A stretch of DNA of 64,000 bases from Glutamicibacter creatinolyticus (lineage in GTDB: Bacteria; Actinomycetota; Actinomycetes; Actinomycetales; Micrococcaceae): positions 2,852,001 to 2,916,000 of the forward strand of contig NZ_CP034412.1 in the NCBI RefSeq assembly GCF_006094275.1. The letters are read 5' to 3'. The translations under genes and the position numbers were made by a program. The notes below the pieces were generated by a model that was not told where the DNA came from, ran no database searches, and saw nothing but the letters and a program-made list of their open reading frames with translations. Numbering within the stretch: the first letter of the stretch is position 1; every line of letters starts with the position of its first letter. Positions 1-64,000 of the stretch are shown one piece after another.

Positions 1-560
1 TGGCCATGATCACCGGGGACGCCCAGCAGGTGGCGGACGCGGTCGCGGCCGAACTGCAGATCGATGAGGTGTTTGCCAACGTGCTGCCGGAGGACAAGGA
101 CAGCAAGGTGGTTGAGCTGCAGCGCCGCGGCAAGTCGGTGGCGATGGTCGGTGACGGGGTGAACGACGCCCCGGCCCTGGCCCGCGCCGAGGTGGGCATC
201 GCCATTGGCGCCGGCACCGACGTGGCCATGGAATCGGCCGGGGTGGTGCTGGCCGGCAACGACCCGCGCGCCGTGGTCTCGATGATTGAGCTCTCCCGCG
301 CCAGCTACCGCAAGATGCTGCAGAACCTGGCTTGGGCGACCGGCTACAACGTGGTGGCGGTGCCGCTGGCCGCCGGCGTGTTGGCCCCGATTGGCTTCGT
401 GCTCTCCCCGGCGGTGGGTGCGGTGCTGATGTCGCTGTCCACCATTGTGGTGGCGCTGAACGCCCAGCTGCTGCGCCGCGTGGAGCTGGACCCGCATAAG
501 CTGGCCGGGACGGCAGGCCGGACCCCGCAGCGGGAGCCGGCCACGGCCGGGCAGCGCTAG
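1..560 (+). CDS. Copper/silver P1B-3-type ATPase, C-terminal part (gene begins before the window)
   Basis: This is the last ~185 residues of a heavy-metal-exporting P-type ATPase of the inner membrane. The reading frame is open to the window edge, so the phosphorylation domain and CPx helix lie upstream. The hinge motif [12 protein letters not shown] is present (residues ~47-58 from the first visible Met). The last two membrane helices read GYNVVAVP and then P-x6-MSLST-x5-N. From memory these are the TM7/TM8 signatures of the P1B-3 (CopB-like) group, unlike the MxxSS of the CopA at 46656-49133. A basic/Pro-rich tail of ~25 residues ends the protein. Transport direction and metal are inferred from the motifs only. 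Confidence 0.9.
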
Positions 561-638
561 CAGCCTCGCCCCCACCGGCCCCAAGCGCCCCGGCGGCAAC
601 CCGGGCAGGGAGCCGGTCCCCCGCGAATCGAGGCGCAA

Positions 639-682
639 GCGGCGGTGGCCGGTGTCCTGCGCCAGACACCGTCCACCGCCGC
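639..682. terminator. GC-rich 18-bp stem-loop after the CopB-type ATPase
   Basis: Arms 639-656 and 665-682 are complementary with a single mismatch and enclose an 8-nt loop. There is no T-tract. It lies in the 224-bp gap between the ATPase and the TetR gene, where no other feature is visible. It probably ends or attenuates transcription from the left. Confidence 0.5.
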
Positions 683-784
683 CTGGTCCCCGGTTGCCTT
701 CCCCGTGACCGGCAACACACGAAGGGCTGCCCAACGCCCGGGCGCCCCGCAGGCCTCGCGCCGCCCGCTGGCTACACTGGCAGG

Positions 785-1408
785 GTGAGTGATCAAGCAG
801 AACCCGCCAATCCCCCCGCCGTTTCCTCCCCGACCCCGCGCCGCGGTCGTCCCCGGGATGCCGCGCGCGATCAGCAGATCCTCACCTGCGCCCAGCAGGT
901 GCTGGCCGAGCAGGGGTTTGCCCAATTCACCATGGATGAGGTGGCCGCGCGCATCGGCGCCTCGAAGGCCACCGTGTACCGCCGCTGGTCCTCGCGCACC
1001 GAGCTGCTGGCCGCGGCGATCAGCTCCCTGGAATGGAACACCGCGGCCCCGGACACCGGGTCGCTGCGCGAGGACCTGATCCAGCTCACCGCCATCTGGT
1101 TCGCCCAGGATCCGATGCGCGATGCGATCTTCGTGAACCTGTTGGCGGCCCTGCCCAGCGACGAGCAGCTGCACGAGCTGTACATGGCCAATATCGCCAC
1201 CCCGCGGGCGCACCTGGTGCAGACCGTGGTGGAGCAGGCACGGGCCCGCGGGGAGCTGGGCGCGCAGTCCAGCACCCAGTCCACCCGGGGCATCCTGCCG
1301 GCCATGGTCTTCCACCGTCTGGTGGTCGAACGCCGCCCGGTGGACCGCGCCTATGTGGAAAGCGTGGTGGACGAGGTGATCCTGCCGGCGATGCATCACC
1401 AGAAGTAG
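785..1408 (+). CDS. TetR/AcrR family transcriptional regulator
   Basis: A 207-residue one-component repressor with a GTG start. After a ~20-residue Pro-rich leader the TetR DNA-binding domain runs over residues ~27-75, with the helix-turn-helix around EVAARIGASKATVYRRW. The C-terminal ligand-binding domain is all-helical and not assignable to a ligand. The gene is followed, same strand, by a DHA2 drug exporter, and a large palindrome lies between them (1452-1499). The natural reading is that this protein binds that palindrome and releases it when it binds the exporter's substrate. Regulation of its own gene is not evident: no matching palindrome was seen upstream of 785. Confidence 0.9.
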   Translation: MSDQAEPANPPAVSSPTPRRGRPRDAARDQQILTCAQQVLAEQGFAQFTMDEVAARIGASKATVYRRWSSRTELLAAAISSLEWNTAAPDTGSLREDLIQLTAIWFAQDPMRDAIFVNLLAALPSDEQLHELYMANIATPRAHLVQTVVEQARARGELGAQSSTQSTRGILPAMVFHRLVVERRPVDRAYVESVVDEVILPAMHHQK

Positions 1409-1451
1409 CCCCGCCCCCTGGCTGCCGGCGGTGCCGGAGCTCACCCCGCCA

Positions 1452-1499
1452 CCGTATTGCCATTAACGAAACTGCTCAGTATCGTTAATGGCAATGCGG
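1452..1499 (+). promoter_or_regulatory. Palindromic operator overlapping the promoter of the DHA2 exporter
   Basis: Arms 1452-1469 and 1482-1499 are 18 bp long with one mismatch, separated by 12 bp; the core half-site is TTGCCATTAACGA. A promoter-like pair sits inside it: TTGCCA at 1457-1462 and TATCGT at 1480-1485, spaced 17 bp. A repressor bound to both arms would cover both promoter elements. The adjacent TetR protein is the obvious candidate ligand. Confidence 0.7.
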
Positions 1500-1559
1500 T
1501 GCCCGCTGCAGTGCGCCGCCCCGTATCCACATCCCTTGGCAGGGAACAGATGGCAGGCA

Positions 1560-3068
1560 ATGACTAAAAAACTTCTGGAGAACCGCGAGACCACTCGCAC
1601 CGGCGGCTTCAAGCTCGTCTTCGCCGGACTCATCCTGGCCGTGCTGCTCAACGCACTGGACCAGACGATCGTGGCCACCGCACTGCCGACCATGGTCGGT
1701 GAACTGCACGGATTCGACCAGCTGGCCTGGGTGATCACCGCCTACGTGCTGGCCTCCACCATTGGGCTGCCGATCTACGGCAAGCTCGGCGACCAGTTCG
1801 GGCGCAAGCCGGTGTTCGTCTTCGCGATCGCGGTCTTCCTGGCCGGCTCGGTGCTCAGCGGGATGGCCGGATCCATGCCGCTGCTGATCGCCTTCCGCGC
1901 CCTGCAGGGCCTGGGCGGCGGCGGGCTGATGATCGGCGCGCAGGGCATCATCGCGGACCTGGTCCCGCCGCGGGACCGCGGCAAGTACATGGGCCTGCTG
2001 GGGGCCGCGTTCGCGGTCGCCTCGATCAGCGGGCCGCTGCTGGGCGGAATCATCACCGAGGCGTGGGGCTGGCGCTGGATCTTCTACATCAACCTGCCGT
2101 TGGGCGCGATCGCACTGGGCTTCATCCTCAAGTACCTGCACGTGCCCGGCACCCCGCGGCGCACCGGAACCCTGGACTACGCCGGCATGGTGCTGCTGAG
2201 CATCGCCTCGGTGCTGGTGGTCCTGCTGACCAGCTTCGGCGGCGAGCAGGGCTGGGGCTCCGCGCTGGTGCTGGGGTTGGGCGCGGGCCTGGCGCTGACG
2301 GTCATCGCCTTCGTACTGGTGGAGCGCCGCGCCGCGGCCCCGGTGATGCCCGGCAGCCTGTTCCGCAACGGGCAGGTGCTGCTGGCCACCACCATCGGCG
2401 TGCTGGTGGGCGTGGTCATGTTCGCCACGATTTCCTACCTGCCCACCTACTTCCAGCTGGTCAACGGCGCCAGCGCGGTGATGTCCGGGCTGATGCTGAT
2501 CCCCATGACCCTGGGCAACGTGGTCGGTTCGATGGGCAGCGGCTGGCTGGTCTCCCGCACCGGACGCTACAAGGTCTTCCTGGTCTCCGGGCCGGTGCTG
2601 ATGCTGGGCGGGCTCGCGTTCCTGGGCACCATGGGCGTGGACACCGGCTACCTGTTCGCCGCCACCGGCATGCTGCTGGTGGGCTTCGGAATCGGGGTGA
2701 TGATGCAGAACCTGGTGGTGATTGTCCAGGCGCAGGTGCCGCATCAGCAGCTGGGGGTGGCCACCAGTGCGACCAACTACTTCCGCATGATTGGCGCCTC
2801 GACCGGCATCGCCGTATTCGGTTCGGTGTTCGTCTCCACCTTCACCGGCAACCTGAACGCCTCCGGGGTGCAGCTGGATGCCGCCGGCGGCGGGGTGGGT
2901 TCACTGACCCCCGAGCTGATCGCAGGGCTGCCGCAGCGCAGCCAGGAGTTGGTGGCCCAGGCGGTGGCCGGATCGATGCCGCAGATCTTCCTGATCGGGA
3001 TGTTCCTGGCCGGGGCCGCACTGCTGCTCTCCATGATGATCCGCGAATCCCCGCTCGCCGCCCGGTAG
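1560..3068 (+). CDS. DHA2 family (14-helix) MFS multidrug exporter
   Basis: A 502-residue proton-driven exporter of the EmrB/QacA group. The first helix carries LDQTIVATALPTM, the DHA2 motif D1, and the cytoplasmic loop 2-3 motif GKLGDQFGRKPV follows. About 14 hydrophobic segments can be counted, with a large loop near the C-terminus. The frame is open from 1488, but the ATG at 1560 is preferred. It lies downstream of the promoter/palindrome, and the upstream codons (MAMRCPLQ...) are encoded within the operator. Expression is likely controlled by the TetR protein at 785-1408. The substrate cannot be predicted. Confidence 0.9.
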   Translation: MTKKLLENRETTRTGGFKLVFAGLILAVLLNALDQTIVATALPTMVGELHGFDQLAWVITAYVLASTIGLPIYGKLGDQFGRKPVFVFAIAVFLAGSVLSGMAGSMPLLIAFRALQGLGGGGLMIGAQGIIADLVPPRDRGKYMGLLGAAFAVASISGPLLGGIITEAWGWRWIFYINLPLGAIALGFILKYLHVPGTPRRTGTLDYAGMVLLSIASVLVVLLTSFGGEQGWGSALVLGLGAGLALTVIAFVLVERRAAAPVMPGSLFRNGQVLLATTIGVLVGVVMFATISYLPTYFQLVNGASAVMSGLMLIPMTLGNVVGSMGSGWLVSRTGRYKVFLVSGPVLMLGGLAFLGTMGVDTGYLFAATGMLLVGFGIGVMMQNLVVIVQAQVPHQQLGVATSATNYFRMIGASTGIAVFGSVFVSTFTGNLNASGVQLDAAGGGVGSLTPELIAGLPQRSQELVAQAVAGSMPQIFLIGMFLAGAALLLSMMIRESPLAAR

Positions 3069-3092
3069 CGGAGGATCCGCCAACACGCACAG

Positions 3093-3145
3093 AAGGCCGC
3101 GGGGCGTAGGCAGTGACAAAGTCACTAGCTACGCCCCGCGGCCTT
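3093..3145. terminator. Bidirectional terminator with nested hairpin
   Basis: A perfect 17-bp stem (3093-3109 with 3129-3145) encloses a second 6-bp stem, AGTGAC/GTCACT, with an AAA loop (3112-3126). It lies between the convergent exporter gene and rlmN and should stop transcription from both sides. Confidence 0.85.
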
Positions 3146-3185
3146 CGCGGCAGGCTCGGCCCGCCGTCAAAAAATGTCGAGACGC

Positions 3186-4490
3186 CTAGTCGCCGTCGGC
3201 GGCCAGCTGGCCGCAGGCCCCGTCGATTTCCTTGCCGCGGGTATCGCGCAGGGTGGTGGGCACGCCCAGCTCATCCAGGCGGTGCACGAACTTGGAGGTG
3301 ATGTCCGGTTCGGAGCGGGTCCAGATGGATCCGGGCACCGGGTTCAGCGGGATCGGGTTCACATGCACCCAACCGCGGCCGCGGGCGTTGAGCTTCTTGG
3401 CCAGCAGCTCGGCACGCCACTCGTGGTCGTTCATGTCCTTGATCAGCGCGTATTCAATGGAAACCCGCCGTCCGGTCTTCACGTAGTAGTCGTGCGCGGC
3501 GTCCAGCGCCTCGTCGACCTTCCAACGCGAGTTCACCGGGATCAACTCGTCACGCAGCTCGTCGTCCGGAGCGTGCAGGGACAGGGCGAAGGTGACCGGG
3601 ATGTTTTCATCAGCGAGCTTGCGGATCGCCGGGACCAGCCCAACGGTGGAAACGGTGATGCCGCGCGCGCTCATGCCCAGCCCCTCCGGGGCGTCGGCCA
3701 CCATGCGGTGCACCGCGTTCATGACGCGCTTGTAGTTGGCCAACGGCTCACCCATGCCCATGAAAACGATGTTGCCCACCCGTTCGTCCGGGTGCTTCTG
3801 GCCGCCCAGCCCGCCTTCGGCGATGACGCGGTTGGCCTGGACAATCTGGTCCAGGATTTCCGCGGTGGACATGTTGCGGGTCAGCCCCGCCTGGCCGGTG
3901 GCGCAGAACGGGCAGTTCATGCCGCAACCGCACTGCGAGGAGATGCACAGGGTGATGCGGTTCGGGTAGCGCATCAGCACGGACTCGACCAGCGAGCCGT
4001 CAAACAAACGCCACAGGAACTTGATGGTCTTCCCGTCATCGGTGGTCAGCCGCTTCACCTCGGTGAGCAGGGTCGGGAACATCGCCTCGGCCAGTTCCTC
4101 GCGCCCGTTCTTGGGCAGGTCGCTCATCTTGTCCGGGTCGGTGGTGTAGTGCTGGAAGTAGTGCACCGAGAGCTGCTTGGCGCGGAACGCCGGCAGCCCC
4201 AGTTCCTTCAGCTTCTCCTGGCGTTCGGCCAGGGTGAGGTCCGCCAGGTGGGTCGGCGGCTGGGAGACGCGGCGCTTGGCGGCGAACTGCAGCTGCGGGC
4301 GGCCATCGGCGCCCATCTCCTGCTTCCAGCCTTCGGGGGTGGGCACCACCTGGGTGCGGCCCTCGGCCTTGGCGCGGGACTGCGAGATGCGCAGCTGCTG
4401 GGCGCGCTGGGCCGCGGCCTGCTCCTGGCGCAGGGCCTTGCGTTCAGCCGCGGAAAGTGTGGAAGAGTCGATAGAAGTCATCGTTTCCAT
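3186..4490 (-). CDS. rlmN: 23S rRNA (adenine-2503-C2)-methyltransferase RlmN
   Basis: A radical-SAM enzyme that methylates C2 of A2503 in 23S rRNA, and of A37 in some tRNAs, using a methyl group first carried on a cysteine. The CxxxCxxC iron-sulfur motif is seen as CGMNCPFC, preceded by [11 protein letters not shown]. The C-terminal GACGQL contains the second catalytic cysteine. About 434 residues from the ATG at 4490, including a ~90-residue charged N-terminal extension. The ATG four codons on (4478) is an equally good start, and the frame is open to 4532. It may be independently transcribed: a 57-bp gap separates it from the flavoprotein gene upstream. Confidence 0.95.
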
Positions 4491-4547
4491 TGTTTCATGT
4501 CTTGCCTGGCAATGGGCGGTGAGTTGCCGCACGCCGATGGCGGGCGC

Positions 4548-5723
4548 TCAGCGCCCGGGTGCCCCGGTGCCCTGCGCCCAGCGCATGGTGAAGGTGCGGG
4601 CCACCGCGGTGCGGAAGCGGTCGTTGGCGGCCAGCGCCGTAAAGAGCCGGTCCCGGACCGGGACCAGGGCGGTGGGCAGCGGACGGCCAAGCAGCATGTT
4701 CAGGTGGGCCTGGTATCCGGCCCGGCGGGCGGCGCGCAGCCTCATGCTGCTGAAGTGGTTTAGCTGCTGCGTCGTGGCGCCGGTGGTCAGCAGCCGGGCC
4801 AGCTGCTGCGCGTCCCCCAGCCCCAGGGTCATACCCTGCCCGCCGATCGGGCTGACTTCATGGGCGGCGTCCCCGATCAGTACGGTGCGGCCGTGCACCA
4901 TGCCGGGAACCCGCCGGTTGGCGGTGCAAAAGGTGCTGCGCATGGTGCAGGCGTGTTCCTCCAGCCGCCAGCCGGTGCGTTCGTGGACAATCCGGGGCAG
5001 GTCCCACGGCCCCTCCAGGGCGGCGTGGCGGCCCACGTGCGCCACCCAGCGGCGGCGGTGCTGGGGCAGCGGAAACGATTCGATGATGCCATGCGGGTGC
5101 AGGAAGAGGGCGGCGCTGGGCCCATAGCCGGTGGTGTCCGGGTAGTCGCCCATGGTGTAGGTGTCCGGCAGTGCCCGGCCGGACACCTGTAGGTTCAGGG
5201 CGCGGCGCACCGCAGAATTGGTGCCGTCCGCGCCGATCAGCCAGCGGGACCGCAGCTGCTGCGCGGCGCCCGGCGCACCGGGCGCGTTCTCCTGGCGTAC
5301 CGTGATGCTCAGGTCTCCCTGGCCGTCCTGGCTATGCCCCAGGTAGCCGGTCCCCTCCTGCAGAGCGTGCCGGTCCAGTTCGTGCAGGCGCTGGCGCAGC
5401 AGGGTGACCGTCTGGTTTTGCGGCAGCGACAGGACGTAGCGGTGCGCTCCGCCGATGACCGAGAAATCCAGGGCCCCGATGACCTGGTTGCGGGACAGCC
5501 CGGCCCCGTCACGAATTTTCACGCCCTGGTTGCGGGCGGCCTCCCCGACCCCCAGCCGGTCCAGCACGGCCAGCCCCGGTGGGTGGATGCCGATCGCCCG
5601 GGAGTGCTCTCCCACCCCGCGACGCTCATCGAGCACCCGCACCCGCCACCCGGCCTCGGTGAGCAGGATGGCGGCGGCCAGACCGGTGGGCCCGGCCCCC
5701 ACGATCAGCGCATCAAGCTTCAT
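4548..5723 (-). CDS. FAD-dependent aromatic hydroxylase (PHBH-fold; SrsC-like)
   Basis: A 391-residue class A flavoprotein monooxygenase. It begins MKLDALIVGAGPTGLAAA with the FAD-binding GxGxxG. It has the LIGADGTNSAVRRAL motif (DG motif) at about residue 165 and GDAAHEVSPIGGQG (GD motif) near residue 275. The start at 5723 overlaps the end of the methyltransferase gene by 11 bp; the longer open frame to 6161 is only a shadow of that gene. By position after a type III PKS and a methyltransferase it resembles SrsC of Streptomyces griseus, which hydroxylates methylated alkylresorcinols to quinones. The substrate is inferred from that context. Confidence 0.85.
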   Translation of the reverse strand: MKLDALIVGAGPTGLAAAILLTEAGWRVRVLDERRGVGEHSRAIGIHPPGLAVLDRLGVGEAARNQGVKIRDGAGLSRNQVIGALDFSVIGGAHRYVLSLPQNQTVTLLRQRLHELDRHALQEGTGYLGHSQDGQGDLSITVRQENAPGAPGAAQQLRSRWLIGADGTNSAVRRALNLQVSGRALPDTYTMGDYPDTTGYGPSAALFLHPHGIIESFPLPQHRRRWVAHVGRHAALEGPWDLPRIVHERTGWRLEEHACTMRSTFCTANRRVPGMVHGRTVLIGDAAHEVSPIGGQGMTLGLGDAQQLARLLTTGATTQQLNHFSSMRLRAARRAGYQAHLNMLLGRPLPTALVPVRDRLFTALAANDRFRTAVARTFTMRWAQGTGAPGR

Positions 5724-6423
5724 GGGGCGCTTCGGGCTGGTAGACGGCCAGGTTCCTGAACGGCGCGGCCGTCTCGGCGCGCCAGCCCGCAGGCAGCTGC
5801 CGCGCCAGTTCCACATGGCTGAAGCTGCGCCGGATCGAGGCGAGCCCGTCCCGGCGGATGAAGGAGCTGCCGGCCAGCGGCAGGGTGCCGGCACCGAACA
5901 GGGCCAGGGCCAGCCGGCTGCGGCGGATGTCGGCGTGCAGGGCCAAGTGCCTGGCCAGGCTGGCCGAGTCCTGCCACAGGCCCTGCAGCTGCTGCCCATC
6001 CAGGTGGTGCAGCAGGTGGTTGGAAACCACCACGTCAAAGCGGCCCGGTTCGGCCAGCAGTTCATGGCTGTAGGCCTGGCGGAATTCCAGGGCGCCCGCG
6101 GGCAGATCACGGTGCCCGGCATGCTGCGCCGCGTAGCGGTAGGCCCGTTCATCCGCGTCAATGCCCAGCACCCGGACCTGCAGCCCGTCGGCGTGGGCCC
6201 AGCGGGCCAGGGCGGTGGTGATGTCCCCGCCGCCGCATCCGATGTCCAGGATGCTCGCTGGCCCGCCGGCCGGAAGCAGTGGGCGGATCCGCTGCCGGTA
6301 GAGGGACCGCCACCCGGAGACCACCCGGTTCACCAGCCAGAATTGCCGGTAGGTGCGCTCCAGCAGCTGGGGGTCGCAGTCGGGAAGGTCCATTTGTTCC
6401 AAGGCGTCGGGTTGGCGTCTCAT
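5713..6423 (-). CDS. SAM-dependent methyltransferase (SrsB-like)
   Basis: A 236-residue class I methyltransferase. Motif I is ILDIGCGGGDIT at about residue 60, followed by VLGIDADERAY (acidic motif II) and FDVVVSNHLLHHLD (motif IV region). The ATG at 6421-6423 overlaps the PKS stop codon as ATGA, so the two are probably translationally coupled. The 3' end overlaps the flavoprotein gene by 11 bp. In the srs-type operon this position is held by the O-methyltransferase acting on alkylresorcinols, and that is the inferred role here. A quinone C-methyltransferase is the alternative. Confidence 0.85.
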   Translation of the reverse strand: MRRQPDALEQMDLPDCDPQLLERTYRQFWLVNRVVSGWRSLYRQRIRPLLPAGGPASILDIGCGGGDITTALARWAHADGLQVRVLGIDADERAYRYAAQHAGHRDLPAGALEFRQAYSHELLAEPGRFDVVVSNHLLHHLDGQQLQGLWQDSASLARHLALHADIRRSRLALALFGAGTLPLAGSSFIRRDGLASIRRSFSHVELARQLPAGWRAETAAPFRNLAVYQPEAPHEA

Positions 6424-7571
6424 TCCACCTCGATTTCCCGCTCGGGCAGCAGGGTCATCAACGCGCTTTCCACGGTCAGCCCCGGGCCGAAGGCCATGGA
6501 GCACAATTTCTCCCCCGCGGGATCCGCCTGAGGCAGGTGCCGGTCCATGATGTCCTTTAGGACGAACAGCACGGTGGAACTGGACATGTTCCCGTAATCA
6601 CGCAGCACGTCGCGCGCCGGGGCCAGTTGCCGGTCATCCAGACCCAGCCGTTTTTGGACCTTGTCCAGGATGGAGCGTCCACCGGGATGGATGGCCCAGT
6701 GTTCAATGTCGGTGGCCGCGGAGTCGATCTGCGGGTCGTGGGCCAGCAGCGGGGCCAGCGCGCCGGTGATGTGCTCGTCGATGATGTGCGGGACATAGGT
6801 GCCCAACACCATTTCAAACCCCTCATCGCCGATGTTCCAGGCCATGGATTCCTCCCCCACCGGGGTCAGCACGGTTTCAAAGGCATCCAGCCGCAGCCCC
6901 GGGGCGCCGGTGTCCCGGCCGGTGATCAGCGCGGCCGCCGCGCCGTCCGCGAAGAGCGCTGATCCCATGATGGTGTCCGGGTCGTTGGAGGAATGCACGT
7001 GCAGCGTGCACAGTTCCGCGCACACCACCAGCGCCACCGCGTCCGGGTTCGCCTTGCAGTAGTCGGCCGCCGCCCGCAGGCCCGGGAAGGCCGCGTAGCA
7101 GCCCATGAACCCCAGGTGGTAGCGGCGGGTGGCCGGGTTCAATCCGAGCGCCCGCACAACCTGGTAGTCCGGGCCAGGGTTGTAGAAGCCGGTGCAGGAC
7201 ACGGTGATCAGGTCCGTGACCTGGGAGGGATCCACGTCAGGGCAGGCTTCCAAGGCCTTGCGCGCCGCCTCAATGTACAGCGCCGGCGCCTTGGCGGCGT
7301 ACACCTCGTTGCGGGTGCGGGTGCTGGGGCGGCGCAGCTCATTGGTTTGCCCGTCGTAGAACACCGCTTCACCCTCCACCGGCTTGTCCCGGTCAAACTC
7401 CTCCACCACGGTGTAGCGGGTGTCAATGGCCGCGGAGTCAAAGGAGGTGGAGATCAGCCGCTGTCCCAGCCGGGTCAGCCCGGGCTGGGCGGCAAAGACG
7501 TCACGAACCTCGGGCTGGTGCAGGACAGTGGACGGCACGGCCGTCTGAATGGTTCTAAGCATGACCGACAT
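6420..7571 (-). CDS. Type III polyketide synthase (chalcone/stilbene synthase family)
   Basis: A 383-residue homodimeric ketosynthase that extends an acyl-CoA with malonyl-CoA units and cyclises the chain. All three catalytic residues are present: Cys158 in GFMGCYAAFPGLR, His295 in WAIHPGGRS and Asn328 in YGNMSSST. It heads a tightly overlapping three-gene operon with a methyltransferase and an FAD hydroxylase, the order seen in srsABC for phenolic lipids. The product is therefore likely a long-chain alkylresorcinol or alkylpyrone that is methylated and oxidised, perhaps a membrane phenolic lipid. The start may be the first (7571) or the fourth codon (7562). Confidence 0.93.
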   Translation of the reverse strand: MSVMLRTIQTAVPSTVLHQPEVRDVFAAQPGLTRLGQRLISTSFDSAAIDTRYTVVEEFDRDKPVEGEAVFYDGQTNELRRPSTRTRNEVYAAKAPALYIEAARKALEACPDVDPSQVTDLITVSCTGFYNPGPDYQVVRALGLNPATRRYHLGFMGCYAAFPGLRAAADYCKANPDAVALVVCAELCTLHVHSSNDPDTIMGSALFADGAAAALITGRDTGAPGLRLDAFETVLTPVGEESMAWNIGDEGFEMVLGTYVPHIIDEHITGALAPLLAHDPQIDSAATDIEHWAIHPGGRSILDKVQKRLGLDDRQLAPARDVLRDYGNMSSSTVLFVLKDIMDRHLPQADPAGEKLCSMAFGPGLTVESALMTLLPEREIEVE

Positions 7572-7811
7572 GGGCCGAGCCTATGCGGTGGCTTCGGGGC
7601 GGTAAAGGACGTTCAGCAATTCCCAGTGGATCCGAACCTTCACCCCACACACCTGGCAGCACCTAGCCTCTGCCTCGCCGTGCTGCCGTTGCCGACGGTT
7701 CCCGTGCTGTCCACCCCCAGGGCGTCGACCTCGGCAACTTGGCCACCGCAGCTGAACTGGCCGGTTGAACACATCTCGGCCCGCCTCGGGCACCGGCTGT
7801 CAACCGGGCTT

Positions 7812-8960
7812 TCACCGGCCCGCGTCCGCAGCCTCTTCCTCGGCCTGCAGCTTCTGCATGGTCACCTCCAGCAGCGCCGCCGTGGTGCGGATGAACGCAC
7901 TGATCCAGCCGAACAGCACGGCCACCGCCGCCAGTTCAAAGCCGGTGAGGTTGAAGTAGTCCCAACGGGCCCAGAGCATCATGGACAGCACCAGCCCGCC
8001 CAGGGCGGCCAGGGAAAGCAGGTGGAAGATCGCCGGAAAGCCGGGGAACAGGAAGATGGAGCCGGCCAACAGCACCACCAGGGCGGCGCTGGCCGCCCAC
8101 ACTCCGCTGGCGTGCAGGTCCCCGAGGGTGTTCACCGGCACCACGGCGGCGAGCATCACCCCACCGGCCACGATCAGCAGGCACCAGCGCACCACCTTCG
8201 GCCGGGGCCGGAAGACCCGTGAGAGCCGCTGCCCGCGCACCCGGGCCCGCCGGTCATAGGCCTGGGCCAGCCGGCTGAGGTCCCGCAGCAGGAATTCACT
8301 GAAAGTCGCCAGCACCAGGCCGGTCACGAACAAGGTGGTGTTAAACGCCCAGAAGGAGCGCACCCCGCTGTCGAAGGTGCCCAGGGTGGAGAACATGGTT
8401 TTCCACCAGATCGGGTTCTCGGCCACCAGCATGCTGAGCATGACCCCGGAGACCATGAACCCGCCCAGCACCACCGACAGGGTATGCGAACTGGTGCGGG
8501 CGGTGGCCTCCAGGGAAATGTAGGCGCTCAGCCCCGTCCCGAGCCCCACCATGACACTGCCGGCGAACATGTCCACGGTCAGCCCGAAGAAGGAACGCTG
8601 GATCAGGTAGAAGAAGACGTTCAGGGCCATCACGGCAATCGCGGCGTGCACCAGCAGCAGGGCGAACATGGCGTTCAGCTCCCGCCAGCGCGGCAGTTCG
8701 CACAGCCAGCGCTCCCGCTGCACCAGCAGGTGCCGGAATCCCCAGACGCTGCTGCCGGCCGCGGCAACGCCCCCGGAAATGGCGCCCAACGCCCCCACAG
8801 ACAGCCCGCCGTAGAGGGTGGGTCGACCACCGGCGAAGAGCAGCAGGCCCACGGCCGTGCCCAGCAGCGAGCAAATCAGTCCGGCCCAGAGTGCCTGGCG
8901 CTCAATGTCCAGTTCAACGGCAGGCGAATGGCGGGTATCCGAAGGGCTGAGGGTAGACAC
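7812..8960 (-). CDS. Polytopic membrane protein of unknown function
   Basis: About 382 residues with roughly eight hydrophobic segments and a short basic loop near the middle (DRRARVRGQRLSRVFRPRPK). The C-terminus is charged and Glu/Ala-rich. No family could be named. The frame is open from 9083. The first ~40 codons there look non-coding (Gly/Arg/Ala-rich), so the GTG at 8960 is chosen, though a GAGG abutting it is too close to be an ideal ribosome-binding site. It is 240 bp upstream of the type III PKS on the same strand, and that gap holds no gene. A role in exporting or inserting the phenolic lipid is possible but unsupported. Confidence 0.7.
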   Translation of the reverse strand: MSTLSPSDTRHSPAVELDIERQALWAGLICSLLGTAVGLLLFAGGRPTLYGGLSVGALGAISGGVAAAGSSVWGFRHLLVQRERWLCELPRWRELNAMFALLLVHAAIAVMALNVFFYLIQRSFFGLTVDMFAGSVMVGLGTGLSAYISLEATARTSSHTLSVVLGGFMVSGVMLSMLVAENPIWWKTMFSTLGTFDSGVRSFWAFNTTLFVTGLVLATFSEFLLRDLSRLAQAYDRRARVRGQRLSRVFRPRPKVVRWCLLIVAGGVMLAAVVPVNTLGDLHASGVWAASAALVVLLAGSIFLFPGFPAIFHLLSLAALGGLVLSMMLWARWDYFNLTGFELAAVAVLFGWISAFIRTTAALLEVTMQKLQAEEEAADAGR

Positions 8961-9098
8961 CCCTCTATTGTGGCTTTTTGCCGCCGCGTTTTCATTTTTG
9001 GGTCCAGCCCGGACCGCCACGGCCAGCTCCCGGACCCCTCCCCGGCCCGCCTCGGTGCCCTGCCCGCCGGGGAATGCGGGCAAAACACGGTGGCGGCA

Positions 9099-9128
9099 TT
9101 GACATGGCGCGCGTCACACTGTTGGCTA
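9099..9128 (+). promoter_or_regulatory. Candidate promoter of the acyl-CoA carboxylase operon
   Basis: A perfect TTGACA at 9099-9104 is followed after 18 bp by TGGCTA (9123-9128). It lies 65 bp upstream of the start at 9195, which has the ribosome-binding site GGGAAG at 9183-9188. The -10 element is weak. Confidence 0.4.
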
Positions 9129-9194
9129 GAAGAGTAAATGACCCTTAACTGAAAAGCGGGTCGCTTCTTACCTCCACCCGATGGGAAGTGACTG

Positions 9195-10766
9195 ATGAGC
9201 ACACCAACTCCGGACACCGCACCGAGCATGAGAGCCCTGGTCGATGAGCTGCGCGAAAAACTGGCGCGCAGCGCCCTGGGCGGCAGTGAAAAGTCCCGGG
9301 CACGTCACGTGTCCCGCGGCAAGCTGCTGCCGCGCGAACGGATCAGCCGGCTGCTGGATGAAGGCTCGGATTTCCTGGAGGTCGCCCCGCTGGCGGCCCA
9401 CGGACTCTACGACGATGCGAGTCCCGGCGCCGGGATGATCACCGGCATTGGCCAGGTCGCCGGGCGCGCGGTGATGGTGGTGTGCAATGACGCCACGGTC
9501 AAGGGCGGAACCTACTTCCCGATGACCGTGAAGAAGCACCTGCGGGCCCAGCAGATTGCCCTGGAGCACCGCCTGCCGTGCATCTACCTGGTGGATTCGG
9601 GCGGGGCCTTCCTGCCCATGCAGGATGAGGTGTTCCCGGACCGCGAGCACTTCGGGCGGATCTTCTACAATCAGGCCCAGCTCTCCTCGCGCGGCATCCC
9701 CCAGCTCTCCGCGGTGCTCGGCTCCTGCACCGCCGGCGGGGCCTACGTGCCGGCGATGAGCGATGAAACCGTGATCGTGCGCGAGCAGGGCACCATATTC
9801 CTGGGCGGCCCGCCCCTGGTGAAGGCCGCCATCGGCGAGGAAGTCAGCGCGGAGGAGCTGGGCGGCGGCCAACTGCACGCCGAGGTCTCCGGGGTGGTGG
9901 ACCACCTGGCCGAGAACGATGAACACGCCCTGTCGATGATCCGCGACATGGTGCGCACCCTGCCCGAACCCGCGCCGGGCCCGGAACGCGACTGGAACGA
10001 ACCGGCCAAGGACCCGGCCGGGCTGCTGGAGGCGGTCCCGGTGGATGTGAACGCCTCCTACGACGTGCACGAGGTCATCGAACGCATCGTGGACGGCGGG
10101 TCGGTCAGCGAATTCAAGCCGGACTACGGCACCACGCTGGTGACCGCGTTCGCCACCATCTACGGGATGAAGGTCGGAATCCTGGCCAACAACGGGGTGC
10201 TGTTCTCCGAATCGGCGATGAAGGGCGCGCACTTCATCGAGCTGTGCGACCAGCGCGGCATCCCGCTGGTGTTCCTGCAGAACATTTCCGGGTTCATGGT
10301 CGGGCGGGATGCGGAGGCCGGGGGCATCGCCAAGCACGGGGCGAAGCTGGTCACCGCGGTGGCCACCTGCCGGGTTGCGAAGTACACGATCATCATCGGC
10401 GGCTCCTTCGGGGCCGGGAACTACGCCATGTGCGGGCGGGCCTACTCCCCCCGCTTCCTGTGGATGTGGCCCAACGCCCGGATTTCGGTGATGGGCGGAT
10501 CCCAGGCCGCCGGGGTGCTGACCACCATCCGCGCCGAGGCCCGCGCCGCGGCCGGGGACCCGATGAGCCAGGCCGAACAGGATGACTACGCGGCCCCGGT
10601 GCTGGCCGACTACGACCGGATGGGCAGCCCCTACTACTCCACCGCCCGGTTGTGGGATGACGGGGTGATCGACCCGGTGGACACCCGCCGGGTGCTGGGC
10701 ATGGCCCTGTCCCTGTCCGACGGTGAACAGCTGCCGGACACCAACTTCGGAATCTTCAGGATGTAG
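9195..10766 (+). CDS. Acyl-CoA carboxylase, carboxyltransferase (beta) subunit; probable 3-methylcrotonyl-CoA carboxylase
   Basis: A 523-residue carboxyltransferase that moves CO2 from biotin to an acyl-CoA. It contains the N- and C-terminal crotonase-like halves, with glycine-rich oxyanion segments [11 protein letters not shown] and [15 protein letters not shown]. The second is typical of methylcrotonyl-type subunits (AccD1/MccB), as is the length. Two bases separate it from the biotin-containing alpha subunit, and a CitE-like lyase follows; this order is familiar from actinobacterial leucine-degradation (accD1-accA1) loci. Geranyl- or other branched acyl-CoA substrates cannot be excluded. 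No acyl-CoA dehydrogenase lies in this operon. Confidence 0.92.
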
Positions 10767-10768
10767 CC

Positions 10769-12784
10769 GTGGACCTGTTTGACAAAGTTCTTGTGGCGAA
10801 CCGCGGTGAAATCGCCGTTCGCGTGATTCGTACCCTCAAGGCCCTGGGCATCCACGCGGTCGCCGTCTACTCGGCCGCGGACGCCGCCGCCCGGCACGTG
10901 CAGGAGGCCGACAGCGCGCACTACCTGGGCCCGGCTCCGGCCACCGACAGCTACCTTGACATCGACAAGGTGGTGCAGGCCGCCCGGGACAGCGGGGCGG
11001 CGGCCGTGCACCCCGGCTACGGTTTCCTCTCCGAAAATCCGGTGTTCGCCCGGGCCCTGCAGGCCGCGGGCATCACCCTGATTGGCCCGCAGGTCTCCGC
11101 GCTGGAGGCCATGGCGGACAAGATCAAGGCCAAGGAGCTGGTGGCAAGCCGCGGCGTGCCGCTGGCCGCCGGGTTTTCCGCCGCCGGACTGGATGATGAG
11201 CAGATCACCGCCCGCGCCATTGAGGTGGGCTTCCCGTTGCTGATCAAGCCCTCCGCCGGCGGCGGGGGCAAGGGCATGGTCCAGGTCCACCGGGCCGAGC
11301 AGCTGCCCGGGGCGCTCGCCGCAGCCCGCCGGGTGGCGGCCACCGCGTTCGGGGATGACACGCTGCTGCTGGAGCGGCTGATCGAAACCCCACGCCACAT
11401 TGAGGTGCAGGTGCTCGGGGACACCCACGGGAACATCGTGCACCTGGGTGAACGCGAATGCTCACTGCAGCGGCGCCACCAGAAGGTCATCGAGGAGGCC
11501 CCCTCGGCGCTGCTCGGCGACCTGCCCAACGGTGAGGCGCTGCGCGCCGAACTGGGGGCCGCAGCAGTCCAGGCGGCCCGGGCGGTGGACTACGTGGGGG
11601 CCGGCACCGTGGAGTTCCTGGTCTCCGCCCAGCGCCCGGAGGAGTTCTTCTTCATGGAAATGAACACCCGCCTGCAGGTGGAGCACCCGGTCACCGAACA
11701 GGTGGTGCGGGTTCGGGGGCGCCAACTGGACCTGGTGGAACAGCAGGTGCGCATCGCCGCCGGGGCGCCGCTGGACTTCGGGCAGGAGGCGGTCAGCCTG
11801 CACGGCCACTCCATTGAGGCGCGGCTGTACGCCGAACGCCCGGAACACGACTTTGTGCCCTCCACCGGCACCATCACCGGGTACCGCGAACCCGCCGGCG
11901 CCGGGCTGCGCCTGGATTCGATGCTGGCCACCGGGGCCACCGTCTCCGCGCATTATGACCCGATGCTGGCCAAGCTGATCGCCACCGGAAGCGACCGCGC
12001 CGCCGCCCTGCAGCGCCTGCGCACGGCGCTGGATGAGCTGCTGGTCACCGGGGTGCACACCAACACCGAATTCCTGGCCGCCCTGCTCGATGACCAGCAG
12101 GTGCGCGCCGGGCAGCTGGACACCGAGCTGATCGCCCGCTTCCTTGACCGCTGGCAGCCGGCCGTCCCGGATTTCGCCGACTACGCCCAGGCCGCGGCCG
12201 CCTGGCTGGCGGCCCAGCCGGTGGGCCGCGGCCCCTGGTCCGGCACCGGGTTCAGCAGCACCGGGCCGCTCAGCCGCACCCTGCTCCTTGAACACGACGA
12301 GCACTCATGCCAGCTGCAGGTGACGGCCACGCCCGGCGGCTGGCAGCTGCGCCACGAGGACCAGCGGTGCGAGGTCAGCACCGGTGCGGGCCCGGTGCTG
12401 GTGGATGGCCGGGCGCTGCGCGCCCAGCTGGACCCCCAGGGCACCGCGTGGGTGCAGCGCGGGGCGGCGACGTTCGCGCTGCGCCGCGTGGACCGCGCCG
12501 AGCAGCTCTCCCGCTCCCTGGCCCTGCTGCAGCGTGCCGCCTCACCGCTGGATGCCCAGCTGCTCTCTCCCATGCCCGGGGCGGTGTGCGTGCTCAACGT
12601 GCAGGACGGCCAGCAGGTGCAGGCCGGCGACGTGCTGTTGGCGGTGGAGGCCATGAAGATGGAACACGAGATCACCGCACCGGCGGACGGAACCGTGAAG
12701 CTGCTGGTGGGCCTGGGTGACCAGCTCACGGCCCGGCAGCCGGTGGCGCAGATGCACTACGCCGAGGCGGCCGAGGAAGGATGA
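10769..12784 (+). CDS. Acyl-CoA carboxylase alpha subunit (biotin carboxylase + biotin carrier)
   Basis: 671 residues, GTG start two bases after the beta-subunit stop. The N-terminal biotin carboxylase domain begins KVLVANRGEIAVRVIRT, with the ATP-grasp glycine loop PSAGGGGKGM at about residue 170 and EMNTRLQVEHPVTE further on. The C-terminal biotinyl domain has AMKMEHEI, with Lys630 as the biotinylated residue. It carboxylates biotin with ATP and bicarbonate and works with the upstream beta subunit. The stop overlaps the next start as ATGA, indicating coupled translation. Confidence 0.95.
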   Translation: MDLFDKVLVANRGEIAVRVIRTLKALGIHAVAVYSAADAAARHVQEADSAHYLGPAPATDSYLDIDKVVQAARDSGAAAVHPGYGFLSENPVFARALQAAGITLIGPQVSALEAMADKIKAKELVASRGVPLAAGFSAAGLDDEQITARAIEVGFPLLIKPSAGGGGKGMVQVHRAEQLPGALAAARRVAATAFGDDTLLLERLIETPRHIEVQVLGDTHGNIVHLGERECSLQRRHQKVIEEAPSALLGDLPNGEALRAELGAAAVQAARAVDYVGAGTVEFLVSAQRPEEFFFMEMNTRLQVEHPVTEQVVRVRGRQLDLVEQQVRIAAGAPLDFGQEAVSLHGHSIEARLYAERPEHDFVPSTGTITGYREPAGAGLRLDSMLATGATVSAHYDPMLAKLIATGSDRAAALQRLRTALDELLVTGVHTNTEFLAALLDDQQVRAGQLDTELIARFLDRWQPAVPDFADYAQAAAAWLAAQPVGRGPWSGTGFSSTGPLSRTLLLEHDEHSCQLQVTATPGGWQLRHEDQRCEVSTGAGPVLVDGRALRAQLDPQGTAWVQRGAATFALRRVDRAEQLSRSLALLQRAASPLDAQLLSPMPGAVCVLNVQDGQQVQAGDVLLAVEAMKMEHEITAPADGTVKLLVGLGDQLTARQPVAQMHYAEAAEEG

Positions 12785-13575
12785 GCAGCATGGGCCCGGC
12801 ATGGCTTTTCTGTCCCGCAGACCGTCCCGAACGCTACGGCAAGGCGGCCGAACGCGCCGACGTGGTGATCCTGGACCTGGAGGACGCGGTCGCGCAGGAC
12901 GCAAAACACCAGGCCCGGCAGTGGGTGGGCGAATCCGCACTGGATCCGGCGCGCACCCTGGTGCGGGTCAATGCCGCCGATTCCCCGCACTTCGCCGAGG
13001 ACCTGGCCATGGTGCGCACCAGCGGCTACACCCAGGTGATGCTGCCCAAGGCCGAGGACCCGCGGGTGCTCGCCGAGCTGGAGGGGCTAAGGGTGTACGC
13101 GCTGATTGAGACCGCGCGCGGGGTCTTGGCGGCCGAGGACCTGGCCGCCCATCCGGCGGTCCACGGGCTGATGTGGGGCGCCGAGGACCTGGTCGCCTCC
13201 CTGGGCGGGACTTCCTCCCGGCGCGCCGACGGCGCCTACCGGCAGGTTGCCGTGCACGCCCGCGCCCGCGTCCTGCTGGCGGCCCGCGCCTGGGACAAGC
13301 AGGCGCTGGACTCGGTCTACCTGGACATCCCCGACCTGGCCGGGCTCGCGGCCGAGGCGGAGGACGCGCAGGCCAGCGGGTTCACCGCCAAGGTGCTGAT
13401 CCACCCCTCCCATGTGCCGGTGGTGCGCGAGGCGTTCGCCGGCACGCAGCGGCGGCAGTGGGCGCAGCGGGTGCTGCAGGCCGCGCAGAACGAGCGTGGA
13501 GTCTTCAGCTTTGAGGGCCAGATGGTCGACGAGCCGGTGCTGCGCCAGGCGCGGCAGATCCTGGAACGGGATTAG
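12781..13575 (+). CDS. HpcH/HpaI aldolase, CitE-like CoA-ester lyase
   Basis: A 264-residue TIM-barrel lyase of the CitE family. It begins PAWLFCPADRPERYGKAAERADVVILDLEDAV, with the catalytic base and metal region seen in LDLEDAV, ALIETARG and WGAEDL. It is coupled to the carboxylase alpha subunit by ATGA. The Mycobacterium tuberculosis homologue beside accA1/accD1 (Rv2498c) cleaves beta-hydroxyacyl-CoAs such as HMG-CoA. By analogy this protein could complete leucine catabolism by releasing acetyl-CoA. Its last four bases overlap the convergent TauE/SafE gene. Confidence 0.87.
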   Translation: MSSMGPAWLFCPADRPERYGKAAERADVVILDLEDAVAQDAKHQARQWVGESALDPARTLVRVNAADSPHFAEDLAMVRTSGYTQVMLPKAEDPRVLAELEGLRVYALIETARGVLAAEDLAAHPAVHGLMWGAEDLVASLGGTSSRRADGAYRQVAVHARARVLLAARAWDKQALDSVYLDIPDLAGLAAEAEDAQASGFTAKVLIHPSHVPVVREAFAGTQRRQWAQRVLQAAQNERGVFSFEGQMVDEPVLRQARQILERD

Positions 13576-14339
13576 CCCAGCATCTCGCGCACGCCACTGG
13601 CCAGCAGGGTCAGCGCCCCGGCGAACGCGATGATCACCACGAAGGCGCGGCTGACCTTGTGCGGGATTTTTGGGGCCAGCCAGTTGCCCAGCAGGATGCC
13701 GCACACCATGGCGATGGCGCAGCCCACCCACTGGCTCCAGTGCAGCTGCGGCATCCCGCCCTTGGCGATCAGCGAGGCAATGGAGAGCACAAAGAAGTAC
13801 AGCTGCACCGAGATCGCGAACTTCGCCTGCGGCCAGCGGCTGGCCACCGCGTAGGCGGCAATCGCCGGACCGGAGACCGCCGCGGTGACCGACATGAACC
13901 CGGACACCGCCCCGGCTCCAATGGCCAGTCCCTTGCTGTCGGCGGATTTCAGGTTCCGCAGCAGGAAGCTGGATCCCAGGGCCAGCATCACCATCAAGGC
14001 GATGGCGATGGAAAGTTTTGGTCCGCCCAGCTGGCTGGCGACCCAGGCGCCGGGGATGGTCATGATCACCGCCGGGACCAGCAGCAGCATGACCTTGCGG
14101 TATTCCACCTCACGGAACACCTGGGCCAGGATCAAGAAGCTGCTGCAGGTGCCCAGGAAGTTCACCAGCATGACCCCATCGAAGGGGCCGAGCACCATCA
14201 CGATGAAGGGTGAGGAGACCAGGGCGAAACCCATCCCGCTCACCCGCTGGGTCGAGGCGCCCACGAAGGTGGCGGCGCTGAGTGCGAGAATTGCACCGAT
14301 TGTCACCGTACCCACCGAGCGCGCCCTCCCAAAAGACAT
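13572..14339 (-). CDS. TSUP family (TauE/SafE) sulfite/organosulfonate-type permease
   Basis: A 255-residue membrane protein with about eight helices. It has the two-fold repeat typical of the family, with Gly/Pro-rich segments near GMGFALVSSPF in the first half and AVSGFMSVTAAVSGPAIAAY in the second. Members move small anions across the cytoplasmic membrane; the substrate here is unknown. The stop codon overlaps that of the convergent lyase gene by four bases, so no terminator can lie between them. The permease remnant downstream (14402-14674) is unrelated. Confidence 0.88.
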   Translation of the reverse strand: MSFGRARSVGTVTIGAILALSAATFVGASTQRVSGMGFALVSSPFIVMVLGPFDGVMLVNFLGTCSSFLILAQVFREVEYRKVMLLLVPAVIMTIPGAWVASQLGGPKLSIAIALMVMLALGSSFLLRNLKSADSKGLAIGAGAVSGFMSVTAAVSGPAIAAYAVASRWPQAKFAISVQLYFFVLSIASLIAKGGMPQLHWSQWVGCAIAMVCGILLGNWLAPKIPHKVSRAFVVIIAFAGALTLLASGVREMLG

Positions 14340-14401
14340 TGTCCGGGACTGAAACCAGCCCCGGACAACGCTACCTCATTGGCTGTCAGGGCGACCGGGG
14401 C

Positions 14402-14674
14402 CTAGTTCCCCGGCCCCGGCTCGGCCGGCGCACACTGGGCAACCGTGGTGTAGAAGCGGGGGCGGCGGTGCCGCGCCCGGATCAGGAACAGCGCCCCGGG
14501 GGCTAAGATCCCGGCGCCGACCAGGAACACCAGCCCAAACCCGCCCAGCAGCGGGGCGAGCCCGCGCAGGGTGCGGCGGAAGTACCAGACGCAGGCGAAC
14601 GCGGTGATCCCGTAGTAGAAGCAGATGATCATGCCCAACGCCAGGATGGTGTCATTCAAGACGTTCAGGGAAAC
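14402..14674 (-). pseudogene. C-terminal stub of an APC-family amino-acid permease
   Basis: The minus-strand frame ending at 14402 reads LNVLNDTILALGMIICFYYG, then a second helix and a basic tail. This looks like the last ~85 residues of an amino-acid/polyamine permease. Upstream the frame runs straight into transposase-derived sequence with no start or missing helices. The rest of the gene is gone, cut at about 14668-14675. The stub is GC-rich like the host chromosome, in contrast to the DNA to its right. It marks the left edge of the replaced segment. Confidence 0.75.
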
Positions 14675-14922
14675 AAAATGCCGCTGCTTTACGCAGCATT
14701 TCGTTCTCCATCTCCAGCTCCCTGATGCGTTTGAGTGCTTGGGGCATCTCCTTGCGCTCATCGGGATCAGCAGAGGAACTCATTCCAGGGGACTGGAACC
14801 GGGCATCACGCACACAGGTCTGCAGCGCGACTCTTCTATGTCTGTCAATTCGCAACCGGAAGCTCTTCAAGGAGTGCTACTGCATCGCGCTTGAACTCTT
14901 CGAAGTAGATTTTGGGGACGAT
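14675..14922 (-). pseudogene. Decayed IS3-family orfA (transposase helix-turn-helix protein)
   Basis: Two pieces of an OrfA are visible on the minus strand in different frames. An N-terminal piece at 14922-14845 reads VPKIYFEEFKRDAVALLEE and then meets a stop. A second piece, inside the frame 14870-14652, reads VALQTCVRDAR and then DERKEMPQALKRIREL, MENEMLRKAAAF, the leucine-zipper end of OrfA. The original ATG, the middle of the protein and all of orfB are missing, so the element cannot move. It is fused to the permease stub at about 14670. AT-rich DNA up to about 14985 may include the old IS end, but no second inverted repeat was found. Confidence 0.75.
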
Positions 14923-15014
14923 GACTCTCTACTTTTCAACACAACTTTACAAAAGTTATGCGGTCGAAGTGTCAACCAAACCTTCAGCAGGCCCGTCCAT
15001 GCGTAAGGCCGGAA

Positions 15015-15044
15015 CAGGATATGCCAGTTTCTCGGCACACCCTG
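15015..15044 (-). terminator. Stem-loop after the KAP NTPase gene
   Basis: An 11-bp stem with two G-U pairs (15015-15025 with 15034-15044, 8-nt loop) starts 17 bp beyond the stop codon of the KAP gene. On the minus strand it is followed by TTCC rather than a long T-run, so the call is moderate. Confidence 0.45.
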
Positions 15045-15060
15045 CTGAGTCGTTTACCTG

Positions 15061-18000
15061 CTAGCGCCCCAGAGCTTCGACGGCCGCTTGGTATGCTGCT
15101 GCCCTTTCTGGATTCCGAGGCTTGCGCTTCCTTGTTGACAACGCTCGGGGATCAGTCGTTTTGCTCCCCCGCACCGCTCTCGCGATAGCTGCTGTCACTT
15201 TGTCATTAGGTTCTTCCCCGATCCAGTGCTCGAGTGCACTTTCGACATCGTTTGCCACCACGCGGTCGAACTCGGGATCAGTGCGTGTTGCGTGGAGCAC
15301 GATAGCCGCACCGAGCGCTTCTCTTGCAGATCCTACTAGGAGCGGTTGCAAGACGGCTTTCACCTCGTTTCGTGTGTCAGCTTCAAGAGGAATAGTGATG
15401 AAAAGCCACTTGGTGGAGTGCTTCTCGGAAGCGCTGTCGAGCGTATCGTCGAGGATCGCTCGAATGGCGTCGGCGTACAGCCCTGGATCGGCCACTGCCA
15501 AAGCTTTCGCGAATGCAGAACGAGAAGCGTCTGGGACTGATGCCTCGGCTGTTTGATCCAGATAGGTTGCCCAGGTCGTTTTCGCTCGTTCCGATTCCAG
15601 CTCATCGCCACGGTCTGCGACGACCTTCATTGCATCCCTTGATCCGCTTTCTAGCGCAACCGTGACAGCATTGTCGAGTTCGAGGTGGTGCGTCAACGCA
15701 TCAACACGCTTTATGGTGTTGCTGTCAGGACCCTCACTAGCGACTAGGTCGTCGATCCGGGTGATGAATTGGTCGGCAACCTCCATACGGAGAAGCTGAA
15801 GATCAACGAGCGCCCAGAAATCTGCGGAGTCAAACTCGTTGACATAGCGCGCGAAGTTGCTGTTGACCGACGTCATGACTGTTGCAGACCACGCGAGTTT
15901 CGCCGTTGTTGCCAATGCGCGCTGCCGATGTGTGCCCCCGTGCGCCGCGACCGAGGTGAGAGCGTTGAGCAATTCGCTTTCTGTGGTAACGGAGACGAAC
16001 CCTGTCCCAATTACATCGGCCGCGGCGGTTGTCACTCCGTCTGTGAAGTCATAGTTGGTGCTGAACCAAGGCATCATTTCAGAGATCGCATCGTCAGCCC
16101 AATGTCTGAGCTCGTCGGAGGAGAATATGGATGCAGTGAGCCGACCAGCATCTTCCGGGGATCCGGAGACGCCAAACTGGGAGACCCATTTGTCGTGAAT
16201 TACCTGTCGTGCGGCAGATTCGAGTCGTCCAGCCAGAGTGGCGAGGTTCAACGCAGTGTCGACAAGGTCGACACCGGCACTGTCTGTTCCGTCATTGTCC
16301 GTAGACCAAGAGGTAAAGATCGCCTCAGCGAGCTTCTTCTGCCCTTTGGCTCCATGCTCTGCCATCGCTTTGATCACGGGAAGAGCCATCGAGCTGGCAA
16401 ACGTGCCTCCCGCGACCCAACCCGCGATCACATCGGCGGTGCGCCCTGTCGAATATACACGCTTTGGGCCATCGCCCGCGCCCCAACTTTGAATTCTGGA
16501 TGCGGCTCGAATGGCGAGGGCTACAGCTCCACTGAAGACTCTCGCGACCGGTGCACTGTCTTCTTTTACAGCTGTGGCACTCGCGGGAAGGGAGGTGTAG
16601 GTGAGGTAGGACAGCTGCTTTTCCGTCAGCTCCAACTTCTCGATTGCAACTAACGCGATCGCACATTCGTAGGTGTCTGCAGCGCTGCCGAGTGCCGTGA
16701 ACAAAAGTACTTCGTCAAGAGGTGCAGCAGGTTCAGTGATGCGGAAGGCAATGTCTTCGACCACGATAAGGTCTTCTTCATCTGCGGTGAGATCATCGTC
16801 ATCGCTCGCAGCCAGTTGAACTGCTTTCGAGAGAAGGCGGCTCGCAGTGCCGGTATCTAGATCCTCATGGTTCCAGTCAGCAAAGGATTCCCACGAGTCG
16901 ATGATCTCGATTCGCCGTTCCACCCACGTTTCAAACTCATCAGCACTGACTGCGGCGGAGATCAACTCACGCGCGCTCCAAACTTCCCCGTCGCTGTTTT
17001 CCTCGCTAGCATTGAGGACCGCCTTCCCAAGTAGACTGGCTGCTCCCGACGGTGCATTGCCAAGTATCGCGATTGCCCCGGCTACATCTGTAAGCGCATG
17101 CGGCCTTTGGCTGACGACGGCGCCAACTACTCTCGCGATCTCCGCGCTCCGCAGGGCTTCATTTCTCGTTGCTGCGGCAAGGAGCGCGGCCACCCCATTA
17201 TCTTGTTCTGCCGGGACAAGCTCACGAAGCACTGCAACAAGAAGTTCCCTGAACGATTCAGTGGATTCCATTCCGCCAGCGCGTGCTTCCTCTGCCAACC
17301 GCGCTAGCTCCGCAGACTGGTTGTTAGCGAGAGCCTGTCGCAGCGCTCGCGCATGTACGTTTCCGAGCAGTTGACTAAATCGATCTTGTCCCAGATAGAG
17401 GAAGGGCACATAGTCTACTTCCTCGGGGCCCCACCCAGCGGTTCGGGCGAGGTACCGGAATAATGGTGCGTTCTGCAGGTCGCTGATATCGAAGCCCGCC
17501 TTCGCGAGTGTGCTGTTCTCTTCAGCAGAGGCGTCAACCGAAGATGCTCGGGATCCCAATTCAATGAGATCCACGTCATTGAGTGCAGCTCGGAAAAACG
17601 CAGGATAGTCAGTCTTGAGAACTACCACTCGCGCGAGTACCTCGAGGTTCTTTGTCACAAGCCCATCTCGGAGAGATCTGGCGCCTGTGCGTAGTTCACG
17701 AGCGTGCGCAAGTCGGTAGTCGCTGCTGAACGCATTCAGAAGTCGAACTACGTGACGGGGGTCTCTCACATCATCGTGAATCAACATCATGATCACGTCA
17801 TCCATCTTCTGGCCGGCTCTTTCTGCGAGGGTGGTCGCCTGCTCATTGAGCAACGATCGGGCAAAGTCCCGCAGATCGAAAGTCTCGTGAACTGGAACTT
17901 CCTGCCTTAGGGTGAACAAGCGGTTGAGGAATTCGTGTGCGTCAGGGGTGCTCGCACCGTTGCCGTCCTCAATGGCAGACCGCACGATTTCCTCGTCAAT

Positions 18001-18879
18001 GGAGACGATGAAGATCGGTTGTCGGTCCTTCTTACACGTAAGCTGGAAGCTCCGAATCGCGTTCAACGCGGCAAGTATCTGCTCTTTCGAGAGCCGATCG
18101 ATGTCATCGACGGCCACGACGAGCCGAGTCTTGGCTTTATCAACCAGTGCTGCGAACGCTTGTTCTTGTTCGTCAGCTGCCTCGACCTTTGCTCGTTGCG
18201 TCACGCGCGCTCCGGATGCGAGTAGTCCTCCGAGGTTCACAGATCCAATGTCGATGCTGCTGCCGAGCCAGATGAATGGGGCAAAGAATGCGCCAGTCGT
18301 GACGAGCGGGATCACAAAGCTTGAGGTGGTTTTCCAGTTCTCGGGTGGCACCAGGAATGAGAGCAGCCCGATCAGCGCTGCCGCGCCGACCACTGCCAGC
18401 GCAATGTAGACGAGGAATCTGCTACGCGAAAGTCGTAGCTTCTCCTGTAGCTGGGTTGCGATTCGTCCGAGGGGCGAGAGCGCAAAGTCCGAAACGGTTA
18501 TTGATTGTGCGCTTCGCAGCGGTTCCAGGATCTCGTCAGCGTCCTTCGAGGAGACTTGTTTGGACGCAACGAGGGCTTCGGCGAATGCATATACGGCTGC
18601 GCGATGGAAGCCCACTGGTTCGTGACGCTCTGCCGACATCCTAATAAGGCCAAGGTTTCTGTCGCCTAGCAGCTTCGCACGGAGCAGCTCGATGATCGTG
18701 CTCTTACCCACGCCAAACTGACCGAGTAGGCCAATCATGCGCCGATGATTAGTGGGCTCGCTCACCATACGGTGCAAGTTGTCCGCGATGTCATCGTGTC
18801 CAAATGCGTCCTGGGACACTTCACCAACCGGTGCGTCAACGACAAACCAATTCCCGCTTGGGCGCACCTTTGCGCTCAT
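15061..18879 (-). CDS. KAP-family P-loop NTPase, membrane-anchored, with long helical C-terminal region
   Basis: A 1272-residue protein. Walker A is GQFGVGKST at residues 53-61 and Walker B is LVVAVDDIDRL at 253-263. Two predicted membrane helices (about 155-177 and 186-206) lie between them, the insertion that defines the KAP family (Kidins220/ARMS and PifA). After the NTPase come ~850 residues of mostly helical, Ala/Glu/Leu-rich sequence without a recognisable enzyme domain, possibly a sensor scaffold. The start at 18879 has AAGGTG eight bases upstream. Base composition is clearly more AT-rich than the flanks. It sits alone between a decayed IS3 orfA and a truncated TetR gene. PifA of the F plasmid blocks phage T7, so a defence role is plausible but inferred. 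Confidence 0.85.
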   Translation of the reverse strand: MSAKVRPSGNWFVVDAPVGEVSQDAFGHDDIADNLHRMVSEPTNHRRMIGLLGQFGVGKSTIIELLRAKLLGDRNLGLIRMSAERHEPVGFHRAAVYAFAEALVASKQVSSKDADEILEPLRSAQSITVSDFALSPLGRIATQLQEKLRLSRSRFLVYIALAVVGAAALIGLLSFLVPPENWKTTSSFVIPLVTTGAFFAPFIWLGSSIDIGSVNLGGLLASGARVTQRAKVEAADEQEQAFAALVDKAKTRLVVAVDDIDRLSKEQILAALNAIRSFQLTCKKDRQPIFIVSIDEEIVRSAIEDGNGASTPDAHEFLNRLFTLRQEVPVHETFDLRDFARSLLNEQATTLAERAGQKMDDVIMMLIHDDVRDPRHVVRLLNAFSSDYRLAHARELRTGARSLRDGLVTKNLEVLARVVVLKTDYPAFFRAALNDVDLIELGSRASSVDASAEENSTLAKAGFDISDLQNAPLFRYLARTAGWGPEEVDYVPFLYLGQDRFSQLLGNVHARALRQALANNQSAELARLAEEARAGGMESTESFRELLVAVLRELVPAEQDNGVAALLAAATRNEALRSAEIARVVGAVVSQRPHALTDVAGAIAILGNAPSGAASLLGKAVLNASEENSDGEVWSARELISAAVSADEFETWVERRIEIIDSWESFADWNHEDLDTGTASRLLSKAVQLAASDDDDLTADEEDLIVVEDIAFRITEPAAPLDEVLLFTALGSAADTYECAIALVAIEKLELTEKQLSYLTYTSLPASATAVKEDSAPVARVFSGAVALAIRAASRIQSWGAGDGPKRVYSTGRTADVIAGWVAGGTFASSMALPVIKAMAEHGAKGQKKLAEAIFTSWSTDNDGTDSAGVDLVDTALNLATLAGRLESAARQVIHDKWVSQFGVSGSPEDAGRLTASIFSSDELRHWADDAISEMMPWFSTNYDFTDGVTTAAADVIGTGFVSVTTESELLNALTSVAAHGGTHRQRALATTAKLAWSATVMTSVNSNFARYVNEFDSADFWALVDLQLLRMEVADQFITRIDDLVASEGPDSNTIKRVDALTHHLELDNAVTVALESGSRDAMKVVADRGDELESERAKTTWATYLDQTAEASVPDASRSAFAKALAVADPGLYADAIRAILDDTLDSASEKHSTKWLFITIPLEADTRNEVKAVLQPLLVGSAREALGAAIVLHATRTDPEFDRVVANDVESALEHWIGEEPNDKVTAAIARAVRGSKTTDPRALSTRKRKPRNPERAAAYQAAVEALGR

Positions 18880-19313
18880 TTACACCGCACCTTTCCACAC
18901 GCCAATACAACGCCATCTGTTCTCTCCACAGTAGCGATGACCCCAGCCACATGGACGGAGGTTAGGATGTGTCTGAAAATTGTCGCGCCCAGGCTATAAC
19001 TGCGTTGAGGATAACTGGGGCACGGTAGTGTTAGTCTCGTTACAATTGCCGACCCTCAGCACTCCACCGAACCATTGTCAGGCACTCCCTAGTTAAGCAG
19101 GGCTGACGCGAACATGTCATGTAGTCCCTCGGGTTGAACCTAGCACGCTCAAGCGAAGCTCAGCACTAGAGTTGAACCAAGAGACTCACTACACCTGCGT
19201 TGTTCATATTCACCTGACACGCATTCATACATGAAACTATCGTTGTGCTCGACTGACCTAAACCTTTAAAGCCACGTCAGCTTTTCCTGCCCCAGCTCAA
19301 CCCATCGTCAAAA
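18880..19313. other. Non-coding AT-richer spacer at the right end of the island
   Basis: This 434-bp stretch upstream of the KAP gene has no convincing open frame, tRNA or integrase. It contains the direct repeats TTGAACCTAG and TTGAACCAAG about 40 bp apart near 19130-19180, of unknown meaning. Base composition stays low until about 19340, where the GC-rich TetR coding sequence begins. The KAP promoter must lie in the first part, but no clear -35/-10 pair was identified. Confidence 0.5.
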
Positions 19314-19904
19314 GTGCTGCACGCATCAAGCCGAAAACTTCACTGGCCCGCGCCATCGGAGAAGGAGCTGCTCACCATTCCGCAACTGGCCAAGGCGCTG
19401 TCGGTGTCCGCTTCCTCGCTCTACAACCACGTCGGCGGCAAGGATGAAATCATCGAGCTGATGCGCGGTCAGGCCATGTCCCGGGTCCAGCTGCCCGAAG
19501 CGCCTGGCGGCCACTGGCGGGAAACCCTGCGGTTGATCGCGGTGTCCTACTTCGAGTCCTACTCCCGGCACCCGAGGCTAATCCCCCTGTTCACCAGCCA
19601 CACCGTGCGGGACCGCACCACGCTGCGCGTCTATGACGCCCTGGCCCAAACCCTGGCCGGTGCCGGCTTCGACCCGGCGGCACGGTTGACGGCGATCACC
19701 ATCATTGATTCCTTCGTCCTGGGCTCGGCGCTGGATGCGGCCGCCCCCGATGAGGTCTGGGCAGCCGATGTCGATTCCTCAGCGTCATTCACCGAAGCCC
19801 TCGAAGAGGGGCTGGGGTCGGCCGAACGCGCCGAGCAGACCTTCGGGCAGGGCCTGGACATCATCCTGGCGGGGCTCGAAGCCCGGGTTTCCGCGCGGGG
19901 GTAG
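19314..19904 (+). pseudogene. TetR-family regulator with missing N-terminus
   Basis: From about codon 20 the frame is a normal TetR protein: LTIPQLAKALSVSASSLYNH is the helix-turn-helix, followed by VGGKDEIIELMRGQ. The C-terminal domain resembles TetR_C_1 (TetR-like ligand domain) and runs to the end. The ~20 residues before the HTH (MLHASSRKLHWPAPSEKE) do not look like the usual first helix, and the DNA turns AT-rich there, at the island edge. The gene seems to have lost its true start and first helix when the island was acquired. A short, still translated protein cannot be excluded, but DNA binding would be doubtful. Confidence 0.7.
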
Positions 19905-19932
19905 CGGGCCCCTGATCCGCGCCGGGTTCAGA

Positions 19933-20967
19933 TCAGCTGGTGGCCGGGCGCTGCGGCGCGGAGGCGAAGAGGTTCAGTCCCAGCGCGCGGGAGAGGTGGC
20001 CGATGGCCAGCTGGGAGCGCACCGAGTTGCCGGCATTGTCCAGCAGCGGCGAGAACGCGCCGATCGCGCCCTTGCCCGGGGCCATGGCCACAATGCCGCC
20101 GGAGACCCCGGACTTGGCGGGGATGCCGATTTCAAAGAGCCATTCACCGGACTTCTCGTAGAGGCCATTGGTGGCCACCACGGCCAACACGTCCCGGCAC
20201 ACGTCCGCGGAGATTACCCGCTCCCCGGTGACCGGGTTGACCCCGCCGTCGGCGAGCGTGGAGCCCATGATCGCCAGGTCGTGGGCAGTGACCTTCAGCG
20301 CGCACTGACGGGTGTAGATGTCCACGATTTCCAGCGGTTCGCCCTCCAGCTGCCCGTGGGCCTTCAGGAGCCGGCCCAGCGCCTTGTTGCGCTCGTTGCT
20401 TCGGGATTCGGAGCGGTAGACCTCGCCGTCCATCTTCAGGTGGCGTCCGGCGAAGGCGGAGAGGCATTCGCGGATGTTCTCCCACTTCTCGGCCGCGGTC
20501 TGCCCCGGAACCAGCGCCGCGGTGGCCAGCGCCCCGGCATTGACCATGGGGTTCATGGGATGCCCCTCGTTCAGTTCAATGGCCATCACCGAGTTGAAGG
20601 ACATGCCGGTGTTGTTCACCCCGATGTAGTCGCGCACCGCGTCATGTCCCAGCTCCTGCAGGACCAGCGCGTAGACGAACATCTTGGAGATCGACTGGAT
20701 GGAGAACTCGTAGTTCACGTCCCCGGCGCACAGCACGTTGCCGCCGACGTTGGACAGGGCCACGGCAAACAGGGAGGGGTCCACTTCACCGAGGATGGGA
20801 ATGTAATAGGCCAGCATGCCTTCGTCGATGTCGGCGTAGCGGGCGTGCACATCCTGCAGCAGCTCCTCGATGCGAGCCTTTTCCGGCAGGGAGCCGGTGG
20901 AGACTTGCTGTTTGACATCACTGTAGTCATTTGGAATCACTGACGCCCCCTGTCCCTTGCCGTACAT
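19933..20967 (-). CDS. glsA: Glutaminase A
   Basis: A 344-residue glutaminase of the serine beta-lactamase-like fold that hydrolyses glutamine to glutamate and ammonia in the cytoplasm. The catalytic Ser-x-x-Lys is in FSIQSISKMF. The substrate-pocket segments NPMVNAGA and NGLYEKSGEW are present, and KSGVSGGI lies near the C-terminus. Length is slightly over the usual ~310 because of a ~25-residue N-terminal extension. The neighbouring genes (truncated TetR, Lrp-type regulator) are not obviously functional partners. Confidence 0.93.
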   Translation of the reverse strand: MYGKGQGASVIPNDYSDVKQQVSTGSLPEKARIEELLQDVHARYADIDEGMLAYYIPILGEVDPSLFAVALSNVGGNVLCAGDVNYEFSIQSISKMFVYALVLQELGHDAVRDYIGVNNTGMSFNSVMAIELNEGHPMNPMVNAGALATAALVPGQTAAEKWENIRECLSAFAGRHLKMDGEVYRSESRSNERNKALGRLLKAHGQLEGEPLEIVDIYTRQCALKVTAHDLAIMGSTLADGGVNPVTGERVISADVCRDVLAVVATNGLYEKSGEWLFEIGIPAKSGVSGGIVAMAPGKGAIGAFSPLLDNAGNSVRSQLAIGHLSRALGLNLFASAPQRPATS

Positions 20968-21086
20968 GGTCCGCTCCTGCCTCTACAGGCTATACCGGGG
21001 CGCCCTGCCCCGCCGCCGAGTTGAGTTCGGTGTTTCCAGTATCCGTGCCCGATCGGCGCCACCACAAACCACGGTGTGCCGCGCGC

Positions 21087-22094
21087 CTAGCCGCGGACCA
21101 GGGAAACGATCTGCCCGGTGGCCCGCCCGGAGGGGGCCAGCAGGTGCCCCAGGTGCTTGTGCACCCTGATCACCGTGGAGCGGTCCGCCACCCGGGCGCC
21201 GGGAATCCTGGATTCCAGGACCGCCTCCAGCCGCAGCGCGTCGGCCCGGCTGCGGCTGGTGAGCGCGACGATGAGGTTGAATTCCCCGAAGGCCACCCCG
21301 GCGAACTGGATCTCGGGCATGGCCAGCCACGCAGCGTCCCCCTCCACCAGGGAGGCGACCGGGACCTGCAGGAAGTACCAGGTCACCGCCGGCCAGTTCG
21401 AGTACTGCTGGGCAACGTGGATGCGCAGATCCAGTGCCTGCTGCATGCGCAGCGTGGCCAGTGCGTCACTGGCCCGCTGCCCGCTGATGCCCAGCTCCCG
21501 GGACAGCTCGGTGTTGCTGGCGCGCACGTCCCTTTCCAGCACCCGCACGATGCCGGTGGCCAGCTGATCGGGCACCACCTTGGCGGCGGCCGCCCGCGGC
21601 GGGCGGAAACGCGGAATGCTGTTGACCTGGGCTGCGGAAAGGGCCTGCACGGTCCAATTTGCACCGAGCTTGAGAATGGAGTTCAGGATGTAGGTGCGGG
21701 TGGAGCGCACCCCGGGCAGGGTTCCCAGCCGGGTGAGGATGTATTCGGCCAATTCGTCATCGTCGCGTGCGGTCAGCGTCATCACGATGTCCCGGCTGCC
21801 GCTGGTCAGGTCGATGGAGATGATGTCCCGGTCAAGGCTCGCCTGCCCAGCGGTGCGCAGCACCTGGCCGGGATGGCACTGCACCTCCACGATGGCGGTG
21901 CTGCCGCGGTGTCCGGCGTCCTCCATGGCCACCGACCAGGCGCAGCCGCTGGAGATGATGCGTTCCCAACGCCGGGCCAGGGTCACCGAGTCCAGCCCGA
22001 GGATCCCGGACAACGCCGTCCACGGGACGCGCGGCTCGATCTGCAGCGCATTAATAATCTGCAGGTCGATCTGCTGAAGCTCGAAATTCTTCAT
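21087..22094 (-). CDS. Lrp/AsnC-type regulator with two DNA-binding domains
   Basis: 335 residues with two AsnC-like halves. The first begins FELQQIDLQIINALQIEPRV with a winged HTH over residues ~5-50. The second HTH is near residues 178-225 (VVPDQLATGIVRVLERDVRA and onwards). Each is followed by a RAM-like alpha/beta segment. Tandem Lrp proteins of this length occur in Actinobacteria. It is divergent from the MFS exporter at 22204 with a 109-bp shared region, so it probably controls that gene and the amidohydrolase behind it. The effector is unknown; an amino acid or acylated amino acid would fit. Confidence 0.85.
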   Translation of the reverse strand: MKNFELQQIDLQIINALQIEPRVPWTALSGILGLDSVTLARRWERIISSGCAWSVAMEDAGHRGSTAIVEVQCHPGQVLRTAGQASLDRDIISIDLTSGSRDIVMTLTARDDDELAEYILTRLGTLPGVRSTRTYILNSILKLGANWTVQALSAAQVNSIPRFRPPRAAAAKVVPDQLATGIVRVLERDVRASNTELSRELGISGQRASDALATLRMQQALDLRIHVAQQYSNWPAVTWYFLQVPVASLVEGDAAWLAMPEIQFAGVAFGEFNLIVALTSRSRADALRLEAVLESRIPGARVADRSTVIRVHKHLGHLLAPSGRATGQIVSLVRG

Positions 22095-22203
22095 ACTTGC
22101 CCGCCCTTGGGGAATTTTCCTTCATTTTAACCACAACCATTGCTCGGCCTGTCATTGTAATACGGGTCACGTCCGAAGGACGCACACGCAGAAGGAGAAC
22201 GAC

Positions 22204-23679
22204 ATGGACACCACTGGGCACCGCTTGGGCACACGGGCGGTGGGAACGTACCGGCTACTGGTTCCCATCCTGATTGGCCTGGAGTTCTTTTCCGGGCTCG
22301 TGCAGGGATGGATTGTCCCGCTGCTCGGGGAGATTTCCCGGGTCTACAGTGTTCCGCTGGGCCTGACCAGCTGGGTGCTGGCCGTGGGCCTGCTCTCCTC
22401 GGCCGTCAGTGTCCCCCTGATCTCCATCCTCGGCGACCGCTTCGGCCCGCGCCGACTGCTGGTGGTGGCGGTGAGCCTGGCCGCAGCCGGTTCCATCCTG
22501 ATCGCCCTGGCCCCGAACTTCGCCTGGCTGCTGGTGGGCACCGCGATCCAGGGCCCGGTCGCCGCGTTCCTTCCGCTGGCCATGGCGCTGCTGAAATCCC
22601 ACCGCCCGCAAAGCGCAAACCGGGATGTGGGTCTGATCGTGGGCACGCTGACCTTCGGTGTTGCCGCCGGCAGTATCTTTGGCGGCATCGCCATGGACGC
22701 CATCGGCCGGCTGCACACGGTGCAGCTGATCCCGGCGATCGCCCTGGCCGTCTTCGTCCCGTTGGTGCTGTTCTTCGTCGCCGAATCCCAGGCCGATGCC
22801 ACCCGCAGTGTTGACTGGCTGGGCGCCCTGTTGCTGGGCATCGGCCTGGTGGGACTGATGTACGGCCTGTCCGAAGGTTCGCAGTCCGGCTGGCTGGCAG
22901 CCGCCACCGTGCTGCCCATCGCGGTGGGCGTGGCCGCGCTGGTGCTGTTCCTGATGGTCGAACGCCGCGCGCTCTCCCCCATCGTGGACATCCCGGCGAT
23001 GCGGGCGGCCGGGCTGGCCAATCCGATCTTCATCGGCTTCCTGGTGGCGCTGACCATGTTCGGCAACCAGTCCCCTCCGGTCATGTTCCTCACCGCCAAT
23101 CCGGCCGAGCTGGGCTACGGCAACGCCATGCCGGCCTCCGGGGTGGGACTGGTGGTGGCCGTCTCGGCCGGCAGCCTGACCCTGGGCTCGTTCCTGTCCA
23201 GCATGATCTCCAAGAAGCTGGGCCGCACCAGCACCCTGGCCCTGTCCTGCCTGGCGGCGGCTGCCGCCCTGTTGTGCATGGCCTTCGTCCCCTCCTCCAC
23301 GCTGCTCTTTGCCCTGTGGCTGGCGATCTGCGGGGTGGGCACCGGCATCGTGGTCGGCATCCTGCCCGGCATGGTCATTGAGCGTTCCCCCGAATCCGCC
23401 GCGGGCTCCGTGGCCGGGGTCTACAACACCGGACGCACCATTGGCGGTTCGCTGGCCGGCGCGTTCGTCGCCTCGGTGACCACCATGCTGGTGATCAACC
23501 CCGGCAGCGGGGCCGAAGCGGCGCCGGCACCCTCCCTGGCGGCCTTCCAGGTGGTGTGGGTCTGCTTCGCCGCCGTGAACGTGGTGGCCGCCGCCGCCTC
23601 CCTGTTCATCGGGCGCAAGGGTGCCACCGCGCCAGCGGAACCGGCCAATGTTGCGGCCCCGGACGCGGTCGCCAGCTGA
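22204..23679 (+). CDS. MFS transporter (drug:H+ antiporter type)
   Basis: 491 residues, preceded by AGAAGGAGAA as ribosome-binding site. Fourteen or so hydrophobic segments are present, and the loop 2-3 motif is ILGDRFGPRRLL. The long helix pairs with Gly/Ala-rich content resemble the DHA2/EmrB branch. The C-terminus is Pro/Ala-rich. It is followed by an M20 amidohydrolase gene (93-bp gap) and is divergent from a tandem Lrp-type regulator. This suggests a small locus for exporting or importing an acylated amino-acid-like compound; the direction is uncertain. Confidence 0.87.
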   Translation: MDTTGHRLGTRAVGTYRLLVPILIGLEFFSGLVQGWIVPLLGEISRVYSVPLGLTSWVLAVGLLSSAVSVPLISILGDRFGPRRLLVVAVSLAAAGSILIALAPNFAWLLVGTAIQGPVAAFLPLAMALLKSHRPQSANRDVGLIVGTLTFGVAAGSIFGGIAMDAIGRLHTVQLIPAIALAVFVPLVLFFVAESQADATRSVDWLGALLLGIGLVGLMYGLSEGSQSGWLAAATVLPIAVGVAALVLFLMVERRALSPIVDIPAMRAAGLANPIFIGFLVALTMFGNQSPPVMFLTANPAELGYGNAMPASGVGLVVAVSAGSLTLGSFLSSMISKKLGRTSTLALSCLAAAAALLCMAFVPSSTLLFALWLAICGVGTGIVVGILPGMVIERSPESAAGSVAGVYNTGRTIGGSLAGAFVASVTTMLVINPGSGAEAAPAPSLAAFQVVWVCFAAVNVVAAAASLFIGRKGATAPAEPANVAAPDAVAS

Positions 23680-23771
23680 TCCCGCCGCAACCGTTCACCA
23701 CCTGGCACCCCTGGACACCCGAACCTTTCGAACATCCCCGACCAGCCGACATCTTTGAACAAGGAGTTCCC

Positions 23772-25013
23772 GTGAGCAACACCGAAGAAATCCGCGACCA
23801 GATCCTGGCCACCATTGAACAGCGCCAGCAGCAGCTGTTGTCGCTGAGCCACGGCATCAGCAGCCACCCCGAATTGGCCTTCGAGGAATATTGGGCCTCC
23901 TCCGCCGTGGCCGAACTGCTGGAGAACGCCGGGTTCGCGGTCCAGCGCGCCGCCTATGGCCTGCCCACCGCCCTGGAGGCCGTCTACGGGCAGGGCGAAT
24001 TCACGGTGGCGGTGGTGGGCGAATACGATGCCCTGCCGGAAATCGGACACGGCTGCGGCCACAACATCATCGCCACCGCCGGTGTCGGAGCCGCCCTGGC
24101 CTTGAAGCCCGTGGCGGACCGTCTGGGACTGCGCATCAAGTTCCTGGGCACCCCGGCCGAGGAAATTGGCGGCGGCAAGATCCTGATGCTGCAGCAGGGC
24201 GCCTGGGATGATGTGGACTTCTCCCTGATGGTCCACGGCAACACCGGGGTCCAGTACCGGTGCCTCAGCCAGGGCACCCAGGCCTATGAGCTGCTGGATG
24301 TCACCTACACCGGGCGCACCGCCCACGCCGCGGCGGCACCCCACGAGGGAATCAACGCCGGCTCGGCCGTCACGCTGGCCCAAGTCGCCTTCGGGCTGCT
24401 GCGCCAGCAGCTGAAGTCCAGTGTGGTGGTCTCCTCCTTCGTGGTCAGCGGCGGCACCGCCACCAATGTGATTCCCGGGGAGGCGAAACTGCAGGTGGAG
24501 ATCCGCGCGACGCAAAGCTCGGACTGGGAAGATGCCCGGCAACGGGTGCGCGCCTGCCTGGAGGGCGCGGCGATCGCCACCGGCTGCCAGCTCTCGGTGG
24601 TGCAGCCCGAGCTGCCCTATGAGCCGATGCGCCAGGACCCGGCGCTGGCCCAGTACTGGGATCAGAACCTGGAGCGGCTGGGCTACCAGATCAGCGGGGA
24701 ACAGCCGCCCACCGGCGGCTCGACCGACATGGGCAACATTTCCCAGTACCTGCCGGCCATCCACCCGATGCTGGCGGTCAGGAACAGCGACGCGGTGATG
24801 CACACCTCCGATTTCGCCAGGGACGCGGCCAGCACCGACGGTGATGAGGCGGCCCTGAACGGGGCGCGCGCCCTGGCGTTGACCGTGGCCGATGTGGCCA
24901 ATGACCCCGAACTAGTGCAGCGCCTGCGCGCGGCCCGCGAGCAACGTCCCTCCGCAAAGCTGTCCAACCGGTCCGGGGACGCCGTGCCGACCCAGGTCGG
25001 CTCCCCGGCCTAG
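23772..25013 (+). CDS. M20 family amidohydrolase/peptidase (AbgB/HipO-like)
   Basis: 413 residues from a GTG at 23772, with AAGGAG at 23761-23766; the frame is open further upstream but the site decides the start. Metal ligands are visible in GHGCGHNIIATA, the acidic TPAEEIGGGK and VHGNTG. The dimerisation insert (TYTGRTAHAAAAPHEGIN) is present, as is the late histidine (VMHTSDF). Members of this M20D group hydrolyse N-acyl amino acids or p-aminobenzoyl-glutamate. It is downstream of an MFS gene and probably shares the Lrp-type regulation. The specific substrate is unknown. Confidence 0.9.
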   Translation: MSNTEEIRDQILATIEQRQQQLLSLSHGISSHPELAFEEYWASSAVAELLENAGFAVQRAAYGLPTALEAVYGQGEFTVAVVGEYDALPEIGHGCGHNIIATAGVGAALALKPVADRLGLRIKFLGTPAEEIGGGKILMLQQGAWDDVDFSLMVHGNTGVQYRCLSQGTQAYELLDVTYTGRTAHAAAAPHEGINAGSAVTLAQVAFGLLRQQLKSSVVVSSFVVSGGTATNVIPGEAKLQVEIRATQSSDWEDARQRVRACLEGAAIATGCQLSVVQPELPYEPMRQDPALAQYWDQNLERLGYQISGEQPPTGGSTDMGNISQYLPAIHPMLAVRNSDAVMHTSDFARDAASTDGDEAALNGARALALTVADVANDPELVQRLRAAREQRPSAKLSNRSGDAVPTQVGSPA

Positions 25014-25023
25014 ATCAAACCGT

Positions 25024-25060
25024 TCCCGCCCGGTGGTGGCCAGCACATCCCCGGGCGGGA
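25024..25060. terminator. GC stem-loop after the amidohydrolase
   Basis: A perfect 10-bp stem TCCCGCCCGG/CCGGGCGGGA (25024-25033 with 25051-25060), 11 bp after the stop codon. No T-tract. Confidence 0.5.
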
Positions 25061-25155
25061 GGGCAAAGCCTCAGGCGGTGGCGGGAAATGTGTAATCCCC
25101 TACACTGTTTTGCAGGTTACTGCGCGCCGGGGCGCGGGCACCTAAGGTTTAAAAC

Positions 25156-25578
25156 ATGGCTGAAGCAATTACCTTTCACACCCGCAAGTGGGTCCGCCCC
25201 GAGGACCTGAACGCCAACGGCACGCTGTTCGGCGGTTCGCTGCTGCGCTGGATCGATGAGGAAGCGGCAATCTACTCGATCATCCAGTTGGGCAACAAGC
25301 ACGTGGTGACCAAGTACATGTCCGAGATCAACTTCGTGGCCTCAGCGAAGGAAGGCGACCTGATTGAGATGGGGCTGACCGCCACCGACTTTGGGCGCAC
25401 CTCCATCACGCTGCGCGCCGAGGTGCGCAACATCTTCACCCAGGCCAAGATCCTGACCATCGACAAGCTGGTCTTCGTCAACATCGGTGAGGATGGCACC
25501 CCGGAACCGCACGGCTACGACCACATCACCTACACCCGGGACCGCATCCCGCTGGAGATCACCAAGTCCCTCGTCTAG
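25156..25578 (+). CDS. Acyl-CoA thioesterase, hotdog fold (YciA/BFIT type)
   Basis: A 140-residue single hotdog domain. The signature N-x-NGTLFGGSLLRWIDE, with the catalytic Asp/Glu and the central helix, lies at about residues 19-34. A CoA-contacting stretch LTATDFGRTSITLRAEV follows. It hydrolyses acyl-CoA to free acid and CoA, and members form hexamers. AAGG sits 10 bases before the start. It stands alone, closed by a strong terminator. Confidence 0.88.
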   Translation: MAEAITFHTRKWVRPEDLNANGTLFGGSLLRWIDEEAAIYSIIQLGNKHVVTKYMSEINFVASAKEGDLIEMGLTATDFGRTSITLRAEVRNIFTQAKILTIDKLVFVNIGEDGTPEPHGYDHITYTRDRIPLEITKSLV

Positions 25579-25634
25579 CACACGCTGAAAGCCCTACCCG
25601 GCCCCTTCAGCCACCAGGTTCCCAGCAGCTGACC

Positions 25635-25676
25635 GGCGTGGTTTTGACGGCAACCACCGTCAAAACCACGCCTTTC
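25635..25676 (+). terminator. Strong terminator after the thioesterase gene
   Basis: A perfect 16-bp stem (25635-25650 with 25657-25672) with a 6-nt loop, followed by TTTCTC. Confidence 0.88.
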
Positions 25677-25813
25677 TCATGCCCCCGGGCGCGCCGGGCC
25701 GCTCGCGGCGAAGAAAATCTTGCCAGCCCTTGCCGCACCACGCGGGTCTCGAGCACAGTAGTAGGTGCCCGGGCACAACAGTGCCGGACATCCATCCAGC
25801 TTGCGAGGTCCCC

Positions 25814-26233
25814 ATGAGCCGCATGATCTTTGTCAACCTGCCCACCGCCGACCTGGCGAAGGCCGATGCCTTCTATGAGGGGCTGGGGTTTACCAAGAAT
25901 GAGATGTTCTCGGATTCCAACGCCACCTCCTGGATGATCAGTGACACGATCACCGTGATGGTGCTGCACCGCGACTTTTTCGCCAGCTTCCTCATCGATG
26001 GGGACACCCCCACCGTGGGCAGCGGCACCCGTGAAGTGCTCAACGCCCTGTCCGCCGATTCACGCAGCGAAGTCGATGATTTCGTGGCCAAGGCCGTGGC
26101 CGGCGGCGGCGCGGTCTACCGGGAGGCCAGCGAACCGTTCGAGGGCATGTACCAGGCAGCCGTCAAGGACCCGGACGGGCACGTGTGGGAAATCGCGTGG
26201 ATGAGCCAGGAGGCCATGCAGGACGAGGCCTGA
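25814..26233 (+). CDS. VOC-superfamily (glyoxalase/bleomycin-resistance fold) protein
   Basis: 139 residues. The two beta-alpha-beta-beta-beta modules are visible, starting MSRMIFVNLPTADLAKADAFYEGLGF and ending DPDGHVWEIAWM. This is the lactoylglutathione-lyase-like group often annotated as PhnB-like or extradiol-type. The metal-ligand pattern is incomplete by eye, so it may be a binding protein rather than an enzyme. The start at 25814 is set by GAGG at 25805-25808; the open frame upstream overlaps the previous terminator. Confidence 0.85.
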   Translation: MSRMIFVNLPTADLAKADAFYEGLGFTKNEMFSDSNATSWMISDTITVMVLHRDFFASFLIDGDTPTVGSGTREVLNALSADSRSEVDDFVAKAVAGGGAVYREASEPFEGMYQAAVKDPDGHVWEIAWMSQEAMQDEA

Positions 26234-26247
26234 TCCATCGATCGCAC

Positions 26248-26286
26248 CGAAGGCACCCTGCCCCAGGCAGGGTGCCTTCGGGTTTT
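26248..26286 (+). terminator. Terminator after the VOC gene
   Basis: A perfect 15-bp stem (26248-26262 with 26266-26280), 3-nt loop, followed by GGTTTT. Confidence 0.9.
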
Positions 26287-26349
26287 CCATAATGAAGTTC
26301 TCCGGATCCCTCCGTGTTGCCCGGCCCGGCCAGTACCTAGGGTTGAGGT

Positions 26350-27621
26350 ATGACTTCGACACCGTTACCTTCTCCCCCGGGCACCTGGCGCCCGCCGCTG
26401 CGGTTGGGGCTGACCCTGCTGCAGCTTGCCGTGATGGGCACCCTTGGGGTCGCCGCGATCACGCTGTTGGCCGTCTGGCTTCCGGCCAGCCTGGCCCTGG
26501 TGGTCCTGCTGGGCCTGGGCCTGCTGATGCTGGTGGGGCTGGTCTATGCGATCTTTGCCCTGTCATGGTTCGAGACCCGCAGGGTCACCGACCTGTACGA
26601 GCTGCCCGTCGCCGAGCTGCGCTGGCAGCCCAGCCAGGGTCCCGGCTTCGGGCAGTACCTGCGCAGCCTGGGCCGCAATCTGTCCAGCGGGCGGATGTGG
26701 GCGGCCTTTGGCAGCTTCGCCCTTTCCGTATTGCTGGGTGCCGCCACCCTCAACGTGGCCCAGTGGACCATTGAGTCACTGGTTCTCTCCTTCGCGCCGC
26801 TGACCGGGGCCGAGGAGGTTTCGGGTCCGTTCGGCTGGCAGCTTCCGGCCTCCCAGGCCCCGCTGATGCTGATCATTACCCTCGTTGGATGCGCGGCGCT
26901 CGTGGGCCTGGCATTCCTGCACCGGGCCATCACCACCGCCATCATCGGTTCGGTGGCCCGTGAAACCGACCTCAGTGCCCGGGCCTACACCAGCTCCGCC
27001 CAACGGGCCGGGGCGCTGCGGGCCGCGGAACTGGAACGCACCCGCATTGAACGGGACCTGCATGACGGGGTGCAGCCCCGGCTGGTGTCGGTGGGCATGG
27101 CCCTGGGCCTGGCCCACCAGCAGATCGACACCAACCCGCAGGCCGCAAAGGAACTGGTGGCCGAGGCGCACACCTCCACGAAGGCGGCCATCACCGAACT
27201 GCGCCAGCTCACCCGCGGCATCTACGCCTCCGTGTTGGAGGACCGCGGACTGGATGCGGCCCTCTCGGCCGTGGCCGGACGGTCCCACATCCCGGTGAAA
27301 TTGGATGTGGACCTGCCCGGGCGCTGCGAGAAGACCGCGGAAGCGGCCGTCTATTTCTCCATCGCCGAAGCCCTGAACAATGCGGCCAAGCACTCCCGGG
27401 CCTCCGAATGCCGGGTTACCGTGCGGTTGCGTGCGGAACAGGGCCAGTCCCGGCTCTGGGCGCGGGTGGAGGACAACGGGGTGGGCGGGGCCGCGGTCCT
27501 GCCCGGCGGCGGCCTGGACGGGATCACCAACCGGGTGCTGGCCGCCGGCGGCACCGTCCACCTGGACAGCCCGCACGGCGGGCCCACCGCACTGGAGGTG
27601 AACGTGCCATGCGCGTACTGA
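26350..27621 (+). CDS. Membrane sensor histidine kinase (NarL/DesK class)
   Basis: 423 residues. Four hydrophobic segments in two pairs (about 20-75 and 115-195) form the membrane sensor, resembling the actinobacterial Sensor domain PF13796. The HisKA_3 dimerisation helix has the phospho-acceptor His238 in IERDLHDGVQPRL. The HATPase shows the N-box EALNNAAKHS and the G-box EDNGVGG. It overlaps its response regulator gene by 13 bp. With the third gene (DUF4097) and the convergent pspA it looks like an envelope-stress sensor of the LiaS kind. Confidence 0.9.
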   Translation: MTSTPLPSPPGTWRPPLRLGLTLLQLAVMGTLGVAAITLLAVWLPASLALVVLLGLGLLMLVGLVYAIFALSWFETRRVTDLYELPVAELRWQPSQGPGFGQYLRSLGRNLSSGRMWAAFGSFALSVLLGAATLNVAQWTIESLVLSFAPLTGAEEVSGPFGWQLPASQAPLMLIITLVGCAALVGLAFLHRAITTAIIGSVARETDLSARAYTSSAQRAGALRAAELERTRIERDLHDGVQPRLVSVGMALGLAHQQIDTNPQAAKELVAEAHTSTKAAITELRQLTRGIYASVLEDRGLDAALSAVAGRSHIPVKLDVDLPGRCEKTAEAAVYFSIAEALNNAAKHSRASECRVTVRLRAEQGQSRLWARVEDNGVGGAAVLPGGGLDGITNRVLAAGGTVHLDSPHGGPTALEVNVPCAY

Positions 27622-28298
27622 TTTGTGAGGACTCGGTGCTGCTGCGCGAAGGGCTGGTGCGGCTGCTGGAACACTCCGGCCACGAGGTGGTCGCCGCGCT
27701 GCCGGACGCCGGTGGGCTGAGCGGTTTCATGCAGCAGGCGGACCCCGCCCAGTTCCCCGAACTGTGCATCCTGGATGTGCGCCTGCCCCCGAGCTACACC
27801 GACGAGGGGATCCGCGCGGCACTGCAGCTGCGGCGCAGCTACCCGCAGCTGCCGCTGCTGGTGCTCTCGCAGTACGTGGAGGAACGCTACGCCGCCGAAC
27901 TGATTGCCATGCAGTCCGGGGCCCTGGGCTACCTGCTCAAGGACCGGGTGGCGGACGTGGCCGAGTTCATTGAATCCCTGGAACAGATCCGTTCCGGCGG
28001 AACCGTGCTCGACCAGGAAGTGGTGGCACAGCTGTTGACCCGACGAAACCATGACGACCGCATGCAGCGGTTGACCGAACGCGAACGCACGGTGCTGGCC
28101 GCCCTGGCCGAGGGCAAGTCCAACCAGGCGATCGCCAGGCTTCTGCACTTGTCCGAAGCCAGCGTGGAGAAGTACATTACCTCCATTTTCCAAAAACTCG
28201 ACCTGGAAGCCGATGGCACCGGCAACCGGCGCGTGCTCGCCGCCCTGGCGCATATCCAGGACACGGGCACCGGCAACACCGATAGGAGCACCCCATGA
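27609..28298 (+). CDS. NarL/LuxR-family response regulator
   Basis: 229 residues. The receiver domain begins MRVLICEDSVLLREGLVRLL, with the phospho-acceptor Asp56 in LCILDVRLP and the switch Lys in GYLLKDRV. The LuxR-type HTH covers about residues 155-205 (LTERERTVLAALAEGKSNQA and onwards). The start ATG lies inside the kinase gene (13-bp overlap) and the stop overlaps the next start as ATGA. It is phosphorylated by the upstream kinase. Targets are likely its own operon and perhaps pspA, which has not been tested. Confidence 0.92.
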   Translation: MRVLICEDSVLLREGLVRLLEHSGHEVVAALPDAGGLSGFMQQADPAQFPELCILDVRLPPSYTDEGIRAALQLRRSYPQLPLLVLSQYVEERYAAELIAMQSGALGYLLKDRVADVAEFIESLEQIRSGGTVLDQEVVAQLLTRRNHDDRMQRLTERERTVLAALAEGKSNQAIARLLHLSEASVEKYITSIFQKLDLEADGTGNRRVLAALAHIQDTGTGNTDRSTP

Positions 28299-29149
28299 CC
28301 ACCCCCACCACTCCACCGCCCGTTGGGGACACCCGTCAACGCCGGCCCCTGGGCCCCGTGGGCATTGTGCTGGCCGTGCTGGGCGGACTGATCCTGCTCG
28401 GCGTGATCGCCGGAGCCGTCAACCAATCGGTTGCCACCCTCTCCCGCAGCCACACGGTGCTGACCGCCGATGCCAAGGGAACCACCGACCTGAAGGTCAA
28501 CGCGGAGGCCGGACAGTTCACCCTCGAATTCGCCGACACCCCCGAGGCGGTGCTCGATGTGCGCAGCTCCCGCGGCTCCTGGTCACTGGAGCGCCGCGGC
28601 AACACGCTGGAGGTGAAGCCGCCCGGCGGATGGCAGAGCTGGTGCTTCCTGGGCTGCGACCGCTCCCGCAACGACGTAAAGCTCACCCTGCCCCGGGAGC
28701 TGGACAATGGACAGCTGAACGCCACCCTGAACCTGGAGGCCGGTGAACTGCTGGCGAACGGAAACTTCGCGCGGCTCGATCTCGACGTTGATGCCGGATA
28801 CCTGCGCGCCAACGGCTCGGCCACGAGCGTGGATGTGGATCTGGGGGCCGGGCAGGCCGACGTGGTCCTGGCCGATGTCGCGGACGCCACCTACGCCGTC
28901 GCCGCCGGACGACTGAACAGCGAACTGACCGGCAAGGCACCGGCCACGGTTGACGCACAGGTCAGCGCCGGACTATTGGATCTGACGCTGCCGGACACCA
29001 GTTATTCCGTGGCCAGCGAGGTCTCCGCCGGAAGCGTGGATAACCGCTTGCAGGTCAGTTCCAATTCCAGCCACCAGGTGGGCCTGCAGGTATCGGCGGG
29101 CTCGGTGCTGCTGCACCCCGGCGCCCCGCCCACCGGGGACGGCCGGTAG
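28295..29149 (+). CDS. Membrane-anchored DUF4097 (toastrack-type beta-helical) protein
   Basis: 284 residues. One membrane helix (about 25-48, GIVLAVLGGLILLGVIAGA) is followed by a ~230-residue region of short repeated beta strands (LNLEAGELLANG, LDVDAGYLRANG, VDLGAGQADVVL and so on). This is the pattern of DUF4097/toastrack domains found in LiaF- and PspC-like proteins. It is translationally coupled to the response regulator by ATGA. The likely role is to sense or hold the kinase at the membrane. A perfect 21-bp terminator follows. Confidence 0.85.
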   Translation: MTTPTTPPPVGDTRQRRPLGPVGIVLAVLGGLILLGVIAGAVNQSVATLSRSHTVLTADAKGTTDLKVNAEAGQFTLEFADTPEAVLDVRSSRGSWSLERRGNTLEVKPPGGWQSWCFLGCDRSRNDVKLTLPRELDNGQLNATLNLEAGELLANGNFARLDLDVDAGYLRANGSATSVDVDLGAGQADVVLADVADATYAVAAGRLNSELTGKAPATVDAQVSAGLLDLTLPDTSYSVASEVSAGSVDNRLQVSSNSSHQVGLQVSAGSVLLHPGAPPTGDGR

Positions 29150-29206
29150 GGTCCAACCACCCCGGCTCGGAAAGCCCGGATGCCGGGGATCCGAAACCGC
29201 AACGAT

Positions 29207-29252
29207 ACAGGCCTCCGCCGCTAAACCACAGGGTTTAGCGGCGGAGGCCTGT
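29207..29252. terminator. Bidirectional terminator, 21-bp perfect stem
   Basis: Arms 29207-29227 and 29232-29252 are perfectly complementary with a 4-nt loop. It separates the convergent DUF4097 and pspA genes. Confidence 0.9.
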
Positions 29253-29283
29253 GTCGTGGTGCTCGTCGCTGGAAGCCAACGGG

Positions 29284-30102
29284 CTAGGAACGGTCCTTCT
29301 TCAGCGCGGCCAGCCGGGCCTCCACCTCGGAAGGCTGCGGGGCACCCGCGGCGATTTCGCCGCTGGGCGCCGGAGCCTCGTCCACGATATCCGCACTGGG
29401 CTTCAAAGCCGCCAAGCGGGCCTCCACCTCCGCGTCCTGGCCCAGATTGTCCAGTTCGGCGAACTGCGCGTCCAGCGAGGAAGCCGCCAACTCGGCGGCG
29501 CCGCGGGCCTTGGCTTCCTCCTGGCGCACCTGCGCCTCAAACCGACCCACCTCGGAGGTTGGGTCGCTCATGTCCAAGGACTTGAGAGCATCCAGCATCT
29601 GCCCCTGGGTCTTGGCGTTGCGGGCGCGGGCCACCAGTTCATCGCGTTTGGACACCAGTTCCTGGCGCTTGGACTTCATGGAGTTCAACCCGTCCTTGAG
29701 CCGGGCCACCACCTCGCGCTGGGTCTGGATGGTGGGTTCCAGTCCGGCGGCCCGCTTCTCGCAGGACATCTGGCGTTGGATGGCCACGGTCGCCAGCTGA
29801 TTGAACTTCTGTGCGTTCTGCTCATCCCCGGCCGCGCTGAACTCGTCGGCCTTGTTGGAGGCCGCCAGCGCCTTCGCTCCCCAGTCCTTGGCCTCACGCA
29901 GGGCCTTGGCGTGGTCTTCTTCCTGCATGCGCAGGTTGCCGATGGTCTGGGCCACGGCGGATTCAGCTTCGGCAATGTTGTTCGTGTAGTCACGCACCGT
30001 CTGATCCAGCATCTTCTTCGGGTCCTCAACGGCGTCCAGGGCCGCGTTGGCGTTGGCCTGGCCCAGCTTGAAGATCCGCGCGAAAAATGAACGTATAGAC
30101 AT
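29284..30102 (-). CDS. pspA: PspA/IM30 (Vipp1) family membrane-stress protein
   Basis: 272 residues, mostly long coiled-coil helices. The amphipathic N-terminal helix is MSIRSFFARIFKLGQANANA. The family polymerises on the inner membrane and counters loss of proton-motive force. The ATG at 30102 with AAGGGA is chosen over the longer frame to 30180. The C-terminal ~60 residues are unusual: a Pro/Ala linker bears two copies of the motif EVEARLAALK, one near residue 225 and one at the very end. It is convergent with a kinase-regulator-toastrack operon, a common companion of PspA in Actinobacteria. Confidence 0.9.
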   Translation of the reverse strand: MSIRSFFARIFKLGQANANAALDAVEDPKKMLDQTVRDYTNNIAEAESAVAQTIGNLRMQEEDHAKALREAKDWGAKALAASNKADEFSAAGDEQNAQKFNQLATVAIQRQMSCEKRAAGLEPTIQTQREVVARLKDGLNSMKSKRQELVSKRDELVARARNAKTQGQMLDALKSLDMSDPTSEVGRFEAQVRQEEAKARGAAELAASSLDAQFAELDNLGQDAEVEARLAALKPSADIVDEAPAPSGEIAAGAPQPSEVEARLAALKKDRS

Positions 30103-30332
30103 GGTGTTCCCTTCGATTGCCGCAGGTTTAACTCTAGGCGACGAACCCCCGCCAACTGAACTCGATTTCGGTTCCTTCAAAGGATGCGGCGATGAAAATC
30201 AGGAACGGGGCCAGGCAGACCACCTTCAACAGTTGTGCTCAATGCGGAACGCCAATTTTCCACGCGGGCAGTCCGCAGGTAACAGGAAAAGTTCCGTCGG
30301 AGCCGGCCACGATCTTATCGCCAGGTTGTAGG
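30103..30332. other. Gap upstream of pspA without a clear gene
   Basis: 230 bp of more AT-balanced sequence. The pspA promoter must lie here on the minus strand, but no convincing -35/-10 pair stands out. The open frames on both strands have no ribosome-binding site or coding character. Confidence 0.4.
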
Positions 30333-30524
30333 CTATTCGACGCGCAGATCGCACGCACGCGCACGGCGCAGGTACGCGACTTCGTCGATCACGCCGCGGG
30401 CCGCGGCGGTGAGGGGTTCGATGTCTTCGCGGCTTGGGGTCCGTCCTTCGTGCCATGCTGCAGCACGTGACTGCTGCGCAAACAGCTCTGGCCAGCGTTG
30501 CTCAACCTCGAACTTCTCAGGCAC
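30333..30524 (-). CDS. Small protein, possibly a shortened VbhA-type antitoxin
   Basis: 63 residues from a GTG at 30524, with GGAAGG nine bases upstream. The sequence (EQRWPELFAQQ, then SRAAAWHEGRTPSREDIEPL, then a stretch ending RGVIDEVAYLRRAR) recalls small actinobacterial proteins labelled antitoxin VbhA family. In that group, from memory, about ten more residues separate the first two parts, so this copy may carry an in-frame deletion. No Fic/Doc-type toxin is next to it. The VbhA assignment is uncertain. Confidence 0.4.
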   Translation of the reverse strand: MPEKFEVEQRWPELFAQQSRAAAWHEGRTPSREDIEPLTAAARGVIDEVAYLRRARACDLRVE

Positions 30525-30679
30525 GGCTGACTGCCTTCCAAAATGGTCCTACTGCTATTTGGCCGAATCGCCCGAAAACGGTTCACAGAGCTTTTCCCGC
30601 GACTTTGGTTCCCGATACAAATTTCGGGCAGCTTTACTCCGGCTTGCCACTCGAAATAGTGAGCTCCAGCCGGAACGTC

Positions 30680-31540
30680 TCAAAAACGAGCGTTCTCGAG
30701 ACGCTTGTCAGCGGGTAAAGCGTACTCAGTGAAGTAACCGCATGTGGTGAATCCGAGGCGTCGATAGACCGGTTCCCCGTCCTCGGACGCCTGCAGCACT
30801 GCGGTCTCATAACCGGCCCCGAGCGCAGTACGCATTGTGGCCAGGGTGATGGCTCCGCCGTATCCTTGGCGGCGTTCTGATTTAAGCGTTGAGATGTTGT
30901 AAATACCAGCGACCCCATCGCTAAAGAAAACTTCAGCCGAGCAAACGGCCCGGCCATCAACATAGCCAACCAAGTAGCGCGCCGGGGAATCAGCGGCTAA
31001 AGCCGCGTCCGAAGCGTCGGCATAGAATCGCTTCACCGTAATCGCTGGTGGATTCCAGTTGGCGGAAAGCACGGTTGCATAATCAGCAAGTTCTTCTGGC
31101 GTCCTCACTAACCGTATTTCGAGGCCATCAACCTGCACTTCCGGAAAATTCCCCCGCAAGTCCTTCCACATGCCAGACTCAGTTTCAGAAGCCTCTAAAC
31201 CGGATTTCTCGAGGGAATGGGCCAGATCATCTGGAGCACTGGCGGAGCCAACCCACCATGAGAATGGGCGTTCGGTGGCACCCAGGGCCCGGAGCGTCTC
31301 TGCAACGCGAGTAGGTGCACTAGTGGCGGTGAAGCGGGCGGCCGCAACGATATTGAAAGTGTCGTCGCTGAGGCCGCTATCCGCAATCACCAAATCATCT
31401 GTTTCAGTAACAGTTGCACCGTCCAGGTGCCGGTGCAGATGGCACGCGTGCTCAGCCAAGTTCTGCTCCATAGCGAGTTGAAGACCAGGTAGATCAACTG
31501 ACGACTGATTATCCAATTCCATAATGATCCATCTAAACAT
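30680..31540 (-). CDS. GNAT-family N-acetyltransferase
   Basis: About 286 residues. The C-terminal half carries the GNAT fold with the acetyl-CoA loop [14 protein letters not shown] and the late strand [17 protein letters not shown]. The N-terminal half is probably a degenerate second GNAT domain. The substrate is unknown. The start may be the Met at codon 7 (31522), preceded by AGATGGA. Base composition is less GC-rich than the core genes, and the gene lies in a patch of small accessory genes, so it may have been acquired. Confidence 0.85.
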
Positions 31541-32152
31541 CCACGTTCAACGATTACTCAGGGAGCAAGTGCAAAACAAGCTGCTTTGGGGGAAATCTCA
31601 TCGCTAGTAACCGGCGGCGCACTCTAGTAAGTTGCTAGTTCAACACACCAAAGATCGGCCGTTGTGGGTTTCCCACAAGAGGAAAGAGCACTGAGATGAT
31701 CGCGCCAAGGAGCCGGGACAGAACACTGAGGCTCCGTTGCTCTGATTGCAACTCAGGCTCCCTGGGGTGCGATCAACTCGTCGAGAGTGAGCTCGTTCAG
31801 GCTTGGCGAGCAATCGGTCAAGGCTAGGTCCTAATCCTCCGCACCGGTGGTCAGGGCTTCCCAGATGCAACCGCCAAGCTTGCCCGGCACTCAGCAGTTC
31901 ATCGCGCACAGCGCCAACGGTCACGCCGGAGGTGGCCATGACGTGAACGGCGGTCCAAGCGCTTGGCGCAACGCCGCACACTCTTCCTGAGAAAAACATG
32001 CATGATTTTGCGAGCCATTGATTGCGCCGTGCGGCGCTGGTTAGTCTCCACGTAGGTGCTGGCTTCGACCAGAAGGAACCGCCCTGCCAAGGGTGTTCAT
32101 TCTGGACCGGCCTTCTGCCGCACAATGTCCGATCACGAGCGAAGGAAGAGAA
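31541..32152. other. 612-bp region with no supported gene
   Basis: The longest open frame, on the minus strand (31640-32236), starts inside the downstream small gene on the other strand, lacks a ribosome-binding site and has no recognisable domain. Its Arg/Cys/Trp-rich composition suggests decayed sequence. The region does hold the imperfect inverted repeat at 31698-31774. It may be the remains of a mobile element, but no transposase motif could be identified. Confidence 0.45.
31698..31774. repeat. Imperfect inverted repeat with inner hairpin
   Basis: The outer arms begin GATCGCGCC at 31698 and end GGGTGCGATC at 31774. An inner perfect stem GTTGC-TCTGATT-GCAAC occupies 31736-31752. It is flanked by the near-direct repeats CTGAGGCTCC (31726-31735) and CTCAGGCTCC (31752-31761). 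It could be a mobile-element end or a structured RNA; nothing decides between them. Confidence 0.45.
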
Positions 32153-32341
32153 ATGACCCAGGAACCAACCTCGGATGATCAGCAGAACCAGAATCTGGAC
32201 GAGAACGACCAGCCGGACAAGGCAACCGAACACCAAGACCAGGATGCCAAGAAGCGCAACGGCAAGGGCGAAGACGAGGGCATCGTGAAGGAATGGGAGA
32301 AGGAATCCTTCCCGGCCTCCGACCCGCCGGCCAACTACTAG
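32153..32341 (+). CDS. Small hydrophilic protein with C-terminal ESFPASDPP motif
   Basis: 62 residues, highly charged and Gln/Asp-rich, predicted disordered. The C-terminus [18 protein letters not shown] carries the SFPASDPP motif, which from memory is shared by many short bacterial proteins of unknown function. The start ATG at 32153 is set by AAGGAAG at 32142-32148. It is followed by a DUF6480 gene, probably in one transcript ending at 32690. Confidence 0.75.
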
Positions 32342-32384
32342 GCCTCACCGCCAGGGAAACCGACTACGAACAGGAAGTGTCCCG

Positions 32385-32585
32385 ATGACAAAGCATTCTT
32401 CATCCCGTCCGGGAAGCGACAAGGACGAGGAAAACCAGGTCGACAAGAAGCAGGCCGGCGCCACCTCGAACCCTGACCCGGTCAAGGACAACATCACCGG
32501 ATTGGAACCGGGCGGCGGCGTACCGCCCGGAGAGACCCCACCGGCCGAGGGCTCCATGAGCCAGGATCAGGGGCATGACGAATAA
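32385..32585 (+). CDS. DUF6480 family small protein
   Basis: 66 residues, hydrophilic. The core [20 protein letters not shown] followed by [11 protein letters not shown] matches what I recall of the actinobacterial DUF6480 family. The function is unknown; the genes often lie near general-stress genes. It is transcribed after the SFPASDPP protein and before a strong terminator. Confidence 0.75.
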
Positions 32586-32632
32586 ACGGCATCCCTGAGG
32601 CCAGAGGCCCGAACAGCAGGCTGGGCACCGAC

Positions 32633-32690
32633 AGAGGCGTAGCCTCGACCTTCCTCCTAGGGGATCTGGTCGAGGCTACGCCTCTTTTTA
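32633..32690. terminator. Strong terminator, 18-bp perfect stem with T-run
   Basis: Arms 32633-32650 and 32668-32685 enclose a 17-nt loop, and the stem runs into TTTTT on the plus strand. It separates the DUF6480 gene from the convergent flavin-binding stress protein. Confidence 0.9.
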
Positions 32691-32714
32691 TCCTGTGGGC
32701 AGGGCCGGTAGGGG

Positions 32715-33191
32715 CTACAGGTCCACGGTGCCCGAGTCGCCCGGGTGGGCGCTCTTGTCGGTGAACTTCTCCTTGACCCAGCTGGCCACCACGCTGGCTG
32801 CACCGCCGGGGTTCTCCCAGTATTCCGCGGAGTCGGAGTCCACGTGCACCAGCACCACGTTGGAGGCCTCGGGGTCCTCTCCCACGAACGTCTCGACCAT
32901 GGAGTTCCACAGTTCACGCTTCTTTTCAACGTCCCGCACGATGCGGGCGTTGCCTGCCACGGAAACCCACTTCTTGTTCCCGGCAAAGGACACGTTCACT
33001 TCACTGTGCGCTTCAATCTCGCGGACCAGGTCGGTTTCGGTGACCGTGAAGAACCACAGGTCCCCGTCCTCGGTGACGTCGATGACGGTCAGCGGGCGGC
33101 TGTAGAGCCGGTCCGGTCCGTGGGTCGTCACCATGGCGACGCGAATGTCCTTCAGGATCTCAACTACCTTGCGCGTATCGTCATTGGACAT
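32715..33191 (-). CDS. Pyridoxamine 5'-phosphate oxidase-like (general stress protein 26) flavin-binding protein
   Basis: A 158-residue split-barrel protein. It begins with a helix and then IRVAMVTTHGPDRLYSRPL and LWFFTVTETDLVREIEAHSE, the FMN-contact strand pattern of the GSP26 group. VNVSFAGNKKWVSVAGNARI follows. The catalytic role is unclear; the family is associated with general stress. It is convergent with two small stress-type genes across a shared terminator. Confidence 0.9.
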   Translation of the reverse strand: MSNDDTRKVVEILKDIRVAMVTTHGPDRLYSRPLTVIDVTEDGDLWFFTVTETDLVREIEAHSEVNVSFAGNKKWVSVAGNARIVRDVEKKRELWNSMVETFVGEDPEASNVVLVHVDSDSAEYWENPGGAASVVASWVKEKFTDKSAHPGDSGTVDL

Positions 33192-33342
33192 GCTGGTTCT
33201 CCTTCACAGTTGGCAACCTCGGTCACCGCCCACGTTACGGATTTCCAGGACACGCGAAAGGGTTTTGAGCATCTACCCAGCGGAGGCAGGGAGCATCACC
33301 AGCGGTTGCCCCGGACCGGCAGGCTTCGCTGCCCGCCAGATG

Positions 33343-33807
33343 CTAATTCACGCAGGGATCAACCCGTGTTGAGACCAGCTCGTGCCGATAGAAGCCGCGC
33401 CGTTCGCAGCCCTGAACGCTAAAGGGCGGAAGGACGTGCGCGACGGCGCTGGAACTCCAATGGCTGATCCGAAAGGTGACCAGGCAGGAACGGGTGGCTT
33501 GTTCGACAAGGTCCCACACCACCATGTCCTGAGGTGTTGCCTCCACGGGCTGCAGGTCGGCGCAGGACCGGGAAATGTGCAGCATCCGCAGCGCGTCATC
33601 GTTCTTTCCCAGCACCGCAAGCAGCACCGAGCCGTCGTAGCGGGCGGTGAGGGCCAGGGCCTCTTCCAGCGGCTGGAAGGGTTGGGTGACAAGAATGGGC
33701 ATCCCGTGGATCCATTCATTGGATTCCAGGTACTGGCGGCCCTCACGGGACCCAAGCAGCTCCCGAACACGGGCGTTAACAGGCGAATTTCCAGAAAATG
33801 GCGACAT
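33343..33807 (-). CDS. Hypothetical protein
   Basis: 154 residues from the ATG at 33807 (AAAAGG seven bases upstream); the frame is open to 33888. It begins MSPFSGNSPVNARVRELLGS and has an alpha/beta-like middle (ARYDGSVLLAVLGKNDDALR) and a Cys/His-containing tail. I do not recognise a family. It lies in the accessory patch and the C-terminal 20 residues may be altered sequence. The 273 bp upstream (33808-34081) show no further gene. Confidence 0.5.
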   Translation of the reverse strand: MSPFSGNSPVNARVRELLGSREGRQYLESNEWIHGMPILVTQPFQPLEEALALTARYDGSVLLAVLGKNDDALRMLHISRSCADLQPVEATPQDMVVWDLVEQATRSCLVTFRISHWSSSAVAHVLPPFSVQGCERRGFYRHELVSTRVDPCVN

Positions 33808-34081
33808 GATCAGGCCTTTTCGTCGTCGCGACGATAGGGGTCTCCCCCTTCTCGTCGCGCCGCAGGCTAACATGTCCCTGACGAACAAGGACCACCAGGT
33901 GGCTGGAGGCTTGTTCGATGTTGGCTAGCAGAGCTTGTTTCCAAGCGTACGGGTTTCTGGTGACTCGCGCCATGCCCGAAAGCTCATTTTTGGCTCAAGT
34001 CCGCTGGGCCAGCGCCTGCGGGACGGACTCTGGACGGCGGTCCGAAGCGCGGCTGGCCCCTATTGCTGCTTCTCAGCTGGG

Positions 34082-34246
34082 CTAGGCGGTGCAGGCCTCA
34101 TTTGAGCAGCCGGCATCGCGTGGAATGTATTTATCCGTCCCCTCAACCTGCTCCCAGATGACGTGCCGGTGTTGGCCGCAGCGTTCGCATGACGGCGCCA
34201 GATACGTGGAGCGCTCCTGCATGGTGTACGCCCGAAATTCCCCCAT
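34082..34246 (-). CDS. Small putative zinc-ribbon protein
   Basis: 54 residues. The start at 34246 is fixed by a near-perfect ribosome-binding site, AGGAGGT, five bases upstream; the longer open frame to 34309 is not used. Two cysteine pairs, CERC and CSNEAC, about 30 residues apart suggest a metal-binding knuckle (SCERCGQHRHVIW and DAGCSNEACTA). The function is unknown. Confidence 0.7.
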   Translation of the reverse strand: MGEFRAYTMQERSTYLAPSCERCGQHRHVIWEQVEGTDKYIPRDAGCSNEACTA

Positions 34247-34366
34247 CGTGACCTCCTGACGGTACCGGCCTTCCGACCAATTGTTCCCGCGCTTGCGCGG
34301 TGAGCTCACTCTAGCCTGAGCACTGCGGCAGAACCAGAGCCACCGGTCTTTGCCCGGAATGGGGGC

Positions 34367-35557
34367 TCAGGACTTGTCCGCCTGCGTGGCTCGAATTTCT
34401 GCGGAAAGCAGGAAGTGGCGCCCCAGCCGGCCCCATTCCACGCTTCCGTCGGCTTCACTGATCTTTTGACGCAACATCGCCAACCCCAGACCATCCACGG
34501 CGTCCTTGGCCCCGCGGCGCACACCATCATTGCGCACGGAGACCAACCAATGCTCCTGGCCCTCGGACTCTTCCAGACGCAGGAACACCACCAGGTGGGT
34601 GGTGTCGGCATGCCGCACCGCGTTGATGGCCGCTTCCCGCACCAGGCGCAACAGCAAGATCGGCAACCGGTCATCCAGGTCCACCCCGGGGGCGCTGACT
34701 TCCACCCGCAATCCGGCGTCCCGCAGCGTGGAGGCCAGTTCCTCAATGTCACCCAGGGTACCGGCGTCCCGGTCCCCCAGCCCGTCCTGGTCCATGGAGT
34801 CCACGGTGCGCCGCAGCTCCTGCAGCGCCTTGGCGGAGGAATCACGGACGTGTTCCAGGTTGACGGTGGCCGCCTCATCCCCCGACACTTCCTCCAGGGC
34901 GGCGTTGGTGTGCAGGGAGACCAACGCCAGATGGTGGGCGAGCTGGTCATGCAGCCTTCGGGAGACCCGCAGCCGCTCCCCCAGGTGCCGTTGTCCAGCC
35001 TCGGCCCGGGCCCGCAGGGTGGCCAGGCCCTTGAGTTCATGCCGGCTCTCCTGCAGCTTGTCGGCGCGGTCGGCCAGCCGGCGCCGGGTGGCGATCATTT
35101 CGCCCAGGGCGACCCCGAGCAGGCTCAGCGCCAGGATGGCGAGCAGTTCATAGCCCAGGACCACCTGGGTCTGCTCCCCGCGCACCAGCCGCACGCCCAG
35201 GGAGAGGATGATCAGCCCCAACATCACGGTCAGGGTAAAGAAGCGCAGCCCGGCGGCCGTCGCGGCGGCCGGGAACAGCAGGAGCGGCACCACCAGCCCC
35301 AACGCGGGAAGCCCCACGCTCAGGTACCCGCAGATGCCCACGGCGGCAAGGATCAGGGTCAGCCGCGAGGCGCGTTGGCCCAGCGCGGTGAGCAGGGCGA
35401 AGCCCAGGGAGAAACCGCCCAGGCCCAGCAGGTAGCCCAGGTGTCCGGCACCCCACCAGCGAGCGGGATCGGCAAGCAGCGCCAGCAGCAGGACGGCCAG
35501 GAAGACGGCCGCAGACCACAGCAGGCTGGCGATGCGAGAGCTACCTGAACCTTCCAC
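34367..35557 (-). CDS. Sensor histidine kinase without an adjacent response regulator
   Basis: 396 residues. Five or so membrane helices occupy about residues 10-155, then a coiled-coil linker. The HisKA_3 helix has His203 in SRRLHDQLAHHLALV. The HATPase has the N-box REAAINAVRHA and a G-box reduced to VRNDGV. It is a NarL/DesK-class kinase, but neither neighbour encodes a receiver protein. The closest regulator, at 27609, has its own kinase. The signal and partner are unknown. Confidence 0.87.
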   Translation of the reverse strand: MEGSGSSRIASLLWSAAVFLAVLLLALLADPARWWGAGHLGYLLGLGGFSLGFALLTALGQRASRLTLILAAVGICGYLSVGLPALGLVVPLLLFPAAATAAGLRFFTLTVMLGLIILSLGVRLVRGEQTQVVLGYELLAILALSLLGVALGEMIATRRRLADRADKLQESRHELKGLATLRARAEAGQRHLGERLRVSRRLHDQLAHHLALVSLHTNAALEEVSGDEAATVNLEHVRDSSAKALQELRRTVDSMDQDGLGDRDAGTLGDIEELASTLRDAGLRVEVSAPGVDLDDRLPILLLRLVREAAINAVRHADTTHLVVFLRLEESEGQEHWLVSVRNDGVRRGAKDAVDGLGLAMLRQKISEADGSVEWGRLGRHFLLSAEIRATQADKS

Positions 35558-35614
35558 AACCCCAGTCTATGACGCACCGCAAATCCCGGCAGGGTGCCGC
35601 GCCACAACCGGCGG

Positions 35615-36847
35615 CTACACCCGCACCAGCGTGCTGTCCTCCACGTAGCGCGGTTTGCCGGCCATCATCCCGGACACGGTCTGCAGCACCATCAGCGCCC
35701 CGAGCAGCAGCACCGGGGCCGTCCACGAATCGGTCATCTCATGCAGGGCACCCACGGCGAAGGGGCCGGGGAAGGCGATCAGGTAGCCCACGCTCTGCCC
35801 GAAGGCGGACAGCTTGGCCACCCCGGCGGCGGTGTGCGCCTTCAGCCCGATCATGGTCAGCGCCAGCGGGAAGTTCGCCCCGGCCACCCCCAGCAGCACC
35901 GCCCACAGCATCGCGCCCTGTGCCGGGTACGTCAGCAGCCCGACCACCGCCAGCACCCCCGCCGTCCCGGTCACCAGCACCAGGGGGCGCTGGTTGCGGA
36001 ACCGTCCGGCCAGGGCCGGCATGATGAACGAGAGCGGGACCCCCACACCCAGGATCACGGCCAGCAGCACCCCGGCGTACCCGGGCGCCAACCCGTAGCC
36101 GGTAAAGATCTTCGGGGCCCACCCCATGAAGATGTAGGCGGCCGAGGCCTGGGTGCCGAAGAAGATGGCCACCCACCAGGCGGTCGCGTTGCGCCACATC
36201 GGCCCGATCCCGTTGCCCTCACTGAACGCGCCGGCCTGCTGTTGGCGTGCCGCGATCTCGTTGCGCAGCCCGAAGTACACCACCAGCCAGACGCCCAGGG
36301 CCAGGGCGGCCAGTGTGGCCCACACGCCCAGCCCCACCCGCCAGTTCCCGCCCAGCGCCTCGTTGACCGGCACCGCGATCCCCGCCACCGCCGAGGCGCC
36401 CAGCGCCACCGCGGTGGTGTAGGCCCCGGTCACCATTCCCACACGGTGCGGGAACCAGCGCTTGACCAGCACCGGCATCAGGATGTTGCCCAGCGCGATG
36501 CCGGTCAGCGCCAGGGCCGTGCACAGCAGGAACAGCCAGGTGCTCGGGGCGATGGAACGCAGCACCATGCCCAGCAGGATGGCGGCCATGGCACCGATCA
36601 CCACCAGCTCCGGCCCGCGCCGCCCGGCCAGGCGCGGCGCCAACGGCCCGAGCAGCGCAAAGCACAGTGGCGGCACCCCGGTGAGCATGCCGGCCACGAA
36701 CCCGTTCATTTCCAGCCCGTCAATCACCGGGTCCAGCAGGGCGCCCAGTGAGGTCACCGCCGGACGCAGGTTCAGCGCCGCCAGGATGAAGGCGATCACC
36801 AGCACGGTGGCGAAGCCGCGCGGCGGTGGGGTGGCAGTGGGTTTCAT
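35615..36847 (-). CDS. MFS transporter, CynX/NimT family
   Basis: 410 residues with twelve predicted helices. It starts after a short Pro-rich leader with FATVLVIAFILAALNLRPAVTSLG, typical of the cyanate/nitroimidazole (CynX/NimT) group. It is 46 bp downstream of the molybdopterin oxidoreductase gene on the same strand and so probably the last gene of the fdhD-ydeP-type operon. The substrate is unknown; an anion used or made by the oxidoreductase is one idea. Confidence 0.88.
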   Translation of the reverse strand: MKPTATPPPRGFATVLVIAFILAALNLRPAVTSLGALLDPVIDGLEMNGFVAGMLTGVPPLCFALLGPLAPRLAGRRGPELVVIGAMAAILLGMVLRSIAPSTWLFLLCTALALTGIALGNILMPVLVKRWFPHRVGMVTGAYTTAVALGASAVAGIAVPVNEALGGNWRVGLGVWATLAALALGVWLVVYFGLRNEIAARQQQAGAFSEGNGIGPMWRNATAWWVAIFFGTQASAAYIFMGWAPKIFTGYGLAPGYAGVLLAVILGVGVPLSFIMPALAGRFRNQRPLVLVTGTAGVLAVVGLLTYPAQGAMLWAVLLGVAGANFPLALTMIGLKAHTAAGVAKLSAFGQSVGYLIAFPGPFAVGALHEMTDSWTAPVLLLGALMVLQTVSGMMAGKPRYVEDSTLVRV

Positions 36848-36893
36848 GGGCCTCGATATCAGGTGTGGCGGCGGGGGCGGGGTCTGGCTGGCT

Positions 36894-39215
36894 TTAGCTG
36901 TCCAGGGTGGGGCCGGGCTGTTCGGTGTGCGGCACGAAGCGCACCATCATGGCCTTGAATCCCGGAGTGTTGGATTCGCGGGCCACCAGGTCCCGGTGCA
37001 CCAGGGCGTTGGCCTCGGGGAAGTACGCTGCGGCGCACCCCTTCGCGGTGGGGTAGGAGATCAGCCGGAAGCGGTTGGCGCGGCGTTCGGTGCCGCGGAA
37101 CGTGGAGATCACATCCACCAGCTGGCGGTCGGTGAACCCCAGGTCCTGCAGGTCCTGCGGGTGCACCAGCACCACCCGGCGCCCGTCCTTGATGCCCCGG
37201 TAGCGGTCATCCACCCCGTAGAAGGTGGTGTTGTACTGGTCGTGGGAACGCATGGTCTGCAGGATCAGGTGGCCTTCGGGGGCGTGCAGGGCCTCGAACC
37301 CGCTGACGGTGAAGCGCCCACGCCCAATGTCGGTGGCGAAGGAGCGCGAATCGCGCGGCGGGTTGGGCAGCACGAACCCGTTCTTCTGCCGCACCCGCCG
37401 GTTGAAGTCTCCAAACCCGGGCACCACCCGGGAAATATGCTCGCGGATCACGTCATAGTCCTCGGCCATGGCCCGCCAGTTCACCGGATGGTCCTCGCCG
37501 AGGATGGCGGTGGCCATGCGTGCCACGATCACCGGTTCGGCCAGCAGGTGCTCGGAGACCGGGCTCAGCCGCCCCTGGGTGGAGTGGATGACGGACATGG
37601 AGTCCTCCACGGACAGGAACTGGGCGCCGCCGGGGTGCTTGTCGTCCTTGTCGGTGCGGCCCAGGGTGGGCAGGATCAGGGAGGTCTGCCCGTGCACCAC
37701 GTGGGAGCGGTTCGGCTTGGTGGAGATGTGCACGGTGAGCTTGGCCCGCTGCATCCCGGCTTCCAACAGCTCGGTCTCCGAATTCGCCAGGGCGAAGTTC
37801 CCGCCCATGGAGACGAACACGTCCACTGCGTCGTTCTCGAACGCGTGCAGGGTTTCGGTGGAGTCATACCCGTGCTGGCGCGGGGCGTGAATCCCGAACT
37901 CGGTGTCAATGGCCCTCAGCAGCGTTTCGCTGGGCTTCTCCCAGATGCCCATGGTGCGGTCGCCCTGGACGTTGGAGTGCCCGCGCACCGGGCAGGCCCC
38001 GGCCCCGGGCTTGCCGAAGTTGCCCTGCATCAACAACAGGTTGATGATCTCCTTCAGCGTCGGCACGGAGTGCGGCTGCTGGGTCAGCCCCAGCGCCCAG
38101 CAGAAGATGGTGGCCTTGGAAGCGATCAGCAGCTGGGCGATTTCGGTGATCTGCGCCCGGCTCAGGCCCGTGGCCTGCTCGGTGGCGTCCCAGTCGATGT
38201 GCTGGCGGGCCCGGCGGTAGGCTTCAAACCCGTCGGTGGACGAGTCGATGAAGTCCCGGTCAATGACGCGGCCCGGATCCTGTTCCTCGGCCTTCAGCAG
38301 CAGGTGCCCGAACGCCTGGAACAGGGCCAGGTCCCCGCCCACCTTGATCTGCAGGAAGTCGCTGCTGACCTCCTGCGGCCTGCCCAGCATGCCGCCCACG
38401 GTCTGCGGGTCCTTGAAGCCGAAGAACCCGGCCTCCGGCAGCGGGTTGACCGCCACCACCCGGGCCCCGCGCTTGCGGGCCTCGGACAGCGCGGAGAGCA
38501 TCCGCGGGTGGTTGGTGCCCGGGTTCTGGCCCACCACAAAGATCAGTTCGGCATGCTCGAAGTCCTCAAGGGACACGGTGCCCTTGCCGATGCCGATGGT
38601 CGGGTTCAGTGCCGAACCGGAGGATTCATGGCACATGTTCGAGCAGTCCGGCAGGTTGTTGGTGCCCAGCGACCGGGCCAGCAGCTGGTACATGAACGCG
38701 GTCTCGTTCGCGGTGCGCCCCGAGGTGTAGAAGACGCAGCGTTCGGCCGTGGTGGCGTTCACGTGCTCGGCGACGGTGGCAAAGGCCTGGGACCAGCTGA
38801 TCGGGGTGTAGTGGGTTTCCCCGGCCCGGATGATCATGGGGGTGGTGATCCGGCCCTGGGAGCCGAGCCAGTACTCGGTTTTCTCCCGCAGCACGCTGAT
38901 CGGGTGCTCGGCCCACCACTGCGGGGTGACCACCCGGGCACTGGCTTCCTCGGCGATGGCCTTGGCCCCGTTTTCACAGAATTCGGCCGGCTTGCGCCGC
39001 CCGGTGATCGATTCGGGCCAGGCGCAGCCGGGGCAGTCGAAGCCGCCGCGCTGATTCACCCGGGCCATGGAGCGCAGCGTGCGGCTCACCCCGGCTTCGG
39101 CGAAGCCGCGTTCCATGGAGACCATCACCGCCTTGGCCCCGGCGGCGCTGCGCTGGGGCTCGCTGACCTTCAGTTCCTCTTCATTGATGTCCTGGGTGGG
39201 GGCCGGACGGTGCAA
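36894..39215 (-). CDS. Molybdopterin oxidoreductase, FdhF/YdeP family
   Basis: A 773-residue bis-MGD-type oxidoreductase (formate dehydrogenase alpha-like, YdeP branch). The N-terminal region has GGFDCPGCAWPE, and the domain order ends in the molydopterin dinucleotide-binding barrel. Key segments include MCHESSGSALNPTIGIGKGT and the metal-loop region NLPDCSNMCHESS. It starts with TTG at 39215, supported by GGAGG six bases upstream. fdhD, which inserts sulfur into such cofactors, lies just upstream. The substrate of this branch is not established; E. coli YdeP is linked to acid resistance. Confidence 0.9.
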   Translation of the reverse strand: MHRPAPTQDINEEELKVSEPQRSAAGAKAVMVSMERGFAEAGVSRTLRSMARVNQRGGFDCPGCAWPESITGRRKPAEFCENGAKAIAEEASARVVTPQWWAEHPISVLREKTEYWLGSQGRITTPMIIRAGETHYTPISWSQAFATVAEHVNATTAERCVFYTSGRTANETAFMYQLLARSLGTNNLPDCSNMCHESSGSALNPTIGIGKGTVSLEDFEHAELIFVVGQNPGTNHPRMLSALSEARKRGARVVAVNPLPEAGFFGFKDPQTVGGMLGRPQEVSSDFLQIKVGGDLALFQAFGHLLLKAEEQDPGRVIDRDFIDSSTDGFEAYRRARQHIDWDATEQATGLSRAQITEIAQLLIASKATIFCWALGLTQQPHSVPTLKEIINLLLMQGNFGKPGAGACPVRGHSNVQGDRTMGIWEKPSETLLRAIDTEFGIHAPRQHGYDSTETLHAFENDAVDVFVSMGGNFALANSETELLEAGMQRAKLTVHISTKPNRSHVVHGQTSLILPTLGRTDKDDKHPGGAQFLSVEDSMSVIHSTQGRLSPVSEHLLAEPVIVARMATAILGEDHPVNWRAMAEDYDVIREHISRVVPGFGDFNRRVRQKNGFVLPNPPRDSRSFATDIGRGRFTVSGFEALHAPEGHLILQTMRSHDQYNTTFYGVDDRYRGIKDGRRVVLVHPQDLQDLGFTDRQLVDVISTFRGTERRANRFRLISYPTAKGCAAAYFPEANALVHRDLVARESNTPGFKAMMVRFVPHTEQPGPTLDS

Positions 39216-39266
39216 GGGGTTCCTCCATGATCTGGGTGCGGGCGGTGCTGCTGGTGCGGGTGTCGG

Positions 39267-40097
39267 TCAGCTTCCGGTGACGCGTTCGGGGTGGGTGTAC
39301 AGGTTGACGCTGCTGCCCCGGGAGAAGGCGGCGAGGGTCAGTCCGGTGTCCTCGGCCAGCCCCACCGCCAGGGAGGAGGGGGCGCTGACCGCGGTGAGCG
39401 TGGGGATGCCGGCCATGGCGGCCTTTTGCACCAGTTCGAAGGAGGCCCGCCCGGAGACCTGCAGCACAGTGTCCTGCAGGGCCAGCTTGCCGGCGCGCAG
39501 GGCGGCGCCCAGCACCTTGTCCACCGCGTTGTGCCGCCCCACGTCCTCGCGCAGCACCAGCAGCTTCCCGTCGGTGGAGAACAGTCCGGCGGCGTGCACG
39601 CCCCCGGTGTGGCTGAACAGCTTCTGGGATTCGCGCAGGGTGTCGGGCATGGCCAGCAGCACCTCCAGCTGCACCTTCCCGTCCTGTGGGCCAATGCGGA
39701 ACGTGGACTTCTTGCGCACCTCGTCTATGGAGTTGGTGCCGCAGATCCCGCACGCCGAGCTGGTGACCACGTTGCGCATGGCGGCCAGTTCGGGCGGGTG
39801 CGCTCCGGGCCCGAGCTGCACCTCGATGACGTTGTAGGTCTGATTGCCCTCAGCGTCGGTGCCGGCGCAGTAGCGCATTGAGCTGAGCTGTTCACTGCCG
39901 CTGATGATGCCCTCGGCCAGCAGGAACCCGGCCACCAGGTCGAAGTCGTCCCCCGGGGTGCGCATGGAGGTGGTGTAGGCGGTGGCGCCGAACCGGATTT
40001 CCAGGGGTTCCTCCCCGGCCAGCTTCTCCTCGCGTACCTTTCGGGCACCGTCAAGGGTGGCGCGGATGACGCGCCGACGCACGATTTTGCGTCCCAT
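39267..40097 (-). CDS. fdhD: Formate dehydrogenase accessory sulfurtransferase FdhD
   Basis: 276 residues. FdhD passes sulfur from a cysteine desulfurase to the molybdenum cofactor of FdhF-type enzymes. The reactive Cys pair is in SSACGICGTNSIDE. Conserved glycine-rich segments EDVGRHNAVDKVLG and VSGRASFELVQKAAM are present. It is the first gene of the operon and lies 51 bp before the oxidoreductase that it should activate. Confidence 0.95.
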   Translation of the reverse strand: MGRKIVRRRVIRATLDGARKVREEKLAGEEPLEIRFGATAYTTSMRTPGDDFDLVAGFLLAEGIISGSEQLSSMRYCAGTDAEGNQTYNVIEVQLGPGAHPPELAAMRNVVTSSACGICGTNSIDEVRKKSTFRIGPQDGKVQLEVLLAMPDTLRESQKLFSHTGGVHAAGLFSTDGKLLVLREDVGRHNAVDKVLGAALRAGKLALQDTVLQVSGRASFELVQKAAMAGIPTLTAVSAPSSLAVGLAEDTGLTLAAFSRGSSVNLYTHPERVTGS

Positions 40098-40556
40098 GAC
40101 TGTGCTCCTTTGCTGCAGACCAGACCCGGGTTCGAGGTTCGGGCTCGGGCAGAACCCCTGCCCCTAAGTTAACCCACCGGCTTCGTTGACGCGGCCCGGA
40201 ACCGCAAAGTATTACGGGCGGGCAGGAAACCGGTGCCCCAGACGGGCCGGTGGCTTGAGAAGCTCAGCGTATCAAGGGCCGCGCCCCGGGGCGTAGCCGG
40301 TGCCGGCCGGGAAGCTCAGCGGGTGCGGGAGCCATGCTGGATGTCCGCTGTGTCTTGTCACCCCCGTCTTCTGGTCCCCTGGCGGCGGCGGTAGCCTCAA
40401 CGGCACATGGTGAGAACGCCGGACCCGCACCGAGGAGTCCGCCACCACGAGGTTCTGGCCGATCCGTGTCGGAGAAAGGCGTGCTTTTTCCAAAGAACTG
40501 CCACCTGAGTCGGTGCTGCCCGTTTCACCCGAACCCCTCTTCAAGGAGTATCAGCC
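40098..40556. other. 459-bp intergenic region between divergent fdhD and DUF4383 genes
   Basis: No gene is supported. A promoter-like pair points right: TTGACG at 40186-40191 and TATTAC at 40210-40215, 18-bp spacing. It is about 340 bp from the next start, so its role is unclear. The DUF4383 gene has AAGGAG just before its ATG. Confidence 0.35.
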
Positions 40557-41012
40557 ATGTCCACGAATCATCCAACAACTAGTCGCTCACGCGCCGCCGT
40601 GCAGGTCGCCGCACTGGTGGTCGGCGTGGTGTTCCTGCTGGTCGGCATCCTGGGCTTCATCCCGGGAGTGACCACGAACTATGATGCCCTCTCCGGCGCC
40701 GGCCACCATTCGGAGGCGAAGCTGCTGGGCATCTTCCAGGTCTCCTACCTGCACAACGCGGTCCACCTGCTGTTCGGCATCGCCGGTCTGGTGATGGCCC
40801 GCAGCATCGGGGCGGCCAAGGGCTACCTGATCGGCGGCGGCATCATCTACCTGCTGCTGTGGATCTACGGTCTGATCATTGACTTTGACAGCACCGCCAA
40901 CTTCATTCCGCTCAACGACGCGGACAACTGGCTGCACCTGGTGCTGGGCGTGGGCATGGTGGCCCTGGGCCTGGTGCTCTCGCGCGGCCAGCACCGCATC
41001 GAATACCACTAG
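40557..41012 (+). CDS. DUF4383 family four-helix membrane protein
   Basis: 151 residues. Four membrane helices; the second and fourth carry HNAVHLLFGIAGL and NWLHLVLGVGMVALG, the paired Asn/His motifs that mark DUF4383. The function is unknown. It is a single gene with an AAGGAG ribosome-binding site and a strong terminator. Confidence 0.88.
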   Translation: MSTNHPTTSRSRAAVQVAALVVGVVFLLVGILGFIPGVTTNYDALSGAGHHSEAKLLGIFQVSYLHNAVHLLFGIAGLVMARSIGAAKGYLIGGGIIYLLLWIYGLIIDFDSTANFIPLNDADNWLHLVLGVGMVALGLVLSRGQHRIEYH

Positions 41013-41041
41013 CCAGCCGTCCAAAAGGCGCTAACCGGTCA

Positions 41042-41082
41042 TGGCAGTGCCCGGGGAACTCATCGTTCCCCGGGCACTGTCA
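41042..41082. terminator. Bidirectional terminator, 18-bp stem
   Basis: Arms 41042-41059 and 41065-41082 pair with one G-U; 5-nt loop. It lies between the convergent DUF4383 and ATP-grasp genes. Confidence 0.88.
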
Positions 41083-41142
41083 TGTTCCCCCAGTGTTCGC
41101 AGCTGCTGGCGGGACTTGACGCCTGGGCTGGCGGGGTGGCCG

Positions 41143-42441
41143 CTAGGCCGTGCGCGGCGGGAACTTGCGGTATTTGCGCACGTGGTTGACGGCGTTCAGC
41201 AGCAGGTAGAGCTTGCGCCGCGGGTTCTTCTCGGCCCGGTACTTCAGCGGATTGGAGACCTTGCCGGCCTTTAGCAGCGCGGCGGCCTTCCGGCCGGTCG
41301 GGGTGTCCAGGTACCGGCGCAGCAGGGCGTGGGGCAGCACCGTGAACAGGTGCTCCTCCCGCAGCTGGGCCATCCCGTCCTGAAGCACCACTGCCGGTTG
41401 CCGGCGCACGTCGAAAGCGTCGTACTGGGGGCCGAGGAATTCATTGACATAGAACCGGGCCGGGTTGATGCCCGCCGCGGTGAGGTAGAAGTGGTTGCGG
41501 CCCAGTCGCGGGTTGATCTCAAAGAACTTGACCTGCCCGTCACGGTGGTCGTATTTCGCGTCGATCATCGCCACCCCGTGCCAGCCGATCTCCCGCAGCA
41601 TCCGGGCCCCGGCCTCGGCGACTTCACGGTGTCGTCCGGTGACAATCGCCGCCGAGTTGCCCAGCACCAGCGGGGCGTGCTCCTCGATCACCACTTCCCC
41701 GTACCCGGCAAAGACGACCTCGGTGCCCGAGTCCGGCTCAGTGGCGAAGTAGGTGCACAGGCGCATGGCGTCATCCCCGCCGGGAATGTACTCCTGCAGG
41801 ATGTAGCCCGAGTCGTAGCCGCTGGCGTCGATGCGCGACAGCAGGTCGGTAAGCTGCTGGAAGTCCTTGAGCGTGTGGATCTTCTGCTTGCCGGCGAACT
41901 TCGCGGCAATCCAGTCCCCGGAACTGGAGGGCTTGCCGATCAAAGGGAAGTTCAGGCCCTCCACCACGGTGGCCACCGCGTTGCCCGGACGGTAGACCCG
42001 GGTGCGCGGGTGCGGCACGCCGAGCCGTTCGGCCAGCGCATAGAAGTTCTCCTTCAGCGCCGCCTGTTCAATGACCTCAAGTTCCGGATACGGGATCACG
42101 TACTGGGCCGAGAGCGCCTCGCGGTGCCGGGCGATCAGCATGACGTGGTAGTCCAGGGACCCGAAGAGCAGCAGCGGCCGCTCGCCCTCGCCGGCCAGTT
42201 CCTCCGCGAGCTCGCGCAGCGCCTGGACCACCCGGGCCTCATCCGCCATGGAGCCGATGGGACGCAGCTCGATGGCCACCGAATGCTCGATGACCCCGTT
42301 GCCGGCGGCGGGCATGACCACCGAACGCACCCCGTAGGCCTCATGGAATTCCCGGGCCAGGGTGTAGGTGCCGATGTCCCCGCCGAGGATGACCGGGACG
42401 AAGGGCTGGGCGGGGTCAATCGAGGGGGATGGGTTGGCCAT
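41143..42441 (-). CDS. ATP-grasp carboxylate-amine ligase
   Basis: 432 residues. A pre-ATP-grasp domain begins VPVILGGDIGTYTLAREFHE. The nucleotide-binding segments LIGKPSSSGDW and YILQEYIPGGDD and the metal-binding end VKFFEINPRLGRNHFYLT complete the fold. Enzymes of this group join an amino acid to a carboxylate with ATP; D-aspartate ligase (Aslfm) acts on cell-wall precursors. It sits 17 bp after a FemX-like aminoacyltransferase gene and close to murJ. A role in adding an amino acid to the peptidoglycan cross-bridge is therefore a good inference. Substrates are not proven. Confidence 0.82.
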   Translation of the reverse strand: MANPSPSIDPAQPFVPVILGGDIGTYTLAREFHEAYGVRSVVMPAAGNGVIEHSVAIELRPIGSMADEARVVQALRELAEELAGEGERPLLLFGSLDYHVMLIARHREALSAQYVIPYPELEVIEQAALKENFYALAERLGVPHPRTRVYRPGNAVATVVEGLNFPLIGKPSSSGDWIAAKFAGKQKIHTLKDFQQLTDLLSRIDASGYDSGYILQEYIPGGDDAMRLCTYFATEPDSGTEVVFAGYGEVVIEEHAPLVLGNSAAIVTGRHREVAEAGARMLREIGWHGVAMIDAKYDHRDGQVKFFEINPRLGRNHFYLTAAGINPARFYVNEFLGPQYDAFDVRRQPAVVLQDGMAQLREEHLFTVLPHALLRRYLDTPTGRKAAALLKAGKVSNPLKYRAEKNPRRKLYLLLNAVNHVRKYRKFPPRTA

Positions 42442-42458
42442 AGTCTCTGCTTCCTTGC

Positions 42459-43604
42459 CTACTTCTTCGCGCGCCAGGTCATGTACTTGTCAAAGGCCCA
42501 GGCCAGCGGCTTGATCAGCGCCAGGTCCCATTCCCCGGTGGTCTGGATGATGTCACAGCCGGTGTTCGTCTTGAACTTGGTCAACCCCGCCAGGTGGTGG
42601 CCGGCCTCCAGGGTGGGGCTCACCCCGCCCTGGTCCAGGTAGCGGCTGCCGGCGGCGATGGAATCGGCGATCATGCGTTCCATGATGGCCTTGGGGGCAA
42701 AGAGCTTGCGCTGTTCGGAGGACGAGGCGCCGTAGATGTACCAGGACAGGTTGGTGGAGCGGATCACGATGGAGGCGGCCAGGTCGGTGCCCTCGTGGCT
42801 GGCCAGATACAGCGTGCAGGAGCCGGGCACCGCCCGGTTCAGCGCCAGGTACATGTTCTTGAAGTAGGACAGTGGACGGCCGGTGAACTCGTTGCGGTCC
42901 GCGGTATGCCGGTACAGGGCATGGAAGCGGTCCATGTCCTCCAGCCCGCCAACCTCCACCTCCAGCGGCCCGCGCAGGGCCTTGCGCGCCTCGTTGCGGG
43001 TGGTGGAGGAGTATTTGGCGCGCACCCCGTCCGCATCCAGCGGCTGGTCCTGCTCATCATGCAGGTCGATGCGGGCCACGTATTCGGGCTGCCCGGCGGC
43101 GAAGTCCATGCCGGTGTCCTGCTTGGCGAAGCCCATGGCCTGCAGCTCGCTGAGAACCGCATCGGCGGTGGCGCAGGTGTGCTTGGGCTCCAGGTCCGCC
43201 AGCGTGTGCATGCCCTCCTTGCCCAGCGCCTTGCGCACGGCACCCGGCGCCCAGGAACGCACCATCAGCCCGGGGCCCAGCCGCAGCTGGAAGGCCCCGT
43301 GGGCCTTGAGGTAGTCCACCAGCGGGGACAGCACCTGGCGCGGGGCGTAGGTGGAAAAGTCGATGACCGGGCCATCTGGAATGTAGGCCAGGGTCTTGCG
43401 CACCACCGGCAGCCCGCGGTGCAGCACCAGCGCGGCGCCCACCAGCTCATCCGCGGCGAACCAGCCCAGGGACTCGCCCCGCCATTCGCCCTTCACCTGG
43501 GCCCATTCGGGCCGCTGCAGGAAGCTGACCTGGCTGGTGCGCTCCAGGAAGGCGGTGTGTTCGGCGGTGGAAATCGGGCGCAGATGAAGATCTATCGTGC
43601 TCAC
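42459..43604 (-). CDS. FemX/FemAB-like peptidoglycan bridge aminoacyltransferase
   Basis: 381 residues from a GTG at 43604; the longer frame to 43676 lacks coding character. Two GNAT-like halves are visible. The first begins HTAFLERTSQVSFLQRPEWA and the second holds YSSTTRNEARKALRG and ASIVIRSTNLSWYIYGASSS. The lysine-rich ending WAFDKYMTWRAKK is typical. FemX proteins transfer an amino acid from tRNA to the lysine side chain of lipid II. The gene is flanked by murJ and an ATP-grasp ligase, all on one strand, consistent with cross-bridge synthesis. Confidence 0.87.
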   Translation of the reverse strand: MSTIDLHLRPISTAEHTAFLERTSQVSFLQRPEWAQVKGEWRGESLGWFAADELVGAALVLHRGLPVVRKTLAYIPDGPVIDFSTYAPRQVLSPLVDYLKAHGAFQLRLGPGLMVRSWAPGAVRKALGKEGMHTLADLEPKHTCATADAVLSELQAMGFAKQDTGMDFAAGQPEYVARIDLHDEQDQPLDADGVRAKYSSTTRNEARKALRGPLEVEVGGLEDMDRFHALYRHTADRNEFTGRPLSYFKNMYLALNRAVPGSCTLYLASHEGTDLAASIVIRSTNLSWYIYGASSSEQRKLFAPKAIMERMIADSIAAGSRYLDQGGVSPTLEAGHHLAGLTKFKTNTGCDIIQTTGEWDLALIKPLAWAFDKYMTWRAKK

Positions 43605-43726
43605 ACGCCCCAGCTTACCGTGCACGCCCCGCGATTCCCGGCAGCCCGGCGCCGCCCAGAACGCCGGGTAGGCCACACTGTTTCCGGGCTTCGGGGGTGA
43701 ACGCCGGCCCGGGTTTCCACCTGCGG

Positions 43727-45499
43727 TTAGCGGCGCAGGTTCGGCACGAAGCGGGCCAGCGGGCCCAGGAAGTTATCCAGTTCGGCCGAGCGGATCATGC
43801 GCAGCAGCAGCAGGTAGACCATCAGCATCACCACGCCCACCACGGCCAGGGTCAGGAACGCGGCCGGGATGGAGGACCAGGCAAAGCCCCAGCTGTAGCC
43901 GCCCATGATGCCCAGCACCACGGCGCCAACCACCCCGGAGACCACGGCCATCGCCCCGATGCGGATATAGGTGTCCAGCACGTGCACGGTCCCGTAGTCC
44001 CCATAGCGGCGCACCAGCAGGAAGTGGGCGATGATGGCCGAGATGATGTTGGTGACCCCGTAGATCAGGGCCACCGCAGCGGTGATCTGCACGGCCGGCA
44101 GCGTCACGGTGGCAGTGAAGGCCAGCGCCACGCCCAGGGCGGCGATGATGCTTTGGATGATCATCGGGGTCTTGGTGTCCTCGTCGGCGAAGAACACGCG
44201 CAGCATGAAGAAGTGCGCGGACTTGAACGGCAGGCCCAGCGCGGTCAGCAGCAGCAGCTGGCCGATGGCCGCGCCCTGCAGCATCGCGGTGGAGGAGCTA
44301 CCGGCGAACAGCCGGCCCAGCGGGCCGGCCAGCACGATGAAGGCGACGGTGGCGAACACCACCGGCACCGCGGAGGTGCGCAGCCCCTTGGACAGCAGCG
44401 GTCCGATCTCCTCGGTGCGCTGCTCCTGGAAGGACTTGGTGAACTCGTTGAAGTAGATGGTGGCCAGGGCCAGCACGAACACCGAATGCGGCAGCACGGT
44501 GATCAGCTGGGTGGTGTTCAGCGCGTATTCGCCGGGCACCGAGGCGCCCCCGTTGGGCATGGCCAGGCGCGCGGGGGTGGCGGCGGAGACGAAGCGGGAG
44601 TTGACCAATGAGGCGATGTTGCCCACCGTCATCGAGCCCAACGTCCAGATCGCGATCTTGCCCACGTGGCGCAGGCCCATGCCGCGCCAGGCGAAGTCCG
44701 GGCGCAGCTTCAGGCCCAGGTTGCGCAGCGGCCAGAACAGCACCACCGCCTGCAGCGCGATGCCCAGGGTGGAGCCGCCGGCCAGCAGCACGGTCTTGGC
44801 CGCGCTCCAGTTCTCCAGCTGGTTCGCATCCCCGCCGTACGCGCCGAACAGGGCGATGAAGGCACCGATCACCCCGATCTGCACCACGTTGTTCACCACC
44901 GGGGCCCACATGAACGCCGCAAAGCGCCCGTGCGCGTTGAGCACCTGGCCCACCACAGCGTAGACCCCGTAGAAGAAGATCTGCGGCAGGCACCAGAAGG
45001 CGAACGTGGTGCCCAGGGCCAGCATGGCCGGGGTCCACCCCAGGGTGAGCACCTTGATCAGCGGCCCGGCCATCAGGGTGAGCAGCACTGTTGCGGCGCC
45101 GACCACCACGATGGTCAGGGTCAGCAGCTTGGAGGTGTAGGATCGCCCGTTGTCGCTGTTCTTCGAGGCCTTGATCAGCTGCGGCACCAGCACCACGTTG
45201 AAGATGCCGCCGGCCAGCAGCATGAAGATGATGGTGGGGATGACGTTGGCTTTTTCGAAGATGTCGGCCATGGTGGTCGACGAGCCGATCGCCACCGCCA
45301 GCAACGCGGTGCGCAGGAACCCGAGCACGCGCGAGACGATGGTTCCGGAGGTCATCAGCGCATAGACCTTCGAGGAGTGCTCCCGCTTCACGCTGGCGGC
45401 AGGGGGCACCGCCTCCTGGGGGGCCTGCGTGGCCACCGCCTCGGTCTGCGGGTCCTCGATCCGGGTGTTCTCGGATCGGCTCTTGGATACCTGGGACAT
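43727..45499 (-). CDS. murJ: Lipid II flippase MurJ (MVF family)
   Basis: 590 residues. A ~40-residue charged, Pro-rich cytoplasmic N-terminus is followed by 14 predicted helices starting VYALMTSGTIVSRVLGFLRT. The conserved Arg-bearing first-helix region and IFNVVLVPQLIKA are typical of MurJ. It moves lipid II from the inner to the outer face of the membrane. In this window it is grouped with a FemX-like ligase and an ATP-grasp ligase. The C-terminal pseudokinase seen in mycobacterial MviN is absent. Confidence 0.93.
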   Translation of the reverse strand: MSQVSKSRSENTRIEDPQTEAVATQAPQEAVPPAASVKREHSSKVYALMTSGTIVSRVLGFLRTALLAVAIGSSTTMADIFEKANVIPTIIFMLLAGGIFNVVLVPQLIKASKNSDNGRSYTSKLLTLTIVVVGAATVLLTLMAGPLIKVLTLGWTPAMLALGTTFAFWCLPQIFFYGVYAVVGQVLNAHGRFAAFMWAPVVNNVVQIGVIGAFIALFGAYGGDANQLENWSAAKTVLLAGGSTLGIALQAVVLFWPLRNLGLKLRPDFAWRGMGLRHVGKIAIWTLGSMTVGNIASLVNSRFVSAATPARLAMPNGGASVPGEYALNTTQLITVLPHSVFVLALATIYFNEFTKSFQEQRTEEIGPLLSKGLRTSAVPVVFATVAFIVLAGPLGRLFAGSSSTAMLQGAAIGQLLLLTALGLPFKSAHFFMLRVFFADEDTKTPMIIQSIIAALGVALAFTATVTLPAVQITAAVALIYGVTNIISAIIAHFLLVRRYGDYGTVHVLDTYIRIGAMAVVSGVVGAVVLGIMGGYSWGFAWSSIPAAFLTLAVVGVVMLMVYLLLLRMIRSAELDNFLGPLARFVPNLRR

Positions 45500-45805
45500 A
45501 TTCTGGAAAGCTTCACCCTATTGTTTCGGCGCACGCCCGGCCCGGTCCCGTCCCGGCTGCCCGCGGCAGCCCCGGTGAGGGCCGCGCCCGTGCAGCGGGC
45601 CCTGTTAAAGGAATCCCGCACCACCGCCGGGGACCTGCCGGTCCCCGCTGCGCCTGTGGCACCGGCCGGTTGCCCGGTCGGCGGCCGCCGGGCACGCCGG
45701 CGACAAACACTCATTGTAACGATCCCCGCTGGTCGTCAAAGCGGAAAAACCTAGGCCACGTGCTTACCGGACCTCAGGTTGCGAGCCACACCACACGAAT
45801 TCCAC
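45500..45805. other. Gap between murJ and csoR
   Basis: 306 bp upstream of both divergent genes. It is very GC-rich near murJ and shifts to mixed composition near 45720. No gene is supported. The csoR promoter begins at 45806; a murJ promoter was not recognised. Confidence 0.4.
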
Positions 45806-45835
45806 TTGATACCCCATACCCCCTAGGGGTATAGT
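45806..45835 (+). promoter_or_regulatory. csoR promoter with embedded CsoR operator
   Basis: TTGATA at 45806-45811 and TATAGT at 45830-45835 are spaced 18 bp. The near-palindrome ATACCCCCTAGGGGTAT (45816-45832), the usual CsoR-box form, fills the spacer and enters the -10 element. The -10 ends only 7 bp before the ATG at 45843, so the transcript is probably leaderless. Confidence 0.85.
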
Positions 45836-45842
45836 CTTGATC

Positions 45843-46172
45843 ATGGAACACGAAGCACAGAGCCATGATGCCCACGAGGGCCATGGCTATACCAGCGACA
45901 AGGCCGCGGTGCTGCGTCGCCTGAAGCGCATCGAGGGACAGGTGCGCGGGGTGGCGAAGATGGTCGATGACGAAAAGTACTGCATCGACATCCTCACCCA
46001 GATCTCCGCCATCAACGCGGCCATGCACAAGGTCAGCGTCCAGCTGATCGAGGAGCACATCGGGCACTGCGTGGTCTCCGCGGCCAACCAGTCCCGGGAC
46101 ACCGGCAACCCGGACATCGTCGTGGACAAGGTCACCGAAGCCAGCGCGGCCATCTCCCGGCTGCTGCGCTAG
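45843..46172 (+). CDS. csoR: Copper-sensing repressor CsoR
   Basis: 109 residues, all-helical DUF156 protein that binds Cu(I) and then leaves the DNA. The ligands Cys47 (KYCIDIL), His72 and Cys76 (EEHIGHC) form the expected C-H-C set. The N-terminus is His-rich (HEAQSHDAHEGHGY), which may add metal affinity. A TTG two codons upstream (45837) is in frame, but the ATG at 45843 fits the promoter. It heads the csoR-copZ-copA locus and is autoregulated through the box at 45816-45832. Confidence 0.94.
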   Translation: MEHEAQSHDAHEGHGYTSDKAAVLRRLKRIEGQVRGVAKMVDDEKYCIDILTQISAINAAMHKVSVQLIEEHIGHCVVSAANQSRDTGNPDIVVDKVTEASAAISRLLR

Positions 46173-46283
46173 AAACCACGGACCGCCGGCAAACCACCGG
46201 TGACCAGCGGGCTCGGGGAGAACCCCGCCCCGCCGCACACCAGCGCCCCGGTGGGCGCACAACCATCACACAGGAGAACAATC

Positions 46284-46610
46284 ATGGGTACCCAGAACGG
46301 ATGCGGCTGCGGCTACTCGGGCGAGTCGGCCAACAAGACCAATGAGGGCCTGAAGATCACCAGCCGCCCCGACGGGCAGGCCGAAGCGGTCCGCACCCAG
46401 GTGCAGATCAACGGCATGACCTGCGGGCACTGCGTGGCCTCCGTGACCGAGGAGCTGGAAGAGCTCTCCTCGGTATCCGGCGTGGACGTCCAGCTGGTCG
46501 CCAACGGCACCTCCACCGCCACCATCACCTCTACCGCCGCCCTGGACGATGCCGCCATCCGCACGGCCATCGACGAAGCGGGCTACGACGTGGTAGCAAT
46601 CAGCCGCTAA
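46284..46610 (+). CDS. copZ: Copper chaperone (HMA domain), CopZ-like
   Basis: 108 residues; the ATG at 46284 has CAGGAG upstream. The HMA domain covers residues ~37-106 with the metal site GMTCGHC (Cys47, Cys50). The ~35-residue extension before it begins MGTQNGCGCGYSG and brings two more cysteines (7 and 9), unusual for a simple CopZ. The protein likely hands Cu(I) to the CopA encoded 45 bp downstream. Confidence 0.9.
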   Translation: MGTQNGCGCGYSGESANKTNEGLKITSRPDGQAEAVRTQVQINGMTCGHCVASVTEELEELSSVSGVDVQLVANGTSTATITSTAALDDAAIRTAIDEAGYDVVAISR

Positions 46611-46655
46611 TTGCCCCAGCAGCAGGCGGCACACCTCTCCAACACCAAGGGATTG

Positions 46656-49133
46656 ATGATGTCCACCCAAACCGAACAGAACCTGCCAACCGCGGGTGAG
46701 CGCACCGTTGACCTGGACATCCAGGGCATGACCTGTGCCTCCTGCGTGAACCGGGTGGAGCGCAAGCTCGGCAAGCTGCCCGGGGTCACCGCCTCGGTGA
46801 ACCTGCCGCTGGAAAACGCGAAGGTCACCGTCCCGGCGGACATCAGCGATGAGATGCTGATTGAAACCGTCAAGGCCGCCGGCTACCAGGCCAGCGTGCG
46901 CCAACCCCAGCACCCCACCCAACGCACCGTTGACCTGGACATCCAGGGCATGACTTGCGCCTCCTGCGTGAACCGGGTGGAGCGCAAGCTCGGCAAGCTG
47001 CCCGGGGTCACCGCCTCGGTGAACCTGCCGCTGGAAAACGCGAAGGTCACCGTCCCGGCGGACATCAGCGATGAGATGCTGATCGAGACCGTCAAGGCCG
47101 CCGGCTACGAGGCCAGCGTGCGCCAACCCGAGCACGGGCACCAGAGCGCCGCGCCGGAGGAACCGGCCGGGGCCAAGCCCACCGAGCACGGCAACCTGCG
47201 CAACCGGGTGATCTTCTCCCTGATCTTCACCATCCCGCTGTTCGTGATCTCCATGATCCCCGGCGCCCAGTTCCCGCATTGGGGCTGGGTGGCGTTCGCG
47301 CTGTCCACCCCGGTGGTGTTCTACGGCGCCTGGCCGTTCCACAAGGCCGCGGCCATCAACGCGCGGCACCTGACCAGCACCATGGACACCCTGGTCTCCC
47401 TGGGTGTGCTGGCCGCCTACTTCTTCTCGGTCTTTGAACTCTTCCGTGACCCGATGATGACCGCCCATACCGGCGGCGGGATGCACGAGCACACCCTGTA
47501 CTTTGAGACCGCCGGCGTGGTGGCGACCTTCCTGCTGATCGGCCGCCACCTGGAGGCCCGCGCCAAGAACCGCGCCTCGGATGCCCTGAAGACCCTGCTG
47601 GACCTGGGGGCCAAGGAGGCGGTGGTGCTGCGCGATGGCGTGGAACACCGCATCCCGGCGAACCAGCTGCAGATCGGGGACCGGTTCGTGGTCCGCCCGG
47701 GCGAGAAGATCGCCACCGACGGCAAGGTCATTGACGGGGCCAGCGCCGTGGACACCTCCCTGCTGACCGGTGAATCGGTGCCGCAGAAGGTGGCGGCCGG
47801 GGATGAGGTCACCGGCGCCACCATCAACACCTCCGGACGCCTGGTCGTCGAGGCCACCCGCATTGGCGCGGACACCACACTGGCCCAGATGGGCCGCCTG
47901 GTCTCCGAGGCCCAGTCCGGCAAGGCGCCGATCGCCCGCCTGGCCGACCGGATCTCCGCGGTCTTCGTCCCGATCGTGCTGGGCATCGCGGTGCTCACCT
48001 TCCTGGCCTGGTGGCTGTTCAGCGGCGACGTGCTGGCCGCCTTCACCGCCGCGGTGGCGGTGCTGGTCATCGCCTGCCCGTGCGCGCTGGGTCTGGCCAC
48101 CCCGATCGGCCTGCTGGTCGGCACCGGGCGCGGCGCACAGCTGGGCATCCTGATCCGCGGCCCGGAAGTGCTGGAGGACACCCGCAAGCTGAACACCATC
48201 GTGCTGGACAAGACCGGCACCGTGACCACCGGGGTGATGACCTACCTGGGCACCACCGCGGTGGAGGGGGTCAACCCGGAGCGGGCGCTGGCCGTCGCGG
48301 CCGCCGTGGAACACCACTCCGAGCACCCGATCGCCCAGGCCATCGCCACGGCCGGGGCCGAGCTGGGAGCGCTGGCCGAGGTCAGCGGCTTCGATTCGGA
48401 TCCCGGCGGCGGGGTGAAGGGCATCATCGACGGGCACAAGATCGTGGTCGGACGCTACAGCTGGCTGGAGTCCGAAGGCACGGTGCTGGATGAGGCGGCC
48501 ATGCAGATGCTGCACTCGGCCGAGGAGGCCGGGGCCACCGCCATCCTGGTCTCGGTGGATGACAAGTTCACCGCGGTGATCTCCGTGGCCGACAAGATCA
48601 AGGATTCCTCCGCCGAGGCCATCCGCGCCCTGCAGCAGCGCGGGCTGCGCGTCATGCTGCTGACCGGTGACAACCAGCAGGTCGCCACGAAGGTGGCCGG
48701 CAGCGTCGGCATTCAGCCGCAGGACGTGTTCGCCGGGGTCTTCCCGGCCGACAAGGCCAAGGCCATCGAGCAGCTGCAGTCCGAGGGCCAGGTCGTGGCC
48801 ATGGTGGGCGACGGGGTAAACGACGCCCCGGCACTGGCCCAGGCGGACTTGGGCATCGCCATGGGCTCGGGCACCGACGTGGCCATCGAGGCCGCGGACA
48901 TCACCCTGATGGGCAATGACCTGCACCAGGTCAACGACGCGATCGCGCTGTCCGAAAAGACGCTGTCAACGATCAAGACGAACCTGTTCTGGGCCTTTGC
49001 CTACAACACCGCCGGCATCCCGGTGGCGGCCCTGGGACTGCTCAGCCCAATGATCGCCGGTGCGGCCATGGCGGCCAGCTCGGTGCTGGTGGTGCTGAAC
49101 TCGTTGCGGCTGCGCCGCTTCGGCAAGAAGTAG
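46656..49133 (+). CDS. copA: Copper-exporting P1B-1 ATPase CopA with duplicated N-terminal metal-binding domain
   Basis: 825 residues from the ATG at 46656 (AAGGG upstream; the next codon is also ATG). Two HMA domains with GMTCASC lie at about residues 16-85 and 90-160 and are almost identical. Six helices, the CPC metal site (IACPCALGLATP), the phosphorylation motif DKTGTVTTG and the hinge [12 protein letters not shown] follow. TM7 has YN and TM8 MAASS, the Cu(I) signature. It exports Cu(I) from the cytoplasm. It is co-oriented with csoR and copZ and probably controlled by the CsoR box at 45816. Confidence 0.96.
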   Translation: MMSTQTEQNLPTAGERTVDLDIQGMTCASCVNRVERKLGKLPGVTASVNLPLENAKVTVPADISDEMLIETVKAAGYQASVRQPQHPTQRTVDLDIQGMTCASCVNRVERKLGKLPGVTASVNLPLENAKVTVPADISDEMLIETVKAAGYEASVRQPEHGHQSAAPEEPAGAKPTEHGNLRNRVIFSLIFTIPLFVISMIPGAQFPHWGWVAFALSTPVVFYGAWPFHKAAAINARHLTSTMDTLVSLGVLAAYFFSVFELFRDPMMTAHTGGGMHEHTLYFETAGVVATFLLIGRHLEARAKNRASDALKTLLDLGAKEAVVLRDGVEHRIPANQLQIGDRFVVRPGEKIATDGKVIDGASAVDTSLLTGESVPQKVAAGDEVTGATINTSGRLVVEATRIGADTTLAQMGRLVSEAQSGKAPIARLADRISAVFVPIVLGIAVLTFLAWWLFSGDVLAAFTAAVAVLVIACPCALGLATPIGLLVGTGRGAQLGILIRGPEVLEDTRKLNTIVLDKTGTVTTGVMTYLGTTAVEGVNPERALAVAAAVEHHSEHPIAQAIATAGAELGALAEVSGFDSDPGGGVKGIIDGHKIVVGRYSWLESEGTVLDEAAMQMLHSAEEAGATAILVSVDDKFTAVISVADKIKDSSAEAIRALQQRGLRVMLLTGDNQQVATKVAGSVGIQPQDVFAGVFPADKAKAIEQLQSEGQVVAMVGDGVNDAPALAQADLGIAMGSGTDVAIEAADITLMGNDLHQVNDAIALSEKTLSTIKTNLFWAFAYNTAGIPVAALGLLSPMIAGAAMAASSVLVVLNSLRLRRFGKK
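46701..47134. repeat. Tandem in-frame duplication of the CopA HMA domain
   Basis: About 212 bp at 46701-46913 recur at 46923-47135, offset 222 bp (74 codons). I count about six differences by eye, three of them in the segment encoding LIETVKAAGY(Q/E)AS. The protein copies differ only by Gln/Glu changes. Such identity points to a recent duplication or to gene conversion. Confidence 0.93.
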
Positions 49134-49159
49134 CCACCGGGCGCTGAACCCAACACCAC

Positions 49160-49211
49160 AAGCCACGGTGTGGCTGCTCCCCCTTGCGGGACGGCAGCCA
49201 CACCGTGGCTT
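49160..49211. terminator. Bidirectional terminator, 18-bp perfect stem
   Basis: Arms 49160-49177 and 49194-49211 with a 16-nt loop, followed by TTAT. It separates copA from the convergent DHA2 exporter gene. Confidence 0.88.
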
Positions 49212-49315
49212 TATGCGTTAATCCCCGGCACGGGCACTGGCCTGGAGCACGCGAAGGCATGGCAGCCGGTCTAGGCCCGACCCTGCCCGCCGGAACCGGC
49301 GACCAGCCGCTCGCC

Positions 49316-50953
49316 CTAGTCGTTGGGGCGGGACGATGCGCGGCGCTGCAGCACGAGCATGCGCCAGGCTCCCAGCGCCCCAAGGACCAGAAACACCGCC
49401 GCAGCGATCATGGACACCCGCGTGGCATCGGCAAACCCGGCCGCCAGCGCGTCCACGGCCGGGTTCGACTGCCCGGCGCCCTGGGCGCGCAACTGGCTGA
49501 TCGTGGTACCGGCCGACTGCCGGGTCGCCTCGGCCAATTCACCGGCCTTCGCTCCCGCCACCCCGGCACCGGCCAGGCTGGAAGGCAACGTGAGCGCCAG
49601 GCTCGCGGCCAGCACGGCCCCGGAAATCGCGGTTCCCAGCGCCGAACCGACCTGGCGCACCGTGCTTTGGGTTGCCGAACCCTGGCCCGAGATCTCCACC
49701 GGCACCCCGGAGAGCACGGTTCCGGTCAGCTGGGCCGAGGCCAGGCCAAGCCCCAGCCCATACAACACCAAGGGCGCCGCAACAGCCAGCGGCGGGACGC
49801 CCGCGGAGAGCACCACGGCCAGGATCAGGACGCCAAGGGTTTCCATGCCCAGGCCCAGCAGCACTGTCCCGGCCGCGGAAATCCTGGCGGCCAGGTGACG
49901 GGCCAGAGCCCCGGAAATGAACGCGCCCACCGCCATGGCCACCAGCACCAACCCGGAGGACAGCACGGAGAGCCCCAGGGCATTGACCAAAAACAGCGGC
50001 AAGACGAACAACAGCGCGAACTCACCAATCGCCACGCTTGCGGCGGTCAGGTTTCCCCAGGAGAACGTGGGGACGGTAAACAGCTGCAGTTCCAGCAGGG
50101 CCGAGCGGCGCACCCGTGCCCGGTGCCGTTCCCAGAAGATGAACAGCACAATGGCCGCTGCCGCAATCAGCAGGGCAACCGGGACAATGGATATCGCGGC
50201 ATCCGCGGGCCAGATGAAGGGGCCCACGCGCAGCTCGGACTTCGGCTTCCACCAGCCGGTCTCGGGTCCTTCGATAATGGCGAACACCAGGGCACCCATC
50301 CCCAGCGCACTGAGCAAGGCGCCGTCCACATCCACGCCGCGGGCCGGCTTTCCACCCTTGGTTTCCGGGACGAAGACCAGCGCCAGCACCAGCAGCACCG
50401 CGCCCAGGGGCAGGTTCACCAGAAAGATCCAGTGCCAAGAGGCATATTGCGTCAACAGGCCGCCGGCCAGGGGCCCCACGGCGGCGGCGCCGGAAATCAC
50501 CGCACCCCAGATGCCAAACGCGGCGGCGCGCTGCTTGCCCTGAAACATGGCATTCACCGTGGACAGCGTGGCCGGCATGATGCAGGCAGCGCCCACCGCC
50601 TGGACCGCGCGGGCCGCAATCAGGGGTCCCGCCGCCCCGGCCCCCGCGGCCAGAAGAGAGCCAAGCGCAAAGAGCAGCAGTCCACTGACGAAGAGCTTCT
50701 TGCGGCCCCACCGGTCGGCCAGGCTTCCGGCGGACAGCAGCAGGGCCGCCAGCACTACCGCGTAAAGACTGTTGACCCATTGGGCATCGCCCAGGTCCAA
50801 ACCGATATCGGCAATGATCTGCGGCAGGGCGACCCCGACAATGGTCCCGTCCAGGACCACAAGCCCCAGTCCGGCGGCCAGAATAGCCAAGGCTCCCCAC
50901 GGGTGTGATGCCTGCGGGGAGCCCTGAGGGTTCATGGTGTCCGAAGTAGCCAC
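49316..50953 (-). CDS. DHA2 family MFS multidrug exporter
   Basis: 545 residues from a GTG at 50953, with AAGGA eight bases upstream; the frame is open to 50977. The first helix has VVLDGTIVGVALPQI (motif D1) and the loop 2-3 motif is SLADRWGRKKLF. Fourteen helices are predicted, with a long loop before the last helix. The gene stands alone: no regulator adjoins it, although a perfect operator-like palindrome lies 88 bp upstream (51041-51058). Confidence 0.9.
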   Translation of the reverse strand: MATSDTMNPQGSPQASHPWGALAILAAGLGLVVLDGTIVGVALPQIIADIGLDLGDAQWVNSLYAVVLAALLLSAGSLADRWGRKKLFVSGLLLFALGSLLAAGAGAAGPLIAARAVQAVGAACIMPATLSTVNAMFQGKQRAAAFGIWGAVISGAAAVGPLAGGLLTQYASWHWIFLVNLPLGAVLLVLALVFVPETKGGKPARGVDVDGALLSALGMGALVFAIIEGPETGWWKPKSELRVGPFIWPADAAISIVPVALLIAAAAIVLFIFWERHRARVRRSALLELQLFTVPTFSWGNLTAASVAIGEFALLFVLPLFLVNALGLSVLSSGLVLVAMAVGAFISGALARHLAARISAAGTVLLGLGMETLGVLILAVVLSAGVPPLAVAAPLVLYGLGLGLASAQLTGTVLSGVPVEISGQGSATQSTVRQVGSALGTAISGAVLAASLALTLPSSLAGAGVAGAKAGELAEATRQSAGTTISQLRAQGAGQSNPAVDALAAGFADATRVSMIAAAVFLVLGALGAWRMLVLQRRASSRPND

Positions 50954-51040
50954 CGACGCGTTCCTTTCGATACCCAAGTTTCAAGGTCGTGGTGCTGCTG
51001 CACTGCACCATCGACTCTAGGTGGACGAAAAGTTGCTGCC

Positions 51041-51058
51041 ATCAACCAAATGGTTGAT
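51041..51058 (-). promoter_or_regulatory. Operator-like palindrome upstream of the DHA2 exporter
   Basis: ATCAACCA-AA-TGGTTGAT, 8-bp perfect arms. On the minus strand TTGATG overlaps the palindrome and could be a -35, with TAGAGT about 20 bp on, a poor fit. The binding protein is not in the window next to it. Confidence 0.45.
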
Positions 51059-51148
51059 CGGTTGCCGTCGTCAAATCCAGCTCACGAATAATTCGGCGCC
51101 CGCCTGTGCCTTTCAGCGCCAGGCGGGCCGGTCTGTTCCGGTTCAGTG

Positions 51149-52731
51149 CTACGAAAGCGGGGTCTTCTCCATCTGGACGGCCTGCTCCTTCTCGAACGGT
51201 AGCAGCCCGGTGATTGCCGTGGCACACCGCTCACCGATCAGCACCGAGGGGGCGTTGGTGTTGCCGGTGGTCACCTGCGGCATGACCGATGCATCCGCGA
51301 TGCGCAACCCCTGAACCCCATGAACCCGAAGGCTTTGAGGGTCCACCACCGCCGTTGGCCCAATACCCATGGCGCAGGTGCCCACCTGATGATGGTAGGT
51401 CGTCGTGGTGCGACGAATGTACTCGATGAGTTCCTCTTCGCTTTGCACCTCGCGCCCCGGATGCACTTCCACAGCTCCGTGTTGCCTCAGCGCCGGCTGC
51501 GCGGCAATGTCGCGGCATTGCTTGAGGGAATAGAGCATCGCCTGCAGATCGTCCTCCTGCGCGTAGGCGGCCAGATCGATGTTCACCCCATCCCCCGGGG
51601 CCGGGCCAGCCAGCGTCAGGGTGCCACGTGATTTGGGTCGGACGAGTCCGGCCAGCAGTGAAAAGCCCGTCTCCGGTCCTTCCATTAGCGGCTCAGCCGA
51701 GTTGGTGTACATCGGCAGGCTAAAGAAGATCGGCTGAGTATCGGCCACTGGCAGGTCGGGGATGGACTTTGCGAAGAAATGCACTTGTGCCGCTGCGACT
51801 TCCGGCATCGGCAGAGGGTCTTGTGTTGTGCAGACGACGGGGACGAGTAGATGGTCGTGGAGGTTCTTACCCACGGCGGGGATGTCCTTGATTACCGCAA
51901 GGCCCAGCTCCTCCAGGTGCTCCCGGGGGCCGAGACCGGAGCGCAGCATGAGCTCCGGCGATCCGATGGCTCCGGCAGTTAAGATCACTTCATCTGCTTC
52001 CACGGTGAAAATCTCTCCGTCGCGGCTGAATTCCGCTCCGGTGACGTTCAGCCCTTCCAAGAGGAGACGACGTGCCGTGGCCCCGGTAATCAGGGTGAGA
52101 TCTTCGTGATCCGCGATGGGCTTGAGGTAGGCGCGCCAGGTGTTGAAGCGGACACCGTCACGAACATTCAATTGCATCCATCCGGCACCTTCCACGGAGC
52201 CGGAATTGTAGTCCGGATTCGCGGGGACGCCCGCCTGCAGGGTGGCATCGTACATGGCCTGCTGAATTGGATGGCGGGGATAGTCGTAAGTGACATCCAA
52301 AGGCCCCTGGGTGCCATGGACCTGTGGGTCGCCTCCTCCGCCGTCCTCGGCGTGAAAGTTCTCGATGGCCTTGTAAAAGGGGAGAACATCGTCCCATGAC
52401 CACCCCTGGCAACCTTGCTCCGCCCAGGTGTCGAAGTCCCAGCGATCCCCGCGAACCCAAATGGTGGCGTTCAGCGCGTGGGAACCGCCCATCACCTTGC
52501 CTCGCGGCACGTGCACGCGTCGATCGTTCAGTTGCGGCTGAGGCGTGGTGAAGTAGTTCCAGTCCTCAGCACCGCCCCACAGCATACCCAACCGTGAGAC
52601 GTCGTCAATGTCGGCGTTGGTGTCCTGCCCCCGGCTTCGACGAGGGTGACCTTGTTGCCGGCATCCAGTAAGCGGCGAGTGAGGACAACTCCGGCCGACC
52701 CGGCGCCGATGACCAAATAATGTGATTGCAC
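51149..52731 (-). pseudogene. GMC-family oxidoreductase (choline dehydrogenase-like), frameshifted near the N-terminus
   Basis: The true start is a GTG at 52731 with GGAGG just upstream. It is followed by SHYLVIGAGSAGVVLTRRLL and KVTLVEAGG, the FAD-binding N-terminus. The frame is then lost; the rest of the protein (QDTNADIDDVSRLGMLWGGA and onward) continues one frame over to 51149. One missing base in the G/C run at about 52626-52632 explains this. The remainder is complete, with PRGKVMGGSHALNATIWVRG, the active-site YHHQVGTCAMG and NTNAPSVLIGERCA. Base use is slightly less GC-rich than the neighbours. It is either a recent pseudogene or a sequencing error. Confidence 0.85.
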
Positions 52732-52861
52732 ACTTCCTCCTGGAATTCCCGTATTCTCGTGGGATTACCCTATGCGGAGTAAGCCATCTCACACTTGGCA
52801 ACGCATGCAGGCTTCTTGGCATCCGATGCAGACCTGTCACGGCTGCAATTGGTCGGCGCGG

Positions 52862-53836
52862 CTAATGGCCGACCGGCTGACGCAGCTCATCCACGCGCAC
52901 CAGCACGACCCCGCCGACGATCAGCAGGCCACCGAAGAGCTGGATCAGCCCGGGCAGTTCTCCAAGCAGCAGCCACGCCCACAACACCGCAAAGAGCACT
53001 TCGGTCAGTGAAATGAAACTGGCGACCTTGGATCCCAGGGCCCGGGCGGCCATGATCCCCGTAACATAGGCGATGACAGTAGACAGGATGATCATTCCGC
53101 CCAGGGCGACCCACCATTGCGTCTGCAGACCGGCCAGGTTCACCTCGGTGAACGTCACCTCCATGGGCAGGATGCCGAACAACCCGATCAGGGCCATCAT
53201 CAGCGAACCGACCAGCAAACCACCGGCGGACAGCATGATCGGCGGCAGCGCGCCGTTGACCCGGGCGCTGACAAAGAAGTAGACGGTCAGGCCAATGGCT
53301 GCGCCGATTCCCCACATCACCCCGATGGGATCAATGGTCGTGGTTCCGGCAATATCCAGCACGGCCATGAGCCCCACCAGTGCGACCAGGGTGCCGGCGA
53401 TGGTGGGAATGCGCGGGCGCTTCTGGTGCCTGATCCACAGCACCAGGACAATGAAGACCGGGGCCAGGTATTCGAGCATCAGCGCCACCCCGACATCCAG
53501 CCGCTGCACGGCCAGGAAGTAGCACAGCTGGCAGGCGGCCACCCCGAACAACCCAAAGAGCAGGATCGGCGCCCAGTTCGTGCGCAGCAGCGTCCAGCGC
53601 CCCCGCATCGCGATGATTGCGGGGATGGCCAGCACCAGCGCAGCACCGGCCATTCGCCAGGTCACCGCCGCGGCCGGAGACCATCCGGCCTCCATCAGGG
53701 CCTTGGCGAAGGACCCAGATAGGCCGAAGACCGCGGAGGACAGCAGCGCGATCCACACTCCGACCATGTTCCCGGTTTTGCGGGGCTTGGAAGCAACATG
53801 CGGAAGGGCCTCGGGGGCTGAAGATATCTCGGGCAT
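52862..53836 (-). CDS. EamA/DMT-superfamily transporter (RhtA-like)
   Basis: 324 residues from the Met at 53836, with ten predicted helices in two EamA halves. The first half begins WIALLSSAVFGLSGSFAKAL; the second ends SLTEVLFAVLWAWLLLGELP. Members export amino acids or other metabolites. It is divergent from an ABATE/CGNR regulator (150-bp shared region), a pairing that suggests control by that protein. Confidence 0.88.
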   Translation of the reverse strand: MPEISSAPEALPHVASKPRKTGNMVGVWIALLSSAVFGLSGSFAKALMEAGWSPAAAVTWRMAGAALVLAIPAIIAMRGRWTLLRTNWAPILLFGLFGVAACQLCYFLAVQRLDVGVALMLEYLAPVFIVLVLWIRHQKRPRIPTIAGTLVALVGLMAVLDIAGTTTIDPIGVMWGIGAAIGLTVYFFVSARVNGALPPIMLSAGGLLVGSLMMALIGLFGILPMEVTFTEVNLAGLQTQWWVALGGMIILSTVIAYVTGIMAARALGSKVASFISLTEVLFAVLWAWLLLGELPGLIQLFGGLLIVGGVVLVRVDELRQPVGH

Positions 53837-53986
53837 GGGTGCTGGCTTTCGGAACGGGCTCCCGGTTCCCGCGCGCCCCTCAGAGGACGACCCGCGCACG
53901 GGAGTCAGGAGTCATTGAATGTATGATCATGACAATACGATTCTGCCGAAATGCTCGTCAATCCATGACGACTTACAGGAGTCACA

Positions 53987-54532
53987 ATGACCTTTGCACC
54001 TGACACACAGGCTTCGCTGCGTACCGTGGTCAACCTGCTGAACACCAACTCCGGCCTGGTGGACAAGCTCGAAACCGTCGGGGACCTGGACTACTTCCTG
54101 GATACCGAACGCTTCACCGGGGCCCGGGCGAACAACCTGGCCGAGCTGCGTTCCATCCGCCAGCTGCGCTCCCAGTTGCACGACATCTGGACCGCGGATG
54201 AGGACAACGCGGTGCGCCGGGTCAATGCCATCCTGCGCAACGCGCAGGCCCTGCCCCAGTTGATCAAGCATGACGAGTGGGACTACCACCTGCACGCCAC
54301 CACCCAAAGCGCCCCGCTCTATGACCGCATGGCAGTGGAGGCCGCCATGGCCGTCGCCGAGGTGATCCGCTCCAAGGGGCTTGAGCGCCTGCGCATCTGC
54401 GCCTCACCGGACTGCCGGGCGGCGCTGGTCGACCTCTCCCGCAACCGGTCGAAGCTGTACTGCGACACCGGCAACTGCGCCAACCGCGAGCATGTCCGGG
54501 CCTACCGGGCACGCAAGGCCAGGCGCGCCTGA
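53987..54532 (+). CDS. ABATE-domain/CGNR zinc-finger regulator
   Basis: 181 residues. The ABATE (putative stress-induced regulator) domain fills the first ~135 residues, beginning with LRTVVNLLNTNSG. The CGNR zinc finger follows: CASPDC, then KLYCDTGNCANREHVRAYRA. The last Cys-x-Asn-Arg reads CANR instead of CGNR, but the cysteines are intact. It probably binds DNA and controls the divergent EamA exporter gene. The ligand is unknown. Confidence 0.9.
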   Translation: MTFAPDTQASLRTVVNLLNTNSGLVDKLETVGDLDYFLDTERFTGARANNLAELRSIRQLRSQLHDIWTADEDNAVRRVNAILRNAQALPQLIKHDEWDYHLHATTQSAPLYDRMAVEAAMAVAEVIRSKGLERLRICASPDCRAALVDLSRNRSKLYCDTGNCANREHVRAYRARKARRA

Positions 54533-54541
54533 GGGTTTCAC

Positions 54542-54585
54542 GCACGGGATAATTCCCGTGCCGGTACTCGCCGCAAAACTGCGGC
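54542..54585 (+). terminator. Two tandem short hairpins after the CGNR gene
   Basis: GCACGGGA-TAAT-TCCCGTGC (54542-54561) is followed by GCCGCA-AAAC-TGCGGC (54570-54585) and ACCTTT. They start 10 bp after the stop codon. Confidence 0.6.
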
Positions 54586-54627
54586 ACCTTTAGGATGAAA
54601 CCACGAACAGACTTGATCTGCAGATCC

Positions 54628-54661
54628 ACTTCCCGGTGTGCAGGACCTGGCACCGGGAAGT
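54628..54661 (+). other. Stem-loop in the leader of the 54680 gene
   Basis: A perfect 11-bp stem ACTTCCCGGTG/CACCGGGAAGT (54628-54638 with 54651-54661) ends just before the ribosome-binding site GGAGGG. It could influence translation or be an attenuator. Confidence 0.5.
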
Positions 54662-54679
54662 ACGTCGGAGGGATGGACC

Positions 54680-54988
54680 ATGAACGAGCACCACGCGTCT
54701 GAGGACTATGAAGCACGGCTGGAACGCACCGATGATTCGCCCTTGAAGGCCGCAGCCCGCTGGACGGCGGCAGTGGCTTCGGCGGTCCTGGGCGATGCGG
54801 AGTTTGAACCCTCCGGTTCCAGCGTGGTGGTCTACTCGCGCACCGATGATTCCCGGGTGCTGACCCTGCCCACCTCGAACCTGGAAGAAGCCGAGCGGCT
54901 AATTGCCCTGGTGCGCCGGGATCTGGGGGAACTGAGCCCGGAGGACTTCCTCTCCGAATGGGGTCCGGCCGACGAGCCGGAGGAGTAA
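54680..54988 (+). CDS. Small acidic protein of unknown function
   Basis: 102 residues, start fixed by GGAGGG upstream. The sequence is acidic, with an amphipathic helix (SPLKAAARWTAAVASAVLGD), a beta-like core (GSSVVVYSRTDDSRVLTLPT) and a helical acidic tail ending EEPEE-like. I do not recognise a family. It is a single gene between a leader hairpin and a strong terminator. Confidence 0.7.
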   Translation: MNEHHASEDYEARLERTDDSPLKAAARWTAAVASAVLGDAEFEPSGSSVVVYSRTDDSRVLTLPTSNLEEAERLIALVRRDLGELSPEDFLSEWGPADEPEE

Positions 54989-55032
54989 GCGCCGGCCCGC
55001 CGCGGGCCGCGCAAGCTGAAACCCGGCCGATG

Positions 55033-55076
55033 ACAATGGTGGGCCGCCCCTTGCTCAAGGGGCGGCCCACCATTGT
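55033..55076. terminator. Bidirectional terminator, 20-bp perfect stem
   Basis: Arms 55033-55052 and 55057-55076 around the loop GCTC. It lies between the small acidic protein gene and the convergent membrane-protein genes. Confidence 0.92.
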
Positions 55077-55107
55077 TTGTGGCTCTGCGGGTGTTTCCGG
55101 CGCCTAA

Positions 55108-55410
55108 TCAGTCCTTCTCGTGCGGGCGATCCGAGGCGCGGTTCACGCCGGATCCCTTGCCGAGGGTCGGGTCGTTTTCCTTCGACGCCATGGTGAGCAC
55201 CGAGATCACCAGCAGGCTGGCGATGAAGGCGATGCCAAAGCAGATCAGTCCGACATCGATGCGCAGGTCATTCTCGGAGCCGCCGGTCACGCTGATCATA
55301 CCGACAAAGGCGGCAACGATTCCCAGCACCAGCGAAAAGACCAGTGGAGCCTTGATCGACTGACTCCATGGTTGCTTCTTGGGTGAATTATTTGACACCA
55401 GGATCTCCAT
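55108..55410 (-). CDS. Small two-helix membrane protein
   Basis: 100 residues with two membrane helices (about 22-44 and 53-75) and a charged C-terminus ending ASDRPHEKD. No family was recognised. It lies 27 bp downstream of another membrane-protein gene on the same strand, so the two probably form an operon. Confidence 0.7.
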   Translation of the reverse strand: MEILVSNNSPKKQPWSQSIKAPLVFSLVLGIVAAFVGMISVTGGSENDLRIDVGLICFGIAFIASLLVISVLTMASKENDPTLGKGSGVNRASDRPHEKD

Positions 55411-55437
55411 TTCTATTTCCTCGTGTTGCCATCAAGT

Positions 55438-56010
55438 CTAGTCAGTTTCGGCCGCAGGGTTTTTGCGGGAGTCATGCAGGTGCCCAAAGGCCGCGATCAG
55501 CTCAAAGACGGCAAAGACCACGGCGCTGCCGCCGATCATTCCCAGTACCCCGTGGGTGTCCAGCTGTCCGGCGAAGGCCAGAGCCACACCGACCCCGGCG
55601 GCCACCGCACCGCTGATCAGCTGGTTGCGGAACGGTGGGAACTCATGACGGTACTTGGTGAACACGACGATTTCCGAGACGCCACCGACCAGCAGGCCGA
55701 CCGCAGCCATGTAGGCGACCATGGCCGGGGTGGAGGCGAACAGCGTGGTGATGCCGGCCAGCAGCATGATGCCGGCACCAAAAGCATAGGGGGCCCGCGC
55801 CTTGGCCGGAACGGTGGCCACGGAGGCGTACTGCCACATGAACACGCCGGTAAGCACCAGCAGGCCGGCGGTGGAATAGGACAGGACCTTTAGGTCGGCG
55901 CCGATCCAGAAGATGGAAATCAGCGCGTAGGCGGCGGCAGTCAGGCCGCGCAGCAGTACGGGCCGGAAAACTTCTTGGGCTTGGATTGCAGTGGATTTTG
56001 GTGCAGGCAC
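55438..56010 (-). CDS. Multi-pass membrane protein, DUF308-like
   Basis: 190 residues with six predicted helices in a regular arrangement (for example LLRGLTAAAYALISIFWIGA, then AGLLVLTGVFMWQYA). This recalls DUF308/HdeD-like proteins, but the match is only by pattern. First gene of a likely two-gene unit with 55108-55410. Confidence 0.65.
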   Translation of the reverse strand: MPAPKSTAIQAQEVFRPVLLRGLTAAAYALISIFWIGADLKVLSYSTAGLLVLTGVFMWQYASVATVPAKARAPYAFGAGIMLLAGITTLFASTPAMVAYMAAVGLLVGGVSEIVVFTKYRHEFPPFRNQLISGAVAAGVGVALAFAGQLDTHGVLGMIGGSAVVFAVFELIAAFGHLHDSRKNPAAETD

Positions 56011-56105
56011 ACGCCTATTCTACGCGGTATAGAAGACCCTGACACCTGAGCCTGGGCTGGGTGACCGGCGGCACATTTAACAACGCCGGTCACCGCGTTG
56101 ACCCG

Positions 56106-57356
56106 CTAGCGTTTCAGTGCCGGACTGGCCGTACGCCCGGCGCGCACCCGGATGAGCTCGGGGGTCAGTTCCCGGATGGATCCGGCTCCCATCAGCTGCA
56201 TGTTGACCTCGACTTCCTTGGCCAGCAGCTCGATGGCTCTTTCGACCCCCTGCTGTCCGCCGGCCATCAGCCCGTACAGGTAGGCCCTGCCGATAAGCAC
56301 GAAGTCGGCGCCGGCGCACAGGGAGGCGACGATGTCCGCCCCGGACATGATGCCCGAGTCGAGGATGATTTCCATCTCCGGACCCACCTCCTGGCGCACC
56401 TGCCCCAGCGCCTCGAACGCGATCGGCGCGCGGTCCAGTTGCCGTCCTCCGTGGTTGGAGACCACCAGTCCGTCCGCCCCGGCGGCCACCGACTTGCGGG
56501 CATCCTCCACGGTGAGCACCCCCTTGACGAACAACTTGCCCGGCCACAGGTCGCGGATCCAGCGCAGGTCATCGAAGTCCAGCGAGGAGTCGAACATGGA
56601 GTTGATGATGGTGGGCAAATCAGAGGAGGTATTGGACAGTGAGGCAAACTTCAGCGAATCGGTGGTCAGAAAGTTGAACCACCATTCGGGCCGGTAGGAG
56701 GCATCCAGCACCGTCTTCAGGCTCAGTTCCGGCGGGATCTTCATCCCGTTGCGCACATCGCGCAGCCGCTGGCCGGCCACCGGGGTGTCCACCGTGACCA
56801 GCAGGGTGTCAAAGCCGGCCAACGCGGCCCGTTCCACCAGGGCCCGGGACTTCTCGCGGTCCTTCCACAGGTAGAGCTGGAACCACTTGCGGGCGTTTGG
56901 GGCGGCGCTGGCCACTTCCTCAATGGAGCGGGTGCCCATGGTGGACAGGCTGAAGGGGATCCCGGCCTTCTCCGCGGCCCGGGAACCGCCGATCTCACCC
57001 TCGGACTGCATGAAGCGGGTGAAGCCGGTCGGTGCGATCCCAAAGGGCAGTGCCGAATTCCCGCCGGCAATCGTGGTGGACAGATCCGAGTGCGCGGTGC
57101 CGTGCAGGATGCGCGGCAGCAGCTCCACCGAGTCAAAGACCTCCCGCGCCCGGTCCGCGGTGATTTCCCGGCCGGCGGCGCCGTCCACGTAGTCGAAGGC
57201 CGCGGCCGGGGTGCGGCGCTTGGCGATCTTGCGCAGGTCCCACAGGTCGGCGGCCTTCGCCAGCCGCGCCTGGCGGCGGCGCAGGGTGGGCAGGGAGAAC
57301 TTCATCAGTGCGGCCAATTCCTTGACATCAGGTATTTGGCGCTGCAGGTTCGACAC
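56106..57356 (-). CDS. FMN-dependent alpha-hydroxy-acid dehydrogenase (L-lactate dehydrogenase type)
   Basis: A 416-residue TIM-barrel flavoenzyme. The N-terminal part has FDYVDGAAGREIT, the FMN region SLSTMGTRSIEEVA, and the catalytic His and Arg in VVSNHGGRQLD. The phosphate-binding end is ILDSGIMSGADIV and LIGRAYLYGLMAGG. It oxidises an L-2-hydroxy acid, most likely lactate, to the keto acid. An MHS permease lies 62 bp upstream on the same strand, so uptake and oxidation of one hydroxy acid is likely. The divergent GntR protein probably controls both. Confidence 0.9.
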   Translation of the reverse strand: MSNLQRQIPDVKELAALMKFSLPTLRRRQARLAKAADLWDLRKIAKRRTPAAAFDYVDGAAGREITADRAREVFDSVELLPRILHGTAHSDLSTTIAGGNSALPFGIAPTGFTRFMQSEGEIGGSRAAEKAGIPFSLSTMGTRSIEEVASAAPNARKWFQLYLWKDREKSRALVERAALAGFDTLLVTVDTPVAGQRLRDVRNGMKIPPELSLKTVLDASYRPEWWFNFLTTDSLKFASLSNTSSDLPTIINSMFDSSLDFDDLRWIRDLWPGKLFVKGVLTVEDARKSVAAGADGLVVSNHGGRQLDRAPIAFEALGQVRQEVGPEMEIILDSGIMSGADIVASLCAGADFVLIGRAYLYGLMAGGQQGVERAIELLAKEVEVNMQLMGAGSIRELTPELIRVRAGRTASPALKR

Positions 57357-57418
57357 TGCGGGTTCCTTTCATTGACAACAAATCTGGTTCTGGGGGCCCG
57401 GCTCGCCCCGGCGTTCAT

Positions 57419-58741
57419 CTATGCCCGGCGGGAGGCCCTGGTTCCAAGGAAAATCGCCACCGCGGAGCTCAGGCAGCACAGGGCCAGGAATCCTGCGGGC
57501 AGGGTAATCGCCCCGCCGCCCAGCTCCAGCAGGGTGGCGGCAATCAGCGGTGACATGCCGGCGACCAGCGCTCCGTTGAGTTCCCGGGCAATCGCGATCC
57601 CGGTGAAGCGCACCTGGACCGGGAACAGTTCGGTGAGAAACGCGCCCTGCGCCCCACTGGTGCAGGGGATGACCAGCGCATAGCCCAGGGCAATGGCCAG
57701 CATGCCCAGCGTGAACTGGCCGGTGGCCAGCAGCCAGAAGATGGGGAAGGCCAGTAGCAGGCCGCTGATGTTCCCGGCCGCCAGGGTGCGCGAAGTTCCC
57801 CAACGGTCGGCCAGCCGGCCACCGACCGGGGTGAGCACCACCGAGACCAGGGAACCGACGGTCACGGCCAGCAGGGCATGGCTGCGTTCCATGCCCGAAC
57901 CGACCATCAGGCTGATGGAGAACACGGCCAGGATGTAGTTCACGGCGTTGTGCCCGGTGATGGCGAAGAACCCGAGCAGCACTTCGCGCCAATGCCCGGA
58001 GAAGACCTTCAACACCGGGAGCTTGCCGGTGTTGCCGTGCTCTTGCGCCCGTTGCATGACCCGAGCGTATTCGGGGGTCTCCTCCAGCCGGTTGCGGATG
58101 TACAGGGCCAGCAGGAACAGCACCGCGGAGATCAGGAAGGGGATTCGCCAGGCCCAGCCAAGCAGGGCGGCGTCCCCGAGGGCTGCCACGGCAAAGAAGC
58201 TCACGGTGGCCAAGGCGATGCCCAGCGGCGGGGTGGCCAGCACCAGTGAGGTGTACCAGCCGCGCTTCTTCGGTTCCACATATTCGGCGACCAGTGTCAT
58301 GGCACCGGTCAGTTCGGCTCCGGCCCCGAAGCCCTGGATGAGGCGGAAGAGCACCAGCAGGGCCACCGCCCACACTCCCCAGGAATCGGCCGTGGGCAGA
58401 AGGCCAATGCCGACGGTGGCAATGCCCATCAGGATCACCGAGAGCAACATGGCCGGACGCCGCCCGAACTTGTCCCCCAGATGTCCAATGATGACCCCGC
58501 CGAAGGGGCGGGCCACGAAGCCCACCGCGAAGGTGGCGAAAGCGGCCAGCGCCTCACCGGTGGAACCGGCGGCCGCGAAGAACAACGGACCGATCACCAC
58601 CGAGGCCGCCGCCCCATACAACGCGTAGTCGTACCATTCGATGGCGGTGCCCAGCACGGAGGCGAAGATCGCCCGACGGCGCTGCTGCGCATGGTGCTGC
58701 TGGGCGGGGCCAACGCCAACGCTTGTGTCCTGCGGTGCCAT
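57419..58741 (-). CDS. MFS metabolite:H+ symporter (MHS family)
   Basis: 440 residues with twelve helices. The MHS signature is visible: ASVLGTAIEWYDYALYGAAA in helix 1, HLGDKFGRRPAML in loop 2-3 and RLIQGFGAGAELTGA in helix 4. Members import carboxylates such as alpha-ketoglutarate, shikimate or proline. The ATG at 58741 has GGAG six bases upstream and is preferred to the one at 58753. It is co-transcribed with the hydroxy-acid dehydrogenase and divergent from a GntR gene. Confidence 0.9.
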   Translation of the reverse strand: MAPQDTSVGVGPAQQHHAQQRRRAIFASVLGTAIEWYDYALYGAAASVVIGPLFFAAAGSTGEALAAFATFAVGFVARPFGGVIIGHLGDKFGRRPAMLLSVILMGIATVGIGLLPTADSWGVWAVALLVLFRLIQGFGAGAELTGAMTLVAEYVEPKKRGWYTSLVLATPPLGIALATVSFFAVAALGDAALLGWAWRIPFLISAVLFLLALYIRNRLEETPEYARVMQRAQEHGNTGKLPVLKVFSGHWREVLLGFFAITGHNAVNYILAVFSISLMVGSGMERSHALLAVTVGSLVSVVLTPVGGRLADRWGTSRTLAAGNISGLLLAFPIFWLLATGQFTLGMLAIALGYALVIPCTSGAQGAFLTELFPVQVRFTGIAIARELNGALVAGMSPLIAATLLELGGGAITLPAGFLALCCLSSAVAIFLGTRASRRA

Positions 58742-58788
58742 GATGCGCTCCATTGGAAGGTGGGGGAAGGTATCCGCCGATGACAGAT

Positions 58789-58808
58789 ACCTGAAATATC
58801 TTTCAGGT
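58789..58808. promoter_or_regulatory. Palindrome between the MHS permease and GntR genes
   Basis: ACCTGAAA-TATC-TTTCAGGT, 8-bp perfect arms. It lies in the shared upstream region and is the best candidate binding site for the GntR protein. Confidence 0.6.
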
Positions 58809-58884
58809 CAGACTAAGGTGTAGCTAGGGTCACAGTAAAGACCCGAGGACAAAGATTACGCGCCAGACACTGGCGGGAGCCGGG

Positions 58885-59553
58885 ATGGGAGATCAGATGG
58901 CCACCTCGCTCACCGAGAAGCTCACCGCCGAACTGCGTGAGCGGATCCTGTACGGGGTGATTGCCCCGGGCACCATGGTGGTCGAGCCGCGCCTGGCCGA
59001 GGAATTCAAGGTGTCCAAGACCCCGGTGCGCGAGTCCCTGCGCCAGCTGACCAGCGAGGGACTGCTGCAGATCCTGCCCAAGAAGGGGTACCTGGTCCGT
59101 GGGGTGACCCTCAATGACGTGTACGAGACCTTGGACATGCGGATGCTGCTCGAGCCCTTTACCGCCGCCGGTGCCGCGCGGCATGCCACCGCACCGTTCA
59201 TTGCGGCCCTGCGCAGCCAGCTTGACGAGCAGTCCCGGCTCGCGGCGGAGGATCCGATCGGCTCGATGCGCTGCGCCCAGCAGTTCCACCGGCAGCTGGC
59301 CGAGGGGGGACGCAATTCGCGTATTGCCGCCGCGCTGGAGCGCTGCTTCCATGACACCGCCCGCGCCCATTACGTGCTGCCCGGAATGCAGGCCTACATG
59401 TCCACTTCCCGGGAAATCCAGGAACATGAGGCCATCGTGCAGGCAATCGAAGCCGGTGAGGCCAAGGCGGCCCAGCAGGCGATGGCCGAACACCTCAAAT
59501 CGATCCGCAACGCCATGCTCAACCAGTTCGAAACCGACGACATCTGGAGCTAG
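58885..59553 (+). CDS. GntR family regulator, FCD (FadR/VanR) subgroup
   Basis: 222 residues. The winged HTH reads LTAELRERILYGVIAPGTMV, then RLAEEFKVSKTPVRESLRQL. The all-helical FCD domain follows, with His residues typical of its metal/acid-binding pocket (QFHRQLAEGG, CFHDTARAHY, EHEAIVQAIE). A start at 58897 with GGGAG is also possible. It probably senses a carboxylic acid and represses the divergent permease-dehydrogenase operon through 58789-58808. Confidence 0.9.
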   Translation: MGDQMATSLTEKLTAELRERILYGVIAPGTMVVEPRLAEEFKVSKTPVRESLRQLTSEGLLQILPKKGYLVRGVTLNDVYETLDMRMLLEPFTAAGAARHATAPFIAALRSQLDEQSRLAAEDPIGSMRCAQQFHRQLAEGGRNSRIAAALERCFHDTARAHYVLPGMQAYMSTSREIQEHEAIVQAIEAGEAKAAQQAMAEHLKSIRNAMLNQFETDDIWS

Positions 59554-59598
59554 CGCCACTGGATTTGGCCTTTCCGGCCAGCAGGAATCCGCTCTTTG

Positions 59599-60933
59599 CT
59601 ACTTGGTCTGCGCGGCGCGCAGGACCTCGGCGCGGTTGCTTCCGGATTCGGCATCGATTTCCCGCAACGCGGGGACCGCATGGCGCGGGATGAGCACCGC
59701 GAAGGCCACGAAGGCGCAGAAGATGACCAGCACCGTGGCCATCCACGCGTTCCATCCCAGGCTGTCGGCCACGTGCGGTGCGAAGAGCACCGAGGTGAGG
59801 ATGAACAGGTTCTTGACCACGTCGTTGAAGCCGAAGGCAAAGCCGTGGCCCTCCGGATGAATTTCCTCAATGGCCTCGGAGAAGCTGGCCATCCACGGGG
59901 AGAACACCGCGCCCAGTGAGCCGCCGATGAGCACGAACAATCCCATGACCAGGATGCCCGGGGTGCTGGGCCAGGTAAACATCACAGTGACCAGGGTTGC
60001 CAGCAGCGCGGCGGCCGTCAGTCCACCGCCAATGACCATGCCGCGGCGCACCCGCAACCGGTCCGAAAGCCGGGCGAAGAACAGCGAGGCGCCCAGGTTC
60101 GCCACCCAGAAGCCCATGGCGACCACCGAAGCCATGCGCACGCTGAAGCCAAAGAATTCCACGAGCATCAGCTGCGCGTAGGCGTTCATGGTGGCCAGGA
60201 AGAAGTAGAGGCAGGAGATGGCCAGGACGTGGGTCCAGAAGGCCCGGCTGGTCAGCAGGCTGCTGCGTGACCCGGCGCCCCCGGACAGGGATTCACGCGC
60301 CGCCCCTTCGGTGTCCCGGATCTGTCGGCGCACATCCGGGTGCAGGTCGCGAAGGATCAGCGCGATGATGATGGCCCCGAGCAGCGCCACCCCGGCCATC
60401 AGGTAGATCTGCGCCCGCCACGAGTAGTCGAACAGCTGCAGCGTCAGCGCGGCAATCGCGGCGGCAAAGAAGTTGGCCCCCACCGGCCCCCAGGTCCAGA
60501 AGGCGTAGGCCTGGGCGCGTCCGGTGCGCGGGGTGAAGTCGCGGATCAACGGCGCGGTGCCGGCCATGGCGATGCCCTCGACGAAGTTCATCGAGATGCG
60601 CGCCGCCGTGAAGTGCAAGACATCCGGGGCCATGGCCATGTACAGGCAGGAGGCCGCCGAGATGAAGGCGAAGGGGATCAACACCCTTACCCGCCCAATG
60701 CGGTCCACCATTTCCCCGCCAAGGTACCCGGCCAGTGCGCCGGCGAGCAGGGAGACGGCGGTAATCGAGCCGTAGAACGCCGGGGTCATTCCAAGGTCCT
60801 TGAGCAGCAGCGGCAGCACCGGTGCCAGCTGGCCCTCGAAAGCGGAGATGAACACGGCCAGCACCACCACGCCCAGATAGACCCGGCGCCGTGCTCCGGT
60901 CGGGTATTCAAGCAAATAGCGGCGCGAGCGCAT
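59599..60933 (-). CDS. MFS transporter
   Basis: 444 residues with twelve helices; loop 2-3 motif YLGGEMVDRIGRVRVL. The start at 60933 has GGAAGG upstream. An operator, TTAGAC-N5-GTCTAA, lies 27 bp before the start (60960-60976). A copy of the same motif lies in front of the acyl-CoA ligase gene, so this transporter is likely part of the TetR (61234) regulon. It may import the acid that the ligase activates. Confidence 0.88.
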   Translation of the reverse strand: MRSRRYLLEYPTGARRRVYLGVVVLAVFISAFEGQLAPVLPLLLKDLGMTPAFYGSITAVSLLAGALAGYLGGEMVDRIGRVRVLIPFAFISAASCLYMAMAPDVLHFTAARISMNFVEGIAMAGTAPLIRDFTPRTGRAQAYAFWTWGPVGANFFAAAIAALTLQLFDYSWRAQIYLMAGVALLGAIIIALILRDLHPDVRRQIRDTEGAARESLSGGAGSRSSLLTSRAFWTHVLAISCLYFFLATMNAYAQLMLVEFFGFSVRMASVVAMGFWVANLGASLFFARLSDRLRVRRGMVIGGGLTAAALLATLVTVMFTWPSTPGILVMGLFVLIGGSLGAVFSPWMASFSEAIEEIHPEGHGFAFGFNDVVKNLFILTSVLFAPHVADSLGWNAWMATVLVIFCAFVAFAVLIPRHAVPALREIDAESGSNRAEVLRAAQTK

Positions 60934-60959
60934 GTCGGGGCACCTTCCACTGAAAGAAG

Positions 60960-60976
60960 TTAGACAGAACGTCTAA
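60960..60976 (-). promoter_or_regulatory. TetR-type operator upstream of the MFS gene
   Basis: TTAGACAGAACGTCTAA, 6-bp arms. It matches CTAGACAGTGTGTCTAA at 61870-61886 at 13 of 17 positions with all inner arm bases kept. Confidence 0.65.
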
Positions 60977-61175
60977 GACTGATCTACCCCAAGTTACGTG
61001 ATGTGAACCAGCTCACGCAAGGTCTTACGCGGAAAAACTTTTCCGTGACGCGCAGCGGGCGCCGCAGCGGCAGTATGACGATTTCTTCGCCCCGCTGGGC
61101 GCGGCTCACCGCGGGCCCCGCTGGAGCACACCCTGCCGGGGCGGGGACTGCGAAAACGTGCCCACGAGGCAAAAA

Positions 61176-61211
61176 GCCTGCCCCGCACGAAGCCTTTCGT
61201 ACGGGGCAGGC
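61176..61211 (-). terminator. Terminator of the TetR gene
   Basis: A 16-bp stem with one G-U pair (61176-61191 with 61196-61211), running into TTTTT on the minus strand (61175-61171). Confidence 0.9.
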
Positions 61212-61233
61212 GATGCGGCCCTGGCCGGCCGCA

Positions 61234-61830
61234 CTATGGCGTGACGCTGAATCCCGAGGCCCAGTGGCGTCCGTAGCGCGAGAGGTCGGCCAGCGTCTGC
61301 ACCACCTGGTCCAGCCCCGGACGCGGCGCCGGGGCATCCAGCCACCACAGCAGGACCGCCACCTGCTCCCCCGCCCATGCCTGGGCGATGACCCGCAGAT
61401 CCACGCGCGGACGCACATCCTGCGCATGGACACGGTCGGCGAAGATCTGTTCGGCGACCGCGGCCCAGCGCTCGATGAGCAGGCGAAGGCCGCGCCCGTC
61501 CCCCTCCCCGCGCAGGATCATCCGATAGGCGTTGGGGTTCTTCGAGGCGTGCCCAAACAGCGCCCGCACCGGCTGGCCGGTGAAGCCGGCGTGCTCGCGG
61601 TCCACATCCTCCAGCAGCAGGCGCAGCTCGCCCAGGATGCTCTCCACCGTGTAGTCATACAGGGCTTCCTTCGTGGCGAAATGCGTGTAGAACGTTGCCC
61701 GCCCCACTGCGGCATGCGCCGCGACATGTTCGACTTTCACGGCGGCATAGCCCCGTTCCAGCACCAGTTCCACCAGTGAGTTGGACAGGGCGGCGCGGGT
61801 GCGCACCGTGCGCGGGTCTTCATAGCTCAT
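61234..61830 (-). CDS. TetR family regulator
   Basis: 198 residues from the Met at 61830; the frame is open to 61866. The DNA-binding domain reads TRAALSNSLVELVLERGYAA, then VEHVAAHAAVGRATFYTHFA. A helical ligand-binding domain of the TetR_C_33-like size follows. It is divergent from the acyl-CoA ligase operon and separated from the MFS gene by 300 bp. Two copies of one 17-bp palindrome stand in front of these targets, so it probably represses both and its own gene. An acyl-CoA is the likely ligand by analogy. Confidence 0.9.
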   Translation of the reverse strand: MSYEDPRTVRTRAALSNSLVELVLERGYAAVKVEHVAAHAAVGRATFYTHFATKEALYDYTVESILGELRLLLEDVDREHAGFTGQPVRALFGHASKNPNAYRMILRGEGDGRGLRLLIERWAAVAEQIFADRVHAQDVRPRVDLRVIAQAWAGEQVAVLLWWLDAPAPRPGLDQVVQTLADLSRYGRHWASGFSVTP

Positions 61831-61859
61831 GGTGCATTCATAGCAAACAAACTCCCCTC

Positions 61860-61889
61860 TGGACACTTCCTAGACAGTGTGTCTAAGAT
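61860..61889 (+). promoter_or_regulatory. Promoter of the acyl-CoA ligase operon with TetR operator
   Basis: TGGACA at 61860-61865 and TAAGAT at 61884-61889 (18-bp spacing). The operator CTAGACAGTGTGTCTAA (61870-61886) overlaps the spacer and -10, so its occupation would block transcription. Confidence 0.65.
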
Positions 61890-61920
61890 CATGACTGATC
61901 AATCGTTCTCTGGAGTAGGC

Positions 61921-63486
61921 ATGAATCTTGGTACTTATCTGAATCGCTCGAAGCGCTACTGGCCCGACACCGAGGCCCTGGTCGCCGGGGACCGGCGCTG
62001 GACCTACCGCCAGCTCGACGATGACGCGAACCGCCTGGCCTCGGCCCTGGGCGGGCTGGGCGTGGAGGCCGGCACCAGCGTGGCCACCCTGGCCAGCAAC
62101 CGCGGGGAACTGGTTGTCACCGAATTCGCCCTGGCCAAGTGCGGGGCGGTCCGAGTGCCGCTGAGCGTGCGCCTGGCCCCCACCGAAATCGCCCACGTGC
62201 TTTCCGACGCACAGGTGCGGGTCATCCTGGTGGATCCCGAGCAGCTGGCCACCGCCCGCGACGCGATCAGCGCCGCCGGGGCGGACTGCCAGGTCGTGGT
62301 CTTTGACCCGGTGCCCGAGGCAAGGTCCGGAATCCTGGCCTACGAGGACCTGCTGTCCTCCGGCTCCACCGAGACCGTGGAGGTGGACGTTCCGGTGGAC
62401 CACCCCGCGGTCCTGAACTTCACCTCCGGGTCCACCGGCACCCTGAAGGCCGCGGTGCAGACCGTGGGCAACCGGCTGGCCAACCTGCGCAAGATGACCA
62501 TGAACCCGCAGGGCTCCATGTCCGCCGGCAGCATCTACCTGGTCACCGGGCCGATCACCCACGCCTCCGGGATGGGCGTGCTGGCGTGCGTGTTCCGCGG
62601 GGTGAAGGTGGTGGTGCTGCCCAAGTTCAGCGCCGAGGAGTTCCTGGCCACCGTTGAGCGGGAACGGGTGCAGCTGACCTTCATGGTCCCGGTCATGCTC
62701 AACCGCATCCTCAGCTTCCCGGAACGCGAGAAGTACGACATCTCCAGCCTCAAGGGCATCACCCTGGGCGGTTCGGCGATCTCCCCGGCCCGCCTGCGCG
62801 AGGCCTACGAGGCCTTTGGTCCGATCGTGAACCAGGGCTACGGGCAGGGTGAAACCACCAGCGCCGTGCTGTTCCTGACCAATGACGACGTCAGGCGCGG
62901 GGTGGAGGAGGACCCGCAGATCCTGCAGTCCTGCGGCCGGGCCGTGTACGACACGGAGGTGCGGGTCATCGACGAGGACGGCCAGCAGCTGCCGCCCGGC
63001 GAGGTGGGCGAACTGGTCGCCCGCGGCGCGGACTGCGTCACCGAGTACTTCCGCAGCCCCGAATCCACCGAGCAGACCTTCCGCAACGGCTGGGTGCACA
63101 CCGGGGACCTGGGCTACATGCGCGAGGACGGCTACTTCTTCATCGTGGACCGCAAGAAGGACATGATCATCTCCGGCGGCTTCAACGTGTACTGCACCGA
63201 GGTCGAAAGCGTGCTCTACGAACATCCCGACGTCTTCGAGGCCATTGTCATCGGCGCCCCGGACGAGCGCTGGGGCGAAACCGTCAAGGCGTTCGTGGCC
63301 CTGCGCCCGGGCGCCAGCCTGACCCAGGAGCAGCTGCAGGAATTCTGTGCCCGCTCCCTGGCCAAGTACAAGGTGCCGCGCCTGGTCCAGTTCGTTGACG
63401 AGCTGCCCAAGAACCGCAACGGCAAGCCCGACCGCCGTGCCCTGCGCGAAGGCGAATGGGCGGCCAGCGACCGGAAGGTGGGTTAG
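61921..63486 (+). CDS. Acyl-CoA synthetase (AMP-forming, ANL superfamily)
   Basis: 521 residues. The start at 61921 is chosen for TGGAGTAGG just upstream; the in-frame ATG at 61891 lies close to the promoter. The AMP motif LNFTSGSTGTLKAAVQT, NQGYGQGETT (A5-type), GWVHTGDLGYM (A7/A8) and the catalytic Lys near the end (PKNRNGKPDRRAL) are all present. It activates a carboxylic acid with ATP and CoA. Four bases separate it from an acyl-CoA dehydrogenase gene, so the operon makes and then desaturates an acyl-CoA. Chain length is not predictable. Confidence 0.92.
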   Translation: MNLGTYLNRSKRYWPDTEALVAGDRRWTYRQLDDDANRLASALGGLGVEAGTSVATLASNRGELVVTEFALAKCGAVRVPLSVRLAPTEIAHVLSDAQVRVILVDPEQLATARDAISAAGADCQVVVFDPVPEARSGILAYEDLLSSGSTETVEVDVPVDHPAVLNFTSGSTGTLKAAVQTVGNRLANLRKMTMNPQGSMSAGSIYLVTGPITHASGMGVLACVFRGVKVVVLPKFSAEEFLATVERERVQLTFMVPVMLNRILSFPEREKYDISSLKGITLGGSAISPARLREAYEAFGPIVNQGYGQGETTSAVLFLTNDDVRRGVEEDPQILQSCGRAVYDTEVRVIDEDGQQLPPGEVGELVARGADCVTEYFRSPESTEQTFRNGWVHTGDLGYMREDGYFFIVDRKKDMIISGGFNVYCTEVESVLYEHPDVFEAIVIGAPDERWGETVKAFVALRPGASLTQEQLQEFCARSLAKYKVPRLVQFVDELPKNRNGKPDRRALREGEWAASDRKVG

Positions 63487-63490
63487 CGAA

Positions 63491-64000
63491 ATGACCTTCT
63501 CACTGCGACCCAGCTACCGCGGGAACCCGGCCCTGGCCGAACTGGTGGCCAGCCTGCGTGACTACCTGAACGGGGAACTGGCCGACTACGAGGCCGAACT
63601 GGGCATCAACCACGAATCCGTGCTGCAGCGCAGCATGCTGCAGCCGGTCTGGCGGCGCAGCGGCGAACTGGGCTTCTACGGCATCCACCTGCCGGCCGAA
63701 TACGGCGGACGCGGGCTGAGCTATGTGGAGCTGGCGGCCCTGAAGGAAGAGGTCGCCGCCTCCCGCCGGGTGCTGGCCACCAGCGTGCTCGGGGACATGG
63801 GCGGCCCGCTGCGGGTCGGGGCGATCTTCCAGATCGCCACCGAGCAGCAGCGCGAAAAGTACCTGCTGCCGGTGGTCGCCGGCCAGCGGGCCTGCTGCTT
63901 CTCCATGACCGAAACCGATGCCGGCAGCGACGTGAAGGCCATGAGCACCACGGCCACCGAGGTGGCCGGCGGCTACCGGATCAGCGGGCACAAGGTGTTC
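63491..64000 (+). CDS. Acyl-CoA dehydrogenase, N-terminal part (runs off the window)
   Basis: The first 170 residues of an FAD-dependent acyl-CoA dehydrogenase, starting four bases after the ligase stop. The N-terminal helical domain ends in GFYGIHLPAEYGGRGLSYVE. The central domain opens with ACCFSMTETDAGSDVKAMST, the substrate/FAD-binding segment of the family, and KVF is reached at the edge. The catalytic base lies beyond the window. It oxidises acyl-CoA to enoyl-CoA and is probably co-regulated with the ligase by the TetR protein at 61234. Confidence 0.92.
   Translation, partial: MTFSLRPSYRGNPALAELVASLRDYLNGELADYEAELGINHESVLQRSMLQPVWRRSGELGFYGIHLPAEYGGRGLSYVELAALKEEVAASRRVLATSVLGDMGGPLRVGAIFQIATEQQREKYLLPVVAGQRACCFSMTETDAGSDVKAMSTTATEVAGGYRISGHKVF

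Follow-up and report, generated by a model that had tools for sequence, protein, structure and literature searches.

A membrane-type KAP NTPase with a predicted helical solenoid tail on a foreign island of Glutamicibacter creatinolyticus, a candidate single-gene anti-phage sensor

This study identified an intact gene for a 1272-aa KAP-family NTPase (15061..18879, minus strand) in Glutamicibacter creatinolyticus, which we consider rather probably to be horizontally acquired cargo encoding a stand-alone, membrane-anchored NTPase that would combine sensor and effector in one intracellular protein, most likely against phages. The protein has a KAP domain with its Walker motifs, a hydrophobic hairpin, a predicted solenoid and two halves that diverge unequally, and its gene is foreign in origin and rare. 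All positions refer to the window, that is, the whole stretch of 64,000 nucleotides that was analyzed.

Results

Starting with ATG, the 1272-aa frame is uninterrupted in the ORF list, and its residues 30-390 match the Pfam family KAP_NTPase (PF07693) with an E value of 1e-23 and 84.5 bits against a cut-off of 20, a score above the curated threshold for membership in the KAP P-loop NTPases. The Walker A motif GQFGVGKS (residues 53-60; 18700..18723, minus strand), identical in 4/4 full-length homologues, is followed by two hydrophobic helices (residues 152-206; 18262..18426, minus strand), seen in the hydropathy profile as segments 152-180 and 187-206, and then by the Walker B-type stretch RLVVAVDDID (residues 252-261; 18097..18126, minus strand), recognized by sequence and alignment. 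This is the layout of the KAP family, in which membrane helices between Walker A and Walker B are a feature of many members. Since the N-terminal structure model reached a pLDDT of only 48 and was set aside, the proposed membrane hairpin rests on hydropathy. An earlier note on this DNA had described a KAP-type protein with Walker A, two membrane helices and Walker B, and this anatomy proved correct. The gene is present in one copy in its own genome. A second KAP NTPase of 627 aa lies outside the window in the same genome (L071:1866-3749, minus strand, corresponding to G000:C1:1797365-1799248); it is nearest to QatA models (PADLOC QatA, E 5e-81) and directly follows paired type III restriction and methylase genes.

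The C-terminal part of about 830 residues was modelled with AlphaFold2 from five sequences (residues 440-1272), giving a mean pLDDT of 83.6 and a pTM of 0.63. The first 67 modelled residues remained below a pLDDT of 50, and from about residue 507 onward an unbroken series of helices forms a predicted alpha-solenoid (residues about 507-1272; 15064..17361, minus strand). Foldseek and VIA-align listed karyopherins, SF3B1, CAND1, the PP2A scaffold and armadillo proteins for this model, at TM-scores no higher than 0.27 in a listing outside which other families may also match, so that no particular relative is claimed; the tail is predicted by the model to be an all-helical superhelix, probably of the HEAT/ARM-like class. 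The earlier note had called for searches with this region, and structure gave this predicted fold. Solved structures were matched by sequence at the level of P-loop background alone (E 0.077 and worse). Tail comparisons by hhalign with three other KAP proteins, from G034, Ensifer and Dietzia, were not significant (E 0.25, 0.068 and 0.43, respectively).

The two halves of the protein have diverged at different rates. Mean pairwise identity among the four full-length proteins is 72% in residues 1-151, 51% in 152-206, 76% in 207-435 and 60% in 436-560, and falls to 44, 40, 37 and 44% in the successive tail blocks beyond residue 560. The NTPase at 72-76% thus stands against a tail at 37-44% in an alignment that is almost gap-free, and the non-synonymous distance of residues 561-1272 is 2.4 to 3.0 times that of residues 1-435 in all six pairs. 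As dS between the homologues is saturated or nearly so, these distances do not distinguish the type of selection. A switch that binds through a superhelix would be expected to combine a conserved motor with a tail that changes fast at constant length, and the tail divergence may also reflect the drift of a repeat fold.

The composition and edges of the locus support a foreign, gene-disrupting KAP island. The KAP gene has a GC content of 0.569 and a GC3 of 0.597, and GC3 is 0.81-0.91 in eight other window genes. The lowest-GC segment of 4.7 kb in the window (0.56, in steps of 100 bases) starts at 14601 and holds the gene, which bears out the AT-rich surroundings described earlier. The DNA 5' of the NTPase gene (18880..19367) has a GC content of 0.52, no second copy in the genome and no similarity to the DNA upstream of the homologues. 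A GNAT-type acetyltransferase gene (30680-31540, minus strand) with a GC3 of 0.56 is a second case of foreign-looking composition in the window.

At the left edge, the C-terminal stub of an amino-acid permease (14402..14677, end approximate, minus strand), which matches congener permeases in L029, L030 and L031 (49-57% to the C-terminus of the complete permease, in 3/9 congener loci), is fused to an insertion-sequence remnant (14680..14995, minus strand). The remnant keeps the beginning of orfA and a single terminal repeat, which is preserved at the 14995 end and faces the island. It shares 71% identity with a portion of an element of about 1285 bp at 254824-256108 in the same genome, and the two ORFs of that element have Pfam matches to transposase HTH and integrase-core families. 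We take the remnant to belong to IS3, toward which an NCBIfam match points weakly (E 0.047). At the right edge lies a TetR-family gene (19314..19904, plus strand) whose native N-terminus has been replaced: the match to Pfam TetR_N does not begin before profile position 17, and about 28 N-terminal residues present in congener TetR proteins are absent, which places the right break near 19360-19372. The earlier description of edges that cut host genes holds for both the permease stub and TetR, with the right break slightly past the former estimate of 19345, and the IS remnant at the left edge was confirmed with a family name that is less secure. No tRNA gene was found in the window, no Rfam match at 14300-20000, and no plasmid or integrase gene was recognized adjoining the KAP gene; promoter- and terminator-like patterns were as frequent as in shuffled sequences.

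A TetR orthologue (62-72% identity) is present in 14/17 congeners. Nine of these 14 loci were fetched, with ORFs listed for six of the nine; in the fetched stretches, TauE is present in 8/9 and the permease C-terminus in 3/9. The order in L029 and L030 is TauE, FAD oxidase, permease, deiminase, C-N hydrolase and TetR, with Pfam matches in L029 to DAO, AA_permease_2, PAD_porph and CN_hydrolase; the deiminase presumably acts on agmatine. Because these two loci carry the oxidase, permease, deiminase and hydrolase genes between TauE and TetR, the comparison indicates that an operon of apparent amine catabolism is replaced by the island, rather than one gene merely interrupted. All that is left from the operon side is the C-terminal piece of the permease and a TetR gene lacking its N-terminus. 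Other changes were observed at this site: near the permease position, congener G008 (L028:1462-2952, plus strand) encodes a protein of 496 aa whose domains are an IrrE-like peptidase and DUF4411, so that an insertion hotspot may lie here. Congener G009 (L033, 4773-8372) has lost the operon; its TetR match contains an internal stop and is followed by ORFs that read as transposase- and resolvase-like.

The gene was found in none of the 17 congeners (1/18 genomes of the genus, including its own). Comparison of the locus among relatives, as the earlier note had proposed, thus did not show the pattern that the note had named as refuting, namely core-like composition together with conservation of the gene in every relative. 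In a set of the source genome and 57 relatives, 2/58 matched at E 0.001 or better, namely the source itself and G034, which aligned over residues 13-438 at 32%; KAP domains in general occur in 8/58. The source genome was also the single match in the order sample (1/396 at E 1e-30 or better) and, with the tail profile, in the class sample (1/394) and the phylum sample (1/296). The tail profile matched 4/366 genomes in the genus of G072, taken as Microbacterium. In these order, class, genus, family and phylum searches, two or three candidates were scored per genome, and weak members were possibly missed. Three of the 366 carry full-length homologues with 58% (G1060), 51% (Leaf151) and 49% (G1050) identity to the window protein, and the fourth, G884, carries a tail-only copy equivalent to residues 493-1258 at 37%. 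This copy (L051:9652-11985, plus strand) begins at the equivalent of residue 493, with the NTPase half absent from the fetched stretch, and may be a remnant or a gene in its own right. The family of G072 gave weak tail hits in 2/398 genomes (E 4e-4 over about 100 positions and E 7e-4 over 86), which were rejected as too short for interpretation. A scan of a species-genome collection with six exact peptide patterns returned Microbacterium sp. Leaf151 alone. No copy was found in phage or viral records, one scan of which used two exact peptide patterns, and none of the six matching plasmid records covered 80% of the query, so no full-length plasmid homologue was detected.

The window neighbors of the KAP gene are TauE, the IS remnant and TetR. 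Co-location with defence genes, which the earlier note had proposed scoring, was weak among close homologues and absent in the window: 1/19 tested neighbors, picked by hand from 62 mechanical ORFs, matched a PADLOC model, as did 0/5 tested window neighbors. The one match is the candidate-defence protein PDC-M03B (E 4e-67) next to the G1060 homologue. Reading of the ORFs suggested mostly core-like flanking genes for the Leaf151 copy and for the distant G034 copy. The more distant plasmid KAP proteins of about 1090-1360 aa adjoin type IIG, HNH or Mrr-like nuclease genes, with 4/6 tested neighbors matching PADLOC (two only at E ~1e-5), and the one tested neighbor of a Haloterrigena KAP protein also matches; the plasmid records and their neighbors were picked by hand and give no measure of enrichment. 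These plasmid relatives also occur near integrases or IS21. In Leaf151, the KAP homologue has a PAD_porph-type deiminase gene (L003:18651-19685, minus strand) at a distance of about 4.9 kb. This deiminase gene belongs to the same Pfam family as one gene of the operon replaced in the lineage of the window, which may be a coincidence or a shared insertion preference.

Discussion

Several known systems resemble parts of this protein. PMC11846954 describes Tmn, a KAP NTPase that carries two membrane domains, as blocking several phages as a single gene, and states that its defence mechanism is unexplored, as PMC13273231 repeats. Like Tmn so described, the window gene is a single gene for a KAP NTPase with two membrane segments, and no defence partner gene was recognized alongside it; unlike Tmn, its family is actinobacterial, and the likeness to the published description covers the KAP domain and the layout. 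Plasmid KAP hits considered as Tmn candidates turned out to be QatA or unnamed KAP genes. PifA of the F plasmid, which the earlier note had offered as a precedent, shares the KAP domain (PADLOC PifA, E 3e-20), but the similarity is limited to the NTPase part: the best stretch aligns residues 215-387 with 146-316 of 720 positions, a second stretch also lies within the range of the Pfam KAP match, the membrane segment is skipped, and the tail is unrelated as far as seen. According to PMC8594841, PifA reportedly detects phage proteins and causes depolarisation of the membrane; the same paper doubts that it evolved for immunity and suggests that it may have another primary role. QatA of QatABCD likewise shares the KAP domain (NCBIfam QatA, E 8e-13), although at 47.9 bits against a cut-off of 600, with qatB, qatC and qatD absent alongside, the gene does not belong to QatABCD. 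By sequence, it is a KAP family member that is neither PifA nor QatA and resembles Tmn in part, in layout.

For the tail, PMC11263360 indicates that the HEAT repeats of DSR2 participate in phage-protein binding, and a long helical or HEAT region proposed to bind phage proteins is what the window protein, by its predicted fold, would have in common with DSR2 and other HEAT-repeat defence proteins. DSR2 differs in having a Sir2 NADase effector and no KAP domain, which makes this an analogy of design only. KAP ATPases can also substitute for STAND NTPases in predicted counter-invader systems (PMC8195603) and appear in Orc/CDC6-linked predicted systems (PMC10853773). This actinobacterial protein was unnamed in the open-access paper titles searched, and it may still be in print.

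We infer a topology, ligand, effector action and phage specificity for the protein as follows. The helix pair inserted in the KAP domain would hold the protein in the cytoplasmic membrane, and the C-terminal HEAT/ARM-like superhelix would bind a phage product. Ligand binding would switch the KAP NTPase, by a change of nucleotide state or by oligomerisation of the protein, upon which the membrane hairpins would disturb the membrane and the infected cell would halt ahead of phage release. The single-gene anti-phage role suggested in the earlier note is plausible and is strengthened by Tmn, by the predicted solenoid and by the distant KAP genes beside restriction or nuclease genes. Against defence stand the 18/19 homologue neighbors and 5/5 window neighbors without a PADLOC match, the mostly core-like flanks of the Leaf151 and G034 copies, the lack of phage or viral copies, and a tail that has no significant sequence similarity to those of three other KAP proteins and whose divergence may be drift.

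The same neighborhoods would suit an accessory membrane NTPase that serves signalling or scaffolding for stress or metabolites and is unrelated to phages, since the KAP gene stands alone, without recognized defence genes in the window, and its close homologues mostly have no defence neighbors; animal Kidins220 has a comparable layout. We nevertheless regard such a role as unlikely, as the very patchy distribution and foreign composition would be unusual for a housekeeping protein and the gene took the place of catabolic genes. It is improbable that the gene is functionless cargo decaying after an old transfer: all 1272 codons can be read through, both Walker motifs are preserved and the homologues keep their lengths almost gap-free at about 50% divergence, even though the adjoining IS piece has decayed and G884 has a tail-only copy. 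A function for mobile elements, in which the protein would exclude or compete with plasmids and other elements instead of phages, appears similarly improbable. The IS remnant at the island edge and the integrases or IS21 near plasmid KAP relatives are what such a function might predict, yet no plasmid or integrase gene was recognized next to the window gene, and the plasmid records (0/6 at 80% of the query) hold no full-length homologue.

For the anti-phage sensor that we favor, a further reading may be offered tentatively. The proteins could possibly represent a distinct and very rare family of actinobacterial one-protein immune receptors in which a membrane-embedded KAP NTPase is joined directly to a fast-diverging HEAT-like sensor superhelix, in an NLR-like manner, with the switch itself being the membrane-active effector and the whole travelling as single-gene cargo. 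Stand-alone membrane KAP defence is already known, and what the window gene adds is a real, foreign and intact gene with a receptor-like architecture. In this small family, the conserved motor is joined to a clearly bounded and strongly divergent tail.
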